Shown: in pieces, positions 1 to 64,000 of the stretch | How the letters are laid out: each line of letters begins with the position of its first letter | Numbering within the stretch: the stretch's first letter is position 1 | Assembly (NCBI GenBank): GCA_020161395.1 | Contig: JAIUOE010000001.1 | Span: forward strand, 606,332-670,331 | Source: Bacteroidota bacterium | Lineage (GTDB): Bacteria; Bacteroidota; Ignavibacteria; Ignavibacteriales; Ignavibacteriaceae | Direction of reading: 5' to 3' | Length of the DNA: 64,000 nucleotides | Translations under genes and position numbers: made by a program | Notes under the pieces: generated by a model | Databases searched by the model: none | What the model was told of the DNA's origin: nothing | What the model saw: the letters and a program-made list of their open reading frames with translations, nothing else

Positions 1-9
1 GATTCTGGA

Positions 10-2220
10 TTACAATAAATCCTTAAAAAAACCGAATTTCTCATCAATGAGTGCTCGCCGGTCTAAAGAGAGATTCATTTCTTCACAGGCAGTTTCAGAA
101 ACCATCGAACACGAAAAACAAGAGGCTAAGTTTAAATTATACAATCCGTTTGGCTCATTCAACCAGCAAAGCGGGTCTGCTGAACATGACATAGCTCTCC
201 TGAGACTTTTACCAAACAAGTTGGAAAAAAGGGAAGGTGTTGCCTGCTGTATCAACCCACCCATACTCCCTTCCGAACCATCTACTGTATAAATAAGGAA
301 GCCACTCATGGTGTCAGAGATGTACAATCTTTCTACGAGGCTCGCGGTCGGGTAACCGCATGAGTATTCAAGCTCTCGCATCAAAAGATGTGATAAGGTG
401 TGAATCAATAACTTTTTGGGACCTTTATTTAGAAGATCTTGTTTTAGGTGATAACCAGACTCATTTGAATCAAGTTGCCGATTGAAGAAATATTCATATA
501 CATCCTGAGGCAGATTACTCTCCCATTCCTTTATTTTATTCTGGTCAAGTACAACGAAAATGCCTTCGCCATAACTTACCCATCCGGGGATAGCGTAAAC
601 TTCTTCTGGTACACCCGAGTAAATTGGCCTAAGAGATCCATTCCTATGGGTGGCACCGTTAACCTCAATCTCATAATACGGGGTAACTCTGGAAAAACCA
701 GCCTGTACTTTAGTAACACAAAGTTTACCAATTCTTTTAATCTGTGCAAAATAGCTCATAAGACTTTCAGGTAAATCGACATTGTCGTAGGTTAATTTAG
801 CATCAGAATAAGAATCTTTATTTGAAAAAAATGTATATTCCTGAGCACGATATTCTTCATCGTTGAGAGCGTTAGTCGCCTCTGCATTTAAAAATGAAAT
901 TCTTAACTCTTCGATGATGGCATCAAGACTCCCAATCTCCAAACCATTGTCCAATGCGTAATCCATTCTATCCGCTGGCTCAAGGAAGATTTTATCATAA
1001 TAGCTATTCCAGATTTGAACTCGGCTGAGTGTGGGATCATTTTCGATTCTTCTCTTGTAAAATACTTCTATCGGTCGGAGAAGAAAATGGTTGATTTCCT
1101 CCGTTCTGGGAATAAAAAGGCTCGATTTCCCAAGGGGGAAATATACGCTGTTACCTGTAACTAAGGATACCTGCATATGCTCAGATTGACCAGGATTTCC
1201 TGCACAATGACAATTATCATTGTTCCAGCTTATACCCCATTCCCATGGTTTCTCTCCTATGCAAAAAGGTTTAAGATTGTTAATTCCATCAAGCGAGACT
1301 TTCGGAGAATTATCTTCACCGGAGCCCATTTTACAAGCGGTACACTCTAAAAAAACACTCCCGAATCCTTCTCCTCTGGTTTTGCTTTCACTCCATTTTA
1401 ACTCAGGTCTACTACAACAGTCCTTCATCCTAAAAAGAAAGCTACCATTATCATTTTGCTCATTTTCAAGGTTATTTAGTAACAATTGAGTTTTCCACCG
1501 CAAATATTTTGACCAAGGGATATCGGACAAATGTCCATTTCGACAAATCAGAATTAAATTTAACTGTTCCAGTTGTCGATAAAGTTTTATTTGCTTGTCA
1601 AAGTATTTGACAGATATATCCTTCCCGCCCTTTTTAACAATACCATTTGAATCCCTTGGTGGAACAAAGGCTGCTTCAGGTAACAATCGATTCAGTAGTG
1701 TATCGTGTTTACTTGTCCACTCTATTTTCCACTTATCATATTTCATTAATCGACCAAATCCATTCTTAAACCATTTTGGGAAATGGGACGCGGTTAACAT
1801 AAAGCTAGTTGCCTTTACCTCTTCCGGCAATATTTGTCTTATTGGATGATTTTCCCAATTTGGTTCATTAGAATAGTCAATAAGAGACATTGATGGTATC
1901 TCGATGAGAGATGTCAGATTATTAAGACCGAGAGAAGTGCGAAGATATTCAATGAATCTGAAGTCATCAATAATGGTTATGCCTTGTCCGATCAAAGATG
2001 AACGGGCAGCTTTGTAAGCTTGAAAATTAGAACCACGAGCAGCTTCTATCGCTGTCCTTATTAAAGGTTTTGCATTCCGAATGAAAGGCCAGTGGTCGAT
2101 TGAATCTATAAGAAAATAATAACCCATTTTGGACACAATAATCGATCCTACACCTGAAGTCGAAGAAATAATTTTACTCTTGTCAACCGGTTCGTTATAC
2201 TGGGTAGATTTCACTATCAT
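10..2220 (-). CDS. drmB: DrmB-like DUF1998 protein of a DISARM-type defence operon
   Basis: This 736-residue protein is the last visible gene of the defence operon and lies 4 bases after the DrmA-type helicase. The N-terminus carries a GVGSI stretch (about residues 24-28), like the short Gly-rich motif that opens DUF1998 family members. A central Cys cluster (CC...CTAC, about residues 270-300) may bind zinc. The C-terminal quarter holds the DUF1998 hallmark: an IHTLSHLLMRELE helix, a GSEGSMGG loop, then C679, C685, C701, C704 and C712. In DISARM, DrmB forms a complex with the DrmA helicase and helps recognise incoming phage DNA. The stop codon is inside the window, but only nine bases follow it, so a downstream drmC cannot be seen. 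The family call is strong; the specific DrmB assignment rests on the adjacent helicase and methylase. Confidence 0.8.
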   Translation of the reverse strand: MIVKSTQYNEPVDKSKIISSTSGVGSIIVSKMGYYFLIDSIDHWPFIRNAKPLIRTAIEAARGSNFQAYKAARSSLIGQGITIIDDFRFIEYLRTSLGLNNLTSLIEIPSMSLIDYSNEPNWENHPIRQILPEEVKATSFMLTASHFPKWFKNGFGRLMKYDKWKIEWTSKHDTLLNRLLPEAAFVPPRDSNGIVKKGGKDISVKYFDKQIKLYRQLEQLNLILICRNGHLSDIPWSKYLRWKTQLLLNNLENEQNDNGSFLFRMKDCCSRPELKWSESKTRGEGFGSVFLECTACKMGSGEDNSPKVSLDGINNLKPFCIGEKPWEWGISWNNDNCHCAGNPGQSEHMQVSLVTGNSVYFPLGKSSLFIPRTEEINHFLLRPIEVFYKRRIENDPTLSRVQIWNSYYDKIFLEPADRMDYALDNGLEIGSLDAIIEELRISFLNAEATNALNDEEYRAQEYTFFSNKDSYSDAKLTYDNVDLPESLMSYFAQIKRIGKLCVTKVQAGFSRVTPYYEIEVNGATHRNGSLRPIYSGVPEEVYAIPGWVSYGEGIFVVLDQNKIKEWESNLPQDVYEYFFNRQLDSNESGYHLKQDLLNKGPKKLLIHTLSHLLMRELEYSCGYPTASLVERLYISDTMSGFLIYTVDGSEGSMGGLIQQATPSLFSNLFGKSLRRAMSCSADPLCWLNEPNGLYNLNLASCFSCSMVSETACEEMNLSLDRRALIDEKFGFFKDLL

Positions 2221-2224
2221 TTGA

Positions 2225-5200
2225 TTACCTCAATTCAATTTTAATTGCTGCTTGTTGTTCTATTATCCTCAATGATTGGTTAACCTTCCAAATCTGACTG
2301 TGAACATTATCTTCATATTCATCAATGTCAACATAAAGAGCCGTCTGATTTCGTGATGGGGAGTTGAATACAAACCGTTGACTATCTTGAACAGAATTCG
2401 CTTTATTTGCCCAGTCGTCCAACATCTGATTTATCAGATTTTCAATTTGTTCAAGAACTCCTTCGTTCAAAAGCGACCTGATTGAATCCTGAAAACCGTT
2501 AGCATTATCTGTAACGAAACGGTATCTTCTTTTAAATTCCTCGAGAAACCTTGAGACAAAGTCCACCCTCTCTTGCAAATCATTAAGGCTGCTTATATTT
2601 GAGGCATTGTTCCTGTCTGTAAAATTTGACTCTAAATGTCTCAACATTGTTGCAAAATAAAGTGGAAAATACTTTTCCAAAGCCTTGGGAGTGAAAGGGG
2701 TAATGGAAATCGGCTCTACAAAGCTATATATTTTACTGTGAAAACCTGAGAAGCGCTCGAAATGAGAAATATCTCTTGCCCTAAATGGATTGTGTAAAGT
2801 CACTACCAATCCGGGATTCTCACGGGCGACCCTGCTTGAAGCCTGAATATACTCTGATAAGTTTCTCGGCATAGAATTGACTAACATAGTGTTTAATCGT
2901 GGTACATCGATTCCCACGGAAATCATGTTCGTTGCCAAGACTATGTCTGTTACTTTTGAATAACCTGCTTCTGTCAATTGCGTCCAAGGTTTTTTCAATT
3001 TTTCTAAATTATTTTTAACCTTATAGCCTTCGATTCTCCCTGTCATTTCAGTAGGATCAAGGGCAAAAGTATAAAGACCTTGGAGTAGTTTATTAGGCCT
3101 CACAACTCTATGGAAAACCTTTCTCACTTCTTTGATCAAATAAGAGGAAGTTTGTGCATCAGTTTTTCCTAAATCCTTAAGACTGTTGAAGTAGGCGATG
3201 ACCGTGTGAAAGTTATCCATTACTTTATTGAAGTCAGCACTTGTTTCTTCGCCGGAAACCGGGTAATGTTTCATCAGAGTAACTGCACGATGGGTAAGTA
3301 AAATGGCTAAAATTCTCATTTGCGACCATATCTGAGTCCTGCCGGTTGGTAGCACACCTAAATATCTTCTTTTGGATTCATATTCATGCGTGCTTAAATC
3401 TGCAGTGTTAAAATTTCTCTTATAAAATGCAAAAAAAGAATCATCAATATCAATGCCTGGTTTTGGGAAAATATTTAGCCTTCTGTTATACAATGCGACA
3501 ATTTGTAGTTCTGTGTTTCTTGTTGTTGCCGTAGACGAAATTATTTTCGGTCGTTTACCATCCTCCCTTTCGCAGAGTTTGTCAATCACTGTTTCAAACA
3601 AAGCTACTGCGGTTCCAAGTGGACCCAGTAACAAGTGAAGTTCGTCTTGGATAATCAGTTCTGGTGGTATATACCCATCCATTGGTCTCCAATTTTCCCA
3701 ATTCCCTCGTCCAAAAAGCCGTCTGGAATCATCACCTCTGCTTGTCCTCTCGGATGAGGCTTTGTGAGCCAATTGAGCAAATTTATCTACCGTTCCAAAT
3801 AGAAGGGTGGGTGGATTTTCATAAATATCCTCATCGCACAAAGTCACCGGTATTGGGCCTTGAAAATATTGGTCGGCGTGATCAGGAATGTCAAAATTAA
3901 AACTGCAAAAAGAGTTCGAACACTTTAATAATAGCTTATGCTCAAGGAAATTATTACCAACATCCCCAGGTAGTTGCGTCTCACCAGCTAATCCAGATCC
4001 ACACCATAGACATTGTTCCAAAGGGATTTTTGATGGTTTATTGTCCCGTAATTTTTGCATTTCAACCGCGAGTGATTTGTCACCGATCCTTTTATTCGGA
4101 AGTGATTCTTTCCCCAGCCATAACCCGATAGTTACAGGTTCGACACCCAGAATACCGGGTTCCCATCTTCTAAGAAGTTCTAAAGCCATTATCAAGGTGG
4201 TGGCTCTTTGAAATTGTTGTAATGTGAGCAATCGGAGGGTATATCTCATCAATACTGCAGTACCACCCCCGCGTATTCCAAATGTTTTTCGACGGTTTAT
4301 GATTGACAAAGCTATTAAACCAAGATAGGCTTCTGTTTTGCCACCACCTGTCGGGAACCACACGAGATCAACGAAATCATTTCTTGTACAATACTCTTCA
4401 GTTTCAAATATGCCATCCAGATTTAAAAGTATGAAAGCCAACTGGAACGGACGCCAGGATACCATCGAATTACCGAAAATTAGCTCAGATTGATTTGAGT
4501 AAAAATTCGAATCGAAATTTTCGAACTCTTCTGTCAGAAGTGGTTTAACTTTATCATTCTTCACACTGGCTGAATGCCAAAGCTGCATAAACATTGCTGA
4601 ATTCATCAGCCTGAATGAGTTCATCCGATTGTCATCACCAAGAAAATAATCAAGATTTCTTGACATCCTGTTATAATCAGCTCGGCATAAGTCCAGATTT
4701 GATAAGACAGGTGACAAGGAATCCTCAGCATTGGCTCGCCCTCTTGTTTTATCAATCCAGGATAAGTAAGCATCTACAAAACTTCTAAGTGATTCTCGAA
4801 TTTGCTGATTGGTGGTCTCAGAAAAAGTTGACAGCCATTTAAATCTTAGAGAATTTGTGTCGAATTCAAATTTTTTCGGTTTTCTCGCCTCTCCTTCGAT
4901 TGTAACTTCTAATTTGTTTCTTGGGGTTGTATCTACATCCGGTACATCATAAGAAGGTAAATATTCTGTATGAACAGTCATTTTCCCCTCCTGACTTTTA
5001 TACCACGCAACTGAACATCCATGACCAGTTCCATATTCTTTAAACTCGCGATAGAGAATCTGTTCTCTTAATTCTTCAGCATCATCTCCAATTTCTTCAT
5101 AGCCATTGTTGTTTACTGGTAAAATTGAAGAACTCGAGACATATAAAATGGTTCCAAAGAAACTACGAGAATTCACATCATCCTGTACAACTGAATAATA

Positions 5201-6385
5201 ACTTTCGTTTTCTGGTCCCCCCTGAAAAGGAGTGCTGCTGTTAACTAACTGTAACTTAACATAATAACTATGCTCATTATGAATATGAGACCGAGTAATT
5301 CTGATGTTCATTGAGATAGAAGATTTTTCACCATCTCGGAGCTCTTCTGAATATAAGTTCAATTTTGCATTTTTTCCAAAAGTAAAATTTTTTGATCTTT
5401 CCCCATCTCTAAACTTAATTTCATTTGGATTCACCAAGTCACTAAATTTCCGCTCGACCAAAATTCTGTCACACTCCCAGATTCCTTTTCCTCCAGAGAA
5501 ACTCGCTAACTTTAGAGCGTCCTTAATATGAGCGCTTGCGTTTTCAAAAAGTTCTATCTCTTGTGCAATCTTGATGAAGTCGGCAGAATTCTGATGTTCG
5601 GAACTTATCAAATAAAAACACTTTTTGTAAATGGTTGAAAGTTGAGCTTTCTCTGGCAACCCTAATCCAAGATTATTCAAAGCTGGGATTAAATGAGAGG
5701 CTCTCCGAGATTCCAACTCTTCAAGCTTTTTCCACATATTTTTGTGTGTTTCACCCTTGTCTTTCGGTACTTGGATTAAATAATTTTTACCGAATTCCAC
5801 TAAGAGAATTTGGTTATCAGATTGATATCCTTCGTTTACCTCTCCGACCAATTTACTCATATATTCAATCGGACATTCAACCAATAAATAAAATGGATTT
5901 GTATCCTTTACCGAAAGAGAACTTATTTTTCTGTATCGGCGAGCTTCTACTTTAATTTCGACATCGTTCCAACTGACATCGCTTTTAACGGAGAATGTCA
6001 ATCCCATTGAAATGGGGTAGAGTTGCGATGCCTCAGTTATCTCATAAAATTCTTCAACCGGTTCATCATTACCGGGATTGTCTTCTTGTTCTTCGCCTAC
6101 AGATTCTCCGTTAACAGTATCCTCATCTTGTTCTGTGGTTTTCGGTACTGAAAGGCTGTTAAAAATTTCTTGAGGTGCAGCGGGAGGAAACAATATTCCA
6201 GTACTGTAAATACTGGCTGGCGGTAAATCAAGAATTTCATAAAAGTTATTAAGTGGGCTATCATCAATAATCCTGCTATTTTCGTTGTGTTTCAATCTAT
6301 TGATGATTCTGTATCCCATGGCTCCTGGACCCATAGTTTGTTCTCTGATAAACTTACAAAGTTCATCTCTTTTTTCTCTAATCAT
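2225..6385 (-). CDS. drmA: DrmA-like superfamily 2 helicase (DISARM-type)
   Basis: This is a 1386-residue helicase. The N-terminal 650 residues show no motif I recognise and include an acidic linker (about 85-115). The helicase core begins with a Walker A FPTGGGKT at 677-684. It continues with a DELH box at 914-917, STAT motif III at 951-954, a TNMISVGID stretch near 1152-1160 and an arginine-finger motif QASSRVAR at 1181-1188. An inserted pair C792/C795 with C822/C827 looks like a zinc knuckle. Length and architecture match DrmA, the helicase of the DrmAB complex in DISARM, and it sits next to the DUF1998 gene. Its start overlaps the end of the upstream 834-residue gene by 8 bases, indicating translational coupling. 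An alternative is a general DUF1998-partner helicase of another defence system. Confidence 0.8.
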   Translation of the reverse strand: MIREKRDELCKFIREQTMGPGAMGYRIINRLKHNENSRIIDDSPLNNFYEILDLPPASIYSTGILFPPAAPQEIFNSLSVPKTTEQDEDTVNGESVGEEQEDNPGNDEPVEEFYEITEASQLYPISMGLTFSVKSDVSWNDVEIKVEARRYRKISSLSVKDTNPFYLLVECPIEYMSKLVGEVNEGYQSDNQILLVEFGKNYLIQVPKDKGETHKNMWKKLEELESRRASHLIPALNNLGLGLPEKAQLSTIYKKCFYLISSEHQNSADFIKIAQEIELFENASAHIKDALKLASFSGGKGIWECDRILVERKFSDLVNPNEIKFRDGERSKNFTFGKNAKLNLYSEELRDGEKSSISMNIRITRSHIHNEHSYYVKLQLVNSSTPFQGGPENESYYSVVQDDVNSRSFFGTILYVSSSSILPVNNNGYEEIGDDAEELREQILYREFKEYGTGHGCSVAWYKSQEGKMTVHTEYLPSYDVPDVDTTPRNKLEVTIEGEARKPKKFEFDTNSLRFKWLSTFSETTNQQIRESLRSFVDAYLSWIDKTRGRANAEDSLSPVLSNLDLCRADYNRMSRNLDYFLGDDNRMNSFRLMNSAMFMQLWHSASVKNDKVKPLLTEEFENFDSNFYSNQSELIFGNSMVSWRPFQLAFILLNLDGIFETEEYCTRNDFVDLVWFPTGGGKTEAYLGLIALSIINRRKTFGIRGGGTAVLMRYTLRLLTLQQFQRATTLIMALELLRRWEPGILGVEPVTIGLWLGKESLPNKRIGDKSLAVEMQKLRDNKPSKIPLEQCLWCGSGLAGETQLPGDVGNNFLEHKLLLKCSNSFCSFNFDIPDHADQYFQGPIPVTLCDEDIYENPPTLLFGTVDKFAQLAHKASSERTSRGDDSRRLFGRGNWENWRPMDGYIPPELIIQDELHLLLGPLGTAVALFETVIDKLCEREDGKRPKIISSTATTRNTELQIVALYNRRLNIFPKPGIDIDDSFFAFYKRNFNTADLSTHEYESKRRYLGVLPTGRTQIWSQMRILAILLTHRAVTLMKHYPVSGEETSADFNKVMDNFHTVIAYFNSLKDLGKTDAQTSSYLIKEVRKVFHRVVRPNKLLQGLYTFALDPTEMTGRIEGYKVKNNLEKLKKPWTQLTEAGYSKVTDIVLATNMISVGIDVPRLNTMLVNSMPRNLSEYIQASSRVARENPGLVVTLHNPFRARDISHFERFSGFHSKIYSFVEPISITPFTPKALEKYFPLYFATMLRHLESNFTDRNNASNISSLNDLQERVDFVSRFLEEFKRRYRFVTDNANGFQDSIRSLLNEGVLEQIENLINQMLDDWANKANSVQDSQRFVFNSPSRNQTALYVDIDEYEDNVHSQIWKVNQSLRIIEQQAAIKIELR

Positions 6386-8882
6386 TTTTATTCCTTGGGG
6401 TTATATTATCAACAGGTTTTAGTTTAATTCTTGGTTTAATCCAGTTTACGAAACTTATTAAGGATTCTTCAACTGCTTCATCATCATAACATCCGATTAA
6501 TTCCAAATCGTGTTTACCTAAATATTTTTCTTTGTTTTTACCTATAATGAATTCATAATCAGTCTCATCTTCCATGACCCGATCTTGAACAAGATCCCTC
6601 AAAATATCAATAAGTTGCCTGTTAGAATCTTTTACTAAAAGAGTCTCTGTTTTTTTAAGCTCTCTCATTTTTTGGTAATAATCTTTACCTAAGTTTAAAA
6701 CTGTTATGCATAAAAATTTGAACAATCTTTTATCTCTAGGCAAAAATGCTTTTGCAGAATCGCACATCCAATAAGAAATAAAAGTGTGTTTACTGACAAG
6801 ACTAAATCCAAATTTGTTACACAATTCAGAGATTTTATTATAATATACATCAATATCAGCATCATTATTTTTGATAAGAACTTTTCGCCAAATATTTTTA
6901 TTATCTGTTTCATTTTCGAGTCGGTGAACTTCTTTCAGATGTGAAAAATCATAATAGTCTTCTTCTTTTTTCGATGTCATTTCGGAGATGAATTCTTTCA
7001 ATATTTCCTCCACCGATTGAAGTTTCACAACTTCTCCACCCCTTTTTTTTTCGATTTCATTCAATCGATTAATCTTTAGACCTGGTTTGGACTCTGTACT
7101 ATAAAAATGGTAAGTGAAGGGATAAAAGTTCTGTGAACTATTATCAGAGAACTGTACCTGGTATATGAGGCTCTCATTTTGGTACTCTGTGCTATCATCA
7201 TAGGTTGAATCAAAATCATTGTAAATTTGATTCTGGTAAACGATATCTTTGAAATTGACCCCTAAACCCTTACGAAAAAGCCCGTCCTCTTTTTTAGCAA
7301 TTTCTATAAGATTATCATGAATATTCTTTTCGAATATAGATTTAAACAAAAACGATAAATAGATTGCCTCTTTTTTGCCCTGTCGTAATTTACTATTAAC
7401 AACATTATGTGTATAAGTGAATGGGTAGGGCCCCGTATCACGATATTCAAGAATTACAGTATCAGTCCTTTCAATTTTTTCAATTTCGCGAATACTTTTA
7501 AATTCGTTTTGACCGTTAAATTCTTTTTTTACATTATCCATAATATCCCGGTCGTTCAGAACAAACTGGGGTAAGATTATGATATTGTTGTTCCTCATTT
7601 TTTTCCGTATTTCTGAAAGCCAATTTAATTTTAAGATTTCAGTTAATACTCTCCCCAATGATTCTTTTACTTCGTTCTTCATGGTAGCATCCAAATTATG
7701 GATTGTATCCCTAAGACAACCATCCAAGATCTGGTTATGGCACTCATCGAAAACAATTTTCAATATTTTCTGTTTAATTTGTTCTGAAATACAGAGAGAG
7801 TAAAGTCTCCTCATTTTAACACCCACCAGTTTTTCAAGACCGGGCATAAGTTCTACTAGATACATGAAATCATCCCATGAATCATTGTTAGCATTACCTA
7901 TAAATGTCACATTTACTCTTTTGTTCATTATTTTCGATTCTTCTGGTAATAACAACTGAATCTCCTGAGGGAGAATCGTGTATCGCACAAATTTCAGATT
8001 GTCAATAGATCCTAAATATTCCAGTGACTTTTTGTATGAGCGTTGAAATGCCTCATATTTAAGTATTTCATTATGAAAAGATAATAGCATTAATCCTTTG
8101 AAAGAATTTGAGACTCTTATATTATTATTCCTTTCTTGAAGATACCCACATTTCCAACGATTATGCAGATTTTTTGGTATATTCATTGTATCATAATTCA
8201 CAACATATTTTAGATTTTCGATTATAAAACCATCCATTCCATATTGCTTCTCTATTTTGGCAATATCATTCATAGAAAAATTTCGATTAAGCAGTACATA
8301 AGAGAAATCAGGATTAGCTTGACCATTCATCTCACAAATAAAGGGCTTATTATCAAGAAGTTCGTGTATACTATCTTCGTTCATTTTTATGTTGACTATA
8401 ACTGATGGAACAAATGAAGCATTATTATTGAGTGCAGCAAATTCTCTATAAAACCGCAATTTTTTATCACATATGTTACGCTCTGCATTTATCTCAGCAA
8501 TGGATTTGGGATTCCTGTCAAGGTCCCAAACCTGATTCCTGAAAAATTCCAGTCGAGAAATTACTTCGGATAGAATAGAATTACCTCTATTGTCAGATGA
8601 TAGTTCCGACATGAAAAATTTAATTACAAGAAATGATAAAATAATACTCCGATATTCTTTTTTTAAATCACAGATGTGAATATGGAGTCCTCTCACAAAA
8701 CCAGATTCCTCTTGTTTCAATATGCTCTCGTCTATTATTCTGTTAATATAGACTAACAAATTTTTTATCTGATCTTTATCCTTTGAAACAATATACGAGT
8801 AAATTTGCTCAAAATTTTCATCCGGTTTTGATACTATGCTATCTAATCTTTCCCTTAACTTCTCTTGATCAATTCCTGTCAT
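6378..8882 (-). CDS. Uncharacterised defence-operon protein (DrmE candidate)
   Basis: I do not recognise this 834-residue protein by motif. It is strikingly rich in Asn, Lys and Ile, and its DNA is more A+T rich than the neighbouring genes, which suggests transfer. The N-terminal third is mostly helical in composition. The middle has a segment reading EYRDTGPYPFTYTHN (about residues 480-500) that looks like a conserved block. The C-terminal region is again charged and helical. No nucleotide-binding, nuclease or membrane motif was found. It is locked into the operon: it overlaps drmA by 8 bases and the upstream NERD-helicase by 14 bases. In class 2 DISARM a large gene of unknown function, drmE, accompanies a C5 methyltransferase, drmA and drmB. 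By size and position this is the best candidate for that role, but that is inference. Confidence 0.55.
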   Translation of the reverse strand: MTGIDQEKLRERLDSIVSKPDENFEQIYSYIVSKDKDQIKNLLVYINRIIDESILKQEESGFVRGLHIHICDLKKEYRSIILSFLVIKFFMSELSSDNRGNSILSEVISRLEFFRNQVWDLDRNPKSIAEINAERNICDKKLRFYREFAALNNNASFVPSVIVNIKMNEDSIHELLDNKPFICEMNGQANPDFSYVLLNRNFSMNDIAKIEKQYGMDGFIIENLKYVVNYDTMNIPKNLHNRWKCGYLQERNNNIRVSNSFKGLMLLSFHNEILKYEAFQRSYKKSLEYLGSIDNLKFVRYTILPQEIQLLLPEESKIMNKRVNVTFIGNANNDSWDDFMYLVELMPGLEKLVGVKMRRLYSLCISEQIKQKILKIVFDECHNQILDGCLRDTIHNLDATMKNEVKESLGRVLTEILKLNWLSEIRKKMRNNNIIILPQFVLNDRDIMDNVKKEFNGQNEFKSIREIEKIERTDTVILEYRDTGPYPFTYTHNVVNSKLRQGKKEAIYLSFLFKSIFEKNIHDNLIEIAKKEDGLFRKGLGVNFKDIVYQNQIYNDFDSTYDDSTEYQNESLIYQVQFSDNSSQNFYPFTYHFYSTESKPGLKINRLNEIEKKRGGEVVKLQSVEEILKEFISEMTSKKEEDYYDFSHLKEVHRLENETDNKNIWRKVLIKNNDADIDVYYNKISELCNKFGFSLVSKHTFISYWMCDSAKAFLPRDKRLFKFLCITVLNLGKDYYQKMRELKKTETLLVKDSNRQLIDILRDLVQDRVMEDETDYEFIIGKNKEKYLGKHDLELIGCYDDEAVEESLISFVNWIKPRIKLKPVDNITPRNKND

Positions 8883-10599
8883 AAACGAAAATCCTTAAAT
8901 GGTTGATAGCTCTTGTTACACCTATAAAAATTTCATACTGATTAAAAAAAGATAACTGGTTCACAACTAAAATCACATTCGGTCTTTCAAGTCCTTTAAA
9001 TTTTAATATTGATGTATATTGAAGATTGTGGGTTTCTTTTCCGATGTTTGATGGATCCATTTCCTCAAAACCAGGTACGGTGATAAGAGTAGTCAAATCA
9101 TACTGGTCTGGCGTTACATGATTAATAATAGTAGATTCAATTAGTAGAACGCAGTCTCCTGCAATTAAAGATGAGGTGGAATCCTTAAAATTAAGTACAT
9201 ACTCGCTCATTAATTTTCTTTTGATTTCCTTCAGGTTCTTATGAATTGTTACCAGTAGACTACTGTCGTTTAGTCCCTCATGCAAGGAAAACCCCCTTTC
9301 CCACAATCTATTGCTCAATTCAATTATCCTGGGTGCTTGCAACTGCCTTTTAATTGAAACCAGCCGGAAATGTGCATAATGCTCACTAAGTAACTTTGAC
9401 ACCTCAAAAGCTTCTTGATAACCGGATCTGTGAGCTTGTTCAATATCATAAAGGATAAGCGAATCGCCTTCCGTCAAACCTTTGCTGTTATATCCACAAA
9501 GTCTGTTTATGACCGCTTCAATCCCGCGATTAAATATGTCTTGACCCTCATCAATCACCATATAATCGTATTGCGGAAGATTGTTGTTCCGCATGGTTTT
9601 ATAAACCAATTCTGAAAATTCTTCGGGGTCAAACTTAATGACTGTTCGATAGTTAATTTTATTATTTAATTTTATTAGCAATCGTGTTAATGTAGTAACC
9701 TCGACTGAATTGTTTAGCCCTCTCTTGTCCAGCATTTTTTGAGTATAAGCCATCAAAAGATTATTCCAACATATGTATATTCCTCTTTTACCTTTCTTCC
9801 TATCCAGATAACCCTTTGCAATAGTTGTCTTACCACTTCCCGGCGGTCCCTCTATCATTATTCTTTTATTCTCGTAAAGTGCATCGAGTATATCGAGGTT
9901 CTCGATTTGTAACCACTCTAGAGTAGAGGATTTAGGAAGAGTATTATGGTCATAAATTGTCGGGGAGAGGTTATCTTTAATCACACTTAGTTCATGGTCA
10001 GTCAGATTACGATATTTCCTACCCTGCGTCTGATGCCTGCTCTGAACTTCGTTAAAAACTCCGATTATGAAACTTTCTATTGAATTATTGTATTCCGATT
10101 CTCCTCTGAATAAAGTCCACAAGTAGGCATCATTTATTAATTTTAAATTTAGCCGAAATTGTACATCTGGAAAAGCAACGGCATGGCAAAACAAAGAATG
10201 GGAAAAAGGTGATAAAACACCTTTCAACAAAGTATATTTATATCCTTCAGCCTGCTGAAACGGGTCCTGGTTCATTTTTTTATCAAAATTATTTCCATAG
10301 AAAAAAGTACCGTCACTAATGGAAATATCTCCACCCTTAACTTCAAGAACTAAAATACCGCGCTGACAAACAATCAGAAAGTCTATTTGAGCGCTAATTT
10401 TTTTGTAGGGATTAAAGTCGAGATTGTGATGTGAAAGATTTAAATCATGCCATACAAAATATTTTTCTTCACTTTTCCCTAAGTCCCGCAATAGTAACTT
10501 GTATACTGATATTTCGCCTCTATTCGGTCTGCCATCCTGATTAAGAATAATAGTGTCCAAGCGGGAAACATCTTTATTTGGGAAAAAATTGACTGGCAT
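8869..10599 (-). CDS. NERD nuclease-domain / UvrD-like helicase fusion protein
   Basis: This 576-residue protein has an N-terminal NERD (nuclease-related) domain. Its PD-(D/E)XK-like core is visible as QIDFLIV with D73, LEVKGG with E86 and K88, and a QQAEGYK helix near 115-121. An ATPase core of the UvrD/Rep superfamily follows: Walker A GPPGSGKTT at 251-259, Walker B VIDEGQD at 348-354, a YDIEQA motif III-like stretch near 384, and a C-terminal FKGLERPNVIL then VTRAINHL block close to the end. It probably cuts or unwinds DNA, or senses ends. It lies 11 bases after the methyltransferase and overlaps the next gene by 14 bases. NERD-helicases occur in several defence islands but are not a standard DISARM component. 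Whether it is an accessory nuclease here is unknown. Confidence 0.75.
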   Translation of the reverse strand: MPVNFFPNKDVSRLDTIILNQDGRPNRGEISVYKLLLRDLGKSEEKYFVWHDLNLSHHNLDFNPYKKISAQIDFLIVCQRGILVLEVKGGDISISDGTFFYGNNFDKKMNQDPFQQAEGYKYTLLKGVLSPFSHSLFCHAVAFPDVQFRLNLKLINDAYLWTLFRGESEYNNSIESFIIGVFNEVQSRHQTQGRKYRNLTDHELSVIKDNLSPTIYDHNTLPKSSTLEWLQIENLDILDALYENKRIMIEGPPGSGKTTIAKGYLDRKKGKRGIYICWNNLLMAYTQKMLDKRGLNNSVEVTTLTRLLIKLNNKINYRTVIKFDPEEFSELVYKTMRNNNLPQYDYMVIDEGQDIFNRGIEAVINRLCGYNSKGLTEGDSLILYDIEQAHRSGYQEAFEVSKLLSEHYAHFRLVSIKRQLQAPRIIELSNRLWERGFSLHEGLNDSSLLVTIHKNLKEIKRKLMSEYVLNFKDSTSSLIAGDCVLLIESTIINHVTPDQYDLTTLITVPGFEEMDPSNIGKETHNLQYTSILKFKGLERPNVILVVNQLSFFNQYEIFIGVTRAINHLRIFVYDRN

Positions 10600-10610
10600 A
10601 CCTGTCTCTG

Positions 10611-12407
10611 CTAAATAATTTTCATTTTTTGATAATATTTCCTCGTCATCTCCGCTTTGTCTTCCCTTAAATCGGTTTCAATTTGTTCTTCAGATGAAAC
10701 TGTTTTTTTTATTGTATTAAGGTGAGTAGATACAACATTAATCATATACATTGCAAAAAGTTGCTGCCTCGGAATCCTTGATTTGGGGAGCTGAAATATC
10801 TCATTATCCCAATCAATCAATTCTTCCTTTGAAGAGTAGCGGATGATTAATTTCTCCAACCCAGAAATAAACATGGTTGGCTCTAAATAGCTGTTTATCC
10901 CTTCTTGAGCCTCGTACATCTCTTGGAAAGTCACTGAATCAGCCAAACGCATCAAAATGGTTCTATTGAATTCAGAAATGATAGCTTTTCCATTTTCCTG
11001 CTTCAGAATCAAGTCAAATATTCTCTTGTGCAAATGGTCGGGCATGTTTTTTGAGAAGAAACCCAATCCAGTCCCACATTGAACTGAGCTAAACCATTTC
11101 CCGATATATTTTGAATTTTCACCTATGTCATAATTTGACAGAGAAACTGTTATTCCTCCTGCCTTAACCGGATGTCGACGGAATCTAGCTCCTGGTTTTT
11201 TTCTTCTAATTCTAATTTCGTCAACTCTTTTCTTACCTTTTAATTCTGTGTCCCAAGTAATTTCCCGTCTAGTTAGCAGAGGTAGATTTTCTACTTTCCG
11301 GCCCTCCAAGATATTTATTTGATTTGCATAGGCCCTGCTAACCGATGGGCAGACAGCATTTCCTACAAGTCGAATTTTCGCGGTAAGACCCCCTAAAAAC
11401 TGGAAATCAATCGGAAATCCCATTAGAGAAGCCGATTCTCTCACTGTAGGGAGTCGAAACATTGCAGCTCCGTTATGATAATCTCTGCTTTTTATTATTA
11501 GAGATTCTCTGGATGTTCCAATATGCGTAGCAGTTACCGTTCTTGACGGCTTGTTTTCATCTTCAGGGAAACTCATTCTACCCATATACGGATGGTTTGT
11601 TTTAAGGAACCTTGATGTTTCCCACTCAACACTTGTTAGTCCGGTATCGTAAAAGTGGTCTGTTAACTGATCAGAACAAAGTTCGAGACCATTGAAATTC
11701 GGATCCTTAATCTTATAGATTGAGTCGTGTATATTAATATTTGGTGAAGGGAATGAATCAATTACTTGACCAAGGGTTCGAAACGGTAATTTTCCGTTTT
11801 TTATTATTTGCGAGTGAGAAGGTACCGGAGAGAATGGTTTGCCATCGCTTACTCGTTCAGTTACGATAGCTCTTTTTCTAATTTGAGGTGAGCCAAACTC
11901 TGCAGAATTAACAACTTTGTGATTGTCAAAAATATTGATCGCGATAGTTTCTGGATCAATTTCATTGGCAATTGCCCATTCTGATAAATCCAGTTGTTCA
12001 AAAGTATAATATGGAGGAAGATGCCTGATGGAGTTAGGAACATTTTCCATGACCCAATACTTAAGCATTGATCCTGATTGGAATTTTTTTACAGAGATAA
12101 TGCGCAGAAATGCTTCCGTCAGCCGCATTCCCAAAGATTTATCGGCTTTACCAGATTTATTCGAAGATGAAAAACTTACACAAGGCGGGCTGCCAATTAT
12201 AATATCTGTATCGGGTAAAGCAATAATTTTGGCAACATCTGTTCCCAAGTCAAGAATGTTTATTTTTTTGCATGTTTGATGAAAGTTGTGGTTGTAGGTA
12301 TTGACAGCCGGCTCCCAGTTGTCAAACCCGCCAATAATCTTAAAACCGGCTTGTTGAAAACCTTCAGAGAAGCCGCCTGCACCACAAAAGAAATCTAATA
12401 CGGTCAT
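10611..12407 (-). CDS. DNA (cytosine-5) methyltransferase of the defence operon (DrmMII-like)
   Basis: This 598-residue enzyme methylates cytosine C5 in DNA using S-adenosylmethionine. Motif I is DFFCGAGGFSEG at residues 5-16, the catalytic PPC is P74-P75-C76 in GSPPCVSFS, and motif VI is ENV at 121-123. The late motifs are RLPTVRESASLMGFP and a VGNAVCPSVSRAYA block near residues 320-355. A C-terminal region of about 230 residues with no motif I recognise makes it longer than the usual 300-450 residues. It is the first gene of the defence operon. In class 2 DISARM the matching enzyme (DrmMII) marks host DNA as self. A 17-bp perfect inverted repeat lies just before the start codon, which suggests control of transcription. 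Confidence 0.85.
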   Translation of the reverse strand: MTVLDFFCGAGGFSEGFQQAGFKIIGGFDNWEPAVNTYNHNFHQTCKKINILDLGTDVAKIIALPDTDIIIGSPPCVSFSSSNKSGKADKSLGMRLTEAFLRIISVKKFQSGSMLKYWVMENVPNSIRHLPPYYTFEQLDLSEWAIANEIDPETIAINIFDNHKVVNSAEFGSPQIRKRAIVTERVSDGKPFSPVPSHSQIIKNGKLPFRTLGQVIDSFPSPNINIHDSIYKIKDPNFNGLELCSDQLTDHFYDTGLTSVEWETSRFLKTNHPYMGRMSFPEDENKPSRTVTATHIGTSRESLIIKSRDYHNGAAMFRLPTVRESASLMGFPIDFQFLGGLTAKIRLVGNAVCPSVSRAYANQINILEGRKVENLPLLTRREITWDTELKGKKRVDEIRIRRKKPGARFRRHPVKAGGITVSLSNYDIGENSKYIGKWFSSVQCGTGLGFFSKNMPDHLHKRIFDLILKQENGKAIISEFNRTILMRLADSVTFQEMYEAQEGINSYLEPTMFISGLEKLIIRYSSKEELIDWDNEIFQLPKSRIPRQQLFAMYMINVVSTHLNTIKKTVSSEEQIETDLREDKAEMTRKYYQKMKII

Positions 12408-12422
12408 TTTTTATCCGGATTT

Positions 12423-12439
12423 CTGCTCATCGTGAGCAG
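12423..12439. promoter_or_regulatory. Inverted repeat before the defence operon (possible operator)
   Basis: A perfect palindrome CTGCTCA-tcg-TGAGCAG lies 15 bases upstream of the methyltransferase start codon, at the head of the five-gene defence operon. There is no T-run, so it is not a terminator. It is the right size for a dimeric repressor site or for self-regulation by the methyltransferase. No regulator gene is identified next to it. Confidence 0.4.
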
Positions 12440-12569
12440 GTCCAATACTGTACAATGATTCAAACCATATCCCATCGCGATCGCCTTATCTTTAAAACAT
12501 TAAAGTATTATTTTGTTCTGTTAAATTATTGATAATTGTACAAATGACAAAGAAAAAAATAATTTTTTT

Positions 12570-13244
12570 TCACCCGTCCAGTTCCCCGCTTTTTTGCCAT
12601 CTGATGTAATCATCGTCGGGGGTATTGATGGCGTACCTTACCCGTTTGGAGTATCTTCTGAGACTTCGCCATGTTTCAAGTTTGTTGGTGAGTTTTATCC
12701 TGCGGTTGTCCAGATTTCTGATGATTTCGTTCACGAATGCTACGCTAACATTCTGATTCAGGAGTTCTTCAAACCGTGTATTAACAAGTTCTGCAAATGA
12801 TTCGGGAAAGTGGGCACAAAGTCTCTTCAGATATTCTGCTCTTTTACGCTCGGACAGAGTTGCATCCATGAATCGTTCTATCAGTATCTCTTCAGTGAAA
12901 CCGGAGTTTGGAAGCAATTTTTCAATCTGTTCCATATCGTAATTTTTGAGATGAGGTCGCCCTGTCTCTAAAATTTGTTTGTGAAGTTGTGTGGCAAAAT
13001 CTGTAAGCTTTTCAGGAGAGCCTGATTCCAGATACAATTGTGTCATCAGCGAAGGAGAGTGGTGAAATTTGGTTGAATCTCTCTTAATCAGCAAATCGCT
13101 GATTTTGCTCTGGATGATTGATGCAAAAAAGAGTCTGTCAGGTTCGGGCAATGAAACAATATAATAGAAAAATTCTCTGAGCTCCTCAAATGTAACGGCA
13201 AGGAGATTTGAGTCGTCCGGTGTGTGGAGGTTTTCGGTTTTCAT
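12570..13244 (-). CDS. Hypothetical protein, paralogue of the gene just upstream
   Basis: This 224-residue soluble protein belongs to no family I recognise. It is clearly related to the 228-residue product encoded immediately upstream. Both share an FF-x-x-I-x-x-LP-x-x-x-R-x-FF block near residues 26-42, an L-Y-x-x-x-GSP-x-x-L-x-x-FA block near 70-85, and a D-x-DY-x-R or DY-x-RL ending. Composition is helical and charged, with no signal peptide or membrane segment. Its start overlaps the upstream stop by 4 bases, so the pair is translationally coupled. It is the last gene of the accessory operon that starts with the WG-repeat genes. Confidence 0.6.
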   Translation of the reverse strand: MKTENLHTPDDSNLLAVTFEELREFFYYIVSLPEPDRLFFASIIQSKISDLLIKRDSTKFHHSPSLMTQLYLESGSPEKLTDFATQLHKQILETGRPHLKNYDMEQIEKLLPNSGFTEEILIERFMDATLSERKRAEYLKRLCAHFPESFAELVNTRFEELLNQNVSVAFVNEIIRNLDNRRIKLTNKLETWRSLRRYSKRVRYAINTPDDDYIRWQKSGELDG

Positions 13245-13927
13245 TTTGTTTCCCCTTTGTTTAAGAAAGCACCTTGTGTGATCAGTCTGTTATAATCACT
13301 GTTATGGGTTACAACCGGTTTTTCGGCATGAATTGAGTAGTCATGGATCGCCTTAAATGTTGCAAATTGATCGATCAACTCGTCGTCATAAGCAAAAATC
13401 TTATCAATGACAATATTGATGAATTTGCGGTGTGCCTTATTCTCCTGCAGAAATTCGGACAGGTGTTCATGGAAGTAGAGGAAGATATCTTTCCGGAAGT
13501 CGTCAACCAAAGTTAACAGGGCATCTTCTCTTATGGTGATGCTTTTACCTGTGTCGGTGAAGAGACTGAAGAGCCGCTCTTTTTCCGTTTCATCATTTTC
13601 ATACATGTCATCCAGAATTCTGGTTGCATACATGTCATCCCAGTCCCCGTTTTTGGCGGTTGCCCAATCGCGTGCATTTACGGCAAATTCCTTCAGGGTC
13701 TTCGGAGAGCCCAGTTTCCGATAGAGTATGTCCACATTGAGAGGGTCATAACCTTTGTGATATCCGTCTTTTTCATAATTGAAAAATAACCAGTTTAGCC
13801 CTTCAAGGATATCGGAAAAAAACACTCTTTCCCTGTGAGGCAGATTTGATATTTTTTCGAAAAAATTTTCTATCCGGTTAAAGGATTCTGCTGTTTTGTT
13901 TGATGAATTTGATACGCCGGTTCCCAT
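13241..13927 (-). CDS. Hypothetical protein, paralogue of the gene just downstream
   Basis: This is a 228-residue helical protein of unknown function. The region from about residue 21 (FFEKISNLPHRERVFF) aligns by eye with the 224-residue neighbour (FFYYIVSLPEPDRLFF), as does LYRKLGSPKTLKEFA with LYLESGSPEKLTDFA. This indicates a local gene duplication followed by divergence. No catalytic motif, signal peptide or transmembrane helix is visible. It follows the small membrane-protein gene by about 60 bases and overlaps its paralogue by 4 bases. Confidence 0.6.
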   Translation of the reverse strand: MGTGVSNSSNKTAESFNRIENFFEKISNLPHRERVFFSDILEGLNWLFFNYEKDGYHKGYDPLNVDILYRKLGSPKTLKEFAVNARDWATAKNGDWDDMYATRILDDMYENDETEKERLFSLFTDTGKSITIREDALLTLVDDFRKDIFLYFHEHLSEFLQENKAHRKFINIVIDKIFAYDDELIDQFATFKAIHDYSIHAEKPVVTHNSDYNRLITQGAFLNKGETK

Positions 13928-13987
13928 CGCTGTTGCCTTTTAGTTAAAGCTTGCTGTATTATTTTATTTAGTCTTGTTCCCTTCCCC

Positions 13988-14290
13988 TCACTCCTCCAGA
14001 AAGCTTTTCCTGTTTTTATACTTTTTCAGGTCTGTGATTTCGTAGCGGCAGCGGAAGGTGGTGTCTCCATTCCAGGTTTCGAACCTTACATGAGTGTTGT
14101 CGTAACTGATGATCCTGTCGGTAACAAAATCCTGCCCCATATCGGGATACTCAGGAAAGTGATACACAGTGACGGTGTATTCGGGGAGAAAGCCGATATC
14201 AATCCCTTTTCTTGAAAAGGCGTGATCGATTACGGTCATGAGGTAGATCCCCACGGCAATAAGAACGAATCCTCTTAACAGACAACCCAT
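13988..14290 (-). CDS. Small membrane-anchored hypothetical protein
   Basis: This 100-residue protein has one hydrophobic segment at residues 5-20 (signal anchor or uncleaved signal) followed by a polar domain rich in Tyr, Asp and Phe. It has a strong ribosome binding site, AGGAGG, 6 bases before the ATG. It lies between the sigma-like gene and the two paralogous genes in the same operon. Function unknown. Confidence 0.55.
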   Translation of the reverse strand: MGCLLRGFVLIAVGIYLMTVIDHAFSRKGIDIGFLPEYTVTVYHFPEYPDMGQDFVTDRIISYDNTHVRFETWNGDTTFRCRYEITDLKKYKNRKSFLEE

Positions 14291-14337
14291 ATTTTCCTCC
14301 TGTTTTGTTTGATTCCGGCAGGAACCACTCCCGCCGG

Positions 14338-16005
14338 TTATTTTGTGCTGTTTTCTTCCTGATATGTGTAGATGTTGCGGCTGAATTTGATGCCAAGCTG
14401 CATCAGATTCGGCATATTAATGTCGTGATACTTCTGATCGAGTTTTACGAGCCAGGTGCAGAGTGACGGGTGATCGATACCCGTTTTGCTGAAACGGATA
14501 ATAGAGACAATTATTTTGTTTCGTGGCCAGTTTTTGCAGATTACGGCTTCCTCTTCGCTTCCGGGAAACCGGGTGACCAGAAATCTTTCATCTGAGCGGA
14601 TTGTTTCCACCACTTTTTTAGTGTTAAATCCTGCAAATCCGGCTATGATGTCGTCAATGCCTGTTTTTGGATGAAGCGTTTCGAGCATGTAGCTGCAGAT
14701 AAAATCGGGGGTCTGGCTTAACAATTGCCTGTTTTTTTTATCCGGTGCCTTGAAACCATAATAGTTCCCTTCATAATATTGAATCAGTTTGATACTTTTC
14801 AGATTTGAAGTAAATCCCTCACTGCTATAGGAACGATAATTAGAAACATATTGATAAATTTGATCTTTACTGGCTATCCCACCTTGCGATTTAAGAATCT
14901 CAGAGACCAAATGTGGCAGCGTTTTTATTTTTGAGATATCAACTGAAGAGTGCGCAAACAATCTTCCGGCTGAATTTTGGATATTGTGAGCCCTCCTAAG
15001 GATGAAACCTAGCTCTTCTTTAGTTCTGAGTTTGTCAAAGACTTTTATGGTTTCTTCATATAAAAGAGCTAAATCTACAATTTTCTTTTCCCTTTCGAGA
15101 ATTGCTTCCGCAAATTTTCTGATTGAATCCCATTCCTCGGGAGGGTAAATGGCGTGCCTGGCTATCCCAAAAACTTCATCACTTAACTGAAGAATCTCCC
15201 GGTTTGCACGCAGTGAGGAGAGGGCATCTGATTTATTACTTGGGATTCTGAAATTATGAGGTTTGAGTATTTCGAGAATTTCATCCAAACTTAATGCCCT
15301 GTCGCAGTGTTTGATAATTTTTTCCGCCAGATCCGAAAAATCAGCCCAATGGACGAGAAATAATTTCCCTTTTTCCTTTCTCGACGATATATATGGCGAA
15401 TGAAGGAGGAACCTTATGCCGTGGAGCCTGGCAGATAATTCAGACCCGGTGATTGAGATATCTTCTTCTCTCAAAGGTATTTTTGCCATCCAGTCAATTA
15501 CCTCAGTTACAGGAATCATGAACCGATGCTCAAATAATCGTTCGCATCTCTGCCTGTATTGAAAATATGGAAGATTGGAAAAACGCGAATAATTCCGGCT
15601 TACATTATGACGGGTTGGCAAATCGTTATAAAGATCAGACAACAACCCCGACAAAAACTCACTCGGGCACCAGTTGTTCTCAAAAAAGGAGTCCTCAAGA
15701 ATTTGAAAGTTGTTACTCTCAAAATCAATTACTGAAACAAATAACCTGTCGCGCTCATTTTTTGTAGCCGATTTCATACTTCTTGAGAACTGATCACAAA
15801 TCTGCCTGATTCTCTCTGGTGTAAGGTTGTGCTCTGCAGCGATGTCGGAATAATTTTTCCTTTGTGCAAATCTTTTTATGATCATCTCCTGTGTCTGTTG
15901 ACTCTCCTTAAGGAAGAGACGGGCAGTTATCGCAGCGATGGTCTCGAGTGGGGTTTTCCCTTCGAAATCTGCTGACGGGGGAGAGTGGAATTCCGTTTTT
16001 TTCAT
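14338..16005 (-). CDS. Sigma-region-4-like / winged-helix DNA-binding protein
   Basis: This 555-residue protein is probably a transcription factor. Residues 20-75 resemble sigma-70 region 4: an EMIIKRF-x-x-RKNYSDIAAEHNLTPERIRQICDQF stretch is a helix-turn-helix in which the AAEHNLTPERIRQI part is the recognition unit. The rest appears to hold repeated winged-helix or HARE-HTH-like modules. Examples are a LSLDEILEILKPHNFRIPSN block near 235-255 and a GGIASKDQIYQYVSNYRSYSSEGFT block near 385-410, each followed by a segment like a wing. No core-polymerase-binding region 2 is visible, so it is unlikely to be a working sigma factor on its own. It starts 4 bases after the large WG-repeat gene, implying co-transcription. 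Confidence 0.55.
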   Translation of the reverse strand: MKKTEFHSPPSADFEGKTPLETIAAITARLFLKESQQTQEMIIKRFAQRKNYSDIAAEHNLTPERIRQICDQFSRSMKSATKNERDRLFVSVIDFESNNFQILEDSFFENNWCPSEFLSGLLSDLYNDLPTRHNVSRNYSRFSNLPYFQYRQRCERLFEHRFMIPVTEVIDWMAKIPLREEDISITGSELSARLHGIRFLLHSPYISSRKEKGKLFLVHWADFSDLAEKIIKHCDRALSLDEILEILKPHNFRIPSNKSDALSSLRANREILQLSDEVFGIARHAIYPPEEWDSIRKFAEAILEREKKIVDLALLYEETIKVFDKLRTKEELGFILRRAHNIQNSAGRLFAHSSVDISKIKTLPHLVSEILKSQGGIASKDQIYQYVSNYRSYSSEGFTSNLKSIKLIQYYEGNYYGFKAPDKKNRQLLSQTPDFICSYMLETLHPKTGIDDIIAGFAGFNTKKVVETIRSDERFLVTRFPGSEEEAVICKNWPRNKIIVSIIRFSKTGIDHPSLCTWLVKLDQKYHDINMPNLMQLGIKFSRNIYTYQEENSTK

Positions 16006-16009
16006 ATTT

Positions 16010-18568
16010 CTATTCCGTGATTAACCTGGTGTTTACGGGTGACGAAAGGTCGAGGTACCCCGTTGTTGTGACCGTCTCCAGATAGAGCAGTCCGTCCCCG
16101 AGGTCAGATACCCGGGTTGGTCTTAGTGGCTTCTGACCGCCCTGGTCCTCATATGAGGTGATAAGCCTTTGGGTTCTGACATTGAAAAGATGGTACCAGC
16201 CACCGGTATGCTTTAAGGCGATGAGGGATGTTTCGGTCATTTTATAAGCTGTATATACGGGTTCGACGAGCATTTCTCTTTTTGCATTTATCACCCCGAA
16301 TTTACCATTAATTTTCACAATAAACGACATTTCGCCGATGTGTCTGATAAAATCGTATTCAAAAGGGATAAGGATGTTGCCGTTTTCATCAAATACGCCC
16401 CACTTCCCGCCTTCAGGAGTGGAAATGCAGCCTGAAGCCATGGTGCCGTCCCACGAGTGAAAATTCAGGAGCCTAAGCAGCAGTTCTTTGAATTCCAGCT
16501 CAGTGTTCATAATGATTGTTGAAGTGGCGGTAATCCCCAGGGCTTTCTTTTTCATAAACTGGGAGAGGGAGATGAATGCCGGCTCCACTGCAAGATCACC
16601 GTTTTTATCGATGAAGCCGAATCTTCCTCTGCAGACGACCCTTCTGTATCCCTCAACTTTGCACCTGTCATTTACGCACGGGTGAATTTCAGGGTCAAGG
16701 GGTTCGAACCGGGCATTGAGAATGGTACTCGCCTCAAAATTCGGACCATTCTCTGAAAGGAGATACGCTCCCTCTCCCCAATAAACCATCACGGGTTTGT
16801 TTGGCACGAAAACCGGTTTACTTCCATTTTCCAAAACGAGTGTTTCGCCGTTGAAAAAATGAAGATGCATCTCTTCCTTCTTATCCTCGGGATCAGCGTT
16901 TGATTTTTCGAGTGATTTAAGGAATTCGGCCTCCTCTTCCGGACTTAAACTCGCATCGTAATCGTCGTCATCATCATCGTCATCATTACCCGGGAAGCCA
17001 AAATCCAGTGGCTCATCGTCCGCTAAAAGGTCGCTGAGAAAATCAGCATGGTCCTGCGAAGAGGGTTCCTTTGCATCTTCCCCCTTTTGGATTATCCAGT
17101 CATACTGTCCGCCGGGAAATGTGTCGTTAAGTTCATCATCTTCATTCTGTAAAGTCAGGGATCGCATCCAATTTTCCGGGTCGTTCAAACTGTCCAAAGA
17201 AAATTCCCCCGTTTTTTTTCTGTATTCAGGGTCAATGTAGTTGAAATTACCATCCAGAACCGGCTCCTTTTCATCATTCTTCTCATCATTTTCAAGGAGA
17301 TCATCCACGGGTATAGTACCGTGGGAAATGGTTTTGGTATAATCGGGTCTGTCAATAAAGCTGTTATATTTTTGCGGAGTATCTTTATCATCAGAGTCTG
17401 AACAAATCCAGTAGATATTTCGACGATCAGATTTTCTCGCAGTCATGGACCAGTAATTGTCGTCCTTTTGGACGATATATGCATCAATACCATCGATGTT
17501 AAAATAGTTTGCACCTTGTTGTGAAATATCTTTTGTTGACTCTCTGTTTTCGGGGTCTTCCAGATATCCGTCGCTGATCAGGAAACCTGAGGTGTTCGTT
17601 AGTTCAACGAGCGATTCGGTGGTTTTTGGCACTCTCTCCAAAACAGGTTCGTGCAGCACTTCGAGCCGGTTGTTTATGATGCCCCACTTCCCCCGGAGCC
17701 TTACAAGAAAGCAATTACTGTCGAGATACTTCACGCATTCAAAAACAGGAGGCAGAATCTGGTTTCCCTTCAAATCAAAGACTCCATAGTGGTATGAATC
17801 CCGGAATCCGGCAGAGGAATCAATTATCAGACCGACTTTGACAAAAGAAGGAGAGAGGTACGAGATACTGTCATAATACGCTGCCATCATATACTCCTGA
17901 CGGGAAGTCATTGCAGTAAAGCCGGCTTCAAAACGACGGGAATAAACATAAACACCATTGGGGAGCTTCTCTGAAAACTCCAGTTTATGCATTTCGGGAC
18001 TTGACAGGAAATTGCCGAATCCTTCCTGTGTGGGATAAATGTACCTGATGTTTTCCACAGGTCTGCCCTTCCGGTCAATCAAAAAGGTTTTGCCGTCTGT
18101 TGTCGTCACCCGGGCTATCCCGTGACGAAAGGGCTCTGTGAGACGGTACATGAAAGTATGAGCTGTTTCGAATCTTCCGTTCAAAAATCCGTAAAGGCCA
18201 TCCTTCGCCGCAGGAACAAATCCCTCGGCAAGAGGGCCAAGGTAAGAGAACTGCGGCATAAGGAAGAACCTTCTGTCGAACGAAATAAATCCGATCTTTC
18301 CGTTAAGATGGAATTCGTAGCCCGACAGATCATCCCTTAAAACTATTTTATCGTATTTCGGATCAAGTATCACGACACCCGAAGTGTCAATCAGACCAAA
18401 ACAGTTACCGTCAAAAACCTTTGCAAAGCTGCCGGTAAATGGCTCTGCCATCTCCCAAGCCGGCTCAATCACGAGTTTTCCGTAGATGTCTTTGAATCCC
18501 CAAAGACCATCGACCCGGTGTGGCATCAAATAACTTGTATGCATGATGTTAAAACCTTTCGTAATCAA
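16010..18568 (-). CDS. Large WG-repeat protein with acidic insert
   Basis: This 852-residue protein is built of WG (KWG-type) repeats, seen as units such as DGLWGFKDIYGKLVIEPAW, KIGFISFDRRFFLMPQF, RGKWGIINNRLEVLHEP, RGRFGFIDKNGDLAVEPAF, GGKWGVFDENGNILIPFEY and NGKFGVINAKREMLVEP. WG repeats form beta-rich scaffolds whose role is mostly unknown. The repeats occur in N-terminal (1-330) and C-terminal (600-840) blocks. They are separated by a low-complexity acidic region of about 250 residues that includes a run of eight Asp near residue 530. There is no clear signal peptide, so it may be cytoplasmic. Its start overlaps the stop of the smaller WG gene by 4 bases. Confidence 0.75.
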   Translation of the reverse strand: MITKGFNIMHTSYLMPHRVDGLWGFKDIYGKLVIEPAWEMAEPFTGSFAKVFDGNCFGLIDTSGVVILDPKYDKIVLRDDLSGYEFHLNGKIGFISFDRRFFLMPQFSYLGPLAEGFVPAAKDGLYGFLNGRFETAHTFMYRLTEPFRHGIARVTTTDGKTFLIDRKGRPVENIRYIYPTQEGFGNFLSSPEMHKLEFSEKLPNGVYVYSRRFEAGFTAMTSRQEYMMAAYYDSISYLSPSFVKVGLIIDSSAGFRDSYHYGVFDLKGNQILPPVFECVKYLDSNCFLVRLRGKWGIINNRLEVLHEPVLERVPKTTESLVELTNTSGFLISDGYLEDPENRESTKDISQQGANYFNIDGIDAYIVQKDDNYWSMTARKSDRRNIYWICSDSDDKDTPQKYNSFIDRPDYTKTISHGTIPVDDLLENDEKNDEKEPVLDGNFNYIDPEYRKKTGEFSLDSLNDPENWMRSLTLQNEDDELNDTFPGGQYDWIIQKGEDAKEPSSQDHADFLSDLLADDEPLDFGFPGNDDDDDDDDYDASLSPEEEAEFLKSLEKSNADPEDKKEEMHLHFFNGETLVLENGSKPVFVPNKPVMVYWGEGAYLLSENGPNFEASTILNARFEPLDPEIHPCVNDRCKVEGYRRVVCRGRFGFIDKNGDLAVEPAFISLSQFMKKKALGITATSTIIMNTELEFKELLLRLLNFHSWDGTMASGCISTPEGGKWGVFDENGNILIPFEYDFIRHIGEMSFIVKINGKFGVINAKREMLVEPVYTAYKMTETSLIALKHTGGWYHLFNVRTQRLITSYEDQGGQKPLRPTRVSDLGDGLLYLETVTTTGYLDLSSPVNTRLITE

Positions 18569-19578
18569 ATAATCTCAAGGATTTCGGGGATATCCTGAGG
18601 ACAATTGTAATTGCACTCACCGATAAATTTACCGTCTTCTTTAACAAGCCCGTATTCCTCTTCGATCCTGATTATATATATATCATCTTTTAAGTGAATC
18701 ATTTCCTTAAAAACAGCCGGTAGCAGCTTTTGACCCTCCACGGTATAAAGAGAGTAGTATTGGTCTCTAACAAGACAGCCTTCTGAAACAATAAAGCGAT
18801 CGTGGGTGATCATCAAAATCTGTCTGGTGTAAAAGGGGGATACTAGCCTTCTGTTTTTATCAAAGAGGAAAATGTATCCATCGATGGTGCCCAGACTGAG
18901 GGTGTGCGGGGTCAGCTCGCTGTACAACTGCCAGGCTGATTCAGATGCGAAGTCAGTCCGGCAAAGATTCCTCGGGTTGCTGATTTCGTATATTTTAAAG
19001 TGGTTCCGACTGATATAGTGAACGAGGGTTTGTTGCTTAAGATTCCTCCATAAGAATCTTGCATCGGGTATTGTTACTTCATTCCCGTTAAGGTCAATAT
19101 ATTGTACCTTGTTATCTGTTGCAACAGTAGCAATATTTTGTTCAAAATCAGTCCCAAAAGAAAAGAGGGGAGGGATGACCACCTCCCCCTTCCCGTTAAT
19201 GTAGCCGTAAAGACCGCGAACGGAGACAAGTGCACGGTCGTTATACAAACCCCCGATGGAGTTATAGAGGAGCCCTGAAAACTCCTCACAACCGTCGAGA
19301 TAAAACCCCTTTTTTGTCCCACAGTGTACTATATATATTATTTGGCTTTCACTTCCCCAAAACCTTGCATCTATCCTGTTGTAGTATTTTTTTGTTATCA
19401 GTTTACCCTGTTTATTTATTAAACCAAATTTTTCCCCCAGTCTGACGCGTGCAAAGGCACCCTGGAAGGGCCCGATTGCATCATAGATACTCTCGGCGAT
19501 AATTTCCCCTTTGCTGTTTATAAGGCCGGTCTTTCCGTTGCTTTTAAATGTGGTAACGCTTATTATCAAATTGCTCAC
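18565..19578 (-). CDS. WG-repeat protein
   Basis: This 337-residue protein has WG repeats such as NGKTGLINSKGEIIAESIYD (residues 14-33), GEKFGLINKQGKLITKKYYN, RGLYGYINGKGEVVIPPLF and EEEYGLVKEDGKFIGE. It is the first gene of a four-base-overlapping pair with the 852-residue WG protein, and the two probably act together. No export signal or catalytic motif is visible. WG proteins are common in Bacteroidota genomes and mostly uncharacterised. Confidence 0.75.
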   Translation of the reverse strand: MSNLIISVTTFKSNGKTGLINSKGEIIAESIYDAIGPFQGAFARVRLGEKFGLINKQGKLITKKYYNRIDARFWGSESQIIYIVHCGTKKGFYLDGCEEFSGLLYNSIGGLYNDRALVSVRGLYGYINGKGEVVIPPLFSFGTDFEQNIATVATDNKVQYIDLNGNEVTIPDARFLWRNLKQQTLVHYISRNHFKIYEISNPRNLCRTDFASESAWQLYSELTPHTLSLGTIDGYIFLFDKNRRLVSPFYTRQILMITHDRFIVSEGCLVRDQYYSLYTVEGQKLLPAVFKEMIHLKDDIYIIRIEEEYGLVKEDGKFIGECNYNCPQDIPEILEII

Positions 19579-19694
19579 TGTACTGTCTCCAATTTGTTGA
19601 TAAAAACTTTTACTCCATCACCGGGGAGGTCGAATTAACCTGCCCTTACACCGTCACTTCAATAAAAACTGCGATTTTTGCTTAAAAACAGCTT

Positions 19695-19883
19695 TTATCT
19701 GAATAAACTCTTCAGAAACCAGATAACTAAAATTACCACCACCCAGAAACTTGCTGCGACAGAGAAGATATAGAAAATCAGATAAAACGGATCGATCAGA
19801 TCAAAAAGGTAAAGGACGCAAAGTATCGCAAATCCGTAAAAGATTGTATTCCCGATGAAGCTGTTTTCGAACCAGTTAAGCAT
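19695..19883 (-). CDS. Small membrane protein
   Basis: This 62-residue open frame is almost entirely hydrophobic, with two predicted membrane helices (about residues 12-32 and 34-56). It lies upstream of the WG-repeat genes on the same strand, about 115 bases from them. The ribosome binding site is weak (an AAGG core), so it may not be a real gene. Hydrophobic composition over the whole frame is the main support. Confidence 0.4.
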   Translation of the reverse strand: MLNWFENSFIGNTIFYGFAILCVLYLFDLIDPFYLIFYIFSVAASFWVVVILVIWFLKSLFR

Positions 19884-20706
19884 TTCTACTTGCCTTTTAT
19901 TAAGTGGTAAAAAAGTCGTAATTCACCCGCAGCACAGGAAGAGAATTCAGGGTGCTTCTTCTTCAGGAGCCGGTAGTGAAGCCGGACAGGTGGAGAAGGA
20001 TCAATTCACAAGACCGGTGAGAGACAGAAGAGAATCAGCCATTCACATGCCTCGACATGCTGTCAAGCGGAATGGTAAACTCCCGGTCAGACCCGGAATG
20101 AATTTACACTTTTATGGAGTAGAGAGTTTTTAGAGTAGAAGAGGAGAGTAGTGTAACAGAAGCCCTTGTGATTGTCAGATTTTTCATTTGAGAACCTTTC
20201 TTAATTTACGATGCAAATATCGGGATAAGTTGTGAAATAAAAAAGTCATTTTTCAGTGACCTGCTTTTCTTTTATTACAATTCCCCTTCTGCTATGATAG
20301 AGTGTGAAAATTTACACTTTTCCGGAAACTGAAGAAAATTTATTAAGGATGAATGTTTGAGGGCTGAATTTCTGAAGGATGAGAGATGAATGTGATGTTT
20401 GAAGTCAGAGGTTTGATGTTTGAAGGAGGACGCAGATACACGCAGATTCGACGGATTAACGCAGAGGGGTTTAATGGTTCCACAGATTTCACTGATTAAG
20501 CACAGATTCCACGGAAGGAATTTTCATCCTTCGGCCATCATCCCTCAAAAATTCATCCTTCCTCTTGCAATACAAAAAAAATATTTATATTTCAACCTGA
20601 CTGTTTATAATTTATATTACCAAAAGAATAATTAGTAAGTTTACTGAATTATTTCGGTTGTCAGACATAATCGTCTCAAATTATATACAAATTACACGGT
20701 ACCGGC
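19884..20706. repeat. Long intergenic region with degenerate CAGATT repeats
   Basis: No convincing gene is seen in these 820 bases, which separate divergently oriented genes. Around 20429-20520 there are four or five imperfect copies of a CGCAGATTcnACGGATTAA / CACAGATTnCACnGATTAA theme, an interspersed motif type often seen between genes in Bacteroidota-like genomes. Short stretches such as GAATTTACACTTTT (20097) and AAAATTTACACTTTT (20307) also recur. The secreted Ycf48-like gene probably has its promoter near the right end. Confidence 0.4.
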
Positions 20707-22793
20707 ATGTCAGCACGAAAAACATTGTTCCTGGTTTTGATTTCAATAAACATTTTAAATGCCCAGTGGTTATGGCAGAATCCTGCTCCGGTCGGGAGTC
20801 ATCTTAATGATGTTTATTTTATTGATTCTTTGCAGGGTTGGGCTGTGGGATATTCGGGAGCTGTTGTCAGAACAACCGACGGTGGTGAAACCTGGGTACA
20901 ACAACAAAGCGGGAAAAGTCTCTCCCTCTATTCGGTTTTTTTCACCGACTCCAAACATGGATGGATTTCAGGTGATAAGGGGACACTTCTTTATACTACA
21001 AACGGCGGCAGAAACTGGGACTCCGTTAACAGCGGAACGGAAGTGAAACTGAGTTCAGTCTGGTTCACCGATTCGCAAACGGGGTATGTCGTCGGGTCTT
21101 CCGGTACAATTCTAAAAACCACAAATGGCGGCATCGACTGGGTGGCATTAAACAGCGGTGTAACAAACTCTTTCAGTTGCATCAGATTTGTAAATTCCAA
21201 AACGGGGTGGATAGCCGGTTCCATGTCTTTTGTCCTTAAAACTGTTGACGGTGGAGCAATCTGGACACAATGTTCACTCGGGCAGTATATTTATTTAAGC
21301 GCGATTAGTTTTGTTGATACCCTCAGGGGGTGGGGTGCCGGCTATGAAGGAGTTATTGCCTGTACCACGGATGGTGGTTTGACCTGGACAGAGCAGCAGA
21401 GAGAGCATGAAATGCCGTTATATTCGGTTGATTTTTTTGATTCCTTGAATGGTATGGCTGTCGGGATTGGTGGAATCACCTGCAAGACCACGAATGGTGG
21501 AGTAACCTGGACCAAAAGATACAGTACAAACACGATGGTTCTGACTTCTGTAAAATGGCTTGACTCAAACAAACTCTACAGTATTGGGTGGGAGGGTACT
21601 TTTGCAAAATCGGTAAATGGCGGTAAAAACTGGGTATCAAAGAGAAGCGGCTTTACCGACTGGCTCATCTCACTGACAGCCATCGATGCTCAAACCGCCT
21701 GGGCTGTCGGACATCACGGCAGAATACTAAAAACATCCGACGGTGGTAAATTATGGAACGCAGTTGCCAGCCGCACTTCGTATAATCTTTTCGCCGTTGA
21801 CTTCGTTGATGCACAAACAGGCTGGGCTACAGGGGAGGGAGCAATCATTATCAAGACAACGGATGGGGGGACATCCTGGTTTGAACAAAGTGTCGCGAAA
21901 ACCGATTCTTTATTGAGCATACAATTTGTCAACCGTGATACCGGCTGGGTTGCAGGAACAAAGGGTACGGTAATGAAGACCACAAACGGTGGAACCGACT
22001 GGATCACGAAAGCAACCGGTACAGTCAGTGACATTTTCTCAGTCCGGTTTTCAGATGCCCTGAACGGCTGGCTTGCCGGAGACAACGGAACAATCATCAA
22101 AACCACCGATGGAGGGGAGTCCTGGACCGCAGTGAACACCGGCACCATCCATCTTTTTTTTGATATTCACATGAGTTCCAACGGAACCGGATGGGCAGTC
22201 GGATGGTTTTATGGTTTCTACAAGACAACTGACGGGGGGATAAAATGGAATCCCAGCTCCTCACCAGGACTGGAATCTTTTTCTTCACTCTTCTTTCTTA
22301 ATGATCAGACAGGTTGGGTGGTGGGAAGAGGTGGCAGTCTCTTCAAACCACAAATAATGGTGTCAACTGGGTGAAACAGAACAGCGGGACAAATGCTCCA
22401 TTAAACTCGGTATATTTTGTCGATTCTCTTACCGGCTGGATCGCGGGTCTCGGGGGAACGATCCTAAAAACGACTACGGGTGGAGTTTTTATAAATGAAA
22501 AACCGGAGGAGGAACTCCCCCAATCATTCTCTCTTTCACAAAACTACCCGAATCCGTTCAATCCTTCAACAGTGGTGAATTATTCACTCCCCGAGGGAGG
22601 TGTCGTTTGCATGAAATTATACAACATCCAAGGGAGAGAGGTTGCCACACTTCTGAATGAATTCAAGGCTGCGGGCAACCACTCCATCTCAATTGATGCT
22701 GCGAAATACGGACTTTCATCGGGTGTCTATTTTTACCGGATGACTTCGGGTTCAAACAGTGCGATTACAAAAAAGATGATACTGATCAGGTAA
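20707..22793 (+). pseudogene. Secreted Ycf48-like repeat protein with type IX sorting domain, frameshifted
   Basis: The first frame (20707-22374) has a signal peptide (residues 1-20) followed by about a dozen repeats of 42-44 residues. Each has the TTDGGETW / TTNGGxxW motif of Ycf48-like and BNR beta-propellers. Near the end the reading frame breaks: FK at 22342-22347 should continue as TTNNGVNW, but one A is missing from an AAAA run at 22345-22347 and the frame stops at 22374. The remainder is intact in the next frame (to 22793): one further propeller repeat, then a C-terminal domain with SFSLSQNYPNPFNPST and a GxVYFYRMTSG ending. This is the type IX secretion sorting signal. Restoring one base would give a continuous protein of about 695 residues. 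It is either a true pseudogene, a phase-variable slip, or a sequencing error in a homopolymer. Confidence 0.8.
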
Positions 22794-22795
22794 AA

Positions 22796-23749
22796 CTATT
22801 CTTCTTCTTCATCTTCATAATCTTCGAAGAGGTCTATTTCTTCGATAAATTCTTCGACTACCCAGTCGGCATTGATGTTGTTGCGATCGCAGAAGGGCAC
22901 GATATAACTGTCCATTGTTGCAATAAATTCATTGATGGTTTCCACCAGGGCTTGCATCTGCTCGCTGAACAGCACCTTATTATCCGCCGGATCAAATTTT
23001 TCCCGGAAAAGCAGGATATCCGTTAATGCAGTTTCATATTCACTTATCGGATCGTACAGAACCTCAATGAGAGCATTCAGGATAAGTTCCGGATTTTCTT
23101 TTTCGATTTCCTTGAGTTCGCTAAACAATATTTCCGCTTGCGCGGTGCTTACGGGGGTTGGGTTGCCTTCGGTTTCTTCAAGGAGAGTAAGCAATTCGTT
23201 ATGCTTTGCAGCATGTTTTGCCAGAAGTGCCTGCTCCTGTTTTTCTGTCATTTTCACTTTTTTAAACTCGTCAGCGGGCAACTCCAGAACGGGTGACAGG
23301 GGAACCAGAAGATTGTAAAGATCGCTGCTTTCAAGTTCCGAAGTAAACTTTTTAAATGTGAATCCGTGCCGGTCGAGGAAAGGAATGAGTTCCTCTTTTC
23401 TGTATGCCTGCATTGTGCTTAGGGTGACCAGAAAAAACTCACTGAACTCCTTGAGCAAATCAGCGGGTTTCTCGTCCAAATTGAAATAATATTCCATCAG
23501 GAGGTTGTACATGTTCGACCTTAGCGCCTGAACGGGAACGATGAGAGTGTCAAATTCCTCTTCCAGGAACTCACTCAGAAGGGGTTTCTCGATTGCCTTC
23601 AGTTCCTGTTGCAGTTTTGCAAGTTTCTCCGGGACGGAAGTGTCGCCACCCTTGCTCTTTTTCCCTTTACTTTTGAATGTGCTTCTCAGCAGTTCAACAT
23701 ATTCAGTTCTCTTCTCGTATGAAAGTTCCAGTGCCTTTTCGAAATCCAT
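22796..23749 (-). CDS. Acidic hypothetical protein
   Basis: This 317-residue soluble protein is rich in Glu, Leu and Lys and appears wholly helical. It has a basic N-terminal patch near residues 26-40 (KSKGKKSKGG) and an acidic tail (DYEDEEEE). I recognise no domain. It converges with the frameshifted propeller gene, with only 2 bases between the stop codons and no terminator visible. Function unknown. Confidence 0.6.
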   Translation of the reverse strand: MDFEKALELSYEKRTEYVELLRSTFKSKGKKSKGGDTSVPEKLAKLQQELKAIEKPLLSEFLEEEFDTLIVPVQALRSNMYNLLMEYYFNLDEKPADLLKEFSEFFLVTLSTMQAYRKEELIPFLDRHGFTFKKFTSELESSDLYNLLVPLSPVLELPADEFKKVKMTEKQEQALLAKHAAKHNELLTLLEETEGNPTPVSTAQAEILFSELKEIEKENPELILNALIEVLYDPISEYETALTDILLFREKFDPADNKVLFSEQMQALVETINEFIATMDSYIVPFCDRNNINADWVVEEFIEEIDLFEDYEDEEEE

Positions 23750-23870
23750 TTTTTAGTCCTCTATCCTGCAGATTGCATTTTTGGAAAAATATTAATAATT
23801 AAAAGGGAAAATACGGACAGTTCAGTTAAGTTTGGGGGATTTTATAAATAATGAACAATACTATACTGAT

Positions 23871-24236
23871 TCACATGTCCGTCTCAAGGCGTTTCAATTC
23901 CTCCTTTAGCTTTTTTGGAAGTGAGGCGACGATTAAATCGTAAGAGTGATCGATCAGTTCGAAGATGAGACTGAGCGGAACCGTGCCATCGAATGAGACG
24001 GTGTTCCAGTGCACCTTGTTCATGTGGTACCCGGGAGAGATGCCTTCGTACTCTTCCCGCAACTCCACCGCTCTCTCAGGATCACATTTCAGGTTAATTC
24101 CTTCCGGAGGCGAGAGGGAGATTATGGCGAAAATCTTCCCCATCACTTTATAGACGGGTGAATCCGCATCGAAAGGAAGGCTTTCTTCCACTCCCGGCTT
24201 TGAAAGGCACCGGTCTCTTGTTTGTTCGAGGGTCAT
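23871..24236 (-). CDS. MmcQ/YjbR family protein
   Basis: This is a 121-residue protein of the MmcQ/YjbR (DUF419) family, a small CyaY-like fold thought to bind DNA. Typical features are LSKPGVEESLPFDADSPVYKVMGKIFAI at the N-terminus (residues 11-38), NLKCDPERAVELREEY (48-63) and a PGYHMNKVHWNTVSFDG block (68-84) that is the family signature. Length matches the family. It overlaps the upstream small membrane-protein gene by 4 bases. Confidence 0.8.
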   Translation of the reverse strand: MTLEQTRDRCLSKPGVEESLPFDADSPVYKVMGKIFAIISLSPPEGINLKCDPERAVELREEYEGISPGYHMNKVHWNTVSFDGTVPLSLIFELIDHSYDLIVASLPKKLKEELKRLETDM

Positions 24237-24502
24237 TTAAAATGCTTTTTTGGGTTTCTGTCTTCGGGTTCTCTCCGATCGTCGGGGTTGAAGAGTTCAA
24301 AGGTTTCTGTTGTCTCCTGCCCGGTGGCCCCGGGATCATCGACTTTCAAAAGTGTATCTTCCTGAAGATTTTCGGTTGATTCGGCGGAATGACGCTTCAG
24401 GGTTCGTTCTTTTCTTTTCGAAAGGAGCATAAAAAGGAGAGGTGTAACGATTATGGTGAGAATAGCGAGAACAGTAAATATAATGATCATTGTAGTCAGC
24501 AA
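24233..24502 (-). CDS. Small membrane protein with charged tail
   Basis: This 89-residue protein has an N-terminal membrane helix at residues 4-28 followed by a basic stretch (SKRKERTLKRH) and a hydrophilic tail. That predicts a single-pass protein with a cytoplasmic tail. It is coupled by a 4-base overlap to the MmcQ/YjbR gene downstream. Function unknown. Confidence 0.5.
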   Translation of the reverse strand: MLTTMIIIFTVLAILTIIVTPLLFMLLSKRKERTLKRHSAESTENLQEDTLLKVDDPGATGQETTETFELFNPDDRREPEDRNPKKHFK

Positions 24503-24594
24503 ACTGAATTGATTAAACGGTTCGCAAACTTAGTTAGAATTTCATAAACTTACAAACTAAACCGAAGATATATTCGAATATTTAATTTCCCTAC

Positions 24595-24612
24595 GCGGGA
24601 AAAGAATCCCGC
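24595..24612. terminator. Hairpin after the hybrid kinase gene
   Basis: A perfect GCGGGA-aaagaa-TCCCGC hairpin lies about 40 bases beyond the stop of the hybrid kinase gene at the end of the signalling operon. It lacks a strong T-run on the minus strand, so it may be a weak or factor-assisted terminator. Confidence 0.35.
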
Positions 24613-24650
24613 CGGCGCTTTTAGTGACTTAAAGAAAAATCAAAAGCTTC

Positions 24651-26600
24651 CTACTTCAGAGCATTCTCCACTATTTCCACAACTTCAGCTTTCCGGTACG
24701 GTTTTGAAAGGTAATGGGTACAGCCTCCCCGAAGAAAATCGGCTTTGTCATTCCCCATGGCATATGCGGTAACTGCAACGACAGGGACGCCCTGGTATTC
24801 GGGCAGTTTTTTGATCTCTTTCACCACATCCATGCCGTTCATGCCGGTTCCAAGATTTATGTCCAGAAGAAAAATGTCATATTTTTTCGATTTGATCATT
24901 TCGATGGCTTTTTCACCGGTTTCAGCCATTTCCACATCACAAATTTTCCGAAGGAACAGTCCCATTACATCGAGATTTATCGGGTCATCTTCCACATAAA
25001 GTGCAACAGGTCTCTGCCCCTGTTTTCCCGAAAACACTCGATTGGGTGTTTCAGTTGTTACGCCGGGGGCAATTTCTTCTTCCCTGTCTGCATCCGGTGG
25101 TGTTTCCGGGAATTTGACAGTGAAAACAGAACCTTCACCCACCTCACTTTCGACTGATATGACACCATCCATAAGTTCAACGGTTCTTTTGGTGATCGTG
25201 AGTCCGAGTCCCGTTCCCTGATAATAACGGGATTTCCCCTCGCTCACCTGACGGAACTCTTCCCAAATCAGGTCGAAATTGGATTTTTCTATTCCAATTC
25301 CGGAATCTTTTACTTTCAGGTAAACCCATCCTTTACCCTCAATCTCTTCCTTTCCAATCTCGATGCCTACATTTCCCCTTTCGGTAAATTTAATGGCATT
25401 ATCAACGAGGTTATAAAGGATTCTGTTTAGGAGCCGTTCATCCACACGGGAGAAAAGCTGCTCATTGTGAACAACTGTATCCAGTTTCAGATTTTTCTTC
25501 TCGATCTCAGGGATGAAGTCATCCAGACTGTGCCTTACCAGATCGACAATATTTACATCCTTGGCAAATACTGCAAGGTTTTCAGCTTCCGCTTCAGAAA
25601 GATCAAGGATGAAGTTGAGAGTTTCACTCAGTCTTTTGCCCGAGTCATAGATTCCCTGCGACATGCTTACAAGATCCGGGTCATCCAGGGTGGAAATCAG
25701 AATCTCCGAATAGCCCAAAATACCATTCAGGGGAGTCCGAAGTTCATGATTCATGTTCGCAAGAAAGTTCGATTTCATCCTGTTGAGCGCTTCGGCTTTA
25801 TTCTTTGCTTCCAGAATCTCTCGGGCAGCCCGTTTGCTCTCGGTGATGTCCCTGAGGATAACCATTGTAAATATGTCACCATTCATCTCATAAGTGGAGA
25901 CATGCACATCCATCTCGAAAGAAGTGCCGTCTTTTCGTAAACCGAGTGTTTCATAACCCGAAGGCACATTTTCCCTCTTTGCCCTTTTTACGATGTAATC
26001 GTGGACTTTCCCCCTTTCCCCGGGTGCAATCAAATCCTGGACAGGGATGCCGGCTATCTCGTCACTTGTTTCGTAGCTGAACAGTTTCACATAAGCAGGA
26101 TTCACCATTATGTGAATACCATCTTTTGAGACCCCGATTGCATCGACTGAGTGCTCAAAAACATTTCGAAACCTTTTTTCGCTGGTTTCTTTGGCTTCTA
26201 TTGCCTCCCGTTTTTGCCTGCGATGTTCCGCCTCTTTTAATTCCCGTTCAATTGCAGGTATCAATCTTTGAAGGTTCCCCTTCATTATGTAATCCTGAGC
26301 TCCTGATTTCATAGCCATTACAGCCACTTCTTCACCAATATTTCCGGAGATAATTATGAAAGGGATATCAGGGTCAAGTTCCCGGACCGTCCGGAGGGCA
26401 GAAATTCCATCAAACATCGGCATTGAGTAGTCGCTAAGAACAATATCCCAGCGCTGCTGTTTGAAAGCGTTCAGCAGGTCCTCTTTGGTCTCTACCTGGG
26501 AGAATTGAGGTTCATAGTTGCCCTGCCTCAGTTTCATGAGCAACAGTTCCCTGTCGTCTTCTGAATCCTCGACAATTAAAACACGGAGTGGGGTTTTCAT
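24651..26600 (-). CDS. Hybrid sensor histidine kinase (REC-PAS-HisKA-HATPase-REC)
   Basis: This 649-residue cytoplasmic phosphorelay protein has five domains. An N-terminal receiver carries phospho-acceptor D57 in the WDIVLSDYSMP block. A PAS domain spans about 135-255 and ends in the RDITESKRA motif. The HisKA motif NMNHELRTPLNG has H285. The HATPase domain has NAIKF, DSGIGIE and GTGLGL boxes. A C-terminal receiver (533-649) has D580 in FLLDINLG. No membrane segment is present. A receiver at the N-terminus means the protein can accept phosphate from another kinase. It lies 15 bases after the response regulator gene and so probably forms one relay with the regulator and the copper-ATPase/ETR kinase upstream. 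Confidence 0.9.
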   Translation of the reverse strand: MKTPLRVLIVEDSEDDRELLLMKLRQGNYEPQFSQVETKEDLLNAFKQQRWDIVLSDYSMPMFDGISALRTVRELDPDIPFIIISGNIGEEVAVMAMKSGAQDYIMKGNLQRLIPAIERELKEAEHRRQKREAIEAKETSEKRFRNVFEHSVDAIGVSKDGIHIMVNPAYVKLFSYETSDEIAGIPVQDLIAPGERGKVHDYIVKRAKRENVPSGYETLGLRKDGTSFEMDVHVSTYEMNGDIFTMVILRDITESKRAAREILEAKNKAEALNRMKSNFLANMNHELRTPLNGILGYSEILISTLDDPDLVSMSQGIYDSGKRLSETLNFILDLSEAEAENLAVFAKDVNIVDLVRHSLDDFIPEIEKKNLKLDTVVHNEQLFSRVDERLLNRILYNLVDNAIKFTERGNVGIEIGKEEIEGKGWVYLKVKDSGIGIEKSNFDLIWEEFRQVSEGKSRYYQGTGLGLTITKRTVELMDGVISVESEVGEGSVFTVKFPETPPDADREEEIAPGVTTETPNRVFSGKQGQRPVALYVEDDPINLDVMGLFLRKICDVEMAETGEKAIEMIKSKKYDIFLLDINLGTGMNGMDVVKEIKKLPEYQGVPVVAVTAYAMGNDKADFLRGGCTHYLSKPYRKAEVVEIVENALK

Positions 26601-26615
26601 ACTTTTCCCGGATGA

Positions 26616-27056
26616 TTATTTGTTGAATGATTTTTGAGGAGCTTCGTTGAGCATTAGCCAGTATATCCCGATATTGCTTGCCACTTCAACAAATTTTAGA
26701 AAATCGACAGGTTTTCTTATAAAGCTGTTGGCACCAAGTCCATAGCTGGCAAGAATATCCTCCTCCTCGTTCGACGATGTAAGAATGACCACGGGGATAA
26801 ATCTTGTTTTTTGATTCTCTCTGATTCTTTTTAACACTTCCAAACCGTCGATTTTCGGAAGTTTAAGGTCCAGAATTATCAAAGCCGGCAATTCTGAATC
26901 GTTGCCTTTTCTTTCGAAAAGGTAGTCGACGGCTTCCTGCCCGTCCCGTGCCACATCAATTTTGTTAGTTATGTTATTCTTTTTCAGAGCTCGAATAGTC
27001 AGCAATTCATCATCAGAATTATCTTCAACCAGCAGAATTGTTTTATTGATAGCCAT
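26616..27056 (-). CDS. Single-domain response regulator (Rcp1-like)
   Basis: This 146-residue receiver has no output domain. Visible are the acidic pocket (ED at 11-12), phospho-acceptor D63 in ALIILDLKLPKIDG, the conserved T in VVILTSS and the Lys in FIRKPVDF. The long loop between strand 2 and strand 3 (LFERKGNDSELP) is typical of the Rcp1 group, which are partners of phytochrome-type and related kinases. Its start codon directly follows the stop codon of the copper-ATPase/ETR kinase gene, so the two are co-translated. It most likely shuttles phosphate from that kinase to the downstream hybrid kinase. Confidence 0.9.
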   Translation of the reverse strand: MAINKTILLVEDNSDDELLTIRALKKNNITNKIDVARDGQEAVDYLFERKGNDSELPALIILDLKLPKIDGLEVLKRIRENQKTRFIPVVILTSSNEEEDILASYGLGANSFIRKPVDFLKFVEVASNIGIYWLMLNEAPQKSFNK

Positions 27057-30000
27057 TTAGTGCTCCTTATCAGAGTTTAGAGTGAAATAAAAAACAGTAC
27101 CTTCTCCAACTTTACTCTCCGCCCATACATCACCTTTGTGACGCCGGATAATGCGTTGAACTGTAGCGAGACCCACACCTGTACCGCTGAATTCATCGGC
27201 TCTGTGGAGGCGCTGGAAAGGTGTAAAAAGTTTATCGATATATTCCATGTTGAAGCCGGCGCCGTTGTCTTTCACGAAGTATGTCTTTCTTCCGTTTATT
27301 GTAGTCAGCCCGAATTCAATGGTTGCTTTTTCTTTTTTAGAGCTGAATTTCCATGCGTTGTTCAGCAGATTTTGAAGTACGGCTTCCATCAGGGTGGGGT
27401 CTGCCTGGTCGACCATGTCGGGAGTGATCGAGATGTCGACAATTCTTTCCGGCTCCCTCTCTTTCAATTCCTGACAGATTGCTGAAGCGATATCCGAAAG
27501 ATTTACCTGCTTCAATTTCATTTCCGCCCTGGTTAAGCGGGAGAGACTGAGCATTTCATCGATCAGTTGACCCATTCTTTGAGCATTAAATCTTAGCCGG
27601 TTTAGGTACATCTGCCCCTGATCGTCAAAATGGTCAGAATATTCCTCGAGAAGAGCCTGACTGAATCCGTCGATACTTCTCAATGGTGCTCTTAAATCGT
27701 GCGACACAGAGTAGCTGAAAGATTCAAGTTCCTTGTTGGTGGCTGCAAGCTGTGAAGTCCTTTCCTCCACCCTGTGCTCAAGCTGCTGGTTCAGCTCCCT
27801 TATCTCGTTTTCTGCCAGAATTCTTGCAGTGAGATCGACGCCGCATGAATAGTTCTTTTCACCGAGTGTAATAAAAGTCCAGGATATGTTTCGTTTCGAG
27901 CCATCCTTACAGGTGACTATAGACTCGAAAGGAGGAATTTTTGTTTGTGTGGCGATGGCATGGTCGACCATTCTCATCCATTCCTCAGAGATAGCCTTTC
28001 GATAGTTCTCATCAGGATATGCGAGGGGCCACCAGTCGTTTCCTGAACCGACCTCCTTTTCCGTATAACCGAAAAGCCTGACGAATTCGGGGTTAATGTA
28101 TTCTGTAAATTGTTCGACTCCCGTTGAAAGATGGATAGCCACAGGAATTGTCTCGATCATCGTACGGAACTGTTTCTCGCTCTCTCTTAAGGCTATTTCA
28201 GCAGACTTTCTTTCAGTTATATCATTTCCCTGTGCAATGGTAGCCCTAATTTCAATATCATTTTTATCGAGGACATTGGCAGAGTTCCACAGAACCGTTC
28301 TGATTTCACCATCTTTTCTGAGGATTTCGATTTCAACCGATTCCCATCTTTCCCCCTCGGATGTCTTTCTGATTAATTCCAGCGAGTCTTCCGCTGTCTC
28401 GGGAGGGAAGAGAAAATCGAGCTTTTTACCAATAACTTCCTCCTTGGAGTATCCACTGAGATTTTCGAATGCATGATTAAACCGGGTGATGGCAAGAGCC
28501 GGATCCCAAACAATAATCGGTGCATTAGCATAATTGAAGAGGTTTTCGAGATACTCGTTAGTTTCATGGAGAGCGGCTTCAGCTTTTAGTCTTTCCCTTA
28601 TTTCATTTACAAGATTTTCGTTTGCAACAAGAAGTTCAGCCGTTCTTTCAGCTACTCTTTGCTCCACCTCTTTATAGGCTTTTTGGAGTTCAGTTTGAGT
28701 AAAAATCAGTTTTTCCTTTTCGCTCTGAAGCTCCGAGTTCAATTGTTTCAATTGTTCGGGGCTCGGAATTGCCAGAAGTTTAGGCAGAATGGGCCAGACT
28801 ATAATTGCTGTTGAGACAGAAATGACGGCACATGCTGCATCCACCGATGCCTGCCACCAGTCGACCGACCACCACAATCCGATAATATGGACTACATGGG
28901 TGGTTCCGCAGGCAAGAATAAACAATCCGAAGAGGACAAGAATCCAACTGAACGGGAGATCTTTTCTTTTACGAATAAAAATAACAAGAAAGACCGGTAT
29001 CGAGGCATAGGAAATTGCAATGAGTCCGTTCGAAATCGCCATCACCATCATAAGAAGTGGTGTCATACCCGTCTCGATTACATTTTTTATCTCCATTTCG
29101 CTCTTCGACATGGCGAGCATCGGAAGAGTAATAAGAACCGCGAGAGAAATGGTCGGGAGCGCAAGTCTTGGTATCAGCTCAATCGATTGCCTGGCGATCG
29201 ATTTTGGAGGTTCGAAAGTTCTCACTTTATACCCCTTTAACCGGAGGCTGTTTGAAACAACAAATATGGAACTGAATGCCATTGCACCGGCGGCAAACAT
29301 CGGGCTGAGGAGTCCGAATCCCGCAACCGGAATCAGGGCAATGTTATAAAAAAGAGCCCAGATGAGGTTTTGAACAATGGTTTCGGAAGTGCCGCGGGAG
29401 AGGGAAATTGCCTTGCCGATGCCGGTAAGGTCGCCGCTTATCAGAGTGATTCCGGCTGCAGCAATGGCGATATCCGTGCCTGTCCCAATTGCTATCCCAA
29501 CATCTGCCTGAGCAAGAGCAGGGGCATCATTAATTCCGTCTCCAACCATTGCGACAACGGGAGAAGAGTAATTCCCGAGAGACCGGGCATTCTGCATTTC
29601 TTTAATTGCATCAACTTTACCGCCCGGTGGCACCTCAGCTATTACTCTTGAGATACCAACCTGTTTCGCTATTGAATTGGCTGTCGATTTGTTGTCGCCT
29701 GTTATCATCACCACTTCAATGCCAAGCTGCTGAAGTTCGGCAATGGCTTCCGCTGAACCTGCTTTTACAGTATCAGCTACCGCAATAATGCCAATCACTT
29801 GAAGAGGGAGGTTGTTTACCGGATCGGAGATGGTAACGGTCATCACCGTTTTTCCATCTTCCTCGAGAGGCAGAATCTCCTTTTCGAGTTGCCGGAGATC
29901 CAAGCCGTCATTCTTCATCATACGGGAGTTGCCGATCGAAATGGTCTTGTCGCCAACCAGTGCTCTTACACCAAAGCCGGCGAACGCCCTGAACTTTGAA

Positions 30001-31655
30001 GGTCGCAAAGGATTAAGACTTCTTTCCTCAGCGGCTCTCACAATCGCTCTGCCTATGGGGTGTTCCGAACCCTTCTCCGCACAGGCAGCAAGATGAAGAA
30101 CCTCGTTTTTTGTGTATCCGTTCAGGGGAATAATATCCTTTACCTGTAGTTCGCCTGTTGTGATGGTGCCTGTTTTGTCGAGCACCACAATATTGATTCT
30201 ACTTGCTTTCTCGAGAATTTCGCTGTTCTTGAAGAGAATTCCGTTTTCCGCCCCTTTTGAGGTACCGACCATGATTGCTGTCGGGGTTGCCAGACCAATT
30301 GCACACGGGCATGCGATCACAAGAACTGCTATCGCATTTATCATCGCCCCTGCCCAATCGAGTTGAGCTACATAAATCCATCCTGTGAAAGTGAAAAATG
30401 CGAGGGCAATTATTAGCGGTACAAAATATTTGCCGATTTCATCCGTTAATTTCTGAATTGGTGCCTTGCTTCCCTGCGCCTCTTTTACAAGCCGGATTAT
30501 ATGTGCGAGGGTGGTGTTTTTACCCACATTTACAGCCTCAAACTTTATTAACCCTTCACGGTTTATGGTGCCGCTAAACACTTTATCACCGGGACCCTTG
30601 CTTACCGGCATCGACTCTCCCGTTATCATCGACTCTTCAAACGCCGACTTGCCTTCACACACCACCCCGTCAACGGGTGCCCTTTCACCCGGTTTAAGAA
30701 GCACCACATCCCCAAAAACCACATCATTCACATCAACGGTCATCTCTGTGCCGTTCCGAATAACAGTTGCAGTTTTTGCCTGTAAACCAAACAGGACTCT
30801 TAATGCATCAGTGGTTCTGCCTTTGGCTTTTGTTTCGAGATATTTCCCGAGTCTGATGAACGCAATTATTGTCGCTCCCGTCTCAAAATATACATTCGGG
30901 CTATTTATGATACCGAGTACAACCAGAAGACTCGAGAGATATGCCACCGAAGAGCCAAGAACAATGAGCACATCCATGTTGGCTCTTCCAAGCCGGAGAC
31001 TGTGGTATGCCCCGGAATAGAACCTGCCACCGACATAAAACTGCACAATTGTTGCAACAGCGAGCATTGCATAAAGATCATATTCAAAACCGACCACCTT
31101 AAAATCGCGAAGCATGCTGTAGATGATGAGTGGAATGGTAAAAATCAGACCTGTTATCATCAATCGCCTTTGTCTTTTTAGTTCCGAAGCTCGGATTTCA
31201 GATTCAACATCCTTAAATTCTTCAGAACCATCAGTTTTTACGAGGTCAAATCCTGCCTTGCGAATCAGAGAGAGGAGTTCGGAAAGATTTGTCATTCCGG
31301 GGAAGTATTCGAGAATTGCTGTTTCGGAAGAGTAGCTGATATTTGCGGCTACCACTCCTTCGTGAGATTTAATCAGTCCGGAGAGATTTTGTGCATCAGT
31401 TTCGTCAGTCATCCCCGTGATCACCACCTCCACTTTAGCGGTGGAAACTCCATAGCCAATACGCTTGATGAATGCGATTATATCGTTTTCGGCAAGAAGT
31501 CCGTGATCGAAGGAGACATGAAGGTTTTCATTTGCATAATCGACGCGGGCTTCGAGAATACCTTTTAGCTTCCCAAGGCTCATCTCAATGCCTGACACAC
31601 AGTTCGTGCATGTCATTCCTGTCAGAGGCATGATAACATTCTTTATGTTATTCAT
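27057..31655 (-). CDS. Cu(I) P1B-ATPase fused to an ethylene-receptor-like sensor histidine kinase
   Basis: This single 1532-residue frame contains a full copper pump and a full sensor kinase. HMA domain 1 has GMTCTNC (C16, C19). A second HMA-like domain (75-142) has lost both Cys. The ATPase core shows TGES 345-348, CPC 449-451, DKTGT 493-497, HP 532-533, TGDN 652-655 and GDGIND 705-710. The Cu(I) class signature N763-x6-YN-x4-P776 and M792-x-x-SS are both present. One extra helix (831-850) leads to a three-helix ETR1-like domain (865-961) with C916 and H920. A coiled coil, two PAS domains (about 1030-1150 and 1151-1280), HisKA with H1319 in [10 protein letters not shown], and HATPase boxes (N1429, DNGAG 1463-1467, GTGVGLA 1491-1497) follow. 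The ribosome site GGAAG precedes the chosen ATG. The next gene is its likely response regulator. The domain calls are strong; ethylene as ligand is inference. Confidence 0.93.
28773..29063 (-). other. ETR1-like three-helix copper/ethylene-binding domain within the fusion
   Basis: This encodes residues 865-961 of the fusion protein. Compared from memory with Arabidopsis ETR1, the following pocket residues match: Y32 (Y883), I35 (I886), P36 (P887), I62 (I913), and the copper ligands C65 (C916) and H69 (H920) in the CGxTH motif. ETR1 D25 corresponds to N876. Helix 3 ends in a [12 protein letters not shown] stretch like the HIIPDLLSVKT of ETR1 before the coiled coil. Confidence 0.85.
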
Positions 31656-31889
31656 ATTTATAACTTCCGGGGGTTTTATTGCTGTGATGTACCGCCTGCC
31701 ACAATGCCCTGAACAACCTGCAAAGGATTTTTCAGAATTACAATTTAAACTATGAAAAATTCATTTAATTTGCAATCAAATAATTACAAATCTAATATTG
31801 AACATTGCCAAGCTGGTTGTGTATAAGAAATACTGTCGAAGCGGTTATGGTTTTCGTCAGAGCTGAATTTTACGACTCACGAATGACGA
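31656..31889. other. Gap between cydB and the copper-ATPase/ETR kinase gene
   Basis: These 234 bases hold no gene that I can support. They are A+T rich with no clear terminator hairpin and no obvious metal-regulator palindrome. A promoter for the signalling operon may lie here, or it may be read through from cydAB. Confidence 0.4.
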
Positions 31890-32918
31890 TCAATAACTCA
31901 TATGATCAAGTTTCACTTTTCCCCGGAAAACCCAGTAAATACTGATTGTATAGGCGAGGACAAATGGAATTCCGATGATTGCCATGGTTAGCATTGTTTC
32001 CAGTGTTTTTTCGGAGGATGCAGCATTGTATATCGTCAGATTATATTCGGGTGAAATTGAAGAGATTAGAAAGTTGGGGAAAAGCCCGACCGCAAAAAGT
32101 GCCATAAGGCTTAGAATTGCTGCCGATGAAGAGAGGAAGGCAAAGAAATCCTTACCCCGGTTTATCTCGCGAGGGATGTTTGCTATTGCAAGCATATTCA
32201 GAATTGCAAGAGCAAAAAATGCCGGGTGCTGTCTGAAAGGCTCAACCATGTGAGGGATGTAGATAAGGGTTGCCATCGTTGCGGTTACATAGGTGATCAC
32301 AAAGAAGATAATCGTGTTGTTTATCCACCCGCGAACCTGTTTTTGGAGTTCCCCGTCTGTTTTCATTGCGAGGTAGATTGAACCGTGCATCATGAAGGCG
32401 GCGAGGGTTGTCAGTCCGACAAGCAGAGCATATGGATTCAACATGTCAATCACACTGCTGTAGAGCTCCTTGTCTTTCCCTATTGGTAAACCGAGAATTA
32501 CATTACCGATTGTTATACCGATGAGGAGGGAAATAACCATACTTGAGATCGAAAAAGCCCTGTCCCAGCCTGCCCGCCATCTTTTCCCCTCGCTTTTACT
32601 CCTCACTTCTATCGAGACCGCCCGAAAAATCAGCACAAAAAGCAACAGCATAAAAGGGATGTAGAACCCGGAAAAAGCAGTGGCATATACATCAGGAAAT
32701 GCTGCAAAGAGGGCACCGCCTCCCGTTACAAGCCACACTTCGTTACCGTCCCAGACAGGTCCGATGGAGTTAAGTAGAATTCTCCGGTCAAGGTCCGATT
32801 TGGTAAGGAGATGAAGAGACCCGACACCAAGGTCGAAGCCATCGAGAATACCGTAACCGGACAGCAGTACGCCGATCAGGATGAACCATATCGTGTTTAT
32901 GTCTAAAGTAAATTCCAT
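31890..32918 (-). CDS. cydB: Cytochrome bd oxidase subunit II
   Basis: This 342-residue integral membrane protein is the CydB subunit of the bd-type quinol oxidase, which reduces oxygen to water without pumping protons or using copper. The N-terminus has the family motif YGILDGFDLGVG (22-33), followed by a GPVWDGNEVWLVTGGGALFAAFP block (53-75). About eight hydrophobic helices follow. Length is within the family range. The start lies 2 bases after the cydA stop. Confidence 0.93.
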   Translation of the reverse strand: MEFTLDINTIWFILIGVLLSGYGILDGFDLGVGSLHLLTKSDLDRRILLNSIGPVWDGNEVWLVTGGGALFAAFPDVYATAFSGFYIPFMLLLFVLIFRAVSIEVRSKSEGKRWRAGWDRAFSISSMVISLLIGITIGNVILGLPIGKDKELYSSVIDMLNPYALLVGLTTLAAFMMHGSIYLAMKTDGELQKQVRGWINNTIIFFVITYVTATMATLIYIPHMVEPFRQHPAFFALAILNMLAIANIPREINRGKDFFAFLSSSAAILSLMALFAVGLFPNFLISSISPEYNLTIYNAASSEKTLETMLTMAIIGIPFVLAYTISIYWVFRGKVKLDHMSY

Positions 32919-32920
32919 CG

Positions 32921-34282
32921 CTACTCCATCAACCTTGGTTTTTCGCTGAAATCAAGTTCCACTACATGATCATCGGGACCGTGTTTTATCTTCTTGTCCA
33001 ACAGATAAAGGAAGACCACAAAAAGTCCCGCATAGATCAGGGTAAAAAGCACCAGTGAAAAAATAATGTGCTCCGATGTGACAACTTTCGACAGACCGTC
33101 TGAAGTTTTGAGCAGACCGTAAACAATCCATGGTTGCCGTCCGATTTCGGCGGTATACCAGCCAAGCTGATTGGCAATCTGTGGCAAAAGAACCGAAACG
33201 ACGAGGACTTTAAGCCAGAGAGCTGAAGTGAAAAGTTTCCCCCGCCAAAGAAGGAAAAGGGAAATCAGGACAAGACCAATCAGTGTAAACCCGATAGCCA
33301 CCATGGTATGGTAGGTCTGAAAAGTCATCTGCACAGGGGGAGTTTCACCCTTTGGGAAACTGTCGAGCCCCCTGATCGGGGTTTTGGTATCTCCATGGAT
33401 CAAAAAACTTAACATTCCGGGAATAGCGATACCCGTGACAGTTTTATCTTTTTCGTTAACCCAGCCGAACATGTAAAGGTCGCCCGGAGCGAGGGAGTCA
33501 TAATGAGCTTCGAATGCTGCCAGTTTCGCCGGTTGGTTTTTTGCGACTCCCGAAGCGCTCGAATGACCTGTAAAAAGCTGAAAGAATACACCAAAAAATG
33601 CAACTCCGAGTGCAATTTTCATTCCTGCTTTTGCAATGTCTTCATGTCGCTTTTTTAGCAGGTAGTATGCGCTCACCGAAACTACAAGAAAAGCTCCGGC
33701 GAGAAATGATCCGCCGAGTGTATGGGAAAGGCGGTCGACGCTTGATGGATTAAAAACCATTGCCCAGAAATCGGTTATCTCCGCTCTTGCAACACCTCCG
33801 TTCTCAACGATGTGATATCCGGCGGGGGTCTGCTGCCATGAGTTTGCGACAACTATCCATACAGCGCTGAGCATTGATCCGAGAGAAACCATACAGGTTG
33901 AAAAGAAATGAACCCGTGGACTCACTTTGTTCCAGCCAAAAAGAAGTATCGCCAAAAAACCTGACTCGAGAAAAAAGGCAAATATCCCTTCTGCTGCGAG
34001 GGCGCTTCCAAAGATATCACCTACAAACCGGGAGTAGGTTGACCAGTTGGTGCCAAACTCGAATTCCATAACAATTCCGGTGGCAACCCCCATTGCAAAA
34101 GTCAGTGCGAATATCTTCACCCAGAATTTTGTCATTATCTCATACATCTTGTTCCCCGTTTTCAGATACAGACCCTCCATGATCACAAGGATAAGTCCAA
34201 GACCTATACTAAGTGGTGGATAGATGTAGTGAAATGAGATTGTAAAAGCAAACTGGAGTCGCGCCCAAAGTTCGGTTGTCAT
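32921..34282 (-). CDS. cydA: Cytochrome bd oxidase subunit I
   Basis: This 453-residue protein is the CydA subunit carrying haems b558, b595 and d and the quinol site. The proximal His is in [17 protein letters not shown] (H18), and a second haem His in [15 protein letters not shown]. The [13 protein letters not shown] motif near 390-402 is a family hallmark. The Q-loop between [16 protein letters not shown] and the next helix is short, as in the CIO-like form rather than the E. coli long form. About nine membrane helices. It forms an operon with cydB. Confidence 0.93.
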
Positions 34283-34455
34283 AACTGTTTCAGATATAGT
34301 GATCCAAATATTAAAGGAATCTTACAATTAATCTAAAATTGTGTCCAAATATAGGAAATATCGAGGTACGGAAATGTGTTAAAACGGGGTTGAAATATTC
34401 GAGGCTCTCAATACAACAAATCGGGAGCCTCTCGAGGGAAAATCAGAGGGATTAC

Positions 34456-36069
34456 TTAAGCAATCTTTTCCATTTCCACTGTCTCAGGGTTGTGTTCCAC
34501 GCTGAAGAGAAACTGTGCTTTCGGGTTTTTCTCTTTGGCAAGTTCAAGCTGGTAGACTGATTCAGCCAAAAAGGTGAGGTTTTTATGTTTGTCGTGGAAA
34601 AGATTGTGGGAGCGAAGTCTCAGCAATTCTGAAATGTCGTCGATGGAGTCGTATTTGACCCAGCAGGCTCTGTCGTAGTTCAGCGGTCTGAAACGGCAGT
34701 CCGCACCATACTCGTTGATCAGGCGATACTGGATAACATCAAACTGCAGTTCACCGACAGTGCCGACTACTTTTCTGTTTGTCGAGGTTTGCAGAAAAAC
34801 CTGTGCCAGACCTTCATCGGTCAACTGCAGAATTCCCTTCTCCAGTTGTTTCGATTTAAGCGGATCGTTGAGCACCAGTTCCTTGAATATTTCGGGGGAG
34901 AAAGAGGGAATTCCCTTGAACATGAACTTCTCCCCTTCGGTAAGGGTATCACCGATCTTGAAAATGCCGGAATCATACAAGCCGATTACATCACCGGGAA
35001 ATGCTTCCTCGATCAGATTTTTATCCTGTGCCATAAAGGTTGCAGGATTAGCAAATCTGATATTTCTGTCGAGACGGACATGGTGATAAAACTTGTTTCT
35101 CTCAAATTTACCCGAACAAACCCTGAGGAAAGCGATTCTGTCACGGTGTTTCGGGTCAAGATTCGCGTGAATTTTGAAAACAAAACCTGAGAAAATGTCA
35201 CTTCCGGGTTCAATTCTTCCTTTTGTGGAATCGCGGTGTCTTGGGTTGGGTGCAATTTTAATAAAAATATCGAGCAGTTCCCTGACGCCGAAATTATTGA
35301 GTGCGCTCCCAAAAAAGACTGGGGCAAGCGAACCGTTCAGATACTCCTCTTCAACAAAATCACCGTAAACGCCGTTGATAAGGTCAAGTTCATGATCAAG
35401 TTTTTCAGCGTCTTTTCCGAAAAGTTTTACAAACTCGGGGTCGCGGGGACCTGCGAAAGTCTCCACATCCTTTTCGACTGTTTGTTTACTCGGACTGAAG
35501 AAGTTGAATGTATTTTCGAAAATATTGTAAACTCCCTTGAACTCTTTTCCCATACCGAGAGGCCAGCTAAGGGGTCTTACCCTGATATCAAGTTTTGCCT
35601 CTATTTCATCCAGCAGTTCAACGGGGTCGCGACCCTCCCGGTCAAGTTTGTTTATAAAAACAATCACAGGGGTCTCCCTCATCCGGCAGACCTTCATCAG
35701 TTTTTCCGTCTGCTCCTCAACACCTTTAACGCAATCGATAACAAGAATTACGCTGTCGACCGCTGTCAGGGTTCTGTAGGTATCCTCGGCAAAATCCTTG
35801 TGACCCGGGGTGTCAAGAAGATTGATTTTCTCCCCTTTGTAACTGAAGTTCATCACCGATGTGGTTACAGAGATACCACGCTGTTTCTCTATCTCGAGAA
35901 AGTCGGAGGTGGCGGTTTTCTTAATTTTGTTTGATTTTACCGCTCCTGCAACCTGAATTGCACCACCAAAAAGGAGGAGCTTCTCGGTTAAAGTCGTCTT
36001 TCCCGCATCGGGATGGCTGATAATTGCGAAAGTTTTTCTGCTGTTTATCTGTTTTGATATACTTGTCAT
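34456..36069 (-). CDS. prfC: Peptide chain release factor 3
   Basis: This is a 537-residue GTPase that recycles RF1/RF2 from the ribosome after termination. The G1 motif SHPDAGKTT (about 18-26), the switch region [14 protein letters not shown]3 DTPGHKDF and G4 [10 protein letters not shown] are all present. The RF3-specific start ([27 protein letters not shown] pattern) distinguishes it from EF-G. The length agrees with the family. It stands alone, with no operon partner. Confidence 0.95.
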
Positions 36070-36557
36070 TGTTCGAAGTTAAATTGCTAAAAAGGGATAA
36101 AAACGGTTTATAAAAGGAAGTGGCCGAGCCGCCGGGCTCTCAAATCGGAGTGGAGTCGTGGAAATTTTTGTAAAGCATCTTCAAATATAACAAAATTGGG
36201 GGAAATTGAAGTCAGGGATTTATGGGGTTTGAAGAGAGATGGGGCTCAAGAGAGAGCATTTTTTTCGATTTTTAAACTTATTGCCAGACTGTGTGCCACC
36301 AATTTTTAAGGTGAACCGATTTATTAAAAAGACTGCCCCTTTAAGAGACAGCCTTGAATAAAACAATTAAAAACTGAATCTAAGATTCAAATGTGACTCC
36401 TTTTCCTCCGATTGAAATCGGAGGCTATTTAAGTAGCAATGCTTTCATCGTTTTTGTGTAATTAGTGTTTGTATGTTCGAGCGATTGCGCACTCAGACGA
36501 AAAAAGAACAAAAAACAGAAAGAACCTTGTCTGTTTCATTTTACTTTTCTCCGATCT
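36070..36557. other. Intergenic region
   Basis: About 490 bases without a supported gene. It has a short GAGCC-gccg-GGCTC hairpin at 36126-36139 without a T-run, an imperfect AAGACTG...CAGCCTT hairpin near 36330-36355, and one copy (36301-36317) of a 17-mer AATTTTTAAGGTGAACC that recurs at 38664. Confidence 0.4.
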
Positions 36558-38132
36558 TTACTTTATATAGGCCACCTTTACGGTTGCAGCCATTTGACCG
36601 TTCTCCTTCTGAGAAGAAACCCTTATCATGTATGTCCCGCTTGAAACATCCAGCAGGTTGAAATCAATCACCTCACTATGTTCACCTTTTGTTCTAAAGG
36701 TTGTATTTGAATAAATTTCCCTGCCCATTATGTCATAAACCGTCATGTCTATCATGCCTTCGCCCGGGACTGTGTAGTTAACCTTTGTGCTCCCGTTAAA
36801 AGGGTTTGGGCTGGTTCTTATCTTTAACTCTGTCGGAAGTTCTGCTCCAGTCTCATCCTCGACACCCGTTGGTTTTCTGACACCTTTCATAATATAGACA
36901 CGGTTGTTTATAAGAGGATAAATGAGGTTGTATTCCGCTTCCTCTCCGATACAGATATCATCTACTCCGTCACCTGTCACATCGCCTATTCTGCCTGAAA
37001 AATTGGGACTGTTATAAATACTAAAGGCATATTCATCCGCCTTCTCTGTGGGTATCGGGTTACCCCCAAGAAAAAGACGAGCCGTATAATATGAAATATG
37101 AATAATTAGATCGTTAAAACCATCCTTGTTCACATCTCCTATTGGAACCGTATATGTTGTTGCTGAATTTTGAAGATTTAGTCCCGCTTCCTCTGACAGG
37201 TTTGGTGGTTTACTACCATATGAAATTGTTTTAGTGTACCAGTAAGGAAAAATCGTTTCAGTATTTCGGAGGACAAGCTCTCCCTTACCATCACCATTCA
37301 TGTCATTGACAGCAATGATACCTGTTGTATCAAATATCTTAAAAGTGTCGGAGAAAGCGAATGAGGGATTACCGTAGTAGAATTTCCTGAAGGGACGATC
37401 CGGGATGTTCACGGGTTGGAATTCCATTGAAATATCTGTACATCCATCGCCATCTATGTCAGCAAATTGTTGAAATACCGTTGAATGGTTGCCGGAATAA
37501 TAATACGCGTTGTTAGAATCTGAAAGCATGTGATATGTTGGAATTGAATCCGTGCTACCGGTTTCGAAGAAAACGATACTTCCGGAATTTGTTGGGCGGT
37601 AACTGTGGTATGCGACTAACTCTTCCCATCCATCCCCGTTGTAATCAATTGACCCGGATTGCCCTTTAAGTCGTAGCAAATTATTACTGGAATCAGTATA
37701 GCTAAATTGAAATGTAACATCGGGTGTGTTGTCTATATTAGGCCCACCTAAAAAAATATCAAATATTGCCGGATGGGGTGGATTTGAAAACACTGTAACA
37801 ATGTCCCTGTAACCATCGCGGTTCCAGTCACAGGCAGTAGCGGCCCTCGGATATTGTATAGGAATCGAAAAAACAGGTTCCGTGGCTATTGGGTTTCCTC
37901 CCCGGAAAAACATGGCATTTGCTGCTTGAGAATTTGGATCAGGTCTTATACTCAAAACAAAGTCGTCATATCCATCGTCGTTTTGATCTCCCATATAAAC
38001 TATTGATTCATACGAAAAATACCCCTGCTTGCTGAACACTATAGTATCATACTGGGCATCAACTTCTGTTGTGAAAACAAATAAAAGAAGCAAAAAGCCT
38101 ATACCAAGCGGGTTTTGTTTTAGGTCAAACAT
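36558..38132 (-). CDS. Secreted FG-GAP/VCBS-repeat protein with type IX sorting domain
   Basis: This 524-residue protein has an N-terminal signal peptide (residues 7-26). Seven repeats carry Ca-binding-like loops: DQNDDGYDD, DWNRDGYRD, DYNGDGWEE, DIDGDGCTD, DMNGDGKGE, DVNKDGFND and DVTGDGVDD. These form an integrin-like FG-GAP beta-propeller. The C-terminal 80 residues are the type IX secretion sorting domain: RTSPNPFNGSTKVNYTVP, then MTVYDIMGREIYS, and a GTYMIRVSSQ ending. It is likely exported and displayed on or released from the cell surface. The substrate is unknown. Confidence 0.85.
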   Translation of the reverse strand: MFDLKQNPLGIGFLLLLFVFTTEVDAQYDTIVFSKQGYFSYESIVYMGDQNDDGYDDFVLSIRPDPNSQAANAMFFRGGNPIATEPVFSIPIQYPRAATACDWNRDGYRDIVTVFSNPPHPAIFDIFLGGPNIDNTPDVTFQFSYTDSSNNLLRLKGQSGSIDYNGDGWEELVAYHSYRPTNSGSIVFFETGSTDSIPTYHMLSDSNNAYYYSGNHSTVFQQFADIDGDGCTDISMEFQPVNIPDRPFRKFYYGNPSFAFSDTFKIFDTTGIIAVNDMNGDGKGELVLRNTETIFPYWYTKTISYGSKPPNLSEEAGLNLQNSATTYTVPIGDVNKDGFNDLIIHISYYTARLFLGGNPIPTEKADEYAFSIYNSPNFSGRIGDVTGDGVDDICIGEEAEYNLIYPLINNRVYIMKGVRKPTGVEDETGAELPTELKIRTSPNPFNGSTKVNYTVPGEGMIDMTVYDIMGREIYSNTTFRTKGEHSEVIDFNLLDVSSGTYMIRVSSQKENGQMAATVKVAYIK

Positions 38133-38735
38133 AGAATTTCCTCACACAAGGTTTTGTGTTGATGGATTAAAAAATAAATATTTTTTAGAAATGTTTCCGG
38201 AAGGCACAAAGTGACTGGCAATCCCAAATCGAATTGATTTGGAATGAGGGACAATGACAGGATAACAAACCAAAACGGAGGTGGGGTCTGTTTCCCTGCA
38301 GAAAACAAAAAAATTTCCCAAATGTTGATAATAAGCCCGGCTTTAAGAACTATAAACAATGAACCCATTATACCTTTTGCTCACAATGAATTGTGCAACA
38401 TTGAATCAAATTAAAATCCAACGCTCACTTTAACATCATAACAACATCCGAATAAAAAAAAGTAAAAAGCAATACCTTTTCCCGATTGCATTATAGAAAA
38501 ATTATTTTTAATTCAGTGAGTTCCAGAATGATTTTTCGAGGGCAGAATAATTGTTTAATTTACAGGGAAAAATAGTAGAAAAGGTGAAAAAGGCTAATTT
38601 TAGGATCGATAAAAAATGATCCGGGAAGTAACATCAAACTTTTTGGCTGACCTGAGTATCAGTAATTTTTAAGGTGAACCACTAATTTTACTTTAATTTT
38701 GTCATATTTGCGAATACCAATTTAAAAGATTTAAG
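38133..38735. other. Intergenic region
   Basis: About 600 A+T-rich bases between divergently oriented genes with no gene that I can support. It contains the second copy of AATTTTTAAGGTGAACC (38664-38680), close upstream of the truncated ATPase gene. Confidence 0.4.
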
Positions 38736-39380
38736 ATGAAAAGACTTCCTCTCGGAATACAGACATTTTCACAGATTATCGAAGACAAAATGGTCTATGT
38801 GGACAAATCCGCATATATCGCCAGGCTTGTTTTAGGTTACAAATATGTTTTTCTTTCGCGACCAAGGAGGTTCGGGAAGTCTCTGTTCCTATCGTCTCTC
38901 TATTCCTTCTTTAACGGAAATTCCGAACTTTTTGATGGTCTTGCAATTAAAGACAGTATCAAGGAACCGTGGGACTCTTTCCCGATAATCAGACTCGATT
39001 TCTCCGCATTTCCCTCAGGTAATCCACTTGAACTCTCCTATTCGATCAATAAATCGCTCATGGATTATGCTGAGCAATATTCCATTGACCTGGGCGGTCT
39101 GATTGAGCACGAGTATCTTGCCACTCTTATAAGAGGTATCTACAAAAATACAGGCAAACGGGTTGTAATACTGATTGATGAATATGATAAACCAATTGTC
39201 GATCTTCTTGACAATCCCGCAATTGCAGAACAAAACAAAGAAAAAAAGATGCTTGAGCTACGGACATATTACGAACTCGGTCTGCCAAATCTCGAAGTTG
39301 AGGAATCGTTTTACAAGTATCTGTTTTCGAGTATGACAGAACTGGATCCGGAAATTGACATCTCCTTCGTAGAAAAATAA
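38736..39380 (+). pseudogene. Internally deleted AAA-ATPase-like / PD-(D/E)XK family gene
   Basis: The 214-residue frame starts like the large AAA-ATPase-like plus PDDEXK_9 family: LPLGIQTFSQIIEDKMVYVDKSAYI, Walker A-like SRPRRFGKSLFLSSL (about 41-55), and Walker B VVILIDEYDKPI (about 144-155). Full members are about 500 residues or more. Here the text jumps near residue 170 from the post-Walker B segment (NKEKKML) directly to the GLPNLEVEESFYKYL block that normally begins far downstream. It then stops without the nuclease domain. This is an in-frame internal deletion plus a 3' truncation. The gene is abundant and mobile in Bacteroidota, so decayed copies are expected. Confidence 0.7.
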
Positions 39381-39420
39381 TTCCCCTTGACATGAAAGAA
39401 AATTCTTATATTTTTACAAC

Positions 39421-39489
39421 ATGATTTTTGAAAACTTAACCAACATTCATCACCATCATCATTTAGCACACGGTATGTGTCGGCGGTGA
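39421..39489 (+). CDS. hisL: Histidine operon leader peptide
   Basis: This 22-codon frame has five consecutive His codons (CAT CAC CAT CAT CAT, codons 10-14) and a sixth at codon 17, and ends with TGA. It lies 70 bases before hisG and just upstream of an intrinsic terminator. This is the standard layout of a histidine attenuator: ribosome stalling on His codons when charged tRNA-His is scarce should prevent terminator folding. A pause-type hairpin can form by CACA/TGTG at 39467-39479. The segment CGGCG at 39481-39485 can pair with CGCCG at 39528-39532 as a candidate antiterminator. Confidence 0.85.
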   Translation: MIFENLTNIHHHHHLAHGMCRR

Positions 39490-39514
39490 TCTATGTTGTT
39501 TTTGATAACTAAAG

Positions 39515-39543
39515 AGCCTCGGCACAGCGCCGGGGCTTTTTTT
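39515..39543 (+). terminator. Attenuator terminator of the his operon
   Basis: AGCCTCGGC (39515-39523) pairs with GCCGGGGCT (39529-39537), with one wobble and a five-base ACAGC loop, followed by a run of seven T. The hairpin sits between the leader peptide and hisG and would stop transcription when His is plentiful. Confidence 0.88.
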
Positions 39544-39559
39544 ATTTTAAAGGACTCTG

Positions 39560-40438
39560 ATGTTTCCCCTCAATAATGGCAACTTAAAAATAGCGGTTCA
39601 GAAAAAAGGAAGGCTCACTGAAAAATCGATTGAGCTCCTGAATTTGTGCGGTCTCGGCATAGACAACTATACCGACCGCCTCTATATATCAGCAACCAAC
39701 TTCCCTGCTGACATTCTTTTCCTCAGGGATGATGATATTCCTGAATATGTACAGGATGGCGTTGCCGACCTTGGTATAGTCGGTGAAAATGTAATTACCG
39801 AAAAACCCGTTACGATAGACCTGAAGGAAAAACTCGGTTTCGGGAAGTGCCGTATTATGATCGCATACCCCGATTCAGTGCAAATTGACGATGTTTCAGG
39901 TCTTGCAGGAAAGAAAATTGCGACCACCTACCCCTCAATTCTGGGAAAATTTCTCGCTAAGAACGATATCGAAGCAAGAATAATTGAGATTTCAGGGTCG
40001 GTGGAGATTGCCCCCGCTCTCGGTATCGCCGATGTAATTTGTGATATTGTCTCTACAGGTAACACTCTCAAACTGAACAAATTGAAAAGGGGCTTTACTG
40101 TTTTTGAGTCGGAAGCCGCACTTATTGCATCCCCGGCGTTACGGGACAATCCGGTAAAAGAGCAACTCGTCTCCGACCTGTTGAAAAGAATAAGATCGGT
40201 GATAACTGCAAGAAAATCGAAATACTTGATGATGAATGTACCTAAAGCTTCACTTGAAGAGGTAATTAAGATGATCCCCGCATCAAAAAGTCCGACAATC
40301 CTTCCTCTTTTTGACGAATCAACAGTTGCTGTTCATGCAGTCGTTCCTTCGGGATACATCTGGGAAGTGCTCGACCCTCTTAAAAATGCGGGAGCGACGG
40401 GGATTCTGGTTCTGCCAATTGAAAATATGATACCGTAA
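39560..40438 (+). CDS. hisG: ATP phosphoribosyltransferase (long form)
   Basis: This 292-residue enzyme catalyses the first step of histidine synthesis, joining ATP and PRPP. The N-terminus KIAVQKKGRLTEKSIELL and the DLGIVGENVI block (residues 71-80) are typical. The PRPP site is the VEIAPALGIADVICDIVSTGNTL block. The length and the C-terminal ACT-like region (about residues 215-292) show the long form, which carries its own allosteric His-binding domain and needs no HisZ. The ribosome site AAAGGA is 4-5 bases before the ATG. Confidence 0.95.
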   Translation: MFPLNNGNLKIAVQKKGRLTEKSIELLNLCGLGIDNYTDRLYISATNFPADILFLRDDDIPEYVQDGVADLGIVGENVITEKPVTIDLKEKLGFGKCRIMIAYPDSVQIDDVSGLAGKKIATTYPSILGKFLAKNDIEARIIEISGSVEIAPALGIADVICDIVSTGNTLKLNKLKRGFTVFESEAALIASPALRDNPVKEQLVSDLLKRIRSVITARKSKYLMMNVPKASLEEVIKMIPASKSPTILPLFDESTVAVHAVVPSGYIWEVLDPLKNAGATGILVLPIENMIP

Positions 40439-40445
40439 GGAGAGT

Positions 40446-41729
40446 ATGGAAAAAATTGACGCAACAAATCTTACAAAAGACCTTCTCGAAGAGGTAACCG
40501 CCAGAACGGGACTTAATATCTCATCTGCCCGGAAGACCGCGGAAGCCATAATCTCCGAAGTGAAGTCAGTTGGGCTCAAGGCGGTAATTAAATACGCACA
40601 AATATTTGACAGATTCAGAAGGGTTAGTATCCGGCTTGTTAAAAACGAGATAGAGGATGCGATTCAGGGGCTTGATTCCAGGTCAAAAAATGCGATTCAC
40701 ACTGCTTTTGAGAACATTCTTGCTTTCCACAATCCGCAAAAACCTGTCGATTATTCAGTTGAAACAGCAGAAGGTGTTTTGTGCGAGAGGAAGTTTGTTT
40801 CAATTGAAAATGTCGGATTGTATATCCCGGGTGGTTCTGCAGTACTCCCATCAACTGTCCTTATGCTCGGGGTGCCTGCCATGATTGCAGGGTGTAAACG
40901 GGTTGTATTGGTTACTCCCGCATCTGAAAAAGTTGAGCCTGCTGTAATCTATGCTGCAAGTCTTTGCGGAATTTCTGAAATATACGCGGTCGGTGGTGCC
41001 CAGGCTGTTGCGATGCTTGCTTACGGAGTGGAAGGAGTGGAGAGAGTTGACAAAATTTTCGGTCCCGGGAATCAGTTCGTTACCGCCGCAAAAATGGCAG
41101 TCGCGACTGACGGCTCAGGTTGCTCCATCGATATGCCGGCAGGTCCGAGCGAACTGTTGATAATTGCCGATGAAACAGCCGATGCCCGGTTTGTAGCAGC
41201 AGATCTACTTTCACAGGCTGAACACGGGACTGATTCCCAGACGATTCTTCTTTCCACCTCTGAAATGCTTATTAATGAAGTGGAACAGGAACTTGCCCAA
41301 CAGATGTCCCTTCTCCCAAGGAAGAAAGAGATGGAAGGCAGCCTCTCCAACAGCCGGCTGGTGAAGGTGGCAAACATGGAGGATGCGTTTACGATTTCCA
41401 ATAAATATGCACCCGAGCACCTTATTATAAACACCAAAGATGCTGGCATGTTAAAGAATAAAGTAATAAATGCGGGATCGGTATTCATTGGTCAGTGGTC
41501 TCCCGAAAGTGCCGGTGATTACGCATCAGGGACGAATCACTCACTTCCCACATCGGGTTATGCCCGCGCAACGGGAGGTGTAGCGGTCGAATCATTTATG
41601 AAAGGAATCACATTTCAGGAATTGAGCAAGGATAGTCTGCAAAGAATTTCCGAAACAGTAGTAACACTGGCAGAAATTGAGAAACTTGAAGCCCATGCTG
41701 CTGCCGTAAAAACAAGGATGTCACCATGA
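40446..41729 (+). CDS. hisD: Histidinol dehydrogenase
   Basis: This 427-residue enzyme performs the last two steps, oxidising histidinol to histidine with NAD. Signature segments are ENVGLYIPGGSAVLPSTVLM (about 119-138), the IFGPGNQFVTAAK block near 202-214, the DMPAGPSELLIIAD stretch with Q and H of the zinc site in LSQAEHGTDSQ, and a GTNHSLPTSGYAR block near the end. Its stop overlaps the start of hisCB by 4 bases. Confidence 0.95.
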   Translation: MEKIDATNLTKDLLEEVTARTGLNISSARKTAEAIISEVKSVGLKAVIKYAQIFDRFRRVSIRLVKNEIEDAIQGLDSRSKNAIHTAFENILAFHNPQKPVDYSVETAEGVLCERKFVSIENVGLYIPGGSAVLPSTVLMLGVPAMIAGCKRVVLVTPASEKVEPAVIYAASLCGISEIYAVGGAQAVAMLAYGVEGVERVDKIFGPGNQFVTAAKMAVATDGSGCSIDMPAGPSELLIIADETADARFVAADLLSQAEHGTDSQTILLSTSEMLINEVEQELAQQMSLLPRKKEMEGSLSNSRLVKVANMEDAFTISNKYAPEHLIINTKDAGMLKNKVINAGSVFIGQWSPESAGDYASGTNHSLPTSGYARATGGVAVESFMKGITFQELSKDSLQRISETVVTLAEIEKLEAHAAAVKTRMSP

Positions 41730-43402
41730 TAAAAACGATTATTCGAAAACACCTCGTGGATGTTAAACCATACTCATCAGCACGGGACCTCTATAAAGGT
41801 GGAGATTATACATTTCTTGATGCAAATGAAAACCCGCTTTCATCGATGAACGGACTTTCCGATCCTGATCTTTGCAGATACCCCGACCCCGCTCAAACTG
41901 CCCTTCGGGAACGGCTTGCACCGTATCTGCAAATAAAAAGCGAAAACCTGTTCTTTGGAGTGGGAAGTGATGAGATAATTGACCTGCTGGTAAAACTGTT
42001 CTGTGACCCGGGTAAGGACGAGGTTTTGACCATCACACCCTCTTACGGGATGTATGAAACTGTCTGTAATATCCATAATGTCAACATTAAGACTTGTAAT
42101 CTGGAAGAGGATGGATTTAAGTTGAATGCCGGTAAACTCCTTGCAATGGTAACAGATTCCACAAAGATTATTTTCCTTTGCTCACCCAACAATCCAACGG
42201 GCAATCTTCTGGAGCGAATGGAAGTAATTAAGATTGCCAAAAAATTCCGCGGTCTGGTTGTGGTGGATGAAGCTTATATCGGCTTTGGAAATGGTGACGG
42301 ATTTATTAAAGACTCGATAGCAATTCCAAACTTGTGTGTAATGAGAACCTTTTCAAAAGTTTACGGACTTGCCGGTGCCAGAATCGGGTATCTCTGTGGA
42401 AATGCAGAGCTCGTGGACTACCTCTTCAAGATTAAGGCACCTTACTCGATAAACAAACTGACTGAAAAAAAACTGCTTGAGACGATCGACAGGATTCCTT
42501 TTTTTACAAAATCTCTCGTAGAGGTGGTTAAACTCAGGAAATATTTTGCGGACTTATTGGTTCAGTTCCCCGTGGTTGAAAAAGTGTTTCCATCCGATGC
42601 CAACTTCCTTCTTGTCAAGGTGCAGGATTCCGGTTTTCTGTGCAGTGAACTGGCAAAAAGAAAGATAATTATCAGAGATCGTTCCTCACAACCACTCTTG
42701 AAGAATTGTGTAAGGATCTCTGTCGGTACCCGGGAGGAAATAGCCCTCCTTATAAGTGCGATGTCGGAAATATTTGAATTTCAACCCGAAACAACAGAGT
42801 TTAGTGGAAATGCTGCAATCGGCAGATTTGCGGTAACACAAAGAAAAACAAAAGAAACCGACATTGCAATCGAAGTAAGCCTGGATGAACCCGGCAACTC
42901 GCAAATCTCAACAGGGATCGGTTTTTTTGATCACATGCTCGACCAGATTGCGAGGCACGGCAATATCGGTCTTAAAATAAAGGTGAATGGTGACCTTGGA
43001 ATTGACGAACACCACACAGTTGAGGACACCGGCATCGTCCTCGGTGAGACACTTCTAAAAGCACTTGGCAACAAGGCGGGAATACAAAGATACGGATTCT
43101 GGATTCCGATGGATGATTCCGAAGCAAGCTGTGCAATCGACCTCGGTGGAAGAACTCATCTGAAGTTTAAGGCAAAATTCAAGCGGGAGTTTATCGGAGA
43201 GTTCCCTGCCGAACTGGCGGAAGAGTTTTTCAGAGCCGTGGCATCGGGAATGAAAGCAAACATCGTTATAAAAGCAAGCGGGAAAAATGATCATCATAAA
43301 ATCGAAGCGATCTTCAAATCATTTGCTAAAGCACTTAATGAAGCTGCCCGTCTTGATGAGAGAACTCAGGGCTCACTCCCTTCAACAAAGGGGGTATTAT
43401 GA
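41726..43402 (+). CDS. hisCB: Fused histidinol-phosphate aminotransferase / imidazoleglycerol-phosphate dehydratase
   Basis: This 558-residue protein joins two enzymes. Residues 1-352 are HisC, a class I/II PLP aminotransferase: the LDANENPL start, SPNNPTGN at 153-160, DEAYIGF at 181-187 and the PLP Lys K211 in TFSKVYGLAGARIGY. Residues 368-558 are the HisB dehydratase: GIGFFDHMLDQIARHG at 397-412, DEHHTVEDTGI at 427-437, DLGGR at 472-476 and the NDHHKIEAIFKSFAKAL block at 521-537 supply the manganese ligands. A linker of about 15 residues joins them. The reading frame is continuous with no stop between the parts. The E. coli HisB instead fuses the dehydratase to a phosphatase; no phosphatase domain is present here. 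Confidence 0.95.
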   Translation: MIKTIIRKHLVDVKPYSSARDLYKGGDYTFLDANENPLSSMNGLSDPDLCRYPDPAQTALRERLAPYLQIKSENLFFGVGSDEIIDLLVKLFCDPGKDEVLTITPSYGMYETVCNIHNVNIKTCNLEEDGFKLNAGKLLAMVTDSTKIIFLCSPNNPTGNLLERMEVIKIAKKFRGLVVVDEAYIGFGNGDGFIKDSIAIPNLCVMRTFSKVYGLAGARIGYLCGNAELVDYLFKIKAPYSINKLTEKKLLETIDRIPFFTKSLVEVVKLRKYFADLLVQFPVVEKVFPSDANFLLVKVQDSGFLCSELAKRKIIIRDRSSQPLLKNCVRISVGTREEIALLISAMSEIFEFQPETTEFSGNAAIGRFAVTQRKTKETDIAIEVSLDEPGNSQISTGIGFFDHMLDQIARHGNIGLKIKVNGDLGIDEHHTVEDTGIVLGETLLKALGNKAGIQRYGFWIPMDDSEASCAIDLGGRTHLKFKAKFKREFIGEFPAELAEEFFRAVASGMKANIVIKASGKNDHHKIEAIFKSFAKALNEAARLDERTQGSLPSTKGVL

Positions 43403-43995
43403 CAGGTATTATCGATTATGGTGCGGGCAATACTGCGTCGGTGGGCTATGCCCTCTCCCGGCTTGGTGCTGATTTTATTATCTCCGATTCAGTAGATGAA
43501 CTCAAAAAATGCAAAAGGTTGATCCTGCCCGGTGTTGGTTCCGCTCGCTTTGCGATGGAAAGTCTGAGAGAAAAAGGAGTGATTGATCTGATAACGGGCT
43601 GGAAAAAACCGTTTCTCGGCATCTGCCTTGGTATGCAACTCCTCGTCGACCACTCCGAGGAGGGGGATATCGACTGTCTTGGTGTGATTCCGGGGAAGTG
43701 TATTCTCTTCGACAGGGATAAAACAAAAGTGCCTCTGATGGGGTGGAACAGGGTCGTTTTTACGGATTTCTCCGGACTTTTTAGCGGATTGCATAGCGGT
43801 GAGTGGTTCTACTTTGCCCACTCATATTACATTCCGGGTTCACCGTTTACGATTGCCGAATCTGAAAACTGCGGTCATTATTCAGCCGCTATACAGAAAG
43901 ACAATTTCTTCGGGGTTCAGTTTCATCCCGAAAAGTCATCGACACAGGGAAAGCAACTGCTACAAAATTTTATCGAAATGGAGGTAAAATGTTAG
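43399..43995 (+). CDS. hisH: Imidazole glycerol phosphate synthase, glutaminase subunit
   Basis: This 198-residue class I glutamine amidotransferase feeds ammonia to HisF. The nucleophile Cys is in FLGICLGMQLLVD (about residue 76), and the His-Glu pair in GVQFHPEKSSTQG near residues 173-185. The FAHSYY block is typical. It overlaps hisCB by 4 bases and hisA by 7 bases. Confidence 0.95.
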   Translation: MTGIIDYGAGNTASVGYALSRLGADFIISDSVDELKKCKRLILPGVGSARFAMESLREKGVIDLITGWKKPFLGICLGMQLLVDHSEEGDIDCLGVIPGKCILFDRDKTKVPLMGWNRVVFTDFSGLFSGLHSGEWFYFAHSYYIPGSPFTIAESENCGHYSAAIQKDNFFGVQFHPEKSSTQGKQLLQNFIEMEVKC

Positions 43996-44705
43996 TTATT
44001 CCGGCAATGGATATCCTTGAAGGGAAAGTTGTACGCCTTCTTAAAGGGGCATTTGATTCCGTTACCACATATTCCTCAGCACCTGTTAAAGTTGTGGAAA
44101 AATTCGTTGAGGCAGGATTTAACAGGCTCCACATCGTGGATCTCTCCGGTGCAAGGGAGCGGAAACCCCGGATTATGAACCTTGTGAGGGAGATAAAATC
44201 TCTGTTCCCTGTGGAAATACAGTCGGGAGGTGGAGTTAGAACCCTCGACGATGCTCGTCGTATCATGGAAAGCGGAGTTGACTTTCTTGTTGCAGGTTCA
44301 ATTTCAGTGAAATACAGAGACATTTTTGAAAAAATTACAAATGAGATTGGCGCAGAATCAATTATTTCCGCAAGTGATTCGAGGGACGGCATGATCGCCG
44401 TTGACGGCTGGGAATCAACCTCGGTTATCAACCTTGAGGATCAAATCAGGTATTGTTTGTCTCTCGGAATAAATTCATTCCTTGTAACCGATATCAGCAG
44501 GGACGGAACCCTTGAAGGGACAAATCTGCCACTCTATAAAAAACTTCTCACAGATTTCCCCGGCATCTTTTTGATCGCTTCGGGTGGAGTGAAAGACAAA
44601 ACCGACCTTCAGCAACTGAAAGAGAGCAGTGTCCCCTCTGTTGTAGTCGGGAAAGCGTACTATGAAAACAGAATCACCCTTGAGGAGATGACAAATGCCT
44701 GCTAA
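43989..44705 (+). CDS. hisA: Phosphoribosylformimino-AICAR ribotide isomerase
   Basis: This 238-residue TIM barrel catalyses the ProFAR to PRFAR step. The catalytic Asp is in IPAMDILEGKVVRLLKG (D8), the second in TDISRDGTLEGTN (near residue 170). The phosphate-binding GGVRTLDD and ASGGVKD loops are both present. It shares the half-barrel repeat structure with HisF encoded next. The stop overlaps hisF by 11 bases. Confidence 0.93.
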   Translation: MLVIPAMDILEGKVVRLLKGAFDSVTTYSSAPVKVVEKFVEAGFNRLHIVDLSGARERKPRIMNLVREIKSLFPVEIQSGGGVRTLDDARRIMESGVDFLVAGSISVKYRDIFEKITNEIGAESIISASDSRDGMIAVDGWESTSVINLEDQIRYCLSLGINSFLVTDISRDGTLEGTNLPLYKKLLTDFPGIFLIASGGVKDKTDLQQLKESSVPSVVVGKAYYENRITLEEMTNAC

Positions 44706-45450
44706 AAGAATTATCCCCTGCCTCGATGTAAAAGAGGGAAGGGTAGTAAAAGGAACAAATTTTGTCGGACTTAAAGATGCGGGTGATGCGATAGAACTTG
44801 CAGCCCTCTACTCTGAAAGCGGAGCTGACGAACTGGTGTTCCTTGACATCACCGCAACACTGGAACGGAGGAAAACGATTTTTGCATTTGTGGAGGAGGT
44901 TGCAAAAGCCATCTCAATACCTTTTACAGTGGGCGGCGGCATTTCCGAATTAACGGACATCGAGAGACTCCTCAGAGCAGGAGCTGACAAGGTTTCACTT
45001 AACAGCTCAATTGTTCGCAATCCCGGATTTATTACTGAAGCAGCTTACAGATTCGGTAGTCAGGCAATTGTTGCCGCAATAGACATAAATCTTGAAGACG
45101 GACAGTATCCCGTTTATGTAAGCGGCGGGAAGAAGAAGACTGAATTTGACGGATTTATTTGGTGCAAGCAGGTGGAATCCCTCGGAGCGGGAGAAATCCT
45201 CCTTACTTCCATGCACTGCGATGGAACGAGAAGGGGATTTGATCTTGCGTTTCTCTCCCGTCTGCAGGGTGAAGTGAATATCCCTGTGATTGCCTCAGGT
45301 GGAGCCGGGAACAAACAGCATTTTCTCGATGCCTTCGAAAAAGCGGGTGTGGATGCCTGTCTCGCTGCGGGATTGTTCCATTTTGGCGAACTCGCAATCC
45401 CGGAATTAAAAGATTTTTTAAGAAATAATGGAATTGAAACAAGAGTATGA
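44695..45450 (+). CDS. hisF: Imidazole glycerol phosphate synthase, cyclase subunit
   Basis: This 251-residue TIM barrel uses ammonia from HisH to make imidazole glycerol phosphate and AICAR. Catalytic Asp is in IPCLDVKEGRVVKGTNF (D11), the second in SMHCDGTRRGFD (near residue 176). Phosphate loops GGGISE and ASGGAGN are visible. Length fits the family. It overlaps hisIE by 4 bases. Confidence 0.95.
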   Translation: MPAKRIIPCLDVKEGRVVKGTNFVGLKDAGDAIELAALYSESGADELVFLDITATLERRKTIFAFVEEVAKAISIPFTVGGGISELTDIERLLRAGADKVSLNSSIVRNPGFITEAAYRFGSQAIVAAIDINLEDGQYPVYVSGGKKKTEFDGFIWCKQVESLGAGEILLTSMHCDGTRRGFDLAFLSRLQGEVNIPVIASGGAGNKQHFLDAFEKAGVDACLAAGLFHFGELAIPELKDFLRNNGIETRV

Positions 45451-46067
45451 AAAACAGAATTTTGGATACAGCTTTAATGGATTATGAAAAAACGAGTGGA
45501 CTTGTTCCTGCCGTAATCACCGATCACCAATCCGGACAGGTACTGATGGTGGGATTCATGAACAATGAGGCGGTTACACAGACTATCTCGACGGGGAAGG
45601 TCACTTTTTTCAGCAGAACGAAGAGGAGACTCTGGACAAAGGGTGAAGAATCAGGAAATTTTCTTTTTGTAGAAGAGATAATCCCCGACTGTGACAACGA
45701 CACCCTCCTGATTAAAGCGAAACCTGCCGGTCCTGTCTGTCATACGGGTTCACACACCTGTTTCGGTGAAGATGAGGCAACCCCGTTTGCTTTTCTTGAC
45801 AGGCTTTTCACCGTTATCGAGGAGAGGAGAGAAAAACTGCCGGAGGGGTCATACACCACTTCCCTTTTTAAGAGAGGGTCTGACAGGATTATCCAAAAAG
45901 TTGGTGAAGAGGCGGTTGAAGTGGTGATTGCTGCTAAAAACAGAAACAGGGAAGAGATAAAAAACGAGTCGGCAGACCTCCTGTTTCATCTGCTTGTTAT
46001 GTTGTCGGAACAGGAAATCAACCCGGGGGAAGTTGTTGAAACACTTATTGCGAGACACGGCAGGTAG
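45447..46067 (+). CDS. hisIE: Bifunctional phosphoribosyl-AMP cyclohydrolase / phosphoribosyl-ATP pyrophosphatase
   Basis: This 206-residue protein covers steps two and three. The N-terminal HisI part has VLMVGFMN, FFSRTKRRLWTKGE, the DCDNDT metal site and the CHTGSHTCF zinc motif (residues 98-106). The HisE part from about 115 on has the LPEGSYTTSLFKRGSDRIIQKVGEEAVE block and a NESADLLFHLLVML helix with acidic metal ligands. It is the last gene of the operon. The convergent pirin gene begins its 3' end 47 bases away with no clear terminator between them. Confidence 0.95.
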   Translation: MKNRILDTALMDYEKTSGLVPAVITDHQSGQVLMVGFMNNEAVTQTISTGKVTFFSRTKRRLWTKGEESGNFLFVEEIIPDCDNDTLLIKAKPAGPVCHTGSHTCFGEDEATPFAFLDRLFTVIEERREKLPEGSYTTSLFKRGSDRIIQKVGEEAVEVVIAAKNRNREEIKNESADLLFHLLVMLSEQEINPGEVVETLIARHGR

Positions 46068-46114
46068 AGACTCAAAAGAATCTCCACCTGATCCGGATAG
46101 TGACAAAAACGGGA

Positions 46115-47131
46115 TTATTTAATTTCTTTTCTTCCGTCGATGTGCTCGGCAAACCGTCCTGCATCTTTGGGGAAAACATTGTCGCGTCTCTCCCAGGGCC
46201 ACCCACCGAACTGAGTCTGATCAAAATCGACAAAAGCCTTAGTTATTTCAGCTTTCGTATTCATCACGAACGGACCATACTGATATACCGGTTCGTTTAT
46301 CGGCATACCCTGTAGCAGAAAAATGAAGCAATCTGTTTCGCCTGCGGTAATCTTTACGAATGAATCAGCCTTTAACTGTACTGCCGTATATTCATTTACA
46401 GAAGTATCTTCCACAAGGATGGACGCTCCCCTGTAAAAGAAGATAACCCTGAATGCGTTTTCAGAGACTTTGGGTATTTCCCAGACCGCTCCGGGTTCCA
46501 TTTTAATCGTCCAGATCGCCACTTCATTTTCCGGATTAGCAGCCCACGAATCGGGAGCCGGTGCGGGTGCCTGAACATCGCCGATACTGCCCGCTATCAG
46601 GTTGATTTCTGTTTTAAGACCCGTTTCATCCTTAATGGTGACCACAGGAATTTCGTCAGCCCACAACATTTTAAAGTAGGGGGGAGCCATTTTCTTTTCG
46701 CGCGGGAGGTTTAGCCACACCTGGAACAGTTCGAGAGGATTTTCCTTATCCTCGTTGAGCAGAGGAAACATTTCCGAGTGCTGCAGTCCGCTTCCCGCCG
46801 TCATCCACTGAACATCGCCGTTACCGTATCTGCCCGCCTGCTTGTGAGAGTCGGAATGATCAACAAATCCTTGCATCACCACAGTAACAGTCTCAAATCC
46901 TCTGTGTGGATGCGCCGGAAACCCCGGAACTGATTCACCGTGATACATCCGCCACCCGTCCTTCACCACAAAATCCTCACCGAGGCGTCTTCCTTCAAGG
47001 GATGCAGCGGGACCCATTTCGCCATTTCCGCGGGGATAGTGGTCATTGTGATGTGCGCAAAAAATAAACGGATCCAGAACGGGCCATTGAAAATTAAGCG
47101 GGACGACTGCAATTATCGGACTTGTTTCCAT
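46115..47131 (-). CDS. Pirin family protein
   Basis: This 338-residue bicupin protein contains the pirin signature PAHPHRGFETVTVVMQG (about residues 71-87) with its metal-binding His residues, and a further DVQWMTAGSGLQHSEMFP block holding the remaining His and Glu ligands. Pirins bind a single iron and some have quercetinase activity or act as co-regulators. It is somewhat longer than the usual 230-300 residues, the extra being N-terminal and mid-domain loops. No neighbour suggests a pathway. Confidence 0.85.
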   Translation of the reverse strand: METSPIIAVVPLNFQWPVLDPFIFCAHHNDHYPRGNGEMGPAASLEGRRLGEDFVVKDGWRMYHGESVPGFPAHPHRGFETVTVVMQGFVDHSDSHKQAGRYGNGDVQWMTAGSGLQHSEMFPLLNEDKENPLELFQVWLNLPREKKMAPPYFKMLWADEIPVVTIKDETGLKTEINLIAGSIGDVQAPAPAPDSWAANPENEVAIWTIKMEPGAVWEIPKVSENAFRVIFFYRGASILVEDTSVNEYTAVQLKADSFVKITAGETDCFIFLLQGMPINEPVYQYGPFVMNTKAEITKAFVDFDQTQFGGWPWERRDNVFPKDAGRFAEHIDGRKEIK

Positions 47132-47181
47132 ATTTTCTCTCTTTATTAGTTAACTGCGAAATATAACTTCAAAAAGCCGGA

Positions 47182-47910
47182 TTATTCAATTCTGAGATAT
47201 TGCTGCACTATTTCCTGAATCTTTTCCTGTCCTTTTGGACTTAATTCAGTGTTTTCCCGGTCGTTAATATAAGCGAGAATTTCCTGGGCGAGCCAGAAGA
47301 GGCTGTCGGTTTTCTCAATCTCTTTTACTGCGGCAATCGCTTTTGCATCATCACCCTCCACTTCGAAATAGACAAGAGCGTATGCAAGTTTCAACGAGGA
47401 ATTCATCCCCTTTTTGGCAAATTCATCAAGAGCCTTGAGGTATTTCATCGACCCGTAGTTTGTTTTGAAAGCCTCTCCGCTGAGAATGAAAGGAAGTATC
47501 TTTGTCGCAAATTCTTCCTGTTCAATATATCCCGTGATTGTCTGAATAAATTCACCCTTGGAAGTGTAGAAAGCAGTGGCAGGATATCCCGAAATCTTAA
47601 ATGATTTGCCGAATTGTTCAGGCGTCATCGAGTTTCCTGCTATTGAAATGTTTCCGTCGGTCTCAGGATTGTATTTTACACAGACAAAATCCTTGTTGAG
47701 AAGGTCAATTACATTTTGCTTGCCATAAGTGGCTGTATCCATTACCTTGCACCAGCCGCACCATTCAGTATAGGCATCGAGCAAAACAGTTTTACTCTCC
47801 TTTGCCGCTTTGGCAAATCCTTCAGCGGGGGTGTACCACTTCAAAGACTGGGGGATAATAGCACCGGTCAAGAGAAGAAAAAGGACGGATATCCTGATGT
47901 AAAATTTCAT
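47182..47910 (-). CDS. Exported thioredoxin-like protein
   Basis: This 242-residue protein has an N-terminal signal peptide (residues 4-21). A thioredoxin fold follows, with the CGWC active site in AYTEWCGWCKVMDTATY (about 46-62). The cis-Pro is in KISGYPATAFY. The C-terminal 100 residues are helical and not part of the fold. It is likely a periplasmic disulfide reductase or thioredoxin-like helper. The next gene upstream is divergent. Confidence 0.85.
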   Translation of the reverse strand: MKFYIRISVLFLLLTGAIIPQSLKWYTPAEGFAKAAKESKTVLLDAYTEWCGWCKVMDTATYGKQNVIDLLNKDFVCVKYNPETDGNISIAGNSMTPEQFGKSFKISGYPATAFYTSKGEFIQTITGYIEQEEFATKILPFILSGEAFKTNYGSMKYLKALDEFAKKGMNSSLKLAYALVYFEVEGDDAKAIAAVKEIEKTDSLFWLAQEILAYINDRENTELSPKGQEKIQEIVQQYLRIE

Positions 47911-48066
47911 TATTTACTCCATTGGGGGGAAAGCCGTTTAACCGGCAAAAGTGTTTAAATTAGTGTTGCAATTTACCTTTTTTATACCTTTACCACACTA
48001 TAAGGTTCCATCTACTGAATCATCTCAAGGTAAATAGAAGAAAAATGTTTAGAACGGAAAAGTAAT

Positions 48067-48534
48067 ATGAATAAGTTTCTCAAAATTCTCGTTGCTGTCT
48101 CAATTCCCCTTCTGGTTGGAAGTATCGCCGGAATTGCAACCACCCCAAATATAAAGTCGTGGTACATGTATTTGAACAAACCGGTTTTCAGCCCGCCTAA
48201 CTGGATTTTTGGACCAATGTGGTCTTTGCTTTATATCCTGATGGGTGTTGGTTTATATCTGATATGGGAATCAGAAAAGGGTGAACTGCGAACCAGGGCA
48301 TTTAAAGTCTTTTTTATACAACTGGCGTTCAATTTCGCATGGAGTTTCATCTTTTTTGAGTTCCGACTTATTGGAGTGGCTTTTTTCGAGATTATCCTCG
48401 TATGGGTTTCGGTGCTTGCGATGATCGTCACCTTCTACCCTGTCAATAAAAAGGCAGCACTTCTGCAGATCCCCTACATTCTTTGGGTTACTTTTGCTTC
48501 GGCACTAAACGGAGCGGTCTGGTATTTGAATTAA
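48067..48534 (+). CDS. tspO: TspO/MBR family tryptophan-rich sensory protein
   Basis: This 155-residue protein has five membrane helices. The family signature is clear: WYMYLNKPVFSPPNWIFGPMWSLLYILMGVGLYLIWE (residues 32-68), followed by FNFAWSFIFFEFRL and a final LNGAVWYLN. TspO homologues bind porphyrins or sterols and modulate stress responses. Single gene with its own promoter region. Confidence 0.92.
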   Translation: MNKFLKILVAVSIPLLVGSIAGIATTPNIKSWYMYLNKPVFSPPNWIFGPMWSLLYILMGVGLYLIWESEKGELRTRAFKVFFIQLAFNFAWSFIFFEFRLIGVAFFEIILVWVSVLAMIVTFYPVNKKAALLQIPYILWVTFASALNGAVWYLN

Positions 48535-48553
48535 GTGAATTAATTGTCCGTCT

Positions 48554-48605
48554 CTGCAGGATCAACCCTATTGGATTTTTAAGACCAATAAGGAAGATCC
48601 TGCAG
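48554..48605. terminator. Long two-part inverted repeat between convergent genes
   Basis: CTGCAGGATC (48554-48563) is perfectly complementary to GATCCTGCAG (48596-48605). Inside it CCTATTGG (48567-48574) can pair with CCAATAAGG (48585-48593) with one bulged base. The hairpin lies between the ends of tspO and the exported hypothetical gene and probably ends transcription from both sides, though a long T-run is missing. Confidence 0.5.
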
Positions 48606-48616
48606 ATAACACAGAT

Positions 48617-49582
48617 TTATTTCACATTTTCACAAGGAATCTTGTACGGATCTCCAACCCCGTCAAATTTTGTTTTTTGAAAAGCGTTTGAAACATAGTC
48701 CTGCTGGAAGGTAATCAACTGCCAGACCGTGCAGGTTCCATCGGAGTTTTTTACCGCAGCGGTTGCTCTGATGTAACGATGGAGGATAACACCCGTGACT
48801 TCATTACGCCTTATCGTCCAGTCGGGATCGATTATCACGAGTTTAAGCACTTCACCTTTAATTCTTTCCTTGTATGTGTTTGAACCTTTTAACACAGTAA
48901 TCATTTCAGCTTCAAGTTTTTTATCCGACATTGCTGCCTTGGGAAAAACTGCAGACTGTGTCGTAATATTACCCGCAACCTCGTTCAATTTTTCCGATTG
49001 ATTTTCATACGGGCTGAAATCGTTTCCCGATATTACAAAAGACCCTGTTGCAACCACGGCATAATGGATATTTACTTTGACAATAATTTTGTGCTCGCCG
49101 GGTTCAAGATTGGACAGAGCCTTCGCGAATAATACAGGTCCGTAGTAATTTGCACCAAACTTTTTATACTCTATTTCCTGGGAGCCATAGGCGGTGGTTT
49201 TTTTGGGTGAGGGGACTATGTCAACCGGAATTCTATCCTGTTCCAGCAGGGAGCCTGAAACAGACATTGAACTTACCTCGAGCTGCATTTCACTTGGTTG
49301 CTGATAACTGTAAAGAGGGGGTTTGAGCTCATAAAGGAAAACTTCCACTTCAGCTTTCTTAGTTGTTTTCGATTTTAAGATGTTTATGACCGGTTTGGGA
49401 AGGTAGGCAAATGCATATATGTGATCTCCGGCTTCGAATTTGGATGTCAGATTTGCCGGGCTCTTTGAGTCGATCATCTGCTTCGAGAAGATGATCTCAC
49501 CCGCAGCTTGTGCGAAGATTTCAGATTGTGAGGAAGAAAAGAGAACCACAAGCAAAAAGGCACTTATTACTCTCATAATCAC
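48617..49582 (-). CDS. Exported hypothetical protein
   Basis: This 321-residue protein has a signal peptide (residues 1-25, ending near IFAQA). I recognise no domain. The mature part is mixed alpha/beta with many Lys and Ser. A block reading AYGSQEIEYKKFGANYYGPVLFA near 130-150 and another in the C-terminal third (DPDWTIRRNEVTGVILHRYI) may be conserved cores. Orphan gene, transcribed away from pckG's terminator. Probably periplasmic or outer-membrane associated. Confidence 0.55.
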   Translation of the reverse strand: MIMRVISAFLLVVLFSSSQSEIFAQAAGEIIFSKQMIDSKSPANLTSKFEAGDHIYAFAYLPKPVINILKSKTTKKAEVEVFLYELKPPLYSYQQPSEMQLEVSSMSVSGSLLEQDRIPVDIVPSPKKTTAYGSQEIEYKKFGANYYGPVLFAKALSNLEPGEHKIIVKVNIHYAVVATGSFVISGNDFSPYENQSEKLNEVAGNITTQSAVFPKAAMSDKKLEAEMITVLKGSNTYKERIKGEVLKLVIIDPDWTIRRNEVTGVILHRYIRATAAVKNSDGTCTVWQLITFQQDYVSNAFQKTKFDGVGDPYKIPCENVK

Positions 49583-49643
49583 TCCATCGGATAATGATTT
49601 TTATTTGACGAATGAAACTTAAAAAATTATTTTGATTTCAGAG

Positions 49644-49680
49644 CAAAAAAAAACTGCCCCCTGGTTGGAAGGCAGCTTTT
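49644..49680 (-). terminator. Terminator of pckG
   Basis: Read on the minus strand, CTGCC (complement of 49671-49675) pairs with GGCAG (complement of 49654-49658) and is followed by a run of nine T. It starts about 25 bases after the pckG stop codon. Confidence 0.8.
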
Positions 49681-49702
49681 AAGATCATCTGTGGAAAGAA
49701 AA

Positions 49703-51487
49703 TCACAGTTTGCTGTACATTCCTTCAACTTTATCAAGAACGGCATAGAGTTCTTTTGGAACATGTCCTTCGAACGAGTCGAAGTATTTTCTGATGCTCT
49801 CCATCTCCTCAAGTCCGTGTTCTTTGTCGATTTCGAAAAGTTTTGCAACTCTTTCCTCTGAAAGATCAAGACCTTCGACATTGATTGTGCCCGGTTTTGG
49901 AAGGAAACCTTTGGGGGTTTCAACCGCAATGTCAGCGCCGTCAACTCTGTTGAAAATCCACTCGAGAACACGAATGTTTTCGCCGTAACCCGGCCAAATG
50001 AACTTTCCGTTTTCATCTTTTCTGAACCAGTTCACATAGAATATCTTCGGAAGTTTCGTTTTGTCAGCTTTTTGCCCGGTTTCAATCCAGTGTTTGAAGT
50101 AGTCGCCCATGTTGTAACCGCAGAAGGGGAGCATTGCGAATGGGTCTCTTCTTATCTGGCCAACAGCACCAACTGCCGCAGCGGTTGTCTCTGATGAAAC
50201 AGTAGATCCAAGGAAAGTACCATGATCCCAGTCGAAAGCTTCAGCTACAAGAGGAACAACCTTTGCTCTTCTGCCGCCAAACAGAATTGCCGAGATTGGT
50301 ACGCCGGCGGGATTTTCCCACTGAGGGTCGATCACCGGACACTGTCCTGCTGGAGCTGTGAATCTTGAATTGGGATGCGATGATGGTTCCGGTGACTCGG
50401 GTGTCCACTCCCTGTGTTTCCAGTCGGTCAATTTTGCCGGCTTTTCATCTGTCATTCCTTCCCACCATACATCACCGTCGGGTGTCAGGGCAACATTCGT
50501 AAAAATCGAATTTTTTGTAGCCGAAAGGAGGGCATTGGCATTCGTTTTATTTGAAGTACCAGGGGCTACACCGAAGAAACCGTATTCAGGATTAACTGCA
50601 TACAATCTTCCGTCAGGTCCAAATTTCATCCAGGCAATATCATCGCCGACACATTCAACCTTCCATCCGGGAAGTGAAGGGGTAAGCATTGCGAGGTTGG
50701 TTTTACCGCATGCACTCGGGAATGCAGCCGCTACATATTTTTTCTCACCTTTTGGATTGGTGATGCCAACGATGAGCATGTGCTCAGCGAGCCAGCCTTC
50801 ATCTCTTGCCATTACCGAGGCTATTCTGAGAGCGAAACATTTTTTGCCGAGAAGGGCATTTCCACCGTAACCGCTTCCAAACGACCAGATTGATCTTTCC
50901 TCAGGGAAGTGAACTATATACTTGGTTGTATTGCAGGGCCATGGAACATCTTTTTCGCCCGCTGCGAGGGGTTTCCCCACAGAATGGAGGCAGGGTACAA
51001 ATTCACCGTCACCGAGCTGATCGAGGACTTTCTGTCCCATTCTTGTCATAATTTTCATGTTGCACACCACATAAGGGGAGTCTGTAAGTTCCACTCCGAT
51101 GTGTGCAATGTTGCTTCCGAGAGGTCCCATGCTGAAAGGAATTACGAACATCGTTCTGCCCTTCATGCATCCGTCAAACAATCCGTTCAATATTTTTTTC
51201 ATTTCGGCAGGAGCCATCCAGTTGTTTGTGGGTCCTGCGTCCTCTTTCTTTTCCGAACAAATAAAAGTTCTGTCTTCCACCCTTGCCACATCACTTGGAT
51301 CTGACATGCAAATGTAACTGTTGGGTCTCTTTTCATCGTTTAACCTGAGAAAAGTACCGTTTTCCACGAGTGATTTAGCCATTTCATCATATTCTGCCTC
51401 AGACCCGTTACACCAATATACTTTGTCAGGCTTGCAGAGTGCAGCCATTTCCTCAACCCATTTCAACAGCTTTTTGTTTGTCGTCAT
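49703..51487 (-). CDS. pckG: Phosphoenolpyruvate carboxykinase (GTP)
   Basis: This 594-residue enzyme interconverts oxaloacetate and PEP with GTP, a gluconeogenic or anaplerotic step. The GTP-type family motifs are [21 protein letters not shown] (kinase loop, about 258-278), the DDIAWM metal/OAA block, [21 protein letters not shown] and a FGGRR motif with the following [14 protein letters not shown] stretch. Length is as expected. It is a monocistronic gene with a strong terminator. Confidence 0.96.
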
Positions 51488-51681
51488 ATAAATGCCTCAA
51501 ATTGTTTCATTATTTTACGGTTTATAGTTATTTTTACGCTCTATAAACGGTATTAATAAATATTAGTTAATCTTCCGCGTATGTTAGTTATTATTTTCTA
51601 ACATTCAAAACTACAAATATTAATACATTTTTCAAAAACACGATTGCGCCGCAACATAATTTGAGATAATAAAAGCCCAAA

Positions 51682-52452
51682 ATGACCAGACTTGTAGCCC
51701 TCCTGGGAAAGAAAACAATCGATTTTGTATCGGAAATTGGTGAAATTTCACTCCTTCAGATGCGGATCATTTATTTCCTTCCTAAAATAATCAAAAACAG
51801 AAAACAGGTCCTGTTTCAGATGGAGCATATTGGTGTTGGCTCTCTGCCCCTGGTTCTTATCATCGCGGTTTTTACAGGAGCTGTCGCCGCATGGCAGGCG
51901 GCTTATCAGCTTAAGGGGATTGCACCCGTTTCTTTTCTGGGTGCCGCAACAAGCAGGGCTATCATAACAGAGCTGGGTCCCGTCCTTACGGGAATTGTAA
52001 TAGCAGGCAGGGTTGGCGCCTCCATCGCTGCAGAACTCGGCACAATGAAAGTAACCGAACAAATAGATGCCCTCGAGAGCATGGCAATTAACCCGATAAG
52101 ATTTCTTGCAATGCCCCGTTTCCTCGCATCAATCGTTATGCTTCCCATACTCGCACTTTTTGCTTCCTTCATCGCCGTAATTGGAGCATTTCTTGTCTCA
52201 AATTACTTCCTCGGAGTTTCGGAAGCTGTTTTTTTTCATTCCGTAAAACAGTATTTTCAACTTTATGATCTCTTCACGGGACTTCTCAAAACCGTCTTCT
52301 TTGGAGCAGTCACTGCCCTCATCGGTGTTCACAACGGGCTTCGAACCTCCGGTGGAGCCGAAGGTGTCGGAAATGCAACCATCCGTTCTTTCGTCCTTTC
52401 CGCAGCTCTCATCCTCATCCTCGACTATGTCCTTTGGATGCTGCTGTTTTAA
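51682..52452 (+). CDS. MlaE-family ABC transporter permease
   Basis: This 256-residue membrane protein is the permease of an Mla-type lipid transport system. Typical blocks are LPLVLIIAVFTGAVAAWQAAYQLKG (about 53-77), the ELGPVLTGIVIAGRVGASIAAELGTMKVTEQIDALESMAINP motif (97-138), a LPILALFASFIAVIGAFLVS helix and the ILDYVLWMLLF end. The stop codon abuts an array of 8-bp repeats. No ATPase or MCE gene follows in this window, unlike usual mla operons. They may lie elsewhere or have been displaced by the repeats. Confidence 0.9.
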   Translation: MTRLVALLGKKTIDFVSEIGEISLLQMRIIYFLPKIIKNRKQVLFQMEHIGVGSLPLVLIIAVFTGAVAAWQAAYQLKGIAPVSFLGAATSRAIITELGPVLTGIVIAGRVGASIAAELGTMKVTEQIDALESMAINPIRFLAMPRFLASIVMLPILALFASFIAVIGAFLVSNYFLGVSEAVFFHSVKQYFQLYDLFTGLLKTVFFGAVTALIGVHNGLRTSGGAEGVGNATIRSFVLSAALILILDYVLWMLLF

Positions 52453-52752
52453 TGCAGTAATGCAGTAATCCAATAATGCAGTAATGCAGTAATGCAGTAA
52501 TTGGTGTTAGTCGGAGTTTTTGGTTTTAGTGGTCTTTTAATCCAATAGTGCAATAATCCAATAATGCAGTAATTGGTGTTAGCCGGAGTTTTTGGTTTTA
52601 GTGGTCTTTTAATCCAATAGTGCAATAATCCAATAATGCAGTAATTGGTGTTAGCCGGAGTTTTTGGTTTTAGTGGTCTTTTAATCCAATAATGCAATAA
52701 TCCAATAATGCAGTAATTGGTGTTAGCCGGAGTTTTTGGTTTTAGTGGTTTT
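52452..52752. repeat. Octamer array and 72-bp tandem repeats
   Basis: Six octamers ATGCAGTA/ATCCAATA (52452-52499) begin at the MlaE stop codon. Next come three 72-bp tandem units at 52500-52571, 52572-52643 and 52644-52715, and a partial fourth to about 52752. Each unit is a 40-bp segment beginning ATTGGTGTTAG plus four octamers (4 x 8), so the whole block keeps an 8-base rhythm. The 40-bp segment copies the 3' end of the adjacent four-helix-bundle gene. An open frame runs through it only because 72 is a multiple of three. Confidence 0.9.
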
Positions 52753-53073
52753 AATCGAGGAACTGATCAGTTTCATTAATTCTTCGGCGTCTTTAAGAAG
52801 GGAATTGTAGCCTGCTTCTGTGAGGTATTCTGACTCTTTCAAGAGCAGAAGCCAATAGAGATTTTCTTCACACTCTTTTTGTGCTATTCGTAGTTTATTT
52901 ATAAAATCCGCTGAAGATGCCGGGTGTTGCGCTTCATGAATGTTAGCACCAATGCTGGTTCCTGATCTAAGCATCTGCTTTGAAAGCACATACTCATTTT
53001 TACTCAAAAGAAACTTATATGCTTTTACCATTCTGATTGAATAAGCAATACTCTTTTCCTTCAGCGGATTCAT
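52723..53073 (-). CDS. Four-helix-bundle protein (23S rRNA IVS / avd-like family)
   Basis: This 116-residue protein belongs to the S23/IVS-encoded four-helix-bundle family. Family blocks are YSIRMVKAYKFLLSKNEYVLSKQMLRSGTSIGANIHEAQHPASSADFINKLRIAQKECEENLYWLLLLKE (about residues 12-80), including the SIGANI-x-EA motif. Such proteins are found in rRNA intervening sequences, near retroelements, and as stand-alone genes; function is poorly known. It is framed on both sides by octamer arrays in inverse orientation, and its last residues coincide with the start of the 72-bp repeat. It may be a passenger of a small mobile repeat element. Confidence 0.88.
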   Translation of the reverse strand: MNPLKEKSIAYSIRMVKAYKFLLSKNEYVLSKQMLRSGTSIGANIHEAQHPASSADFINKLRIAQKECEENLYWLLLLKESEYLTEAGYNSLLKDAEELMKLISSSIKTTKTKNSG

Positions 53074-53090
53074 AAACTCTCCACAAATAT

Positions 53091-53170
53091 TATTGGATTA
53101 CTGCATTATTGCATTATTGGATTACTGCATTATTGCATTACTGCATTACTGCATTACTGCATTATTGGAT
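53091..53170. repeat. Array of ten 8-bp repeats
   Basis: Ten contiguous octamers of the form TA(T/C)TG(G/C)AT: TATTGGAT, TACTGCAT, TATTGCAT, TATTGGAT, TACTGCAT, TATTGCAT, three TACTGCAT, then TATTGGAT. They are the reverse complement of the octamers at 52452-52499, so the two arrays form inverted flanks around the four-helix-bundle gene. The right end overlaps the last codons of the M24 peptidase gene. Confidence 0.9.
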
Positions 53171-54349
53171 TAAATAGAGTTCTTTCTGTCTCTCACTCAG
53201 CCAGTCGATACCGGTATCGGTGACGACCACTTCTTCCTCGATTGTTACAATTCCATGGTTTTCCACATAGAGACGGGGTTCGATGGTGAAAACCTGATTT
53301 TTTTCGAGGGGGATGAAGGGGAGGTTCCCGTATTTTTCCCAGGCGGGGAAGAGTCCCGGACCTGCATCATGGGCAACTCTGCCGACCTGATGGCCGAGTC
53401 CGTGAGGGTATTCATCAAATCCATTAGAGGTAATGTGCCCACGGGCGGCGGCATCCACTTCAACTCCGGTTACTCCCGGTTTGAGGGCTTCGGAGGCTTT
53501 TGTAATGGATGTTTTGAGAACATCGAATCCGCGTTTTACTTCTTCGGGAGCGTCTGTTTCACCATCGCGGAGGATGTACCATGTGCGTTGAAGATCGGAG
53601 CAGTAGCCGTTGTAGTTAATTCCGAAGTCGATATTGATCAGATGTCCACCTTCGACTTTACGGTCTGTTGGACCTGCGTGGGCACCGGCTGTGTCGGGAC
53701 CCGTAAAGACTGCGGGACAACTGTCAGCTTCCCATGCAACCTGATAACCTCTGTCATTGGCTCTCGAGGTCATGAACGCAGCAATTTCCTTTTCGGTTCT
53801 TCCTTTGGTTATGAATTTCCCTGTTTCATCGAAGATTTCGAGGGTAATCCTTACTGCTTCTTTCATGATTTTAAGTTCTTTTTCCGATTTTCTGCCTCTG
53901 AGCGAGGAGACTATATCTTCAGAAGAAACAAGTCTTTCTCCGTACGGAGTGCCGGCAAAATGGTCGAGGAGAACATGATAGAGACCGAGGGTGAGTCCGT
54001 CGGCAAGGTTCATGCTTTTCGAGAAGTTAATTGCGATTTTTTGCGGATCGACAGATTTAACAAACTCGAGAAGCGGTTCTCTGATCGATTTAACATATCC
54101 CGTAATATCTTCAAATGTCCCCATGTCTTTGAGGTTTTGAATATCGAGTGACCCGAGTATCGCTTTTCTGTGCCCGTGCTTTGTAAGAATAAATGCCGAC
54201 TGCCAGGTAACATTCACTCCTGCAATGGTATCCAGCACCGGATCGTGGATCGAGGCACTCTCGCGAACGAAGGTCAGCCACATGTCAATGTCTTTTTCCT
54301 TCAGGATATCAATCGCCTGGAGCTGTTTTTCTAAAATTATGTCTTTCAT
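53162..54349 (-). CDS. M24-family metallopeptidase (Xaa-Pro aminopeptidase-like)
   Basis: This 395-residue enzyme has the creatinase-type N-terminal domain (1-165) and a pita-bread catalytic domain. Metal ligands are visible: Asp in INIDFGINYNGYCSDLQRTWY (two Asp), His in GLGHQVGRVAHDAGP, and Glu in FTIEPRLYV and TIEEEVVVT. It probably removes N-terminal residues next to proline. The final codons LIQ and the stop lie inside the octamer array, so the C-terminus has been altered by the repeats or has adapted to them. Monocistronic. Confidence 0.9.
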   Translation of the reverse strand: MKDIILEKQLQAIDILKEKDIDMWLTFVRESASIHDPVLDTIAGVNVTWQSAFILTKHGHRKAILGSLDIQNLKDMGTFEDITGYVKSIREPLLEFVKSVDPQKIAINFSKSMNLADGLTLGLYHVLLDHFAGTPYGERLVSSEDIVSSLRGRKSEKELKIMKEAVRITLEIFDETGKFITKGRTEKEIAAFMTSRANDRGYQVAWEADSCPAVFTGPDTAGAHAGPTDRKVEGGHLINIDFGINYNGYCSDLQRTWYILRDGETDAPEEVKRGFDVLKTSITKASEALKPGVTGVEVDAAARGHITSNGFDEYPHGLGHQVGRVAHDAGPGLFPAWEKYGNLPFIPLEKNQVFTIEPRLYVENHGIVTIEEEVVVTDTGIDWLSERQKELYLIQ

Positions 54350-54441
54350 CTTTATTGTCTCCGGTTATATGTTTAAGTCGTGCTCCAACAGAGAAGCGGC
54401 GTGCTGCCGCAAATTCCGTCAAATGAGCACATCAAAATCTT

Positions 54442-55395
54442 CTAATTGTCGTAATATTTTTCGTATGCTTCTATAATATCTTTAACGAGGCGGTGCCTTA
54501 CGACATCAGCCTTCTCAAAGAATGAAAATCCGACACCTTCGATACCGCTCAATATTTCCTGAGCCTTAACGAGTCCGCTGACTGTTTTTACAGGCAAATC
54601 GATCTGTGTTATATCACCTGTAATAATGGCTTTCGACTCTGTACCGAGACGGGTGAGGAACATTTTCATCTGCACATCGGTAGTGTTCTGGGCTTCATCG
54701 AGAATGACAAAAGCACGGTTGAGGGTTCTTCCACGCATGTAGGCGAGGGGAATTATTTCAATAATCCCTTTTTCAAGGTAGGCTTTTACCCTTTCTGAAG
54801 GGAGCATATCCTCAAGTGCATCGTAGAGAGGACGGAGGTACGGATCGATTTTCTCTCTGAGATCACCCGGAAGATAACCGAGTTTTTCGCCTGCCTCAAC
54901 TGCGGGACGGGTGAGAATTATCTTTTTTACGAGATTCTTCTTCAACGCGGCAACTGCCAAAGCGACAGCCATATATGTTTTTCCTGTACCTGCGGGACCA
55001 ATTGCGAAACAAATATCGTTGGTCAGGGCGGTTTTAAGATAGACAAGCTGGCCCGGAGTGCGTGCCTTGATAACATCATCCTTGGTGTAGAGGATGATCT
55101 TGTCAAAGTCCTCCTCTCCTTTTGCCTGCTTTCCGTTTCTTGTCAGTTCAAGGATGAGCCTGACATCCTGTTCCTTGAGCCTTCCGGAGGTGTTTATTGC
55201 ATAGATCATTTCCTTAATGATCTTTTCAATTTTCTCAACCTCGTTTTGGATGCCCTTGAGGATGAGCTGATCGCCGCGAACAATTATAGCCGAGTGGAAG
55301 TGTTCCTCGAGTATCTCGAGATGGATATCATTTGGTCCCAGAAGTTTTTGCAGATCGACGCCTTCAAGGGAGATTTTCTTTTCAAATTCTGACAT
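54442..55395 (-). CDS. PhoH family ATPase
   Basis: This 317-residue PhoH-like protein has an N-terminal KH-like segment (about 20-70). The ATPase core has Walker A AIGPAGTGKTYMAVALA (about 132-148), the ILTRPAVEAGEKLGYLPGDLREKIDPYLRPLYDAL hallmark block, Walker B FVILDEAQNTT and sensor ITGDITQIDLP. PhoH proteins are linked to RNA metabolism and stress. Terminators precede it, so it has its own promoter. Confidence 0.93.
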   Translation of the reverse strand: MSEFEKKISLEGVDLQKLLGPNDIHLEILEEHFHSAIIVRGDQLILKGIQNEVEKIEKIIKEMIYAINTSGRLKEQDVRLILELTRNGKQAKGEEDFDKIILYTKDDVIKARTPGQLVYLKTALTNDICFAIGPAGTGKTYMAVALAVAALKKNLVKKIILTRPAVEAGEKLGYLPGDLREKIDPYLRPLYDALEDMLPSERVKAYLEKGIIEIIPLAYMRGRTLNRAFVILDEAQNTTDVQMKMFLTRLGTESKAIITGDITQIDLPVKTVSGLVKAQEILSGIEGVGFSFFEKADVVRHRLVKDIIEAYEKYYDN

Positions 55396-55421
55396 GGATT
55401 CCTGTATTAAGTTTAAAATAT

Positions 55422-55457
55422 AAAAAGCCCTTAATACCTGAGTATCAAGGGCTTTTT
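55422..55457. terminator. Bidirectional-looking terminator after the LysM gene
   Basis: AAAAAGCCCTT (55422-55432) pairs perfectly with AAGGGCTTTTT (55447-55457) around a 14-base loop, with A/T runs on both sides. On the minus strand it ends transcription of the LysM/lipoprotein genes before phoH. Confidence 0.9.
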
Positions 55458-55501
55458 TAGAATAATCGTCACAAAATAAGAATTAAGCGACAAAGCGACT
55501 A

Positions 55502-56194
55502 TTAAGGAGCCGGTTTGTAGTTTCTTCCCATTTTGGAAACAGTGTTGATCTCATCAGCAGTGAGGTTCGGAATGGTATAAACCTGATTTGGGAAAATCAA
55601 GTCAGGGTTGTTTCCGATAACTTCCTGATTGGCTCTCCAAATTGCAGGCCAAGCAGCGCCTTTACCGTAGTATTCGCCTTTTGAAGCGATGCACCACAGG
55701 CAGTCACCTTTAACAACAGTATACTTCTTCACTTCAGGAACGACGATAACATCAAGGTCTTTTTTCCATTTAGCCATTAAGTCAGGCAGATAAACATGAA
55801 GTGTGTTGTAGAACTCAGGAAGAGCTGAGAGTTTGTTTGACTGGAGTTCTTTAAGTTCAGCTTCTCTTGCTGAATAAGGCTCTTGTCTTTTCTCAATCTT
55901 GCTTTTAAGTTCATTGACTTTCATTGCGAAAACCGATACATCACCAGCGTTGGCGCCGAGTGATTTGTAAAGGTCATCCAAACAATCTTCGTAGCTCTGG
56001 ATGCCATCAAGCTGTTTCTGAACATTGGCAACATCTTTGTTGAGCTGGTCTACGGTTGAGCTGAGATTCATTTCAACTGCTTTTAATGAATCCATCTTGG
56101 CTTTGTATTGATCGCAGCTAAGATCTCTCTGGGCGAAAAGTGAACCTGAGAGAAGCACTAAAGCGAAAGCAGCAATTTTCATTGAAAATTTCAT
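55502..56194 (-). CDS. Exported LysM-domain protein with coiled coil
   Basis: This 230-residue protein has a signal peptide (residues 1-21, ending SLFAQ). A predicted coiled coil (about 35-120) follows. The C-terminal LysM domain runs from YTVVKGDCLWCIASKGEYYG to NPDLIFPNQVYTIP (about 158-210), a peptidoglycan-binding module. It is probably an envelope protein tethered to the cell wall. It follows the small lipoprotein gene by 15 bases, and the two coiled-coil products may interact. Confidence 0.88.
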   Translation of the reverse strand: MKFSMKIAAFALVLLSGSLFAQRDLSCDQYKAKMDSLKAVEMNLSSTVDQLNKDVANVQKQLDGIQSYEDCLDDLYKSLGANAGDVSVFAMKVNELKSKIEKRQEPYSAREAELKELQSNKLSALPEFYNTLHVYLPDLMAKWKKDLDVIVVPEVKKYTVVKGDCLWCIASKGEYYGKGAAWPAIWRANQEVIGNNPDLIFPNQVYTIPNLTADEINTVSKMGRNYKPAP

Positions 56195-56209
56195 TCTTTT
56201 TCTCTCCTG

Positions 56210-56467
56210 TTACTTTTTGATTTTGTTTAAGTTCTGGTTAACTGTATTCTTCAGTTGATTACATTCTTCAAGCTTTTTCTGCTTGGCTGCAATCTGTTTG
56301 TTAAGGTCGGCTTTCTTGCTATTCAATTGTGAAATAGTAGACTGCTTCTGATTAACAGAGTTCTGAAGAGCATCTAAAGCTGCGTATTCCTGATCGCTTA
56401 CACTGCAGCAACCGGCGAAGAATACTGTCGATAAACCGACTATAGCAAGCATTTTACTTAGCTTCAT
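56210..56467 (-). CDS. Small coiled-coil lipoprotein
   Basis: This 85-residue protein has a lipobox VFFAGC with the lipidated Cys at residue 20. The mature part (about 26-85) is a continuous amphipathic coiled coil rich in Gln, Lys and Asn. It resembles the Lpp type in size and plan but not clearly in sequence. It is co-transcribed with the LysM protein, suggesting an envelope-stabilising pair. Confidence 0.8.
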   Translation of the reverse strand: MKLSKMLAIVGLSTVFFAGCCSVSDQEYAALDALQNSVNQKQSTISQLNSKKADLNKQIAAKQKKLEECNQLKNTVNQNLNKIKK

Positions 56468-56566
56468 AGGCTTCTCTCCTTTTGTTTGAGTTGTTTGTTA
56501 CTTATTGAAAAATAAAATATAGCAAAGGTACGAAAATTTTAAACTTTGAACAATTAAAATATGCAA

Positions 56567-57256
56567 TTAATCCGAATTTAAGATGCCCAGATTGGAAAAA
56601 CTGACAAATTTTGTTCCGGCGACGATAATATGGTCAAGAAGTTTGATATCAAAGAGTAAACAGGCCTCTTTTATTTTTTTTGTGATTCTTCTGTCTTCGA
56701 TGCTGATATCGGGGGAACCACTCGGGTGGTTATGACTTATTATAATCGATTTGGCATTATGGTCGAGGCATCTTCTAATGATTTCCCTGACATCGACGAG
56801 GCTAAAATCGAGAGTTCCTTTGAACAGTTCCTCGATTTTTATCACTCTTCCGCTTGTCGAAATAAATGCCGCCATGAATTTTTCCACAGGTTCATTTTTC
56901 ATGTATCGGATGAAATGTTCTGCTATTAAATCAGGGCTGGTTATTTTCCCTGTCACATAATCTTTCTCTGTGGTCTGTACCCTTTTCGCAATCTCAAAAA
57001 TGGCAGAGAGAGTAATTGCCTTGTCACTTCCGATTCCGGAGAAAGTGTTTTTCAGATAACCCGGCGATTTGGACGAGAGTTCATTCAGACCTCCGGAAAC
57101 TTCAATAATTTCGCGGGAGAGTTGTAAAACCGATTTCCCTTTTGTCCCTGTTCTAAGAATGATTGCCAGCAATTCCGAATCGGAGAGGGCATCAATTCCC
57201 TTGCTCTTTGCCTTTTCTCTCGGTTGCTCGTCTTTTGGGTGATCTTTTATTGCCAT
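56567..57256 (-). CDS. radC: RadC family JAB-domain protein
   Basis: This 229-residue protein has an N-terminal helix-hairpin-helix-like region (EKAKSKGIDALSDSELLAIILRTGTKGKSV) and a C-terminal JAB/MPN metalloprotease-like domain with the HNHPSGSPDISIED motif (about 175-188) that holds the zinc ligands. The true role of RadC is unclear despite its DNA repair name. It is the last gene of the guaA-TPR-binding-protein operon, with 9 bases separating it from the gene upstream. Confidence 0.93.
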   Translation of the reverse strand: MAIKDHPKDEQPREKAKSKGIDALSDSELLAIILRTGTKGKSVLQLSREIIEVSGGLNELSSKSPGYLKNTFSGIGSDKAITLSAIFEIAKRVQTTEKDYVTGKITSPDLIAEHFIRYMKNEPVEKFMAAFISTSGRVIKIEELFKGTLDFSLVDVREIIRRCLDHNAKSIIISHNHPSGSPDISIEDRRITKKIKEACLLFDIKLLDHIIVAGTKFVSFSNLGILNSD

Positions 57257-57265
57257 TTCAAAAAA

Positions 57266-58429
57266 TCATATCTTCAATTTAAGAAAAAGGCTAAACTTTC
57301 CAAAATTATATTGCAAAATATTGAGAGAAAGGTTCGTTCTCCGGGCATCGAGTACTATTTTCCCTTTAATGCCGTCATAATCGATACCGCTCTGCACCTC
57401 ATTCAGGAATGTACCCGGGTTAAAATTGTTTTTTGCGAGGAATTTAATGAGCATTGAAGTGGCGTCAAATCCGTAAAGCGCATTGCGATCAAAAAGATAA
57501 CCGGTAAGTTCATAAAATTCCTTGTTCATTCTCTGATAATCCGGTTGAGTCATGTCAAGAAAGTAGTCGGAATCTATGTACATTGATGCGAGAAACGGAG
57601 CCGGTTCACTGAAAACATCGCTGAGAAGCCAGTCCTGATTGCCGTAAACATTTTTTGTAAATGCAAGATCTCTCAGTTTTTCATTCAGGAGAGCTGCATT
57701 TTTCACATCGCTTACAGGGAAATAGATACCGTCAAGTTTCTCATCGGCTTTTTCGATTTCCTCGATCAGGGATTCAAACTTTGTATCCTTCATATTATAG
57801 ACAAGGGAAAGTGTCACCTTCCCGCCGAGTCTTTCAAATTCCTCCTTGAAACTTTCGGCAAGCTGGTTGGAATATCCTTCTTTTAGATAGACTATGCCGA
57901 TTTTAGAGAGTCCGTGATAATTTCTGGCAAAACTTGCCATTATTTTCCCTCTCGTGGTAAAGGTCGGATTTGCCTGAATCACCAGATTGGACAATTGAGG
58001 CAGAGCGTCATCTGTGGCGGTCGGAGAGATAACCGGCAGACCAAGGTCGGAGAAAACCGAGATTACATCACGGGAATCCTTGCTCGAAGTGGATCCAATC
58101 ACACCGCTTAGAGTTTTATCAACCGACAATTCCCGCTTCATGGATGCTATAACGCTGCTGTCGCTTTGGGTGTCCCTGATTAAAAGTCCCACTTTGGTTT
58201 CGCTGTTCTGATTGAAGATATGCACCGCATACTTGATCCCCTCAAGTACCTGATAAGACCTTCTTTCCAGATATGGCTTTCCCTTGTCTGTAAGTGGAAG
58301 AAGTACTGCGATATTGAACGACTGCTTCCCGGGCTGAGGATCATCCTGTGCAGAAGCCGCCACATTGGCAATAAAAATAATAAACAAGAATTTATATATC
58401 CTTGACAAGCTCATTATCTCTTCTTTCAT
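57266..58429 (-). CDS. Periplasmic ligand-binding protein (type 1 fold, branched-chain amino acid receptor family)
   Basis: This 387-residue exported protein has a signal peptide (residues 8-27). The mature part matches the LivJ-like ABC-substrate-binding/receptor family: FNIAVLLPLTDKGKPYLERRSYQVLEGIKYAV near 38-69, VIGSTSSKDSRDVISVFSDLGLPVISPTATDD near 135-166, and KIGIVYLKEGYSNQLAESFKEEFERLGGKVTLSL near 195-228. No permease genes lie nearby, so it may be a sensor or a PBP activator-like protein rather than a transporter part. It overlaps the end of the TPR gene by 38 bases. Confidence 0.8.
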   Translation of the reverse strand: MKEEIMSLSRIYKFLFIIFIANVAASAQDDPQPGKQSFNIAVLLPLTDKGKPYLERRSYQVLEGIKYAVHIFNQNSETKVGLLIRDTQSDSSVIASMKRELSVDKTLSGVIGSTSSKDSRDVISVFSDLGLPVISPTATDDALPQLSNLVIQANPTFTTRGKIMASFARNYHGLSKIGIVYLKEGYSNQLAESFKEEFERLGGKVTLSLVYNMKDTKFESLIEEIEKADEKLDGIYFPVSDVKNAALLNEKLRDLAFTKNVYGNQDWLLSDVFSEPAPFLASMYIDSDYFLDMTQPDYQRMNKEFYELTGYLFDRNALYGFDATSMLIKFLAKNNFNPGTFLNEVQSGIDYDGIKGKIVLDARRTNLSLNILQYNFGKFSLFLKLKI

Positions 58430-59309
58430 TAAGTTCTTTTAGAACATCATTTGCAAACCGGTTGTCGGGGTTCAATTTTAATGCCGTCTCAAGGTAGCCG
58501 GCTGCCTCTTTATACCTGTTTCTCATCAGCAGCACCTTGCCGAGATAAGCATATATCTTCGATGAAGGCTCAAATTCTTCTATGTATTTTTTACAAAGAG
58601 ACTCCAGTTTCGAAAATTCACGGTTTTTGTCGTAAATTTCGACAGCGAGTTCGAAAACCAGACGATTGCCCGTTCCAAGTTCTATGGCTATGGAAATCTG
58701 TGTGGATGCGTGTGAATTCATCCCTACAGACAAATAGTAGGCAGCCTGGTAGAAATAAACCTCCGGATTTGTCGGTGCAAGTTTTATCGCTTCCTCAAGA
58801 TAGGGGAGTGCAACATGTGCCTGGTTCATCTCAAAATAACATCTCGCTATATAGAGGTATGACTCGCCAAGAAAGGCGGAGTTCTTTTCAAAATTCACAA
58901 AAGCGGTAAGATGTGTCGCCGACTCCCTGAACTTCCCGGTATGGAAATATGCCAGACCAAGAATAAAAAACGCAATCGGCTCGGCTTCCATCTCCACTCC
59001 GCCTAACACGGCGATCGATTCTTCCCACATCTGATACTTAAAGTAGAAGTGTCCCGTAAAGAGTCTCACTTCCAGTTCATCAGGCAGATGCTCTCGGAGT
59101 TCTGCCATAATCTTGAGGGCGGAATCCATTTTCTCCATATTCTCATAAATCTCTATGAGACGGAACCAGGCTGTGGTATCATCCGGGAAATCATCTATAA
59201 TAGCCTGATAAAGTTGAATGGAATGAAGGATTTTTCCGCCGCCTTCAAATTCCTGAGCCCTCTTTAAACGATGGGTAAGCTCAAATTGTTTCTCGTTTTT
59301 CATTCCCAC
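58392..59309 (-). CDS. Tetratricopeptide-repeat protein
   Basis: This 305-residue helical protein is made of about eight TPR units, for example [86 protein letters not shown] and [22 protein letters not shown]. There is no signal peptide, so it is probably a cytoplasmic interaction scaffold. It overlaps guaA by 10 bases and the binding-protein gene by 38 bases, so the three are co-expressed. Confidence 0.9.
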
Positions 59310-60838
59310 TCTATTGTTGCCGGCGGTTTCGAGCTGATATCATAAACAACCCTGTTTACGCCTCTTACATGATTAATAATTGAATTGGAGACATCGGCAA
59401 GGAAATCGTGGTCGAACCTGTACCAGTCGGCTGTCATTCCATCCACGGAAGTGACGGCTCTAAGAGCCAGGACATTCTCGTAGGTTCTTTGATCACCCAT
59501 AACACCAACTGTCTGAACGGGGAGCAGTACCGTAAAAGCCTGCCAGATTTTATCGTACAGGTCATATTCCTTTATCTTGGCGATATATATCTCATCTGCG
59601 TTCCGAAGAATCTCCAGTCTTTCCTCCTGTATGTCACCGAGGACTCTTACAGCGAGTCCGGGACCGGGAAAGGGGTGCCTTTTTATCAGGTCTTCGGGAA
59701 TGTCGAGAGAGAGCCCGATTTTCCTGACTTCATCCTTAAAAAGCTCGCGAAGAGGCTCAATTAGTTTCAAATTCATTTTTTCAGGAAGCCCGCCAACATT
59801 ATGATGCGATTTTATTGTAACCGAAGCACCTTTTACGGGAACTGATTCGATTACATCGGGGTAGAGTGTGCCCTGAACAAGAAATGAAGCGTTTTCAATC
59901 TTTTTTGCTTCCTCTTCGAACACTTCGATAAAAGTATGTCCGATAATTTTTCTTTTTTCTTCAGGGGACGACACACCTGCAAGTCTCTCGAGAAAGAGTG
60001 CAGCAGCATCCACATGGATTATTTTCAGCCCGGTTCTTTCTCTTAACAGTTTTACAACCTTTGCAGATTCGTTTTTCCTCATAAGACCGTTGTCGATGTG
60101 GACGCAGACGAGGTTTTCACCGAGGGCTCTGTGAACGAGCACCGCTGCCACAGTCGAATCCACACCACCGCTCAATGCACAAATTGCGGTGGAACCACCC
60201 GCTTCATTTTTTATTTTCGCGATGCTTTCATCGATAAATGCACCCGGATTCCAGTCCGGTTTACAATTGCAAATCGAAAAAATAAAATTTGAGAGGATAT
60301 CCTTGCCGTATCCGGTATGATACACCTCGGGATGGAACTGAAGGCCATAGACAGGTTTGTCATCCGAGACTATGGCACAATTTTCCGTGTTCGGAGATGA
60401 TCCGATTTTCCGGAATCCGTAAGGAAGTGTCTTTACATGATCGCCGTGGCTCATCCACACTGTCGATTCAGATGGAATCCCTTCAAAAAGAGGATTTTCC
60501 TCCAAAACATTAAAAATTGCTTTCCCGTACTCTCTTTTATCGGCTTTTTCAACGATTCCACCCAGAGTGTAGGAGATCAACTGCAATCCGTAACAGATTC
60601 CCAGTACAGGGATGCCCATCGAGAAAATTTCCTCATCGATCATCGGAGCACTGTCATCCTTTACCGACATGGGACCTCCCGAAAGGATAATTCCTTTGGG
60701 ATTGATCTCTTTTATCGTTTCAGGAGAAATGGTGTGTGGGTGAATGAGCGAAAAAACAGATAACTCCCTGACCTTTCGGGCGATCAGTTGAGTGTACTGA
60801 GAACCAAAGTCGATTATGAGAATCGATGATCCGGTCAT
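59300..60838 (-). CDS. guaA: GMP synthase (glutamine-hydrolysing)
   Basis: This 512-residue enzyme amidates XMP to GMP. The glutaminase half has the Cys nucleophile in [13 protein letters not shown] (about residue 81) and the His-Glu pair in [14 protein letters not shown]. The synthetase half begins with the PP-loop [15 protein letters not shown] (about 221-235), followed by [46 protein letters not shown] and a final KPPATIEWE typical of GuaA. First gene of a four-gene operon with the TPR, binding-protein and radC genes. Confidence 0.97.
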
Positions 60839-60876
60839 AGAGTTTAAAACCTGGTTTATAAAGTGTCTGGATAAAT

Positions 60877-60910
60877 TAAAAAAGAGGCTGTCTCACATGA
60901 TGAAACAGCC
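60877..60910 (-). terminator. Terminator of the efp-acc-gcvH operon
   Basis: On the minus strand GGCTGT (complement of 60905-60910) pairs with ACAGCC (complement of 60886-60891) around a 13-base loop, and a T-rich tract follows at 60877-60883. It lies 25 bases after the gcvH stop and before guaA. Confidence 0.8.
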
Positions 60911-60934
60911 CGGGGGAATAACAACTTTTAGAGA

Positions 60935-61318
60935 CTACGCTCCAACAAGTTCACCATAAGCTGCAGCATCAAGCAGAGCATCAAGTTCGGCAGGATTTGC
61001 AATCTCTATCTTTATCATCCAGCCTTTGTCGTAAGGATCCTGATTAATGTTTTCAGGTGAATCGCCGAGAGAGGAATTAATCTCAACGATTTTACCGCTG
61101 CATGGTGCATAAAGTTCGCTCACTGTTTTTACAGCTTCTATGGTTCCAAAGTTCTCGTCAACGGAAAGTGAGTCGCCTTCAGCTTTTGTGATATCAACAA
61201 AGACCACATCACCAAGCTCACCCTGGGCATAATCGGTAATTCCGATATAGCCGGTGTTGCCTTCAATGCGAATCCATTCATGTTCTTTTGTATACTTTAA
61301 ATCAGATGGAATATTCAT
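60935..61318 (-). CDS. gcvH: Glycine cleavage system H protein
   Basis: This 127-residue lipoyl carrier shuttles the aminomethyl group in glycine cleavage. The lipoylated Lys is K64 in FGTIEAVKTVSELYAP. The N-terminal YTKEHEWIRIEG is a family hallmark, as is the EINSSLGDSPENINQDPYDKGWMIKIE end. It is placed after accC by 15 bases, although it does not belong to the same pathway. No gcvT or gcvP is in the window. Confidence 0.96.
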   Translation of the reverse strand: MNIPSDLKYTKEHEWIRIEGNTGYIGITDYAQGELGDVVFVDITKAEGDSLSVDENFGTIEAVKTVSELYAPCSGKIVEINSSLGDSPENINQDPYDKGWMIKIEIANPAELDALLDAAAYGELVGA

Positions 61319-61333
61319 CTTGTCTCCCGGGGG

Positions 61334-62680
61334 TTAATTTTTGTTTTTAGGTTTAAAATCTTCGAGGAACGATGTATCAAAGTCTCCCGAAATAAACCTT
61401 TCGTCTTCTAAAACATCAAGGTGGAAGGGGATTGTAGTCTTAATCCCTTCGATAATAAACTCACCCAGAGCCCGTTTAGCCTTCTGAATCGCTGAGGTTC
61501 TGTCTTTGTCCCAGACTATCAGTTTTGCAACCATCGAATCGTAATACGGAGGTATGGTGTATGACTGGTAGATGTGGGAGTCGATTCTTACTCCGAGCCC
61601 GCCGGGGAAATTGAGAGATTCAATCCTTCCGGGTGACGGTCTGAAGTTGTTATCAGGGTCTTCTGCGTTGATTCTAAACTCAAAGGCATGACCTTTGGGT
61701 CTGTTGTTGGGTGGTTCAATCACAAAGCCGGCGGCAGCGAGAATTTGCTGCTTTACGAGGTCTGTTTCATAAACCATCTCGGTTACGGGATGCTCAACCT
61801 GAATTCGGGTGTTCATCTCCATAAAATAGAAATTTTTGTCTTTGTCCAAAAGGAACTCCACAGTACCGACACTTTCGTAATTGATCGATTTTGCGGCTTT
61901 TACTGCGGCAGCTCCCATCCTGTCACGAAGTTCCTGATCGAGAGCCGGGGAGGGGGATTCCTCTATCAGCTTTTGGTGTCTTCTTTGTACGGAGCAGTCT
62001 CTTTCACCATAGTGATAATGGTTGCCGTGCTGATCTCCGATTACCTGCACTTCGACATGCCGGGGGTTCAAAACGAGTTTTTCAATATAAACATCACCAT
62101 TACCAAAGGCTGCTTCGGCTTCCGCTCTTGCAGTTATGAATGCAAGATTAAATTCCGACTCCTCACGAACGACGCGCATCCCTTTTCCACCACCACCGGC
62201 AGAAGCTTTTATGATGACGGGGAATCCCATTGCAGTCGCTATTCTCTGAGCTTCTGCAGGATCATCAATAATGCCGTCACTTCCGGGGATAACAGGGACA
62301 TTATGCTTTTTCATCGTGTCTTTTGCCACAGCCTTGTCGCCCATGGTGCGAATCATTTCAGCAGTTGGACCGATAAATTTAATGCCTGATTCGGCACAAA
62401 TTTCAGAGAAATTAGCATTTTCCGCTAAAAATCCGTATCCGGGATGGATCGCATCGGCACCTGTAACATTTGCGGCTGACATAATCACGGGCACCTTCAG
62501 ATAGCTGTTGCGGCTTTCTGCAGGCCCTATGCACACAGCCTCATCGGCAAAAGTTACATGGAGTGAGTTTTTATCGGCTTCCGAGTAAACAGCCACGGTC
62601 TTTATCCCGAGTTCCTTGCAGGCTCTGATAATCCGAAGGGCTATCTCACCACGGTTGGCTATAAGTATTTTCTTGAACAA
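61334..62680 (-). CDS. accC: Biotin carboxylase subunit of acetyl-CoA carboxylase
   Basis: This 448-residue ATP-grasp enzyme carboxylates the biotin on AccB. It begins [23 protein letters not shown] and contains the glycine-rich loop [14 protein letters not shown] (about 159-172), the [18 protein letters not shown] block, the [18 protein letters not shown] motif and the [15 protein letters not shown] catalytic block. It follows accB by 30 bases. No transcarboxylase gene (accA/accD) is in the window. Confidence 0.96.
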
Positions 62681-62710
62681 TCTTTACCTCAAATGAATTG
62701 TTGACCGTCT

Positions 62711-63190
62711 TTAATCGGGTTTAATAAGGAAAAGCAATTGTCCATATTCAACAGGCCTTCCGTTGTCAACCATTATTTTGGCAACTGTTCCTGAAATGTC
62801 GCATTCTATTTCGTTCATCAGTTTCATTGCCTCAACGATGCAGAGTACTGAACCCTGTTCCACTCTGTCGCCAACCTTTACATACGAATCGGCATCAGGA
62901 GCGGGTGAACGATAGAAAGTGCCAACGATCGGCGATTTAATTTCATGCAGCTTTTCATTGGCAGCCGGGGCTGACTCAGGTGCAGGAGCCGGTACTGGAG
63001 CCGCGTGTTGAGCAACCGGATGAGGTGCAGGGGCGCTCTGAGGGGCACCAACTGTGTAGTTTACAGCTCCGGGTGTTGCATTTCCATATTTGGAAATGTA
63101 GATTCTCGACTCTTTCTCTTCGATCTCGAGTTCAGAGATTCCGCTTGTTTCTACCAGCTTGACAAGACGACGGATTAAATTAATATCCAT
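62711..63190 (-). CDS. accB: Biotin carboxyl carrier protein
   Basis: This 159-residue protein has a short N-terminal domain (1-45), a flexible Ala/Pro-rich linker (about 50-80) and a biotinyl domain. The biotin attachment Lys is K123 in VEAMKLMN. The thumb-like [23 protein letters not shown] stretch is typical of AccB. It sits between efp (26 bases upstream) and accC, the usual order for many bacteria. Confidence 0.95.
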
Positions 63191-63216
63191 GTTTAACCTG
63201 TGTTATATTAAAAAAA

Positions 63217-63780
63217 TTAAGATTTAACTCTTTCCATATAGTCACCCGTACGGGTATCTATCTTCAGAAGGTCATCTTCGTTAATGAAAAGTGGAACCAT
63301 TACTGTGGCTCCTGTTTCCATTTTCGCAGGTTTTAACGCATTTGTTGCAGTGTCACCCCTGAATCCGGGTTCTGTTTCCACCACTCTAAGAGCTACATGT
63401 ACGGGAAGTTCAACGCTCACGATTTTTTCGCCATCCATAAGCATGTCAACTTCGGTGCCCTCTTTTATAAACTTTATTCCGTCACCAAATGTGGCAACCG
63501 GTACATTCATCTGATCGTAGGTTTCGTTGTCCATGCAGACAAGTGATTCACCATCAGCATAAAGGTATTGGAATTTCCTTCGCTCCACCTTAACTATATC
63601 TATCCCTTCGCCTGACCGGAATGTATTGTCCAATACTCTCCCTGTGGTGAGACTTTTCAGAGAGGTACGAACAAATGCCCCTCCCTTGCCGGGTTTCACA
63701 TGCTGAAACTCTACAACTGTAAACAAGTCGTTCTTAAATTTAATTATTAGTCCATTCCTGAGATCTGATGTATCAGCCAT
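63217..63780 (-). CDS. efp: Elongation factor P
   Basis: This 187-residue factor relieves ribosome stalling at proline stretches. The loop carrying the (possibly modified) Lys is PGKGGAF with K32. The domain 2-3 blocks YDQMNVPVATFGDGIKFIKEGTEVDM and the signature VELREVETEPG-like stretch (VALRVVETEPGFRGDTATNALKPAKMETGATVMVPLFI) are clear. First gene of the efp-accB-accC-gcvH run. Confidence 0.96.
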   Translation of the reverse strand: MADTSDLRNGLIIKFKNDLFTVVEFQHVKPGKGGAFVRTSLKSLTTGRVLDNTFRSGEGIDIVKVERRKFQYLYADGESLVCMDNETYDQMNVPVATFGDGIKFIKEGTEVDMLMDGEKIVSVELPVHVALRVVETEPGFRGDTATNALKPAKMETGATVMVPLFINEDDLLKIDTRTGDYMERVKS

Positions 63781-63885
63781 AGTCCTTTAAACATTTGTTG
63801 GGGAAAAAATAAAAACTGAACTTGCAAAATATCAATTTAACGGGAGAGTACAAAAAGATTAGCTATTAACTATTGTAATAACACA

Positions 63886-63924
63886 ATAGAAATGACACTG
63901 CTACGACTCGATAGAAATGACACT
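63886..63924. mobile_element. Two copies of a 14-bp direct repeat, probable insertion-sequence end
   Basis: ATAGAAATGACACT occurs at 63886-63899 and again at 63911-63924, a period of 25 bases. Closely spaced repeats of this kind (a TAGAAATG core) mark the terminal regions of some transposable elements. They lie just before a reading frame that runs off the window and looks like the start of a transposase. Confidence 0.45.
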
Positions 63925-63964
63925 CAAATTAATAAATTAGGTTTCAAAAACAGGAGACCTAAGA

Positions 63965-64000
63965 TTGGGATCAACATTTCAAATGAGTCAAAGAGAAATA
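63965..64000 (+). CDS. Start of a possible transposase gene, cut by the window edge
   Basis: A frame opens with TTG at 63965 (or ATG at 63983, same frame) and reads LGSTFQMSQREI to the window end. AGGAG at 63952-63956 is well spaced for the TTG start, 8 bases before it. An MSQRE-type beginning after repeated TAGAAATG motifs resembles the start of ISNCY/IS1202-type transposases. Only twelve codons are visible, so this is a tentative call. Confidence 0.35.
   Translation, partial: MGSTFQMSQREI

Follow-up and report, generated by a model that had tools for sequence, protein, structure and literature searches.

Results

Gene organization at the locus

The window, by which we mean the whole 64,000-nucleotide stretch of DNA analysed, carries on its reverse strand a gene whose product joins a copper-type ATPase to a membrane domain of the ethylene-receptor type and a histidine kinase (Table 1). 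Translation gives 1532 amino acids with no internal stop, bearing out the continuous frame claimed in a sequence-only reading of this DNA, and the motifs listed there, CGTTH at 916-920 and His1319 among them, were all found where it had placed them. Matches above the Pfam cut-offs comprise HMA, E1-E2_ATPase, ETR1_N, PAS, HisKA (residues 1311-1375) and HATPase_c, as well as HAD.

Table 1. Positions in the window of the fused gene, its parts and two neighbouring genes.
Feature	Position	Strand	Basis
Whole fused gene, 1532 aa: HMA, P1B-1-type copper ATPase, extra helix, ETR1_N, coil, PAS, HisKA, HATPase	27057..31655	-	Translation, Pfam/NCBIfam
HMA domain, residues 13-68, copper-binding motif GMTCTNC from residue 13	31452..31619	-	Pfam PF00403
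P1B-1 ATPase core, residues 150-811	29223..31208	-	Profile matches, motifs
Predicted ninth membrane helix, residues 820-848, bridging pump and receptor	29112..29198	-	AlphaFold, conserved residues
Methionine-rich segment, predicted to face the periplasm (M846, M849, M854, M864, M869, M870, M872)	29040..29120	-	Alignment
ETR1_N receptor domain, residues 868-963	28767..29054	-	Pfam PF25487, 104.6 bits
Asn876, position of ETR1 Asp25 / AzoEtr1 Asp35	29028..29030	-	Alignment
Cys916-x3-His920, predicted copper ligands kept from ETR1 (C65/H69)	28896..28910	-	Alignment, motif
His923, extra possible ligand, fused proteins only	28887..28889	-	Alignment
Asp939, position of ETR1 Lys91 / AzoEtr1 Lys98	28839..28841	-	Alignment
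Cys942, extra possible ligand, 115 of 124 rows	28830..28832	-	Alignment
First PAS domain, residues 1034-1150	28206..28556	-	Pfam
HisKA, predicted phospho-acceptor His1319	27531..27725	-	Pfam, motif
HATPase_c kinase domain, residues 1419-1527	27075..27401	-	Pfam
Single-domain response regulator, directly adjoining the fused gene	26616..27056	-	Pfam Response_reg
Hybrid kinase: two receiver stretches, PAS, HisKA, HATPase	24651..26600	-	Pfam

The pump half matches E1-E2_ATPase at residues 291-470 (E 1.3e-60) and reaches 561 bits with the copper P-type ATPase family TIGR01511 of NCBIfam, whose cut-off is 397; TIGR01525 is also matched above cut-off. It carries TGES (345), CPC (449-451), DKTGT (493), GDGIND (705), N-x6-YN-x4-P from residue 763 (YN at 770-771) and MxxSS (792), and profile and motifs together (CPC, DKTGT, N-x6-YN-x4-P, MxxSS and GDGxND) place it among the P1B-1 Cu(I) ATPases. 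These matches and motifs are shared with the CopA-type enzymes, to which the fused chain adds a ninth helix, a receptor and a kinase at the C terminus. The top-ranked solved relatives include CopA, HMA4 and ATP7B by sequence, and CopA and ATP7B by fold; the best 50 of 865 matches in a Foldseek search of the PDB are all P-type ATPases, with nothing among them for the receptor part. Across the fused family described below the pump is, by motif, largely intact: in the 115 of 121 proteins with CPC, the motifs DKTGT, TGDN, GDGxND and N-x6-YN-x4-P occur in all 115, MxxSS in 114, TGE and an N-terminal CxxC in 111 each, and [SG]EHP in 108.

The same genome encodes a separate CopA-like pump of 732 amino acids (on C2; 626 bits, above the family cut-off). 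A further P1B-like ATPase (L039, G000:C4:94000-104000) scores 312.5 bits, below the cut-off, and is followed by genes that by eye resemble those of a cbb3 oxidase. Given these other ATPases the fused pump need not serve bulk detoxification; as a likely copper exporter it does not stand alone, and it might be reserved for its own receptor.

At the other end of the chain, the H-box SHDLRAP begins at residue 1318, from which His1319 is the predicted phospho-acceptor, and with HisKA and HATPase_c both above cut-off the module has the composition of a two-component histidine kinase. A response regulator gene adjoins it, as also in a second genome of the genus (G003), where its counterpart is 92.5% identical and occupies the same place; its product is the likely phosphoryl acceptor, and the hybrid kinase encoded beyond it is likely to be the next relay step. 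The bd oxidase genes cydB and cydA (31890-34282) lie immediately upstream of the fused gene and on its strand; in G003 their order is unchanged and their identity is 97.6-98.5%. Shared regulation with the fused gene, by copper or oxygen, is possible. Elsewhere in the window, upstream of a prfC-like gene (34456-36069), is a gene (36558-38132) for a protein with FG-GAP repeats and a type IX secretion (T9SS) sorting domain; going by this domain and by the named relatives of the fused protein, the genome probably belongs to Bacteroidota.

Recurrence of the fusion

In G003 the same 1532-residue chain is found at 93.6% identity, with no indel and with the same neighbours on both sides, and a third genome of the genus (G002) holds a piece of the fused gene cut by its contig. 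A genome search further identified a diverged fused member in another family of the class (G539), which keeps the same site residues and methionine pattern, and a Bacteroidales contig (L010) likewise carries a fused protein. The fused form is rare, occurring in 3 of 294 genomes of the class; among 395 genomes of the phylum, 20 have an ETR1_N match, and only in two, both of the window's genus, is the open frame longer than 1000 amino acids.

A database search with residues 780-1000 returned 352 proteins of 843 to 2681 amino acids. Where the source gives a name for the proteins listed, it is mostly heavy metal translocating P-type ATPase, P-type Cu+ transporter or Cu+-exporting ATPase, with PAS domain protein used for a few; the six listed with an organism are assigned to Bacteroidales, Bacteroidetes, Prolixibacteraceae or Mariniphaga. 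Pump and receptor occur together in all 121 of the proteins considered (that of the window and 120 listed of the 352 matches), a set that favours fused proteins since the query includes the end of the pump and the matches are at least 843 amino acids long. A kinase is also matched in 99 of them; the 22 without a kinase match may include proteins cut at contig ends. A search for carriage of the fused protein by phages gave no match, and among plasmids 19 records matched, mainly over the receptor part, none covering 80% of the query.

Between the window and G003, dN/dS (Nei-Gojobori) is lowest for ETR1_N, at 0.013, as against 0.040 for the junction, 0.047 for the pump and 0.054 for the kinase; both junction and receptor are thus under purifying selection. 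The sequence-only reading had allowed for a frameshift, or for absence of the fusion from close relatives, and had proposed a database search for ATPase, ETR domain and kinase in one chain; the intact frame and conserved gene order in G003, and the 121 database proteins, decide these points in its favour. An assembly or frame artefact, whether chimera or frameshift, is therefore rejected, given the indel-free chain in G003 and the joined pump and receptor in other records, and we regard the chance of it as close to nil.

A rebuilt copper site in the receptor domain

The ETR1_N profile (PF25487) is matched far above its cut-off of 27 bits, and AlphaFold predicts three helices within the domain (866-896, 904-925 and 933-960; pLDDT about 48-65). 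We aligned the ETR1_N regions of 124 fused or part-fused rows with those of 144 non-fused rows. The former comprise the 121 proteins with L004, L007 and L010, the G539 row standing outside them; P0086 and P0121, both of which begin inside the pump, are placed as part-fused. The non-fused receptors were drawn from the best 120 of 1048 matches (about 335 to 1067 amino acids) together with other rows, including AtETR1 and also L018, which has no letter at position 25; loci L043-L046 were left out of the row counts. All rows are related sequences rather than independent events, P0001 (the protein of the window) and P0002 being near identical, and P0076 and L010 the same pump. ETR1 numbering is anchored on the characterised AzoEtr1: D35, C75, H79 and K98 of this receptor, from a public Azospirillum plasmid, match the published numbering (PMC11819568) and align with N876, C916, H920 and D939 of the window's protein.

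The copper ligands C65 and H69 of ETR1 are kept in 124 of 124 fused rows. Around them, four positions (window equivalents N876, D939, H923 and C942) separate the two sets. Position 25 is Asn in all 124 fused rows and in 1 of the 144 others (L023), 142 of which have Asp; position 91 is Asp in all 124 and in none of the 144, where Lys (138), Arg (5) or Leu (1) is found; position 72 is His in 124 of 124 as against 0 of 144; and position 94 is Cys in 115 of 124, the remainder having Thr (L010 and eight others), as against 0 of 144. The Asp25-Lys91 polar pair of ethylene receptors is thus absent from the fused protein. In a subset of 12 non-fused loci among the 144, all 12 have both Asp25 and Lys91, and two (L008 and L009) lack Cys65.

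Several of these non-fused receptors are of interest in their own right. L023 (G209:C76:41150-41437), from the same phylum, has a natural Asn at 25 and Leu at 91 and no pump. L008 and L009 (genomes G048 and G031, of the window's family) are ETR1_N-like above cut-off with Asn for both Cys65 and Tyr32, and are possibly copper-free relatives of the receptor fold. L018 (G431:C12:287246-287527), also of the phylum, has one in-frame TGA inside its receptor match.

The ethylene-binding residues, which we take to be D25, Y32, I35, P36, I62, C65 and H69, are not all present in the fused family: the last six are kept in 119 to 121 of the 121 fused proteins, and the first is replaced throughout. Seven residues have been reported as necessary for ethylene binding (PMC6682694); mutation of Asp25 in ETR1 is reported to abolish binding, and a role in coupling binding to output is predicted for the D25-K91 pair (PMC11819568). 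As both members of this pair are changed in every fused row, and further possible soft-metal ligands are added, copper sensing appears likelier than tight ethylene sensing, and copper, rather than ethylene, would be the likeliest signal of the fused protein. In comparison with ETR1, SynEtr1 and AzoEtr1, therefore, the ETR1_N domain, the Cys65/His69 pair and a histidine kinase behind are held in common, whereas Asn25, Asp91, His72 and mostly Cys94, a row of methionines before the first helix, and the pump in front distinguish the fused protein. The earlier description of an ethylene-receptor-like domain accordingly stands for the fold and for C916 and H920 but is only partly supported for function, given Asn at position 25 and Asp at 91; its list of site residues was correct for that pair, and missed the Asn/Asp replacements, His923, Cys942 and the methionines.

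The principal rival to copper sensing, close to what the sequence-only reading had proposed, is that the domain responds with low affinity to ethylene or to some other small Cu(I)-binding molecule, such as acetylene or CO, and has its copper cofactor loaded by its own pump. The gas pocket may persist, as Y32, I35, P36 and I62 are kept alongside the C65/H69 pair, and weak responsiveness to ethylene, or to a different gas that binds Cu(I), has to be taken seriously. Exchange of a conserved membrane Asp of ETR1 for Asn, taken here to be Asp25, is reported to leave a functional receptor with an approximately 100-fold lower affinity (PMC13012798, citing Aman 2025). The loading of ETR1 by RAN1 reported in plants (PMC6656775, PMC12586476) and the terminal oxidase genes directly upstream would also suit such a receptor. 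It leaves unaccounted for the replacement of both Asp25 and Lys91 in every fused row, by an aspartate at 91 that none of the 144 non-fused rows has, and the added His, Cys and Met residues outside the known ethylene site; we consider it unlikely on balance, albeit the strongest of the alternatives to copper as the signal.

The ninth helix and the methionine row

Pump and receptor are bridged by a segment that AlphaFold models as a helix, at low pLDDT (about 49-59), in which P834, L841 and P845 are found in 121 of 121 proteins and P829 in 120. Between this helix (820-848) and the first receptor helix the model places a run of methionines (segment pLDDT about 41-58), of which M849, M864, M869, M870 and M872 are Met in all 121 proteins, M854 in 115 and M846 in 108; at 864, 869, 870 and 872, non-fused receptors have mostly Trp, Val, Trp and His. 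Receptors of the ETR type begin on the outer side of the membrane. Both termini of P1B ATPases are cytosolic, as reported for RAN1 (PMC6656775). One additional helix would therefore suit the joining of the two, and would turn the methionine row towards the periplasm, the side on which the pump releases copper; it is from these considerations that we infer the topology. The segment may, alternatively, serve the pump itself, since some near pumps keep part of it without a receptor.

Some pumps have the ninth helix and nothing beyond, and the covalent link is present in 121 of 121 proteins, both of which would suit a sensor that reads the pump cycle or copper flux through this helix, or a receptor that controls the pump, with no need for copper transfer. 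Conformational coupling of this kind leaves the invariant Cys, His, His and Met residues of the receptor unexplained, however, and sits poorly with pumps that persist without a receptor; we judge it improbable.

History of the fusion

In a quick tree of receptor domains (114 rows, 129 columns), a branch with SH-aLRT 100 separates the 47 fused rows from the 67 others. The pump tree (FastTree, 176 rows, with 45 of 89 pump-receptor-kinase rows kept) intermixes fused pumps with others whose chain stops past helix 8, past helix 9 or part-way through the receptor domain, and implies at least 21 changes of the ETR label. Among near pumps (the best 120 of 7999 scored, 102 of them at least 780 amino acids long), the tail of these 102 gave no match in 44, matched at most the ninth helix in 27, reached into the first receptor helix in 25 and went further in 6, with end positions accurate to a few residues. 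Two of the six, P0261 and P0280, cover almost the whole receptor domain; on inspection by eye, the former keeps the Cys without the His, and the latter has neither. Together with P0244, P0255 and P0258, these are copper pumps that end in pieces of a receptor domain (the first helix alone, the third alone, or most of the domain but with the Cys/His pair broken), and they have the appearance of fusions in decay.

The simplest reading is a single fusion after which the sensor was lost repeatedly, as this fits both the single receptor branch and these remnants; on the pump tree there may have been several independent joins. The full fused signature was found in 0 of the 144 non-fused rows, the length ranges and partial listings of the match sets being such that a short stand-alone protein with the signature could be missed. 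That pumps persist without the sensor, while none of the rows examined has the signature sensor apart from a pump, fits a sensor which needs the product of the pump. No pump-like frame was found beside the non-fused receptor genes of the phylum (0 of 19 loci, about 8 kb on each side), so that the link between pump and receptor comes wholly from the fusion.

The intermixing of near pumps with and without a receptor, at no fewer than those 21 changes, would also fit two halves that share a chain for the sake of co-expression and do not act on each other. We think this very unlikely, as the fused receptors carry private invariant residues and show a lower dN/dS than any other part compared.

Discussion

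The fusion of a P1B-1 copper ATPase with an ethylene-receptor-type kinase is, from the sequences compared here, a real and recurrent family with a rebuilt copper site, and is undescribed as far as the literature was searched. That search, which covered titles and the beginnings of abstracts and few subscription papers, showed, among the matches listed, no description of a fusion between a P-type ATPase and an ethylene-receptor domain. The novelty claimed for the architecture in the sequence-only reading holds to this extent, and is qualified by the fact that such sequences are already public under names like heavy metal translocating P-type ATPase.

That the attached receptor would get its Cu(I) from the pump, and that its copper occupancy would set kinase activity, is a proposition to which we give an even chance. 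In a fuller form, to which we lend slightly less weight, the ATPase would pass Cu(I) across the membrane, by way of the methionine row, into a receptor domain turned copper sensor, and the kinase would read the product of the pump. Cu(I) would be taken from the cytoplasm by the HMA domain and the pump, and, with the start of the receptor put on the periplasmic side by the ninth helix, the released ion might pass along M849, M854, M864, M869, M870 and M872 into a site formed by C916, H920, H923 and C942, with N876 and D939 beside it. Binding there would shift the helices and the coil at 966-1014, setting the kinase, from which the phosphoryl group would move to the adjoining response regulator and perhaps on to the hybrid kinase. 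The whole chain would thus act as a pump that reports its own product. A cytosolic rather than periplasmic handover may be argued from the contact between RAN1 and ETR1, which is reported to run mainly through the cytosolic N-terminal metal-binding domains of RAN1 (PMC6656775); the HMA domain could hand over copper on that side, but the methionine row argues for the other.

Membrane transport domains joined to histidine kinases are familiar from CbrA and the Amt-kinase fusions; the present protein differs from these in combining a primary-active metal pump with a separate receptor that has a predicted metal site. CusS works beside a separate efflux system and has a periplasmic domain of its own, whereas the fused protein has an ETR-type membrane site and its own pump. 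Periplasmic copper is the reported signal of CusS-type kinases (PMC10100754). The plant precedent offered by the sequence-only reading, that of RAN1 and ETR1, is sound: in Arabidopsis, a P1B-type copper ATPase, RAN1 (HMA7), is reported to supply copper to ETR-type receptors, and to contact the ETR1 membrane domain directly (PMC6656775, PMC12586476). There, however, pump and receptor are two separate proteins and the receptor senses ethylene, while here they form one chain.

Copper supply to plant ethylene receptors, and the handover from the pump, have been described as unclear (PMC12586476). With pump and receptor in one chain, such handover is directly testable in a single purified protein, and the fused clade offers a natural set of changes at the Asp25-Lys91 pair of ETR1. 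More broadly, the clade suggests that copper sensing is within reach of the ethylene-receptor fold. If the proposed transfer of copper from pump to receptor is true, the fused protein would be a self-metallating receptor, and as such a new type of metal sensor, in which the pump-receptor pairing of plant RAN1 and ETR1 would have arisen in cis.
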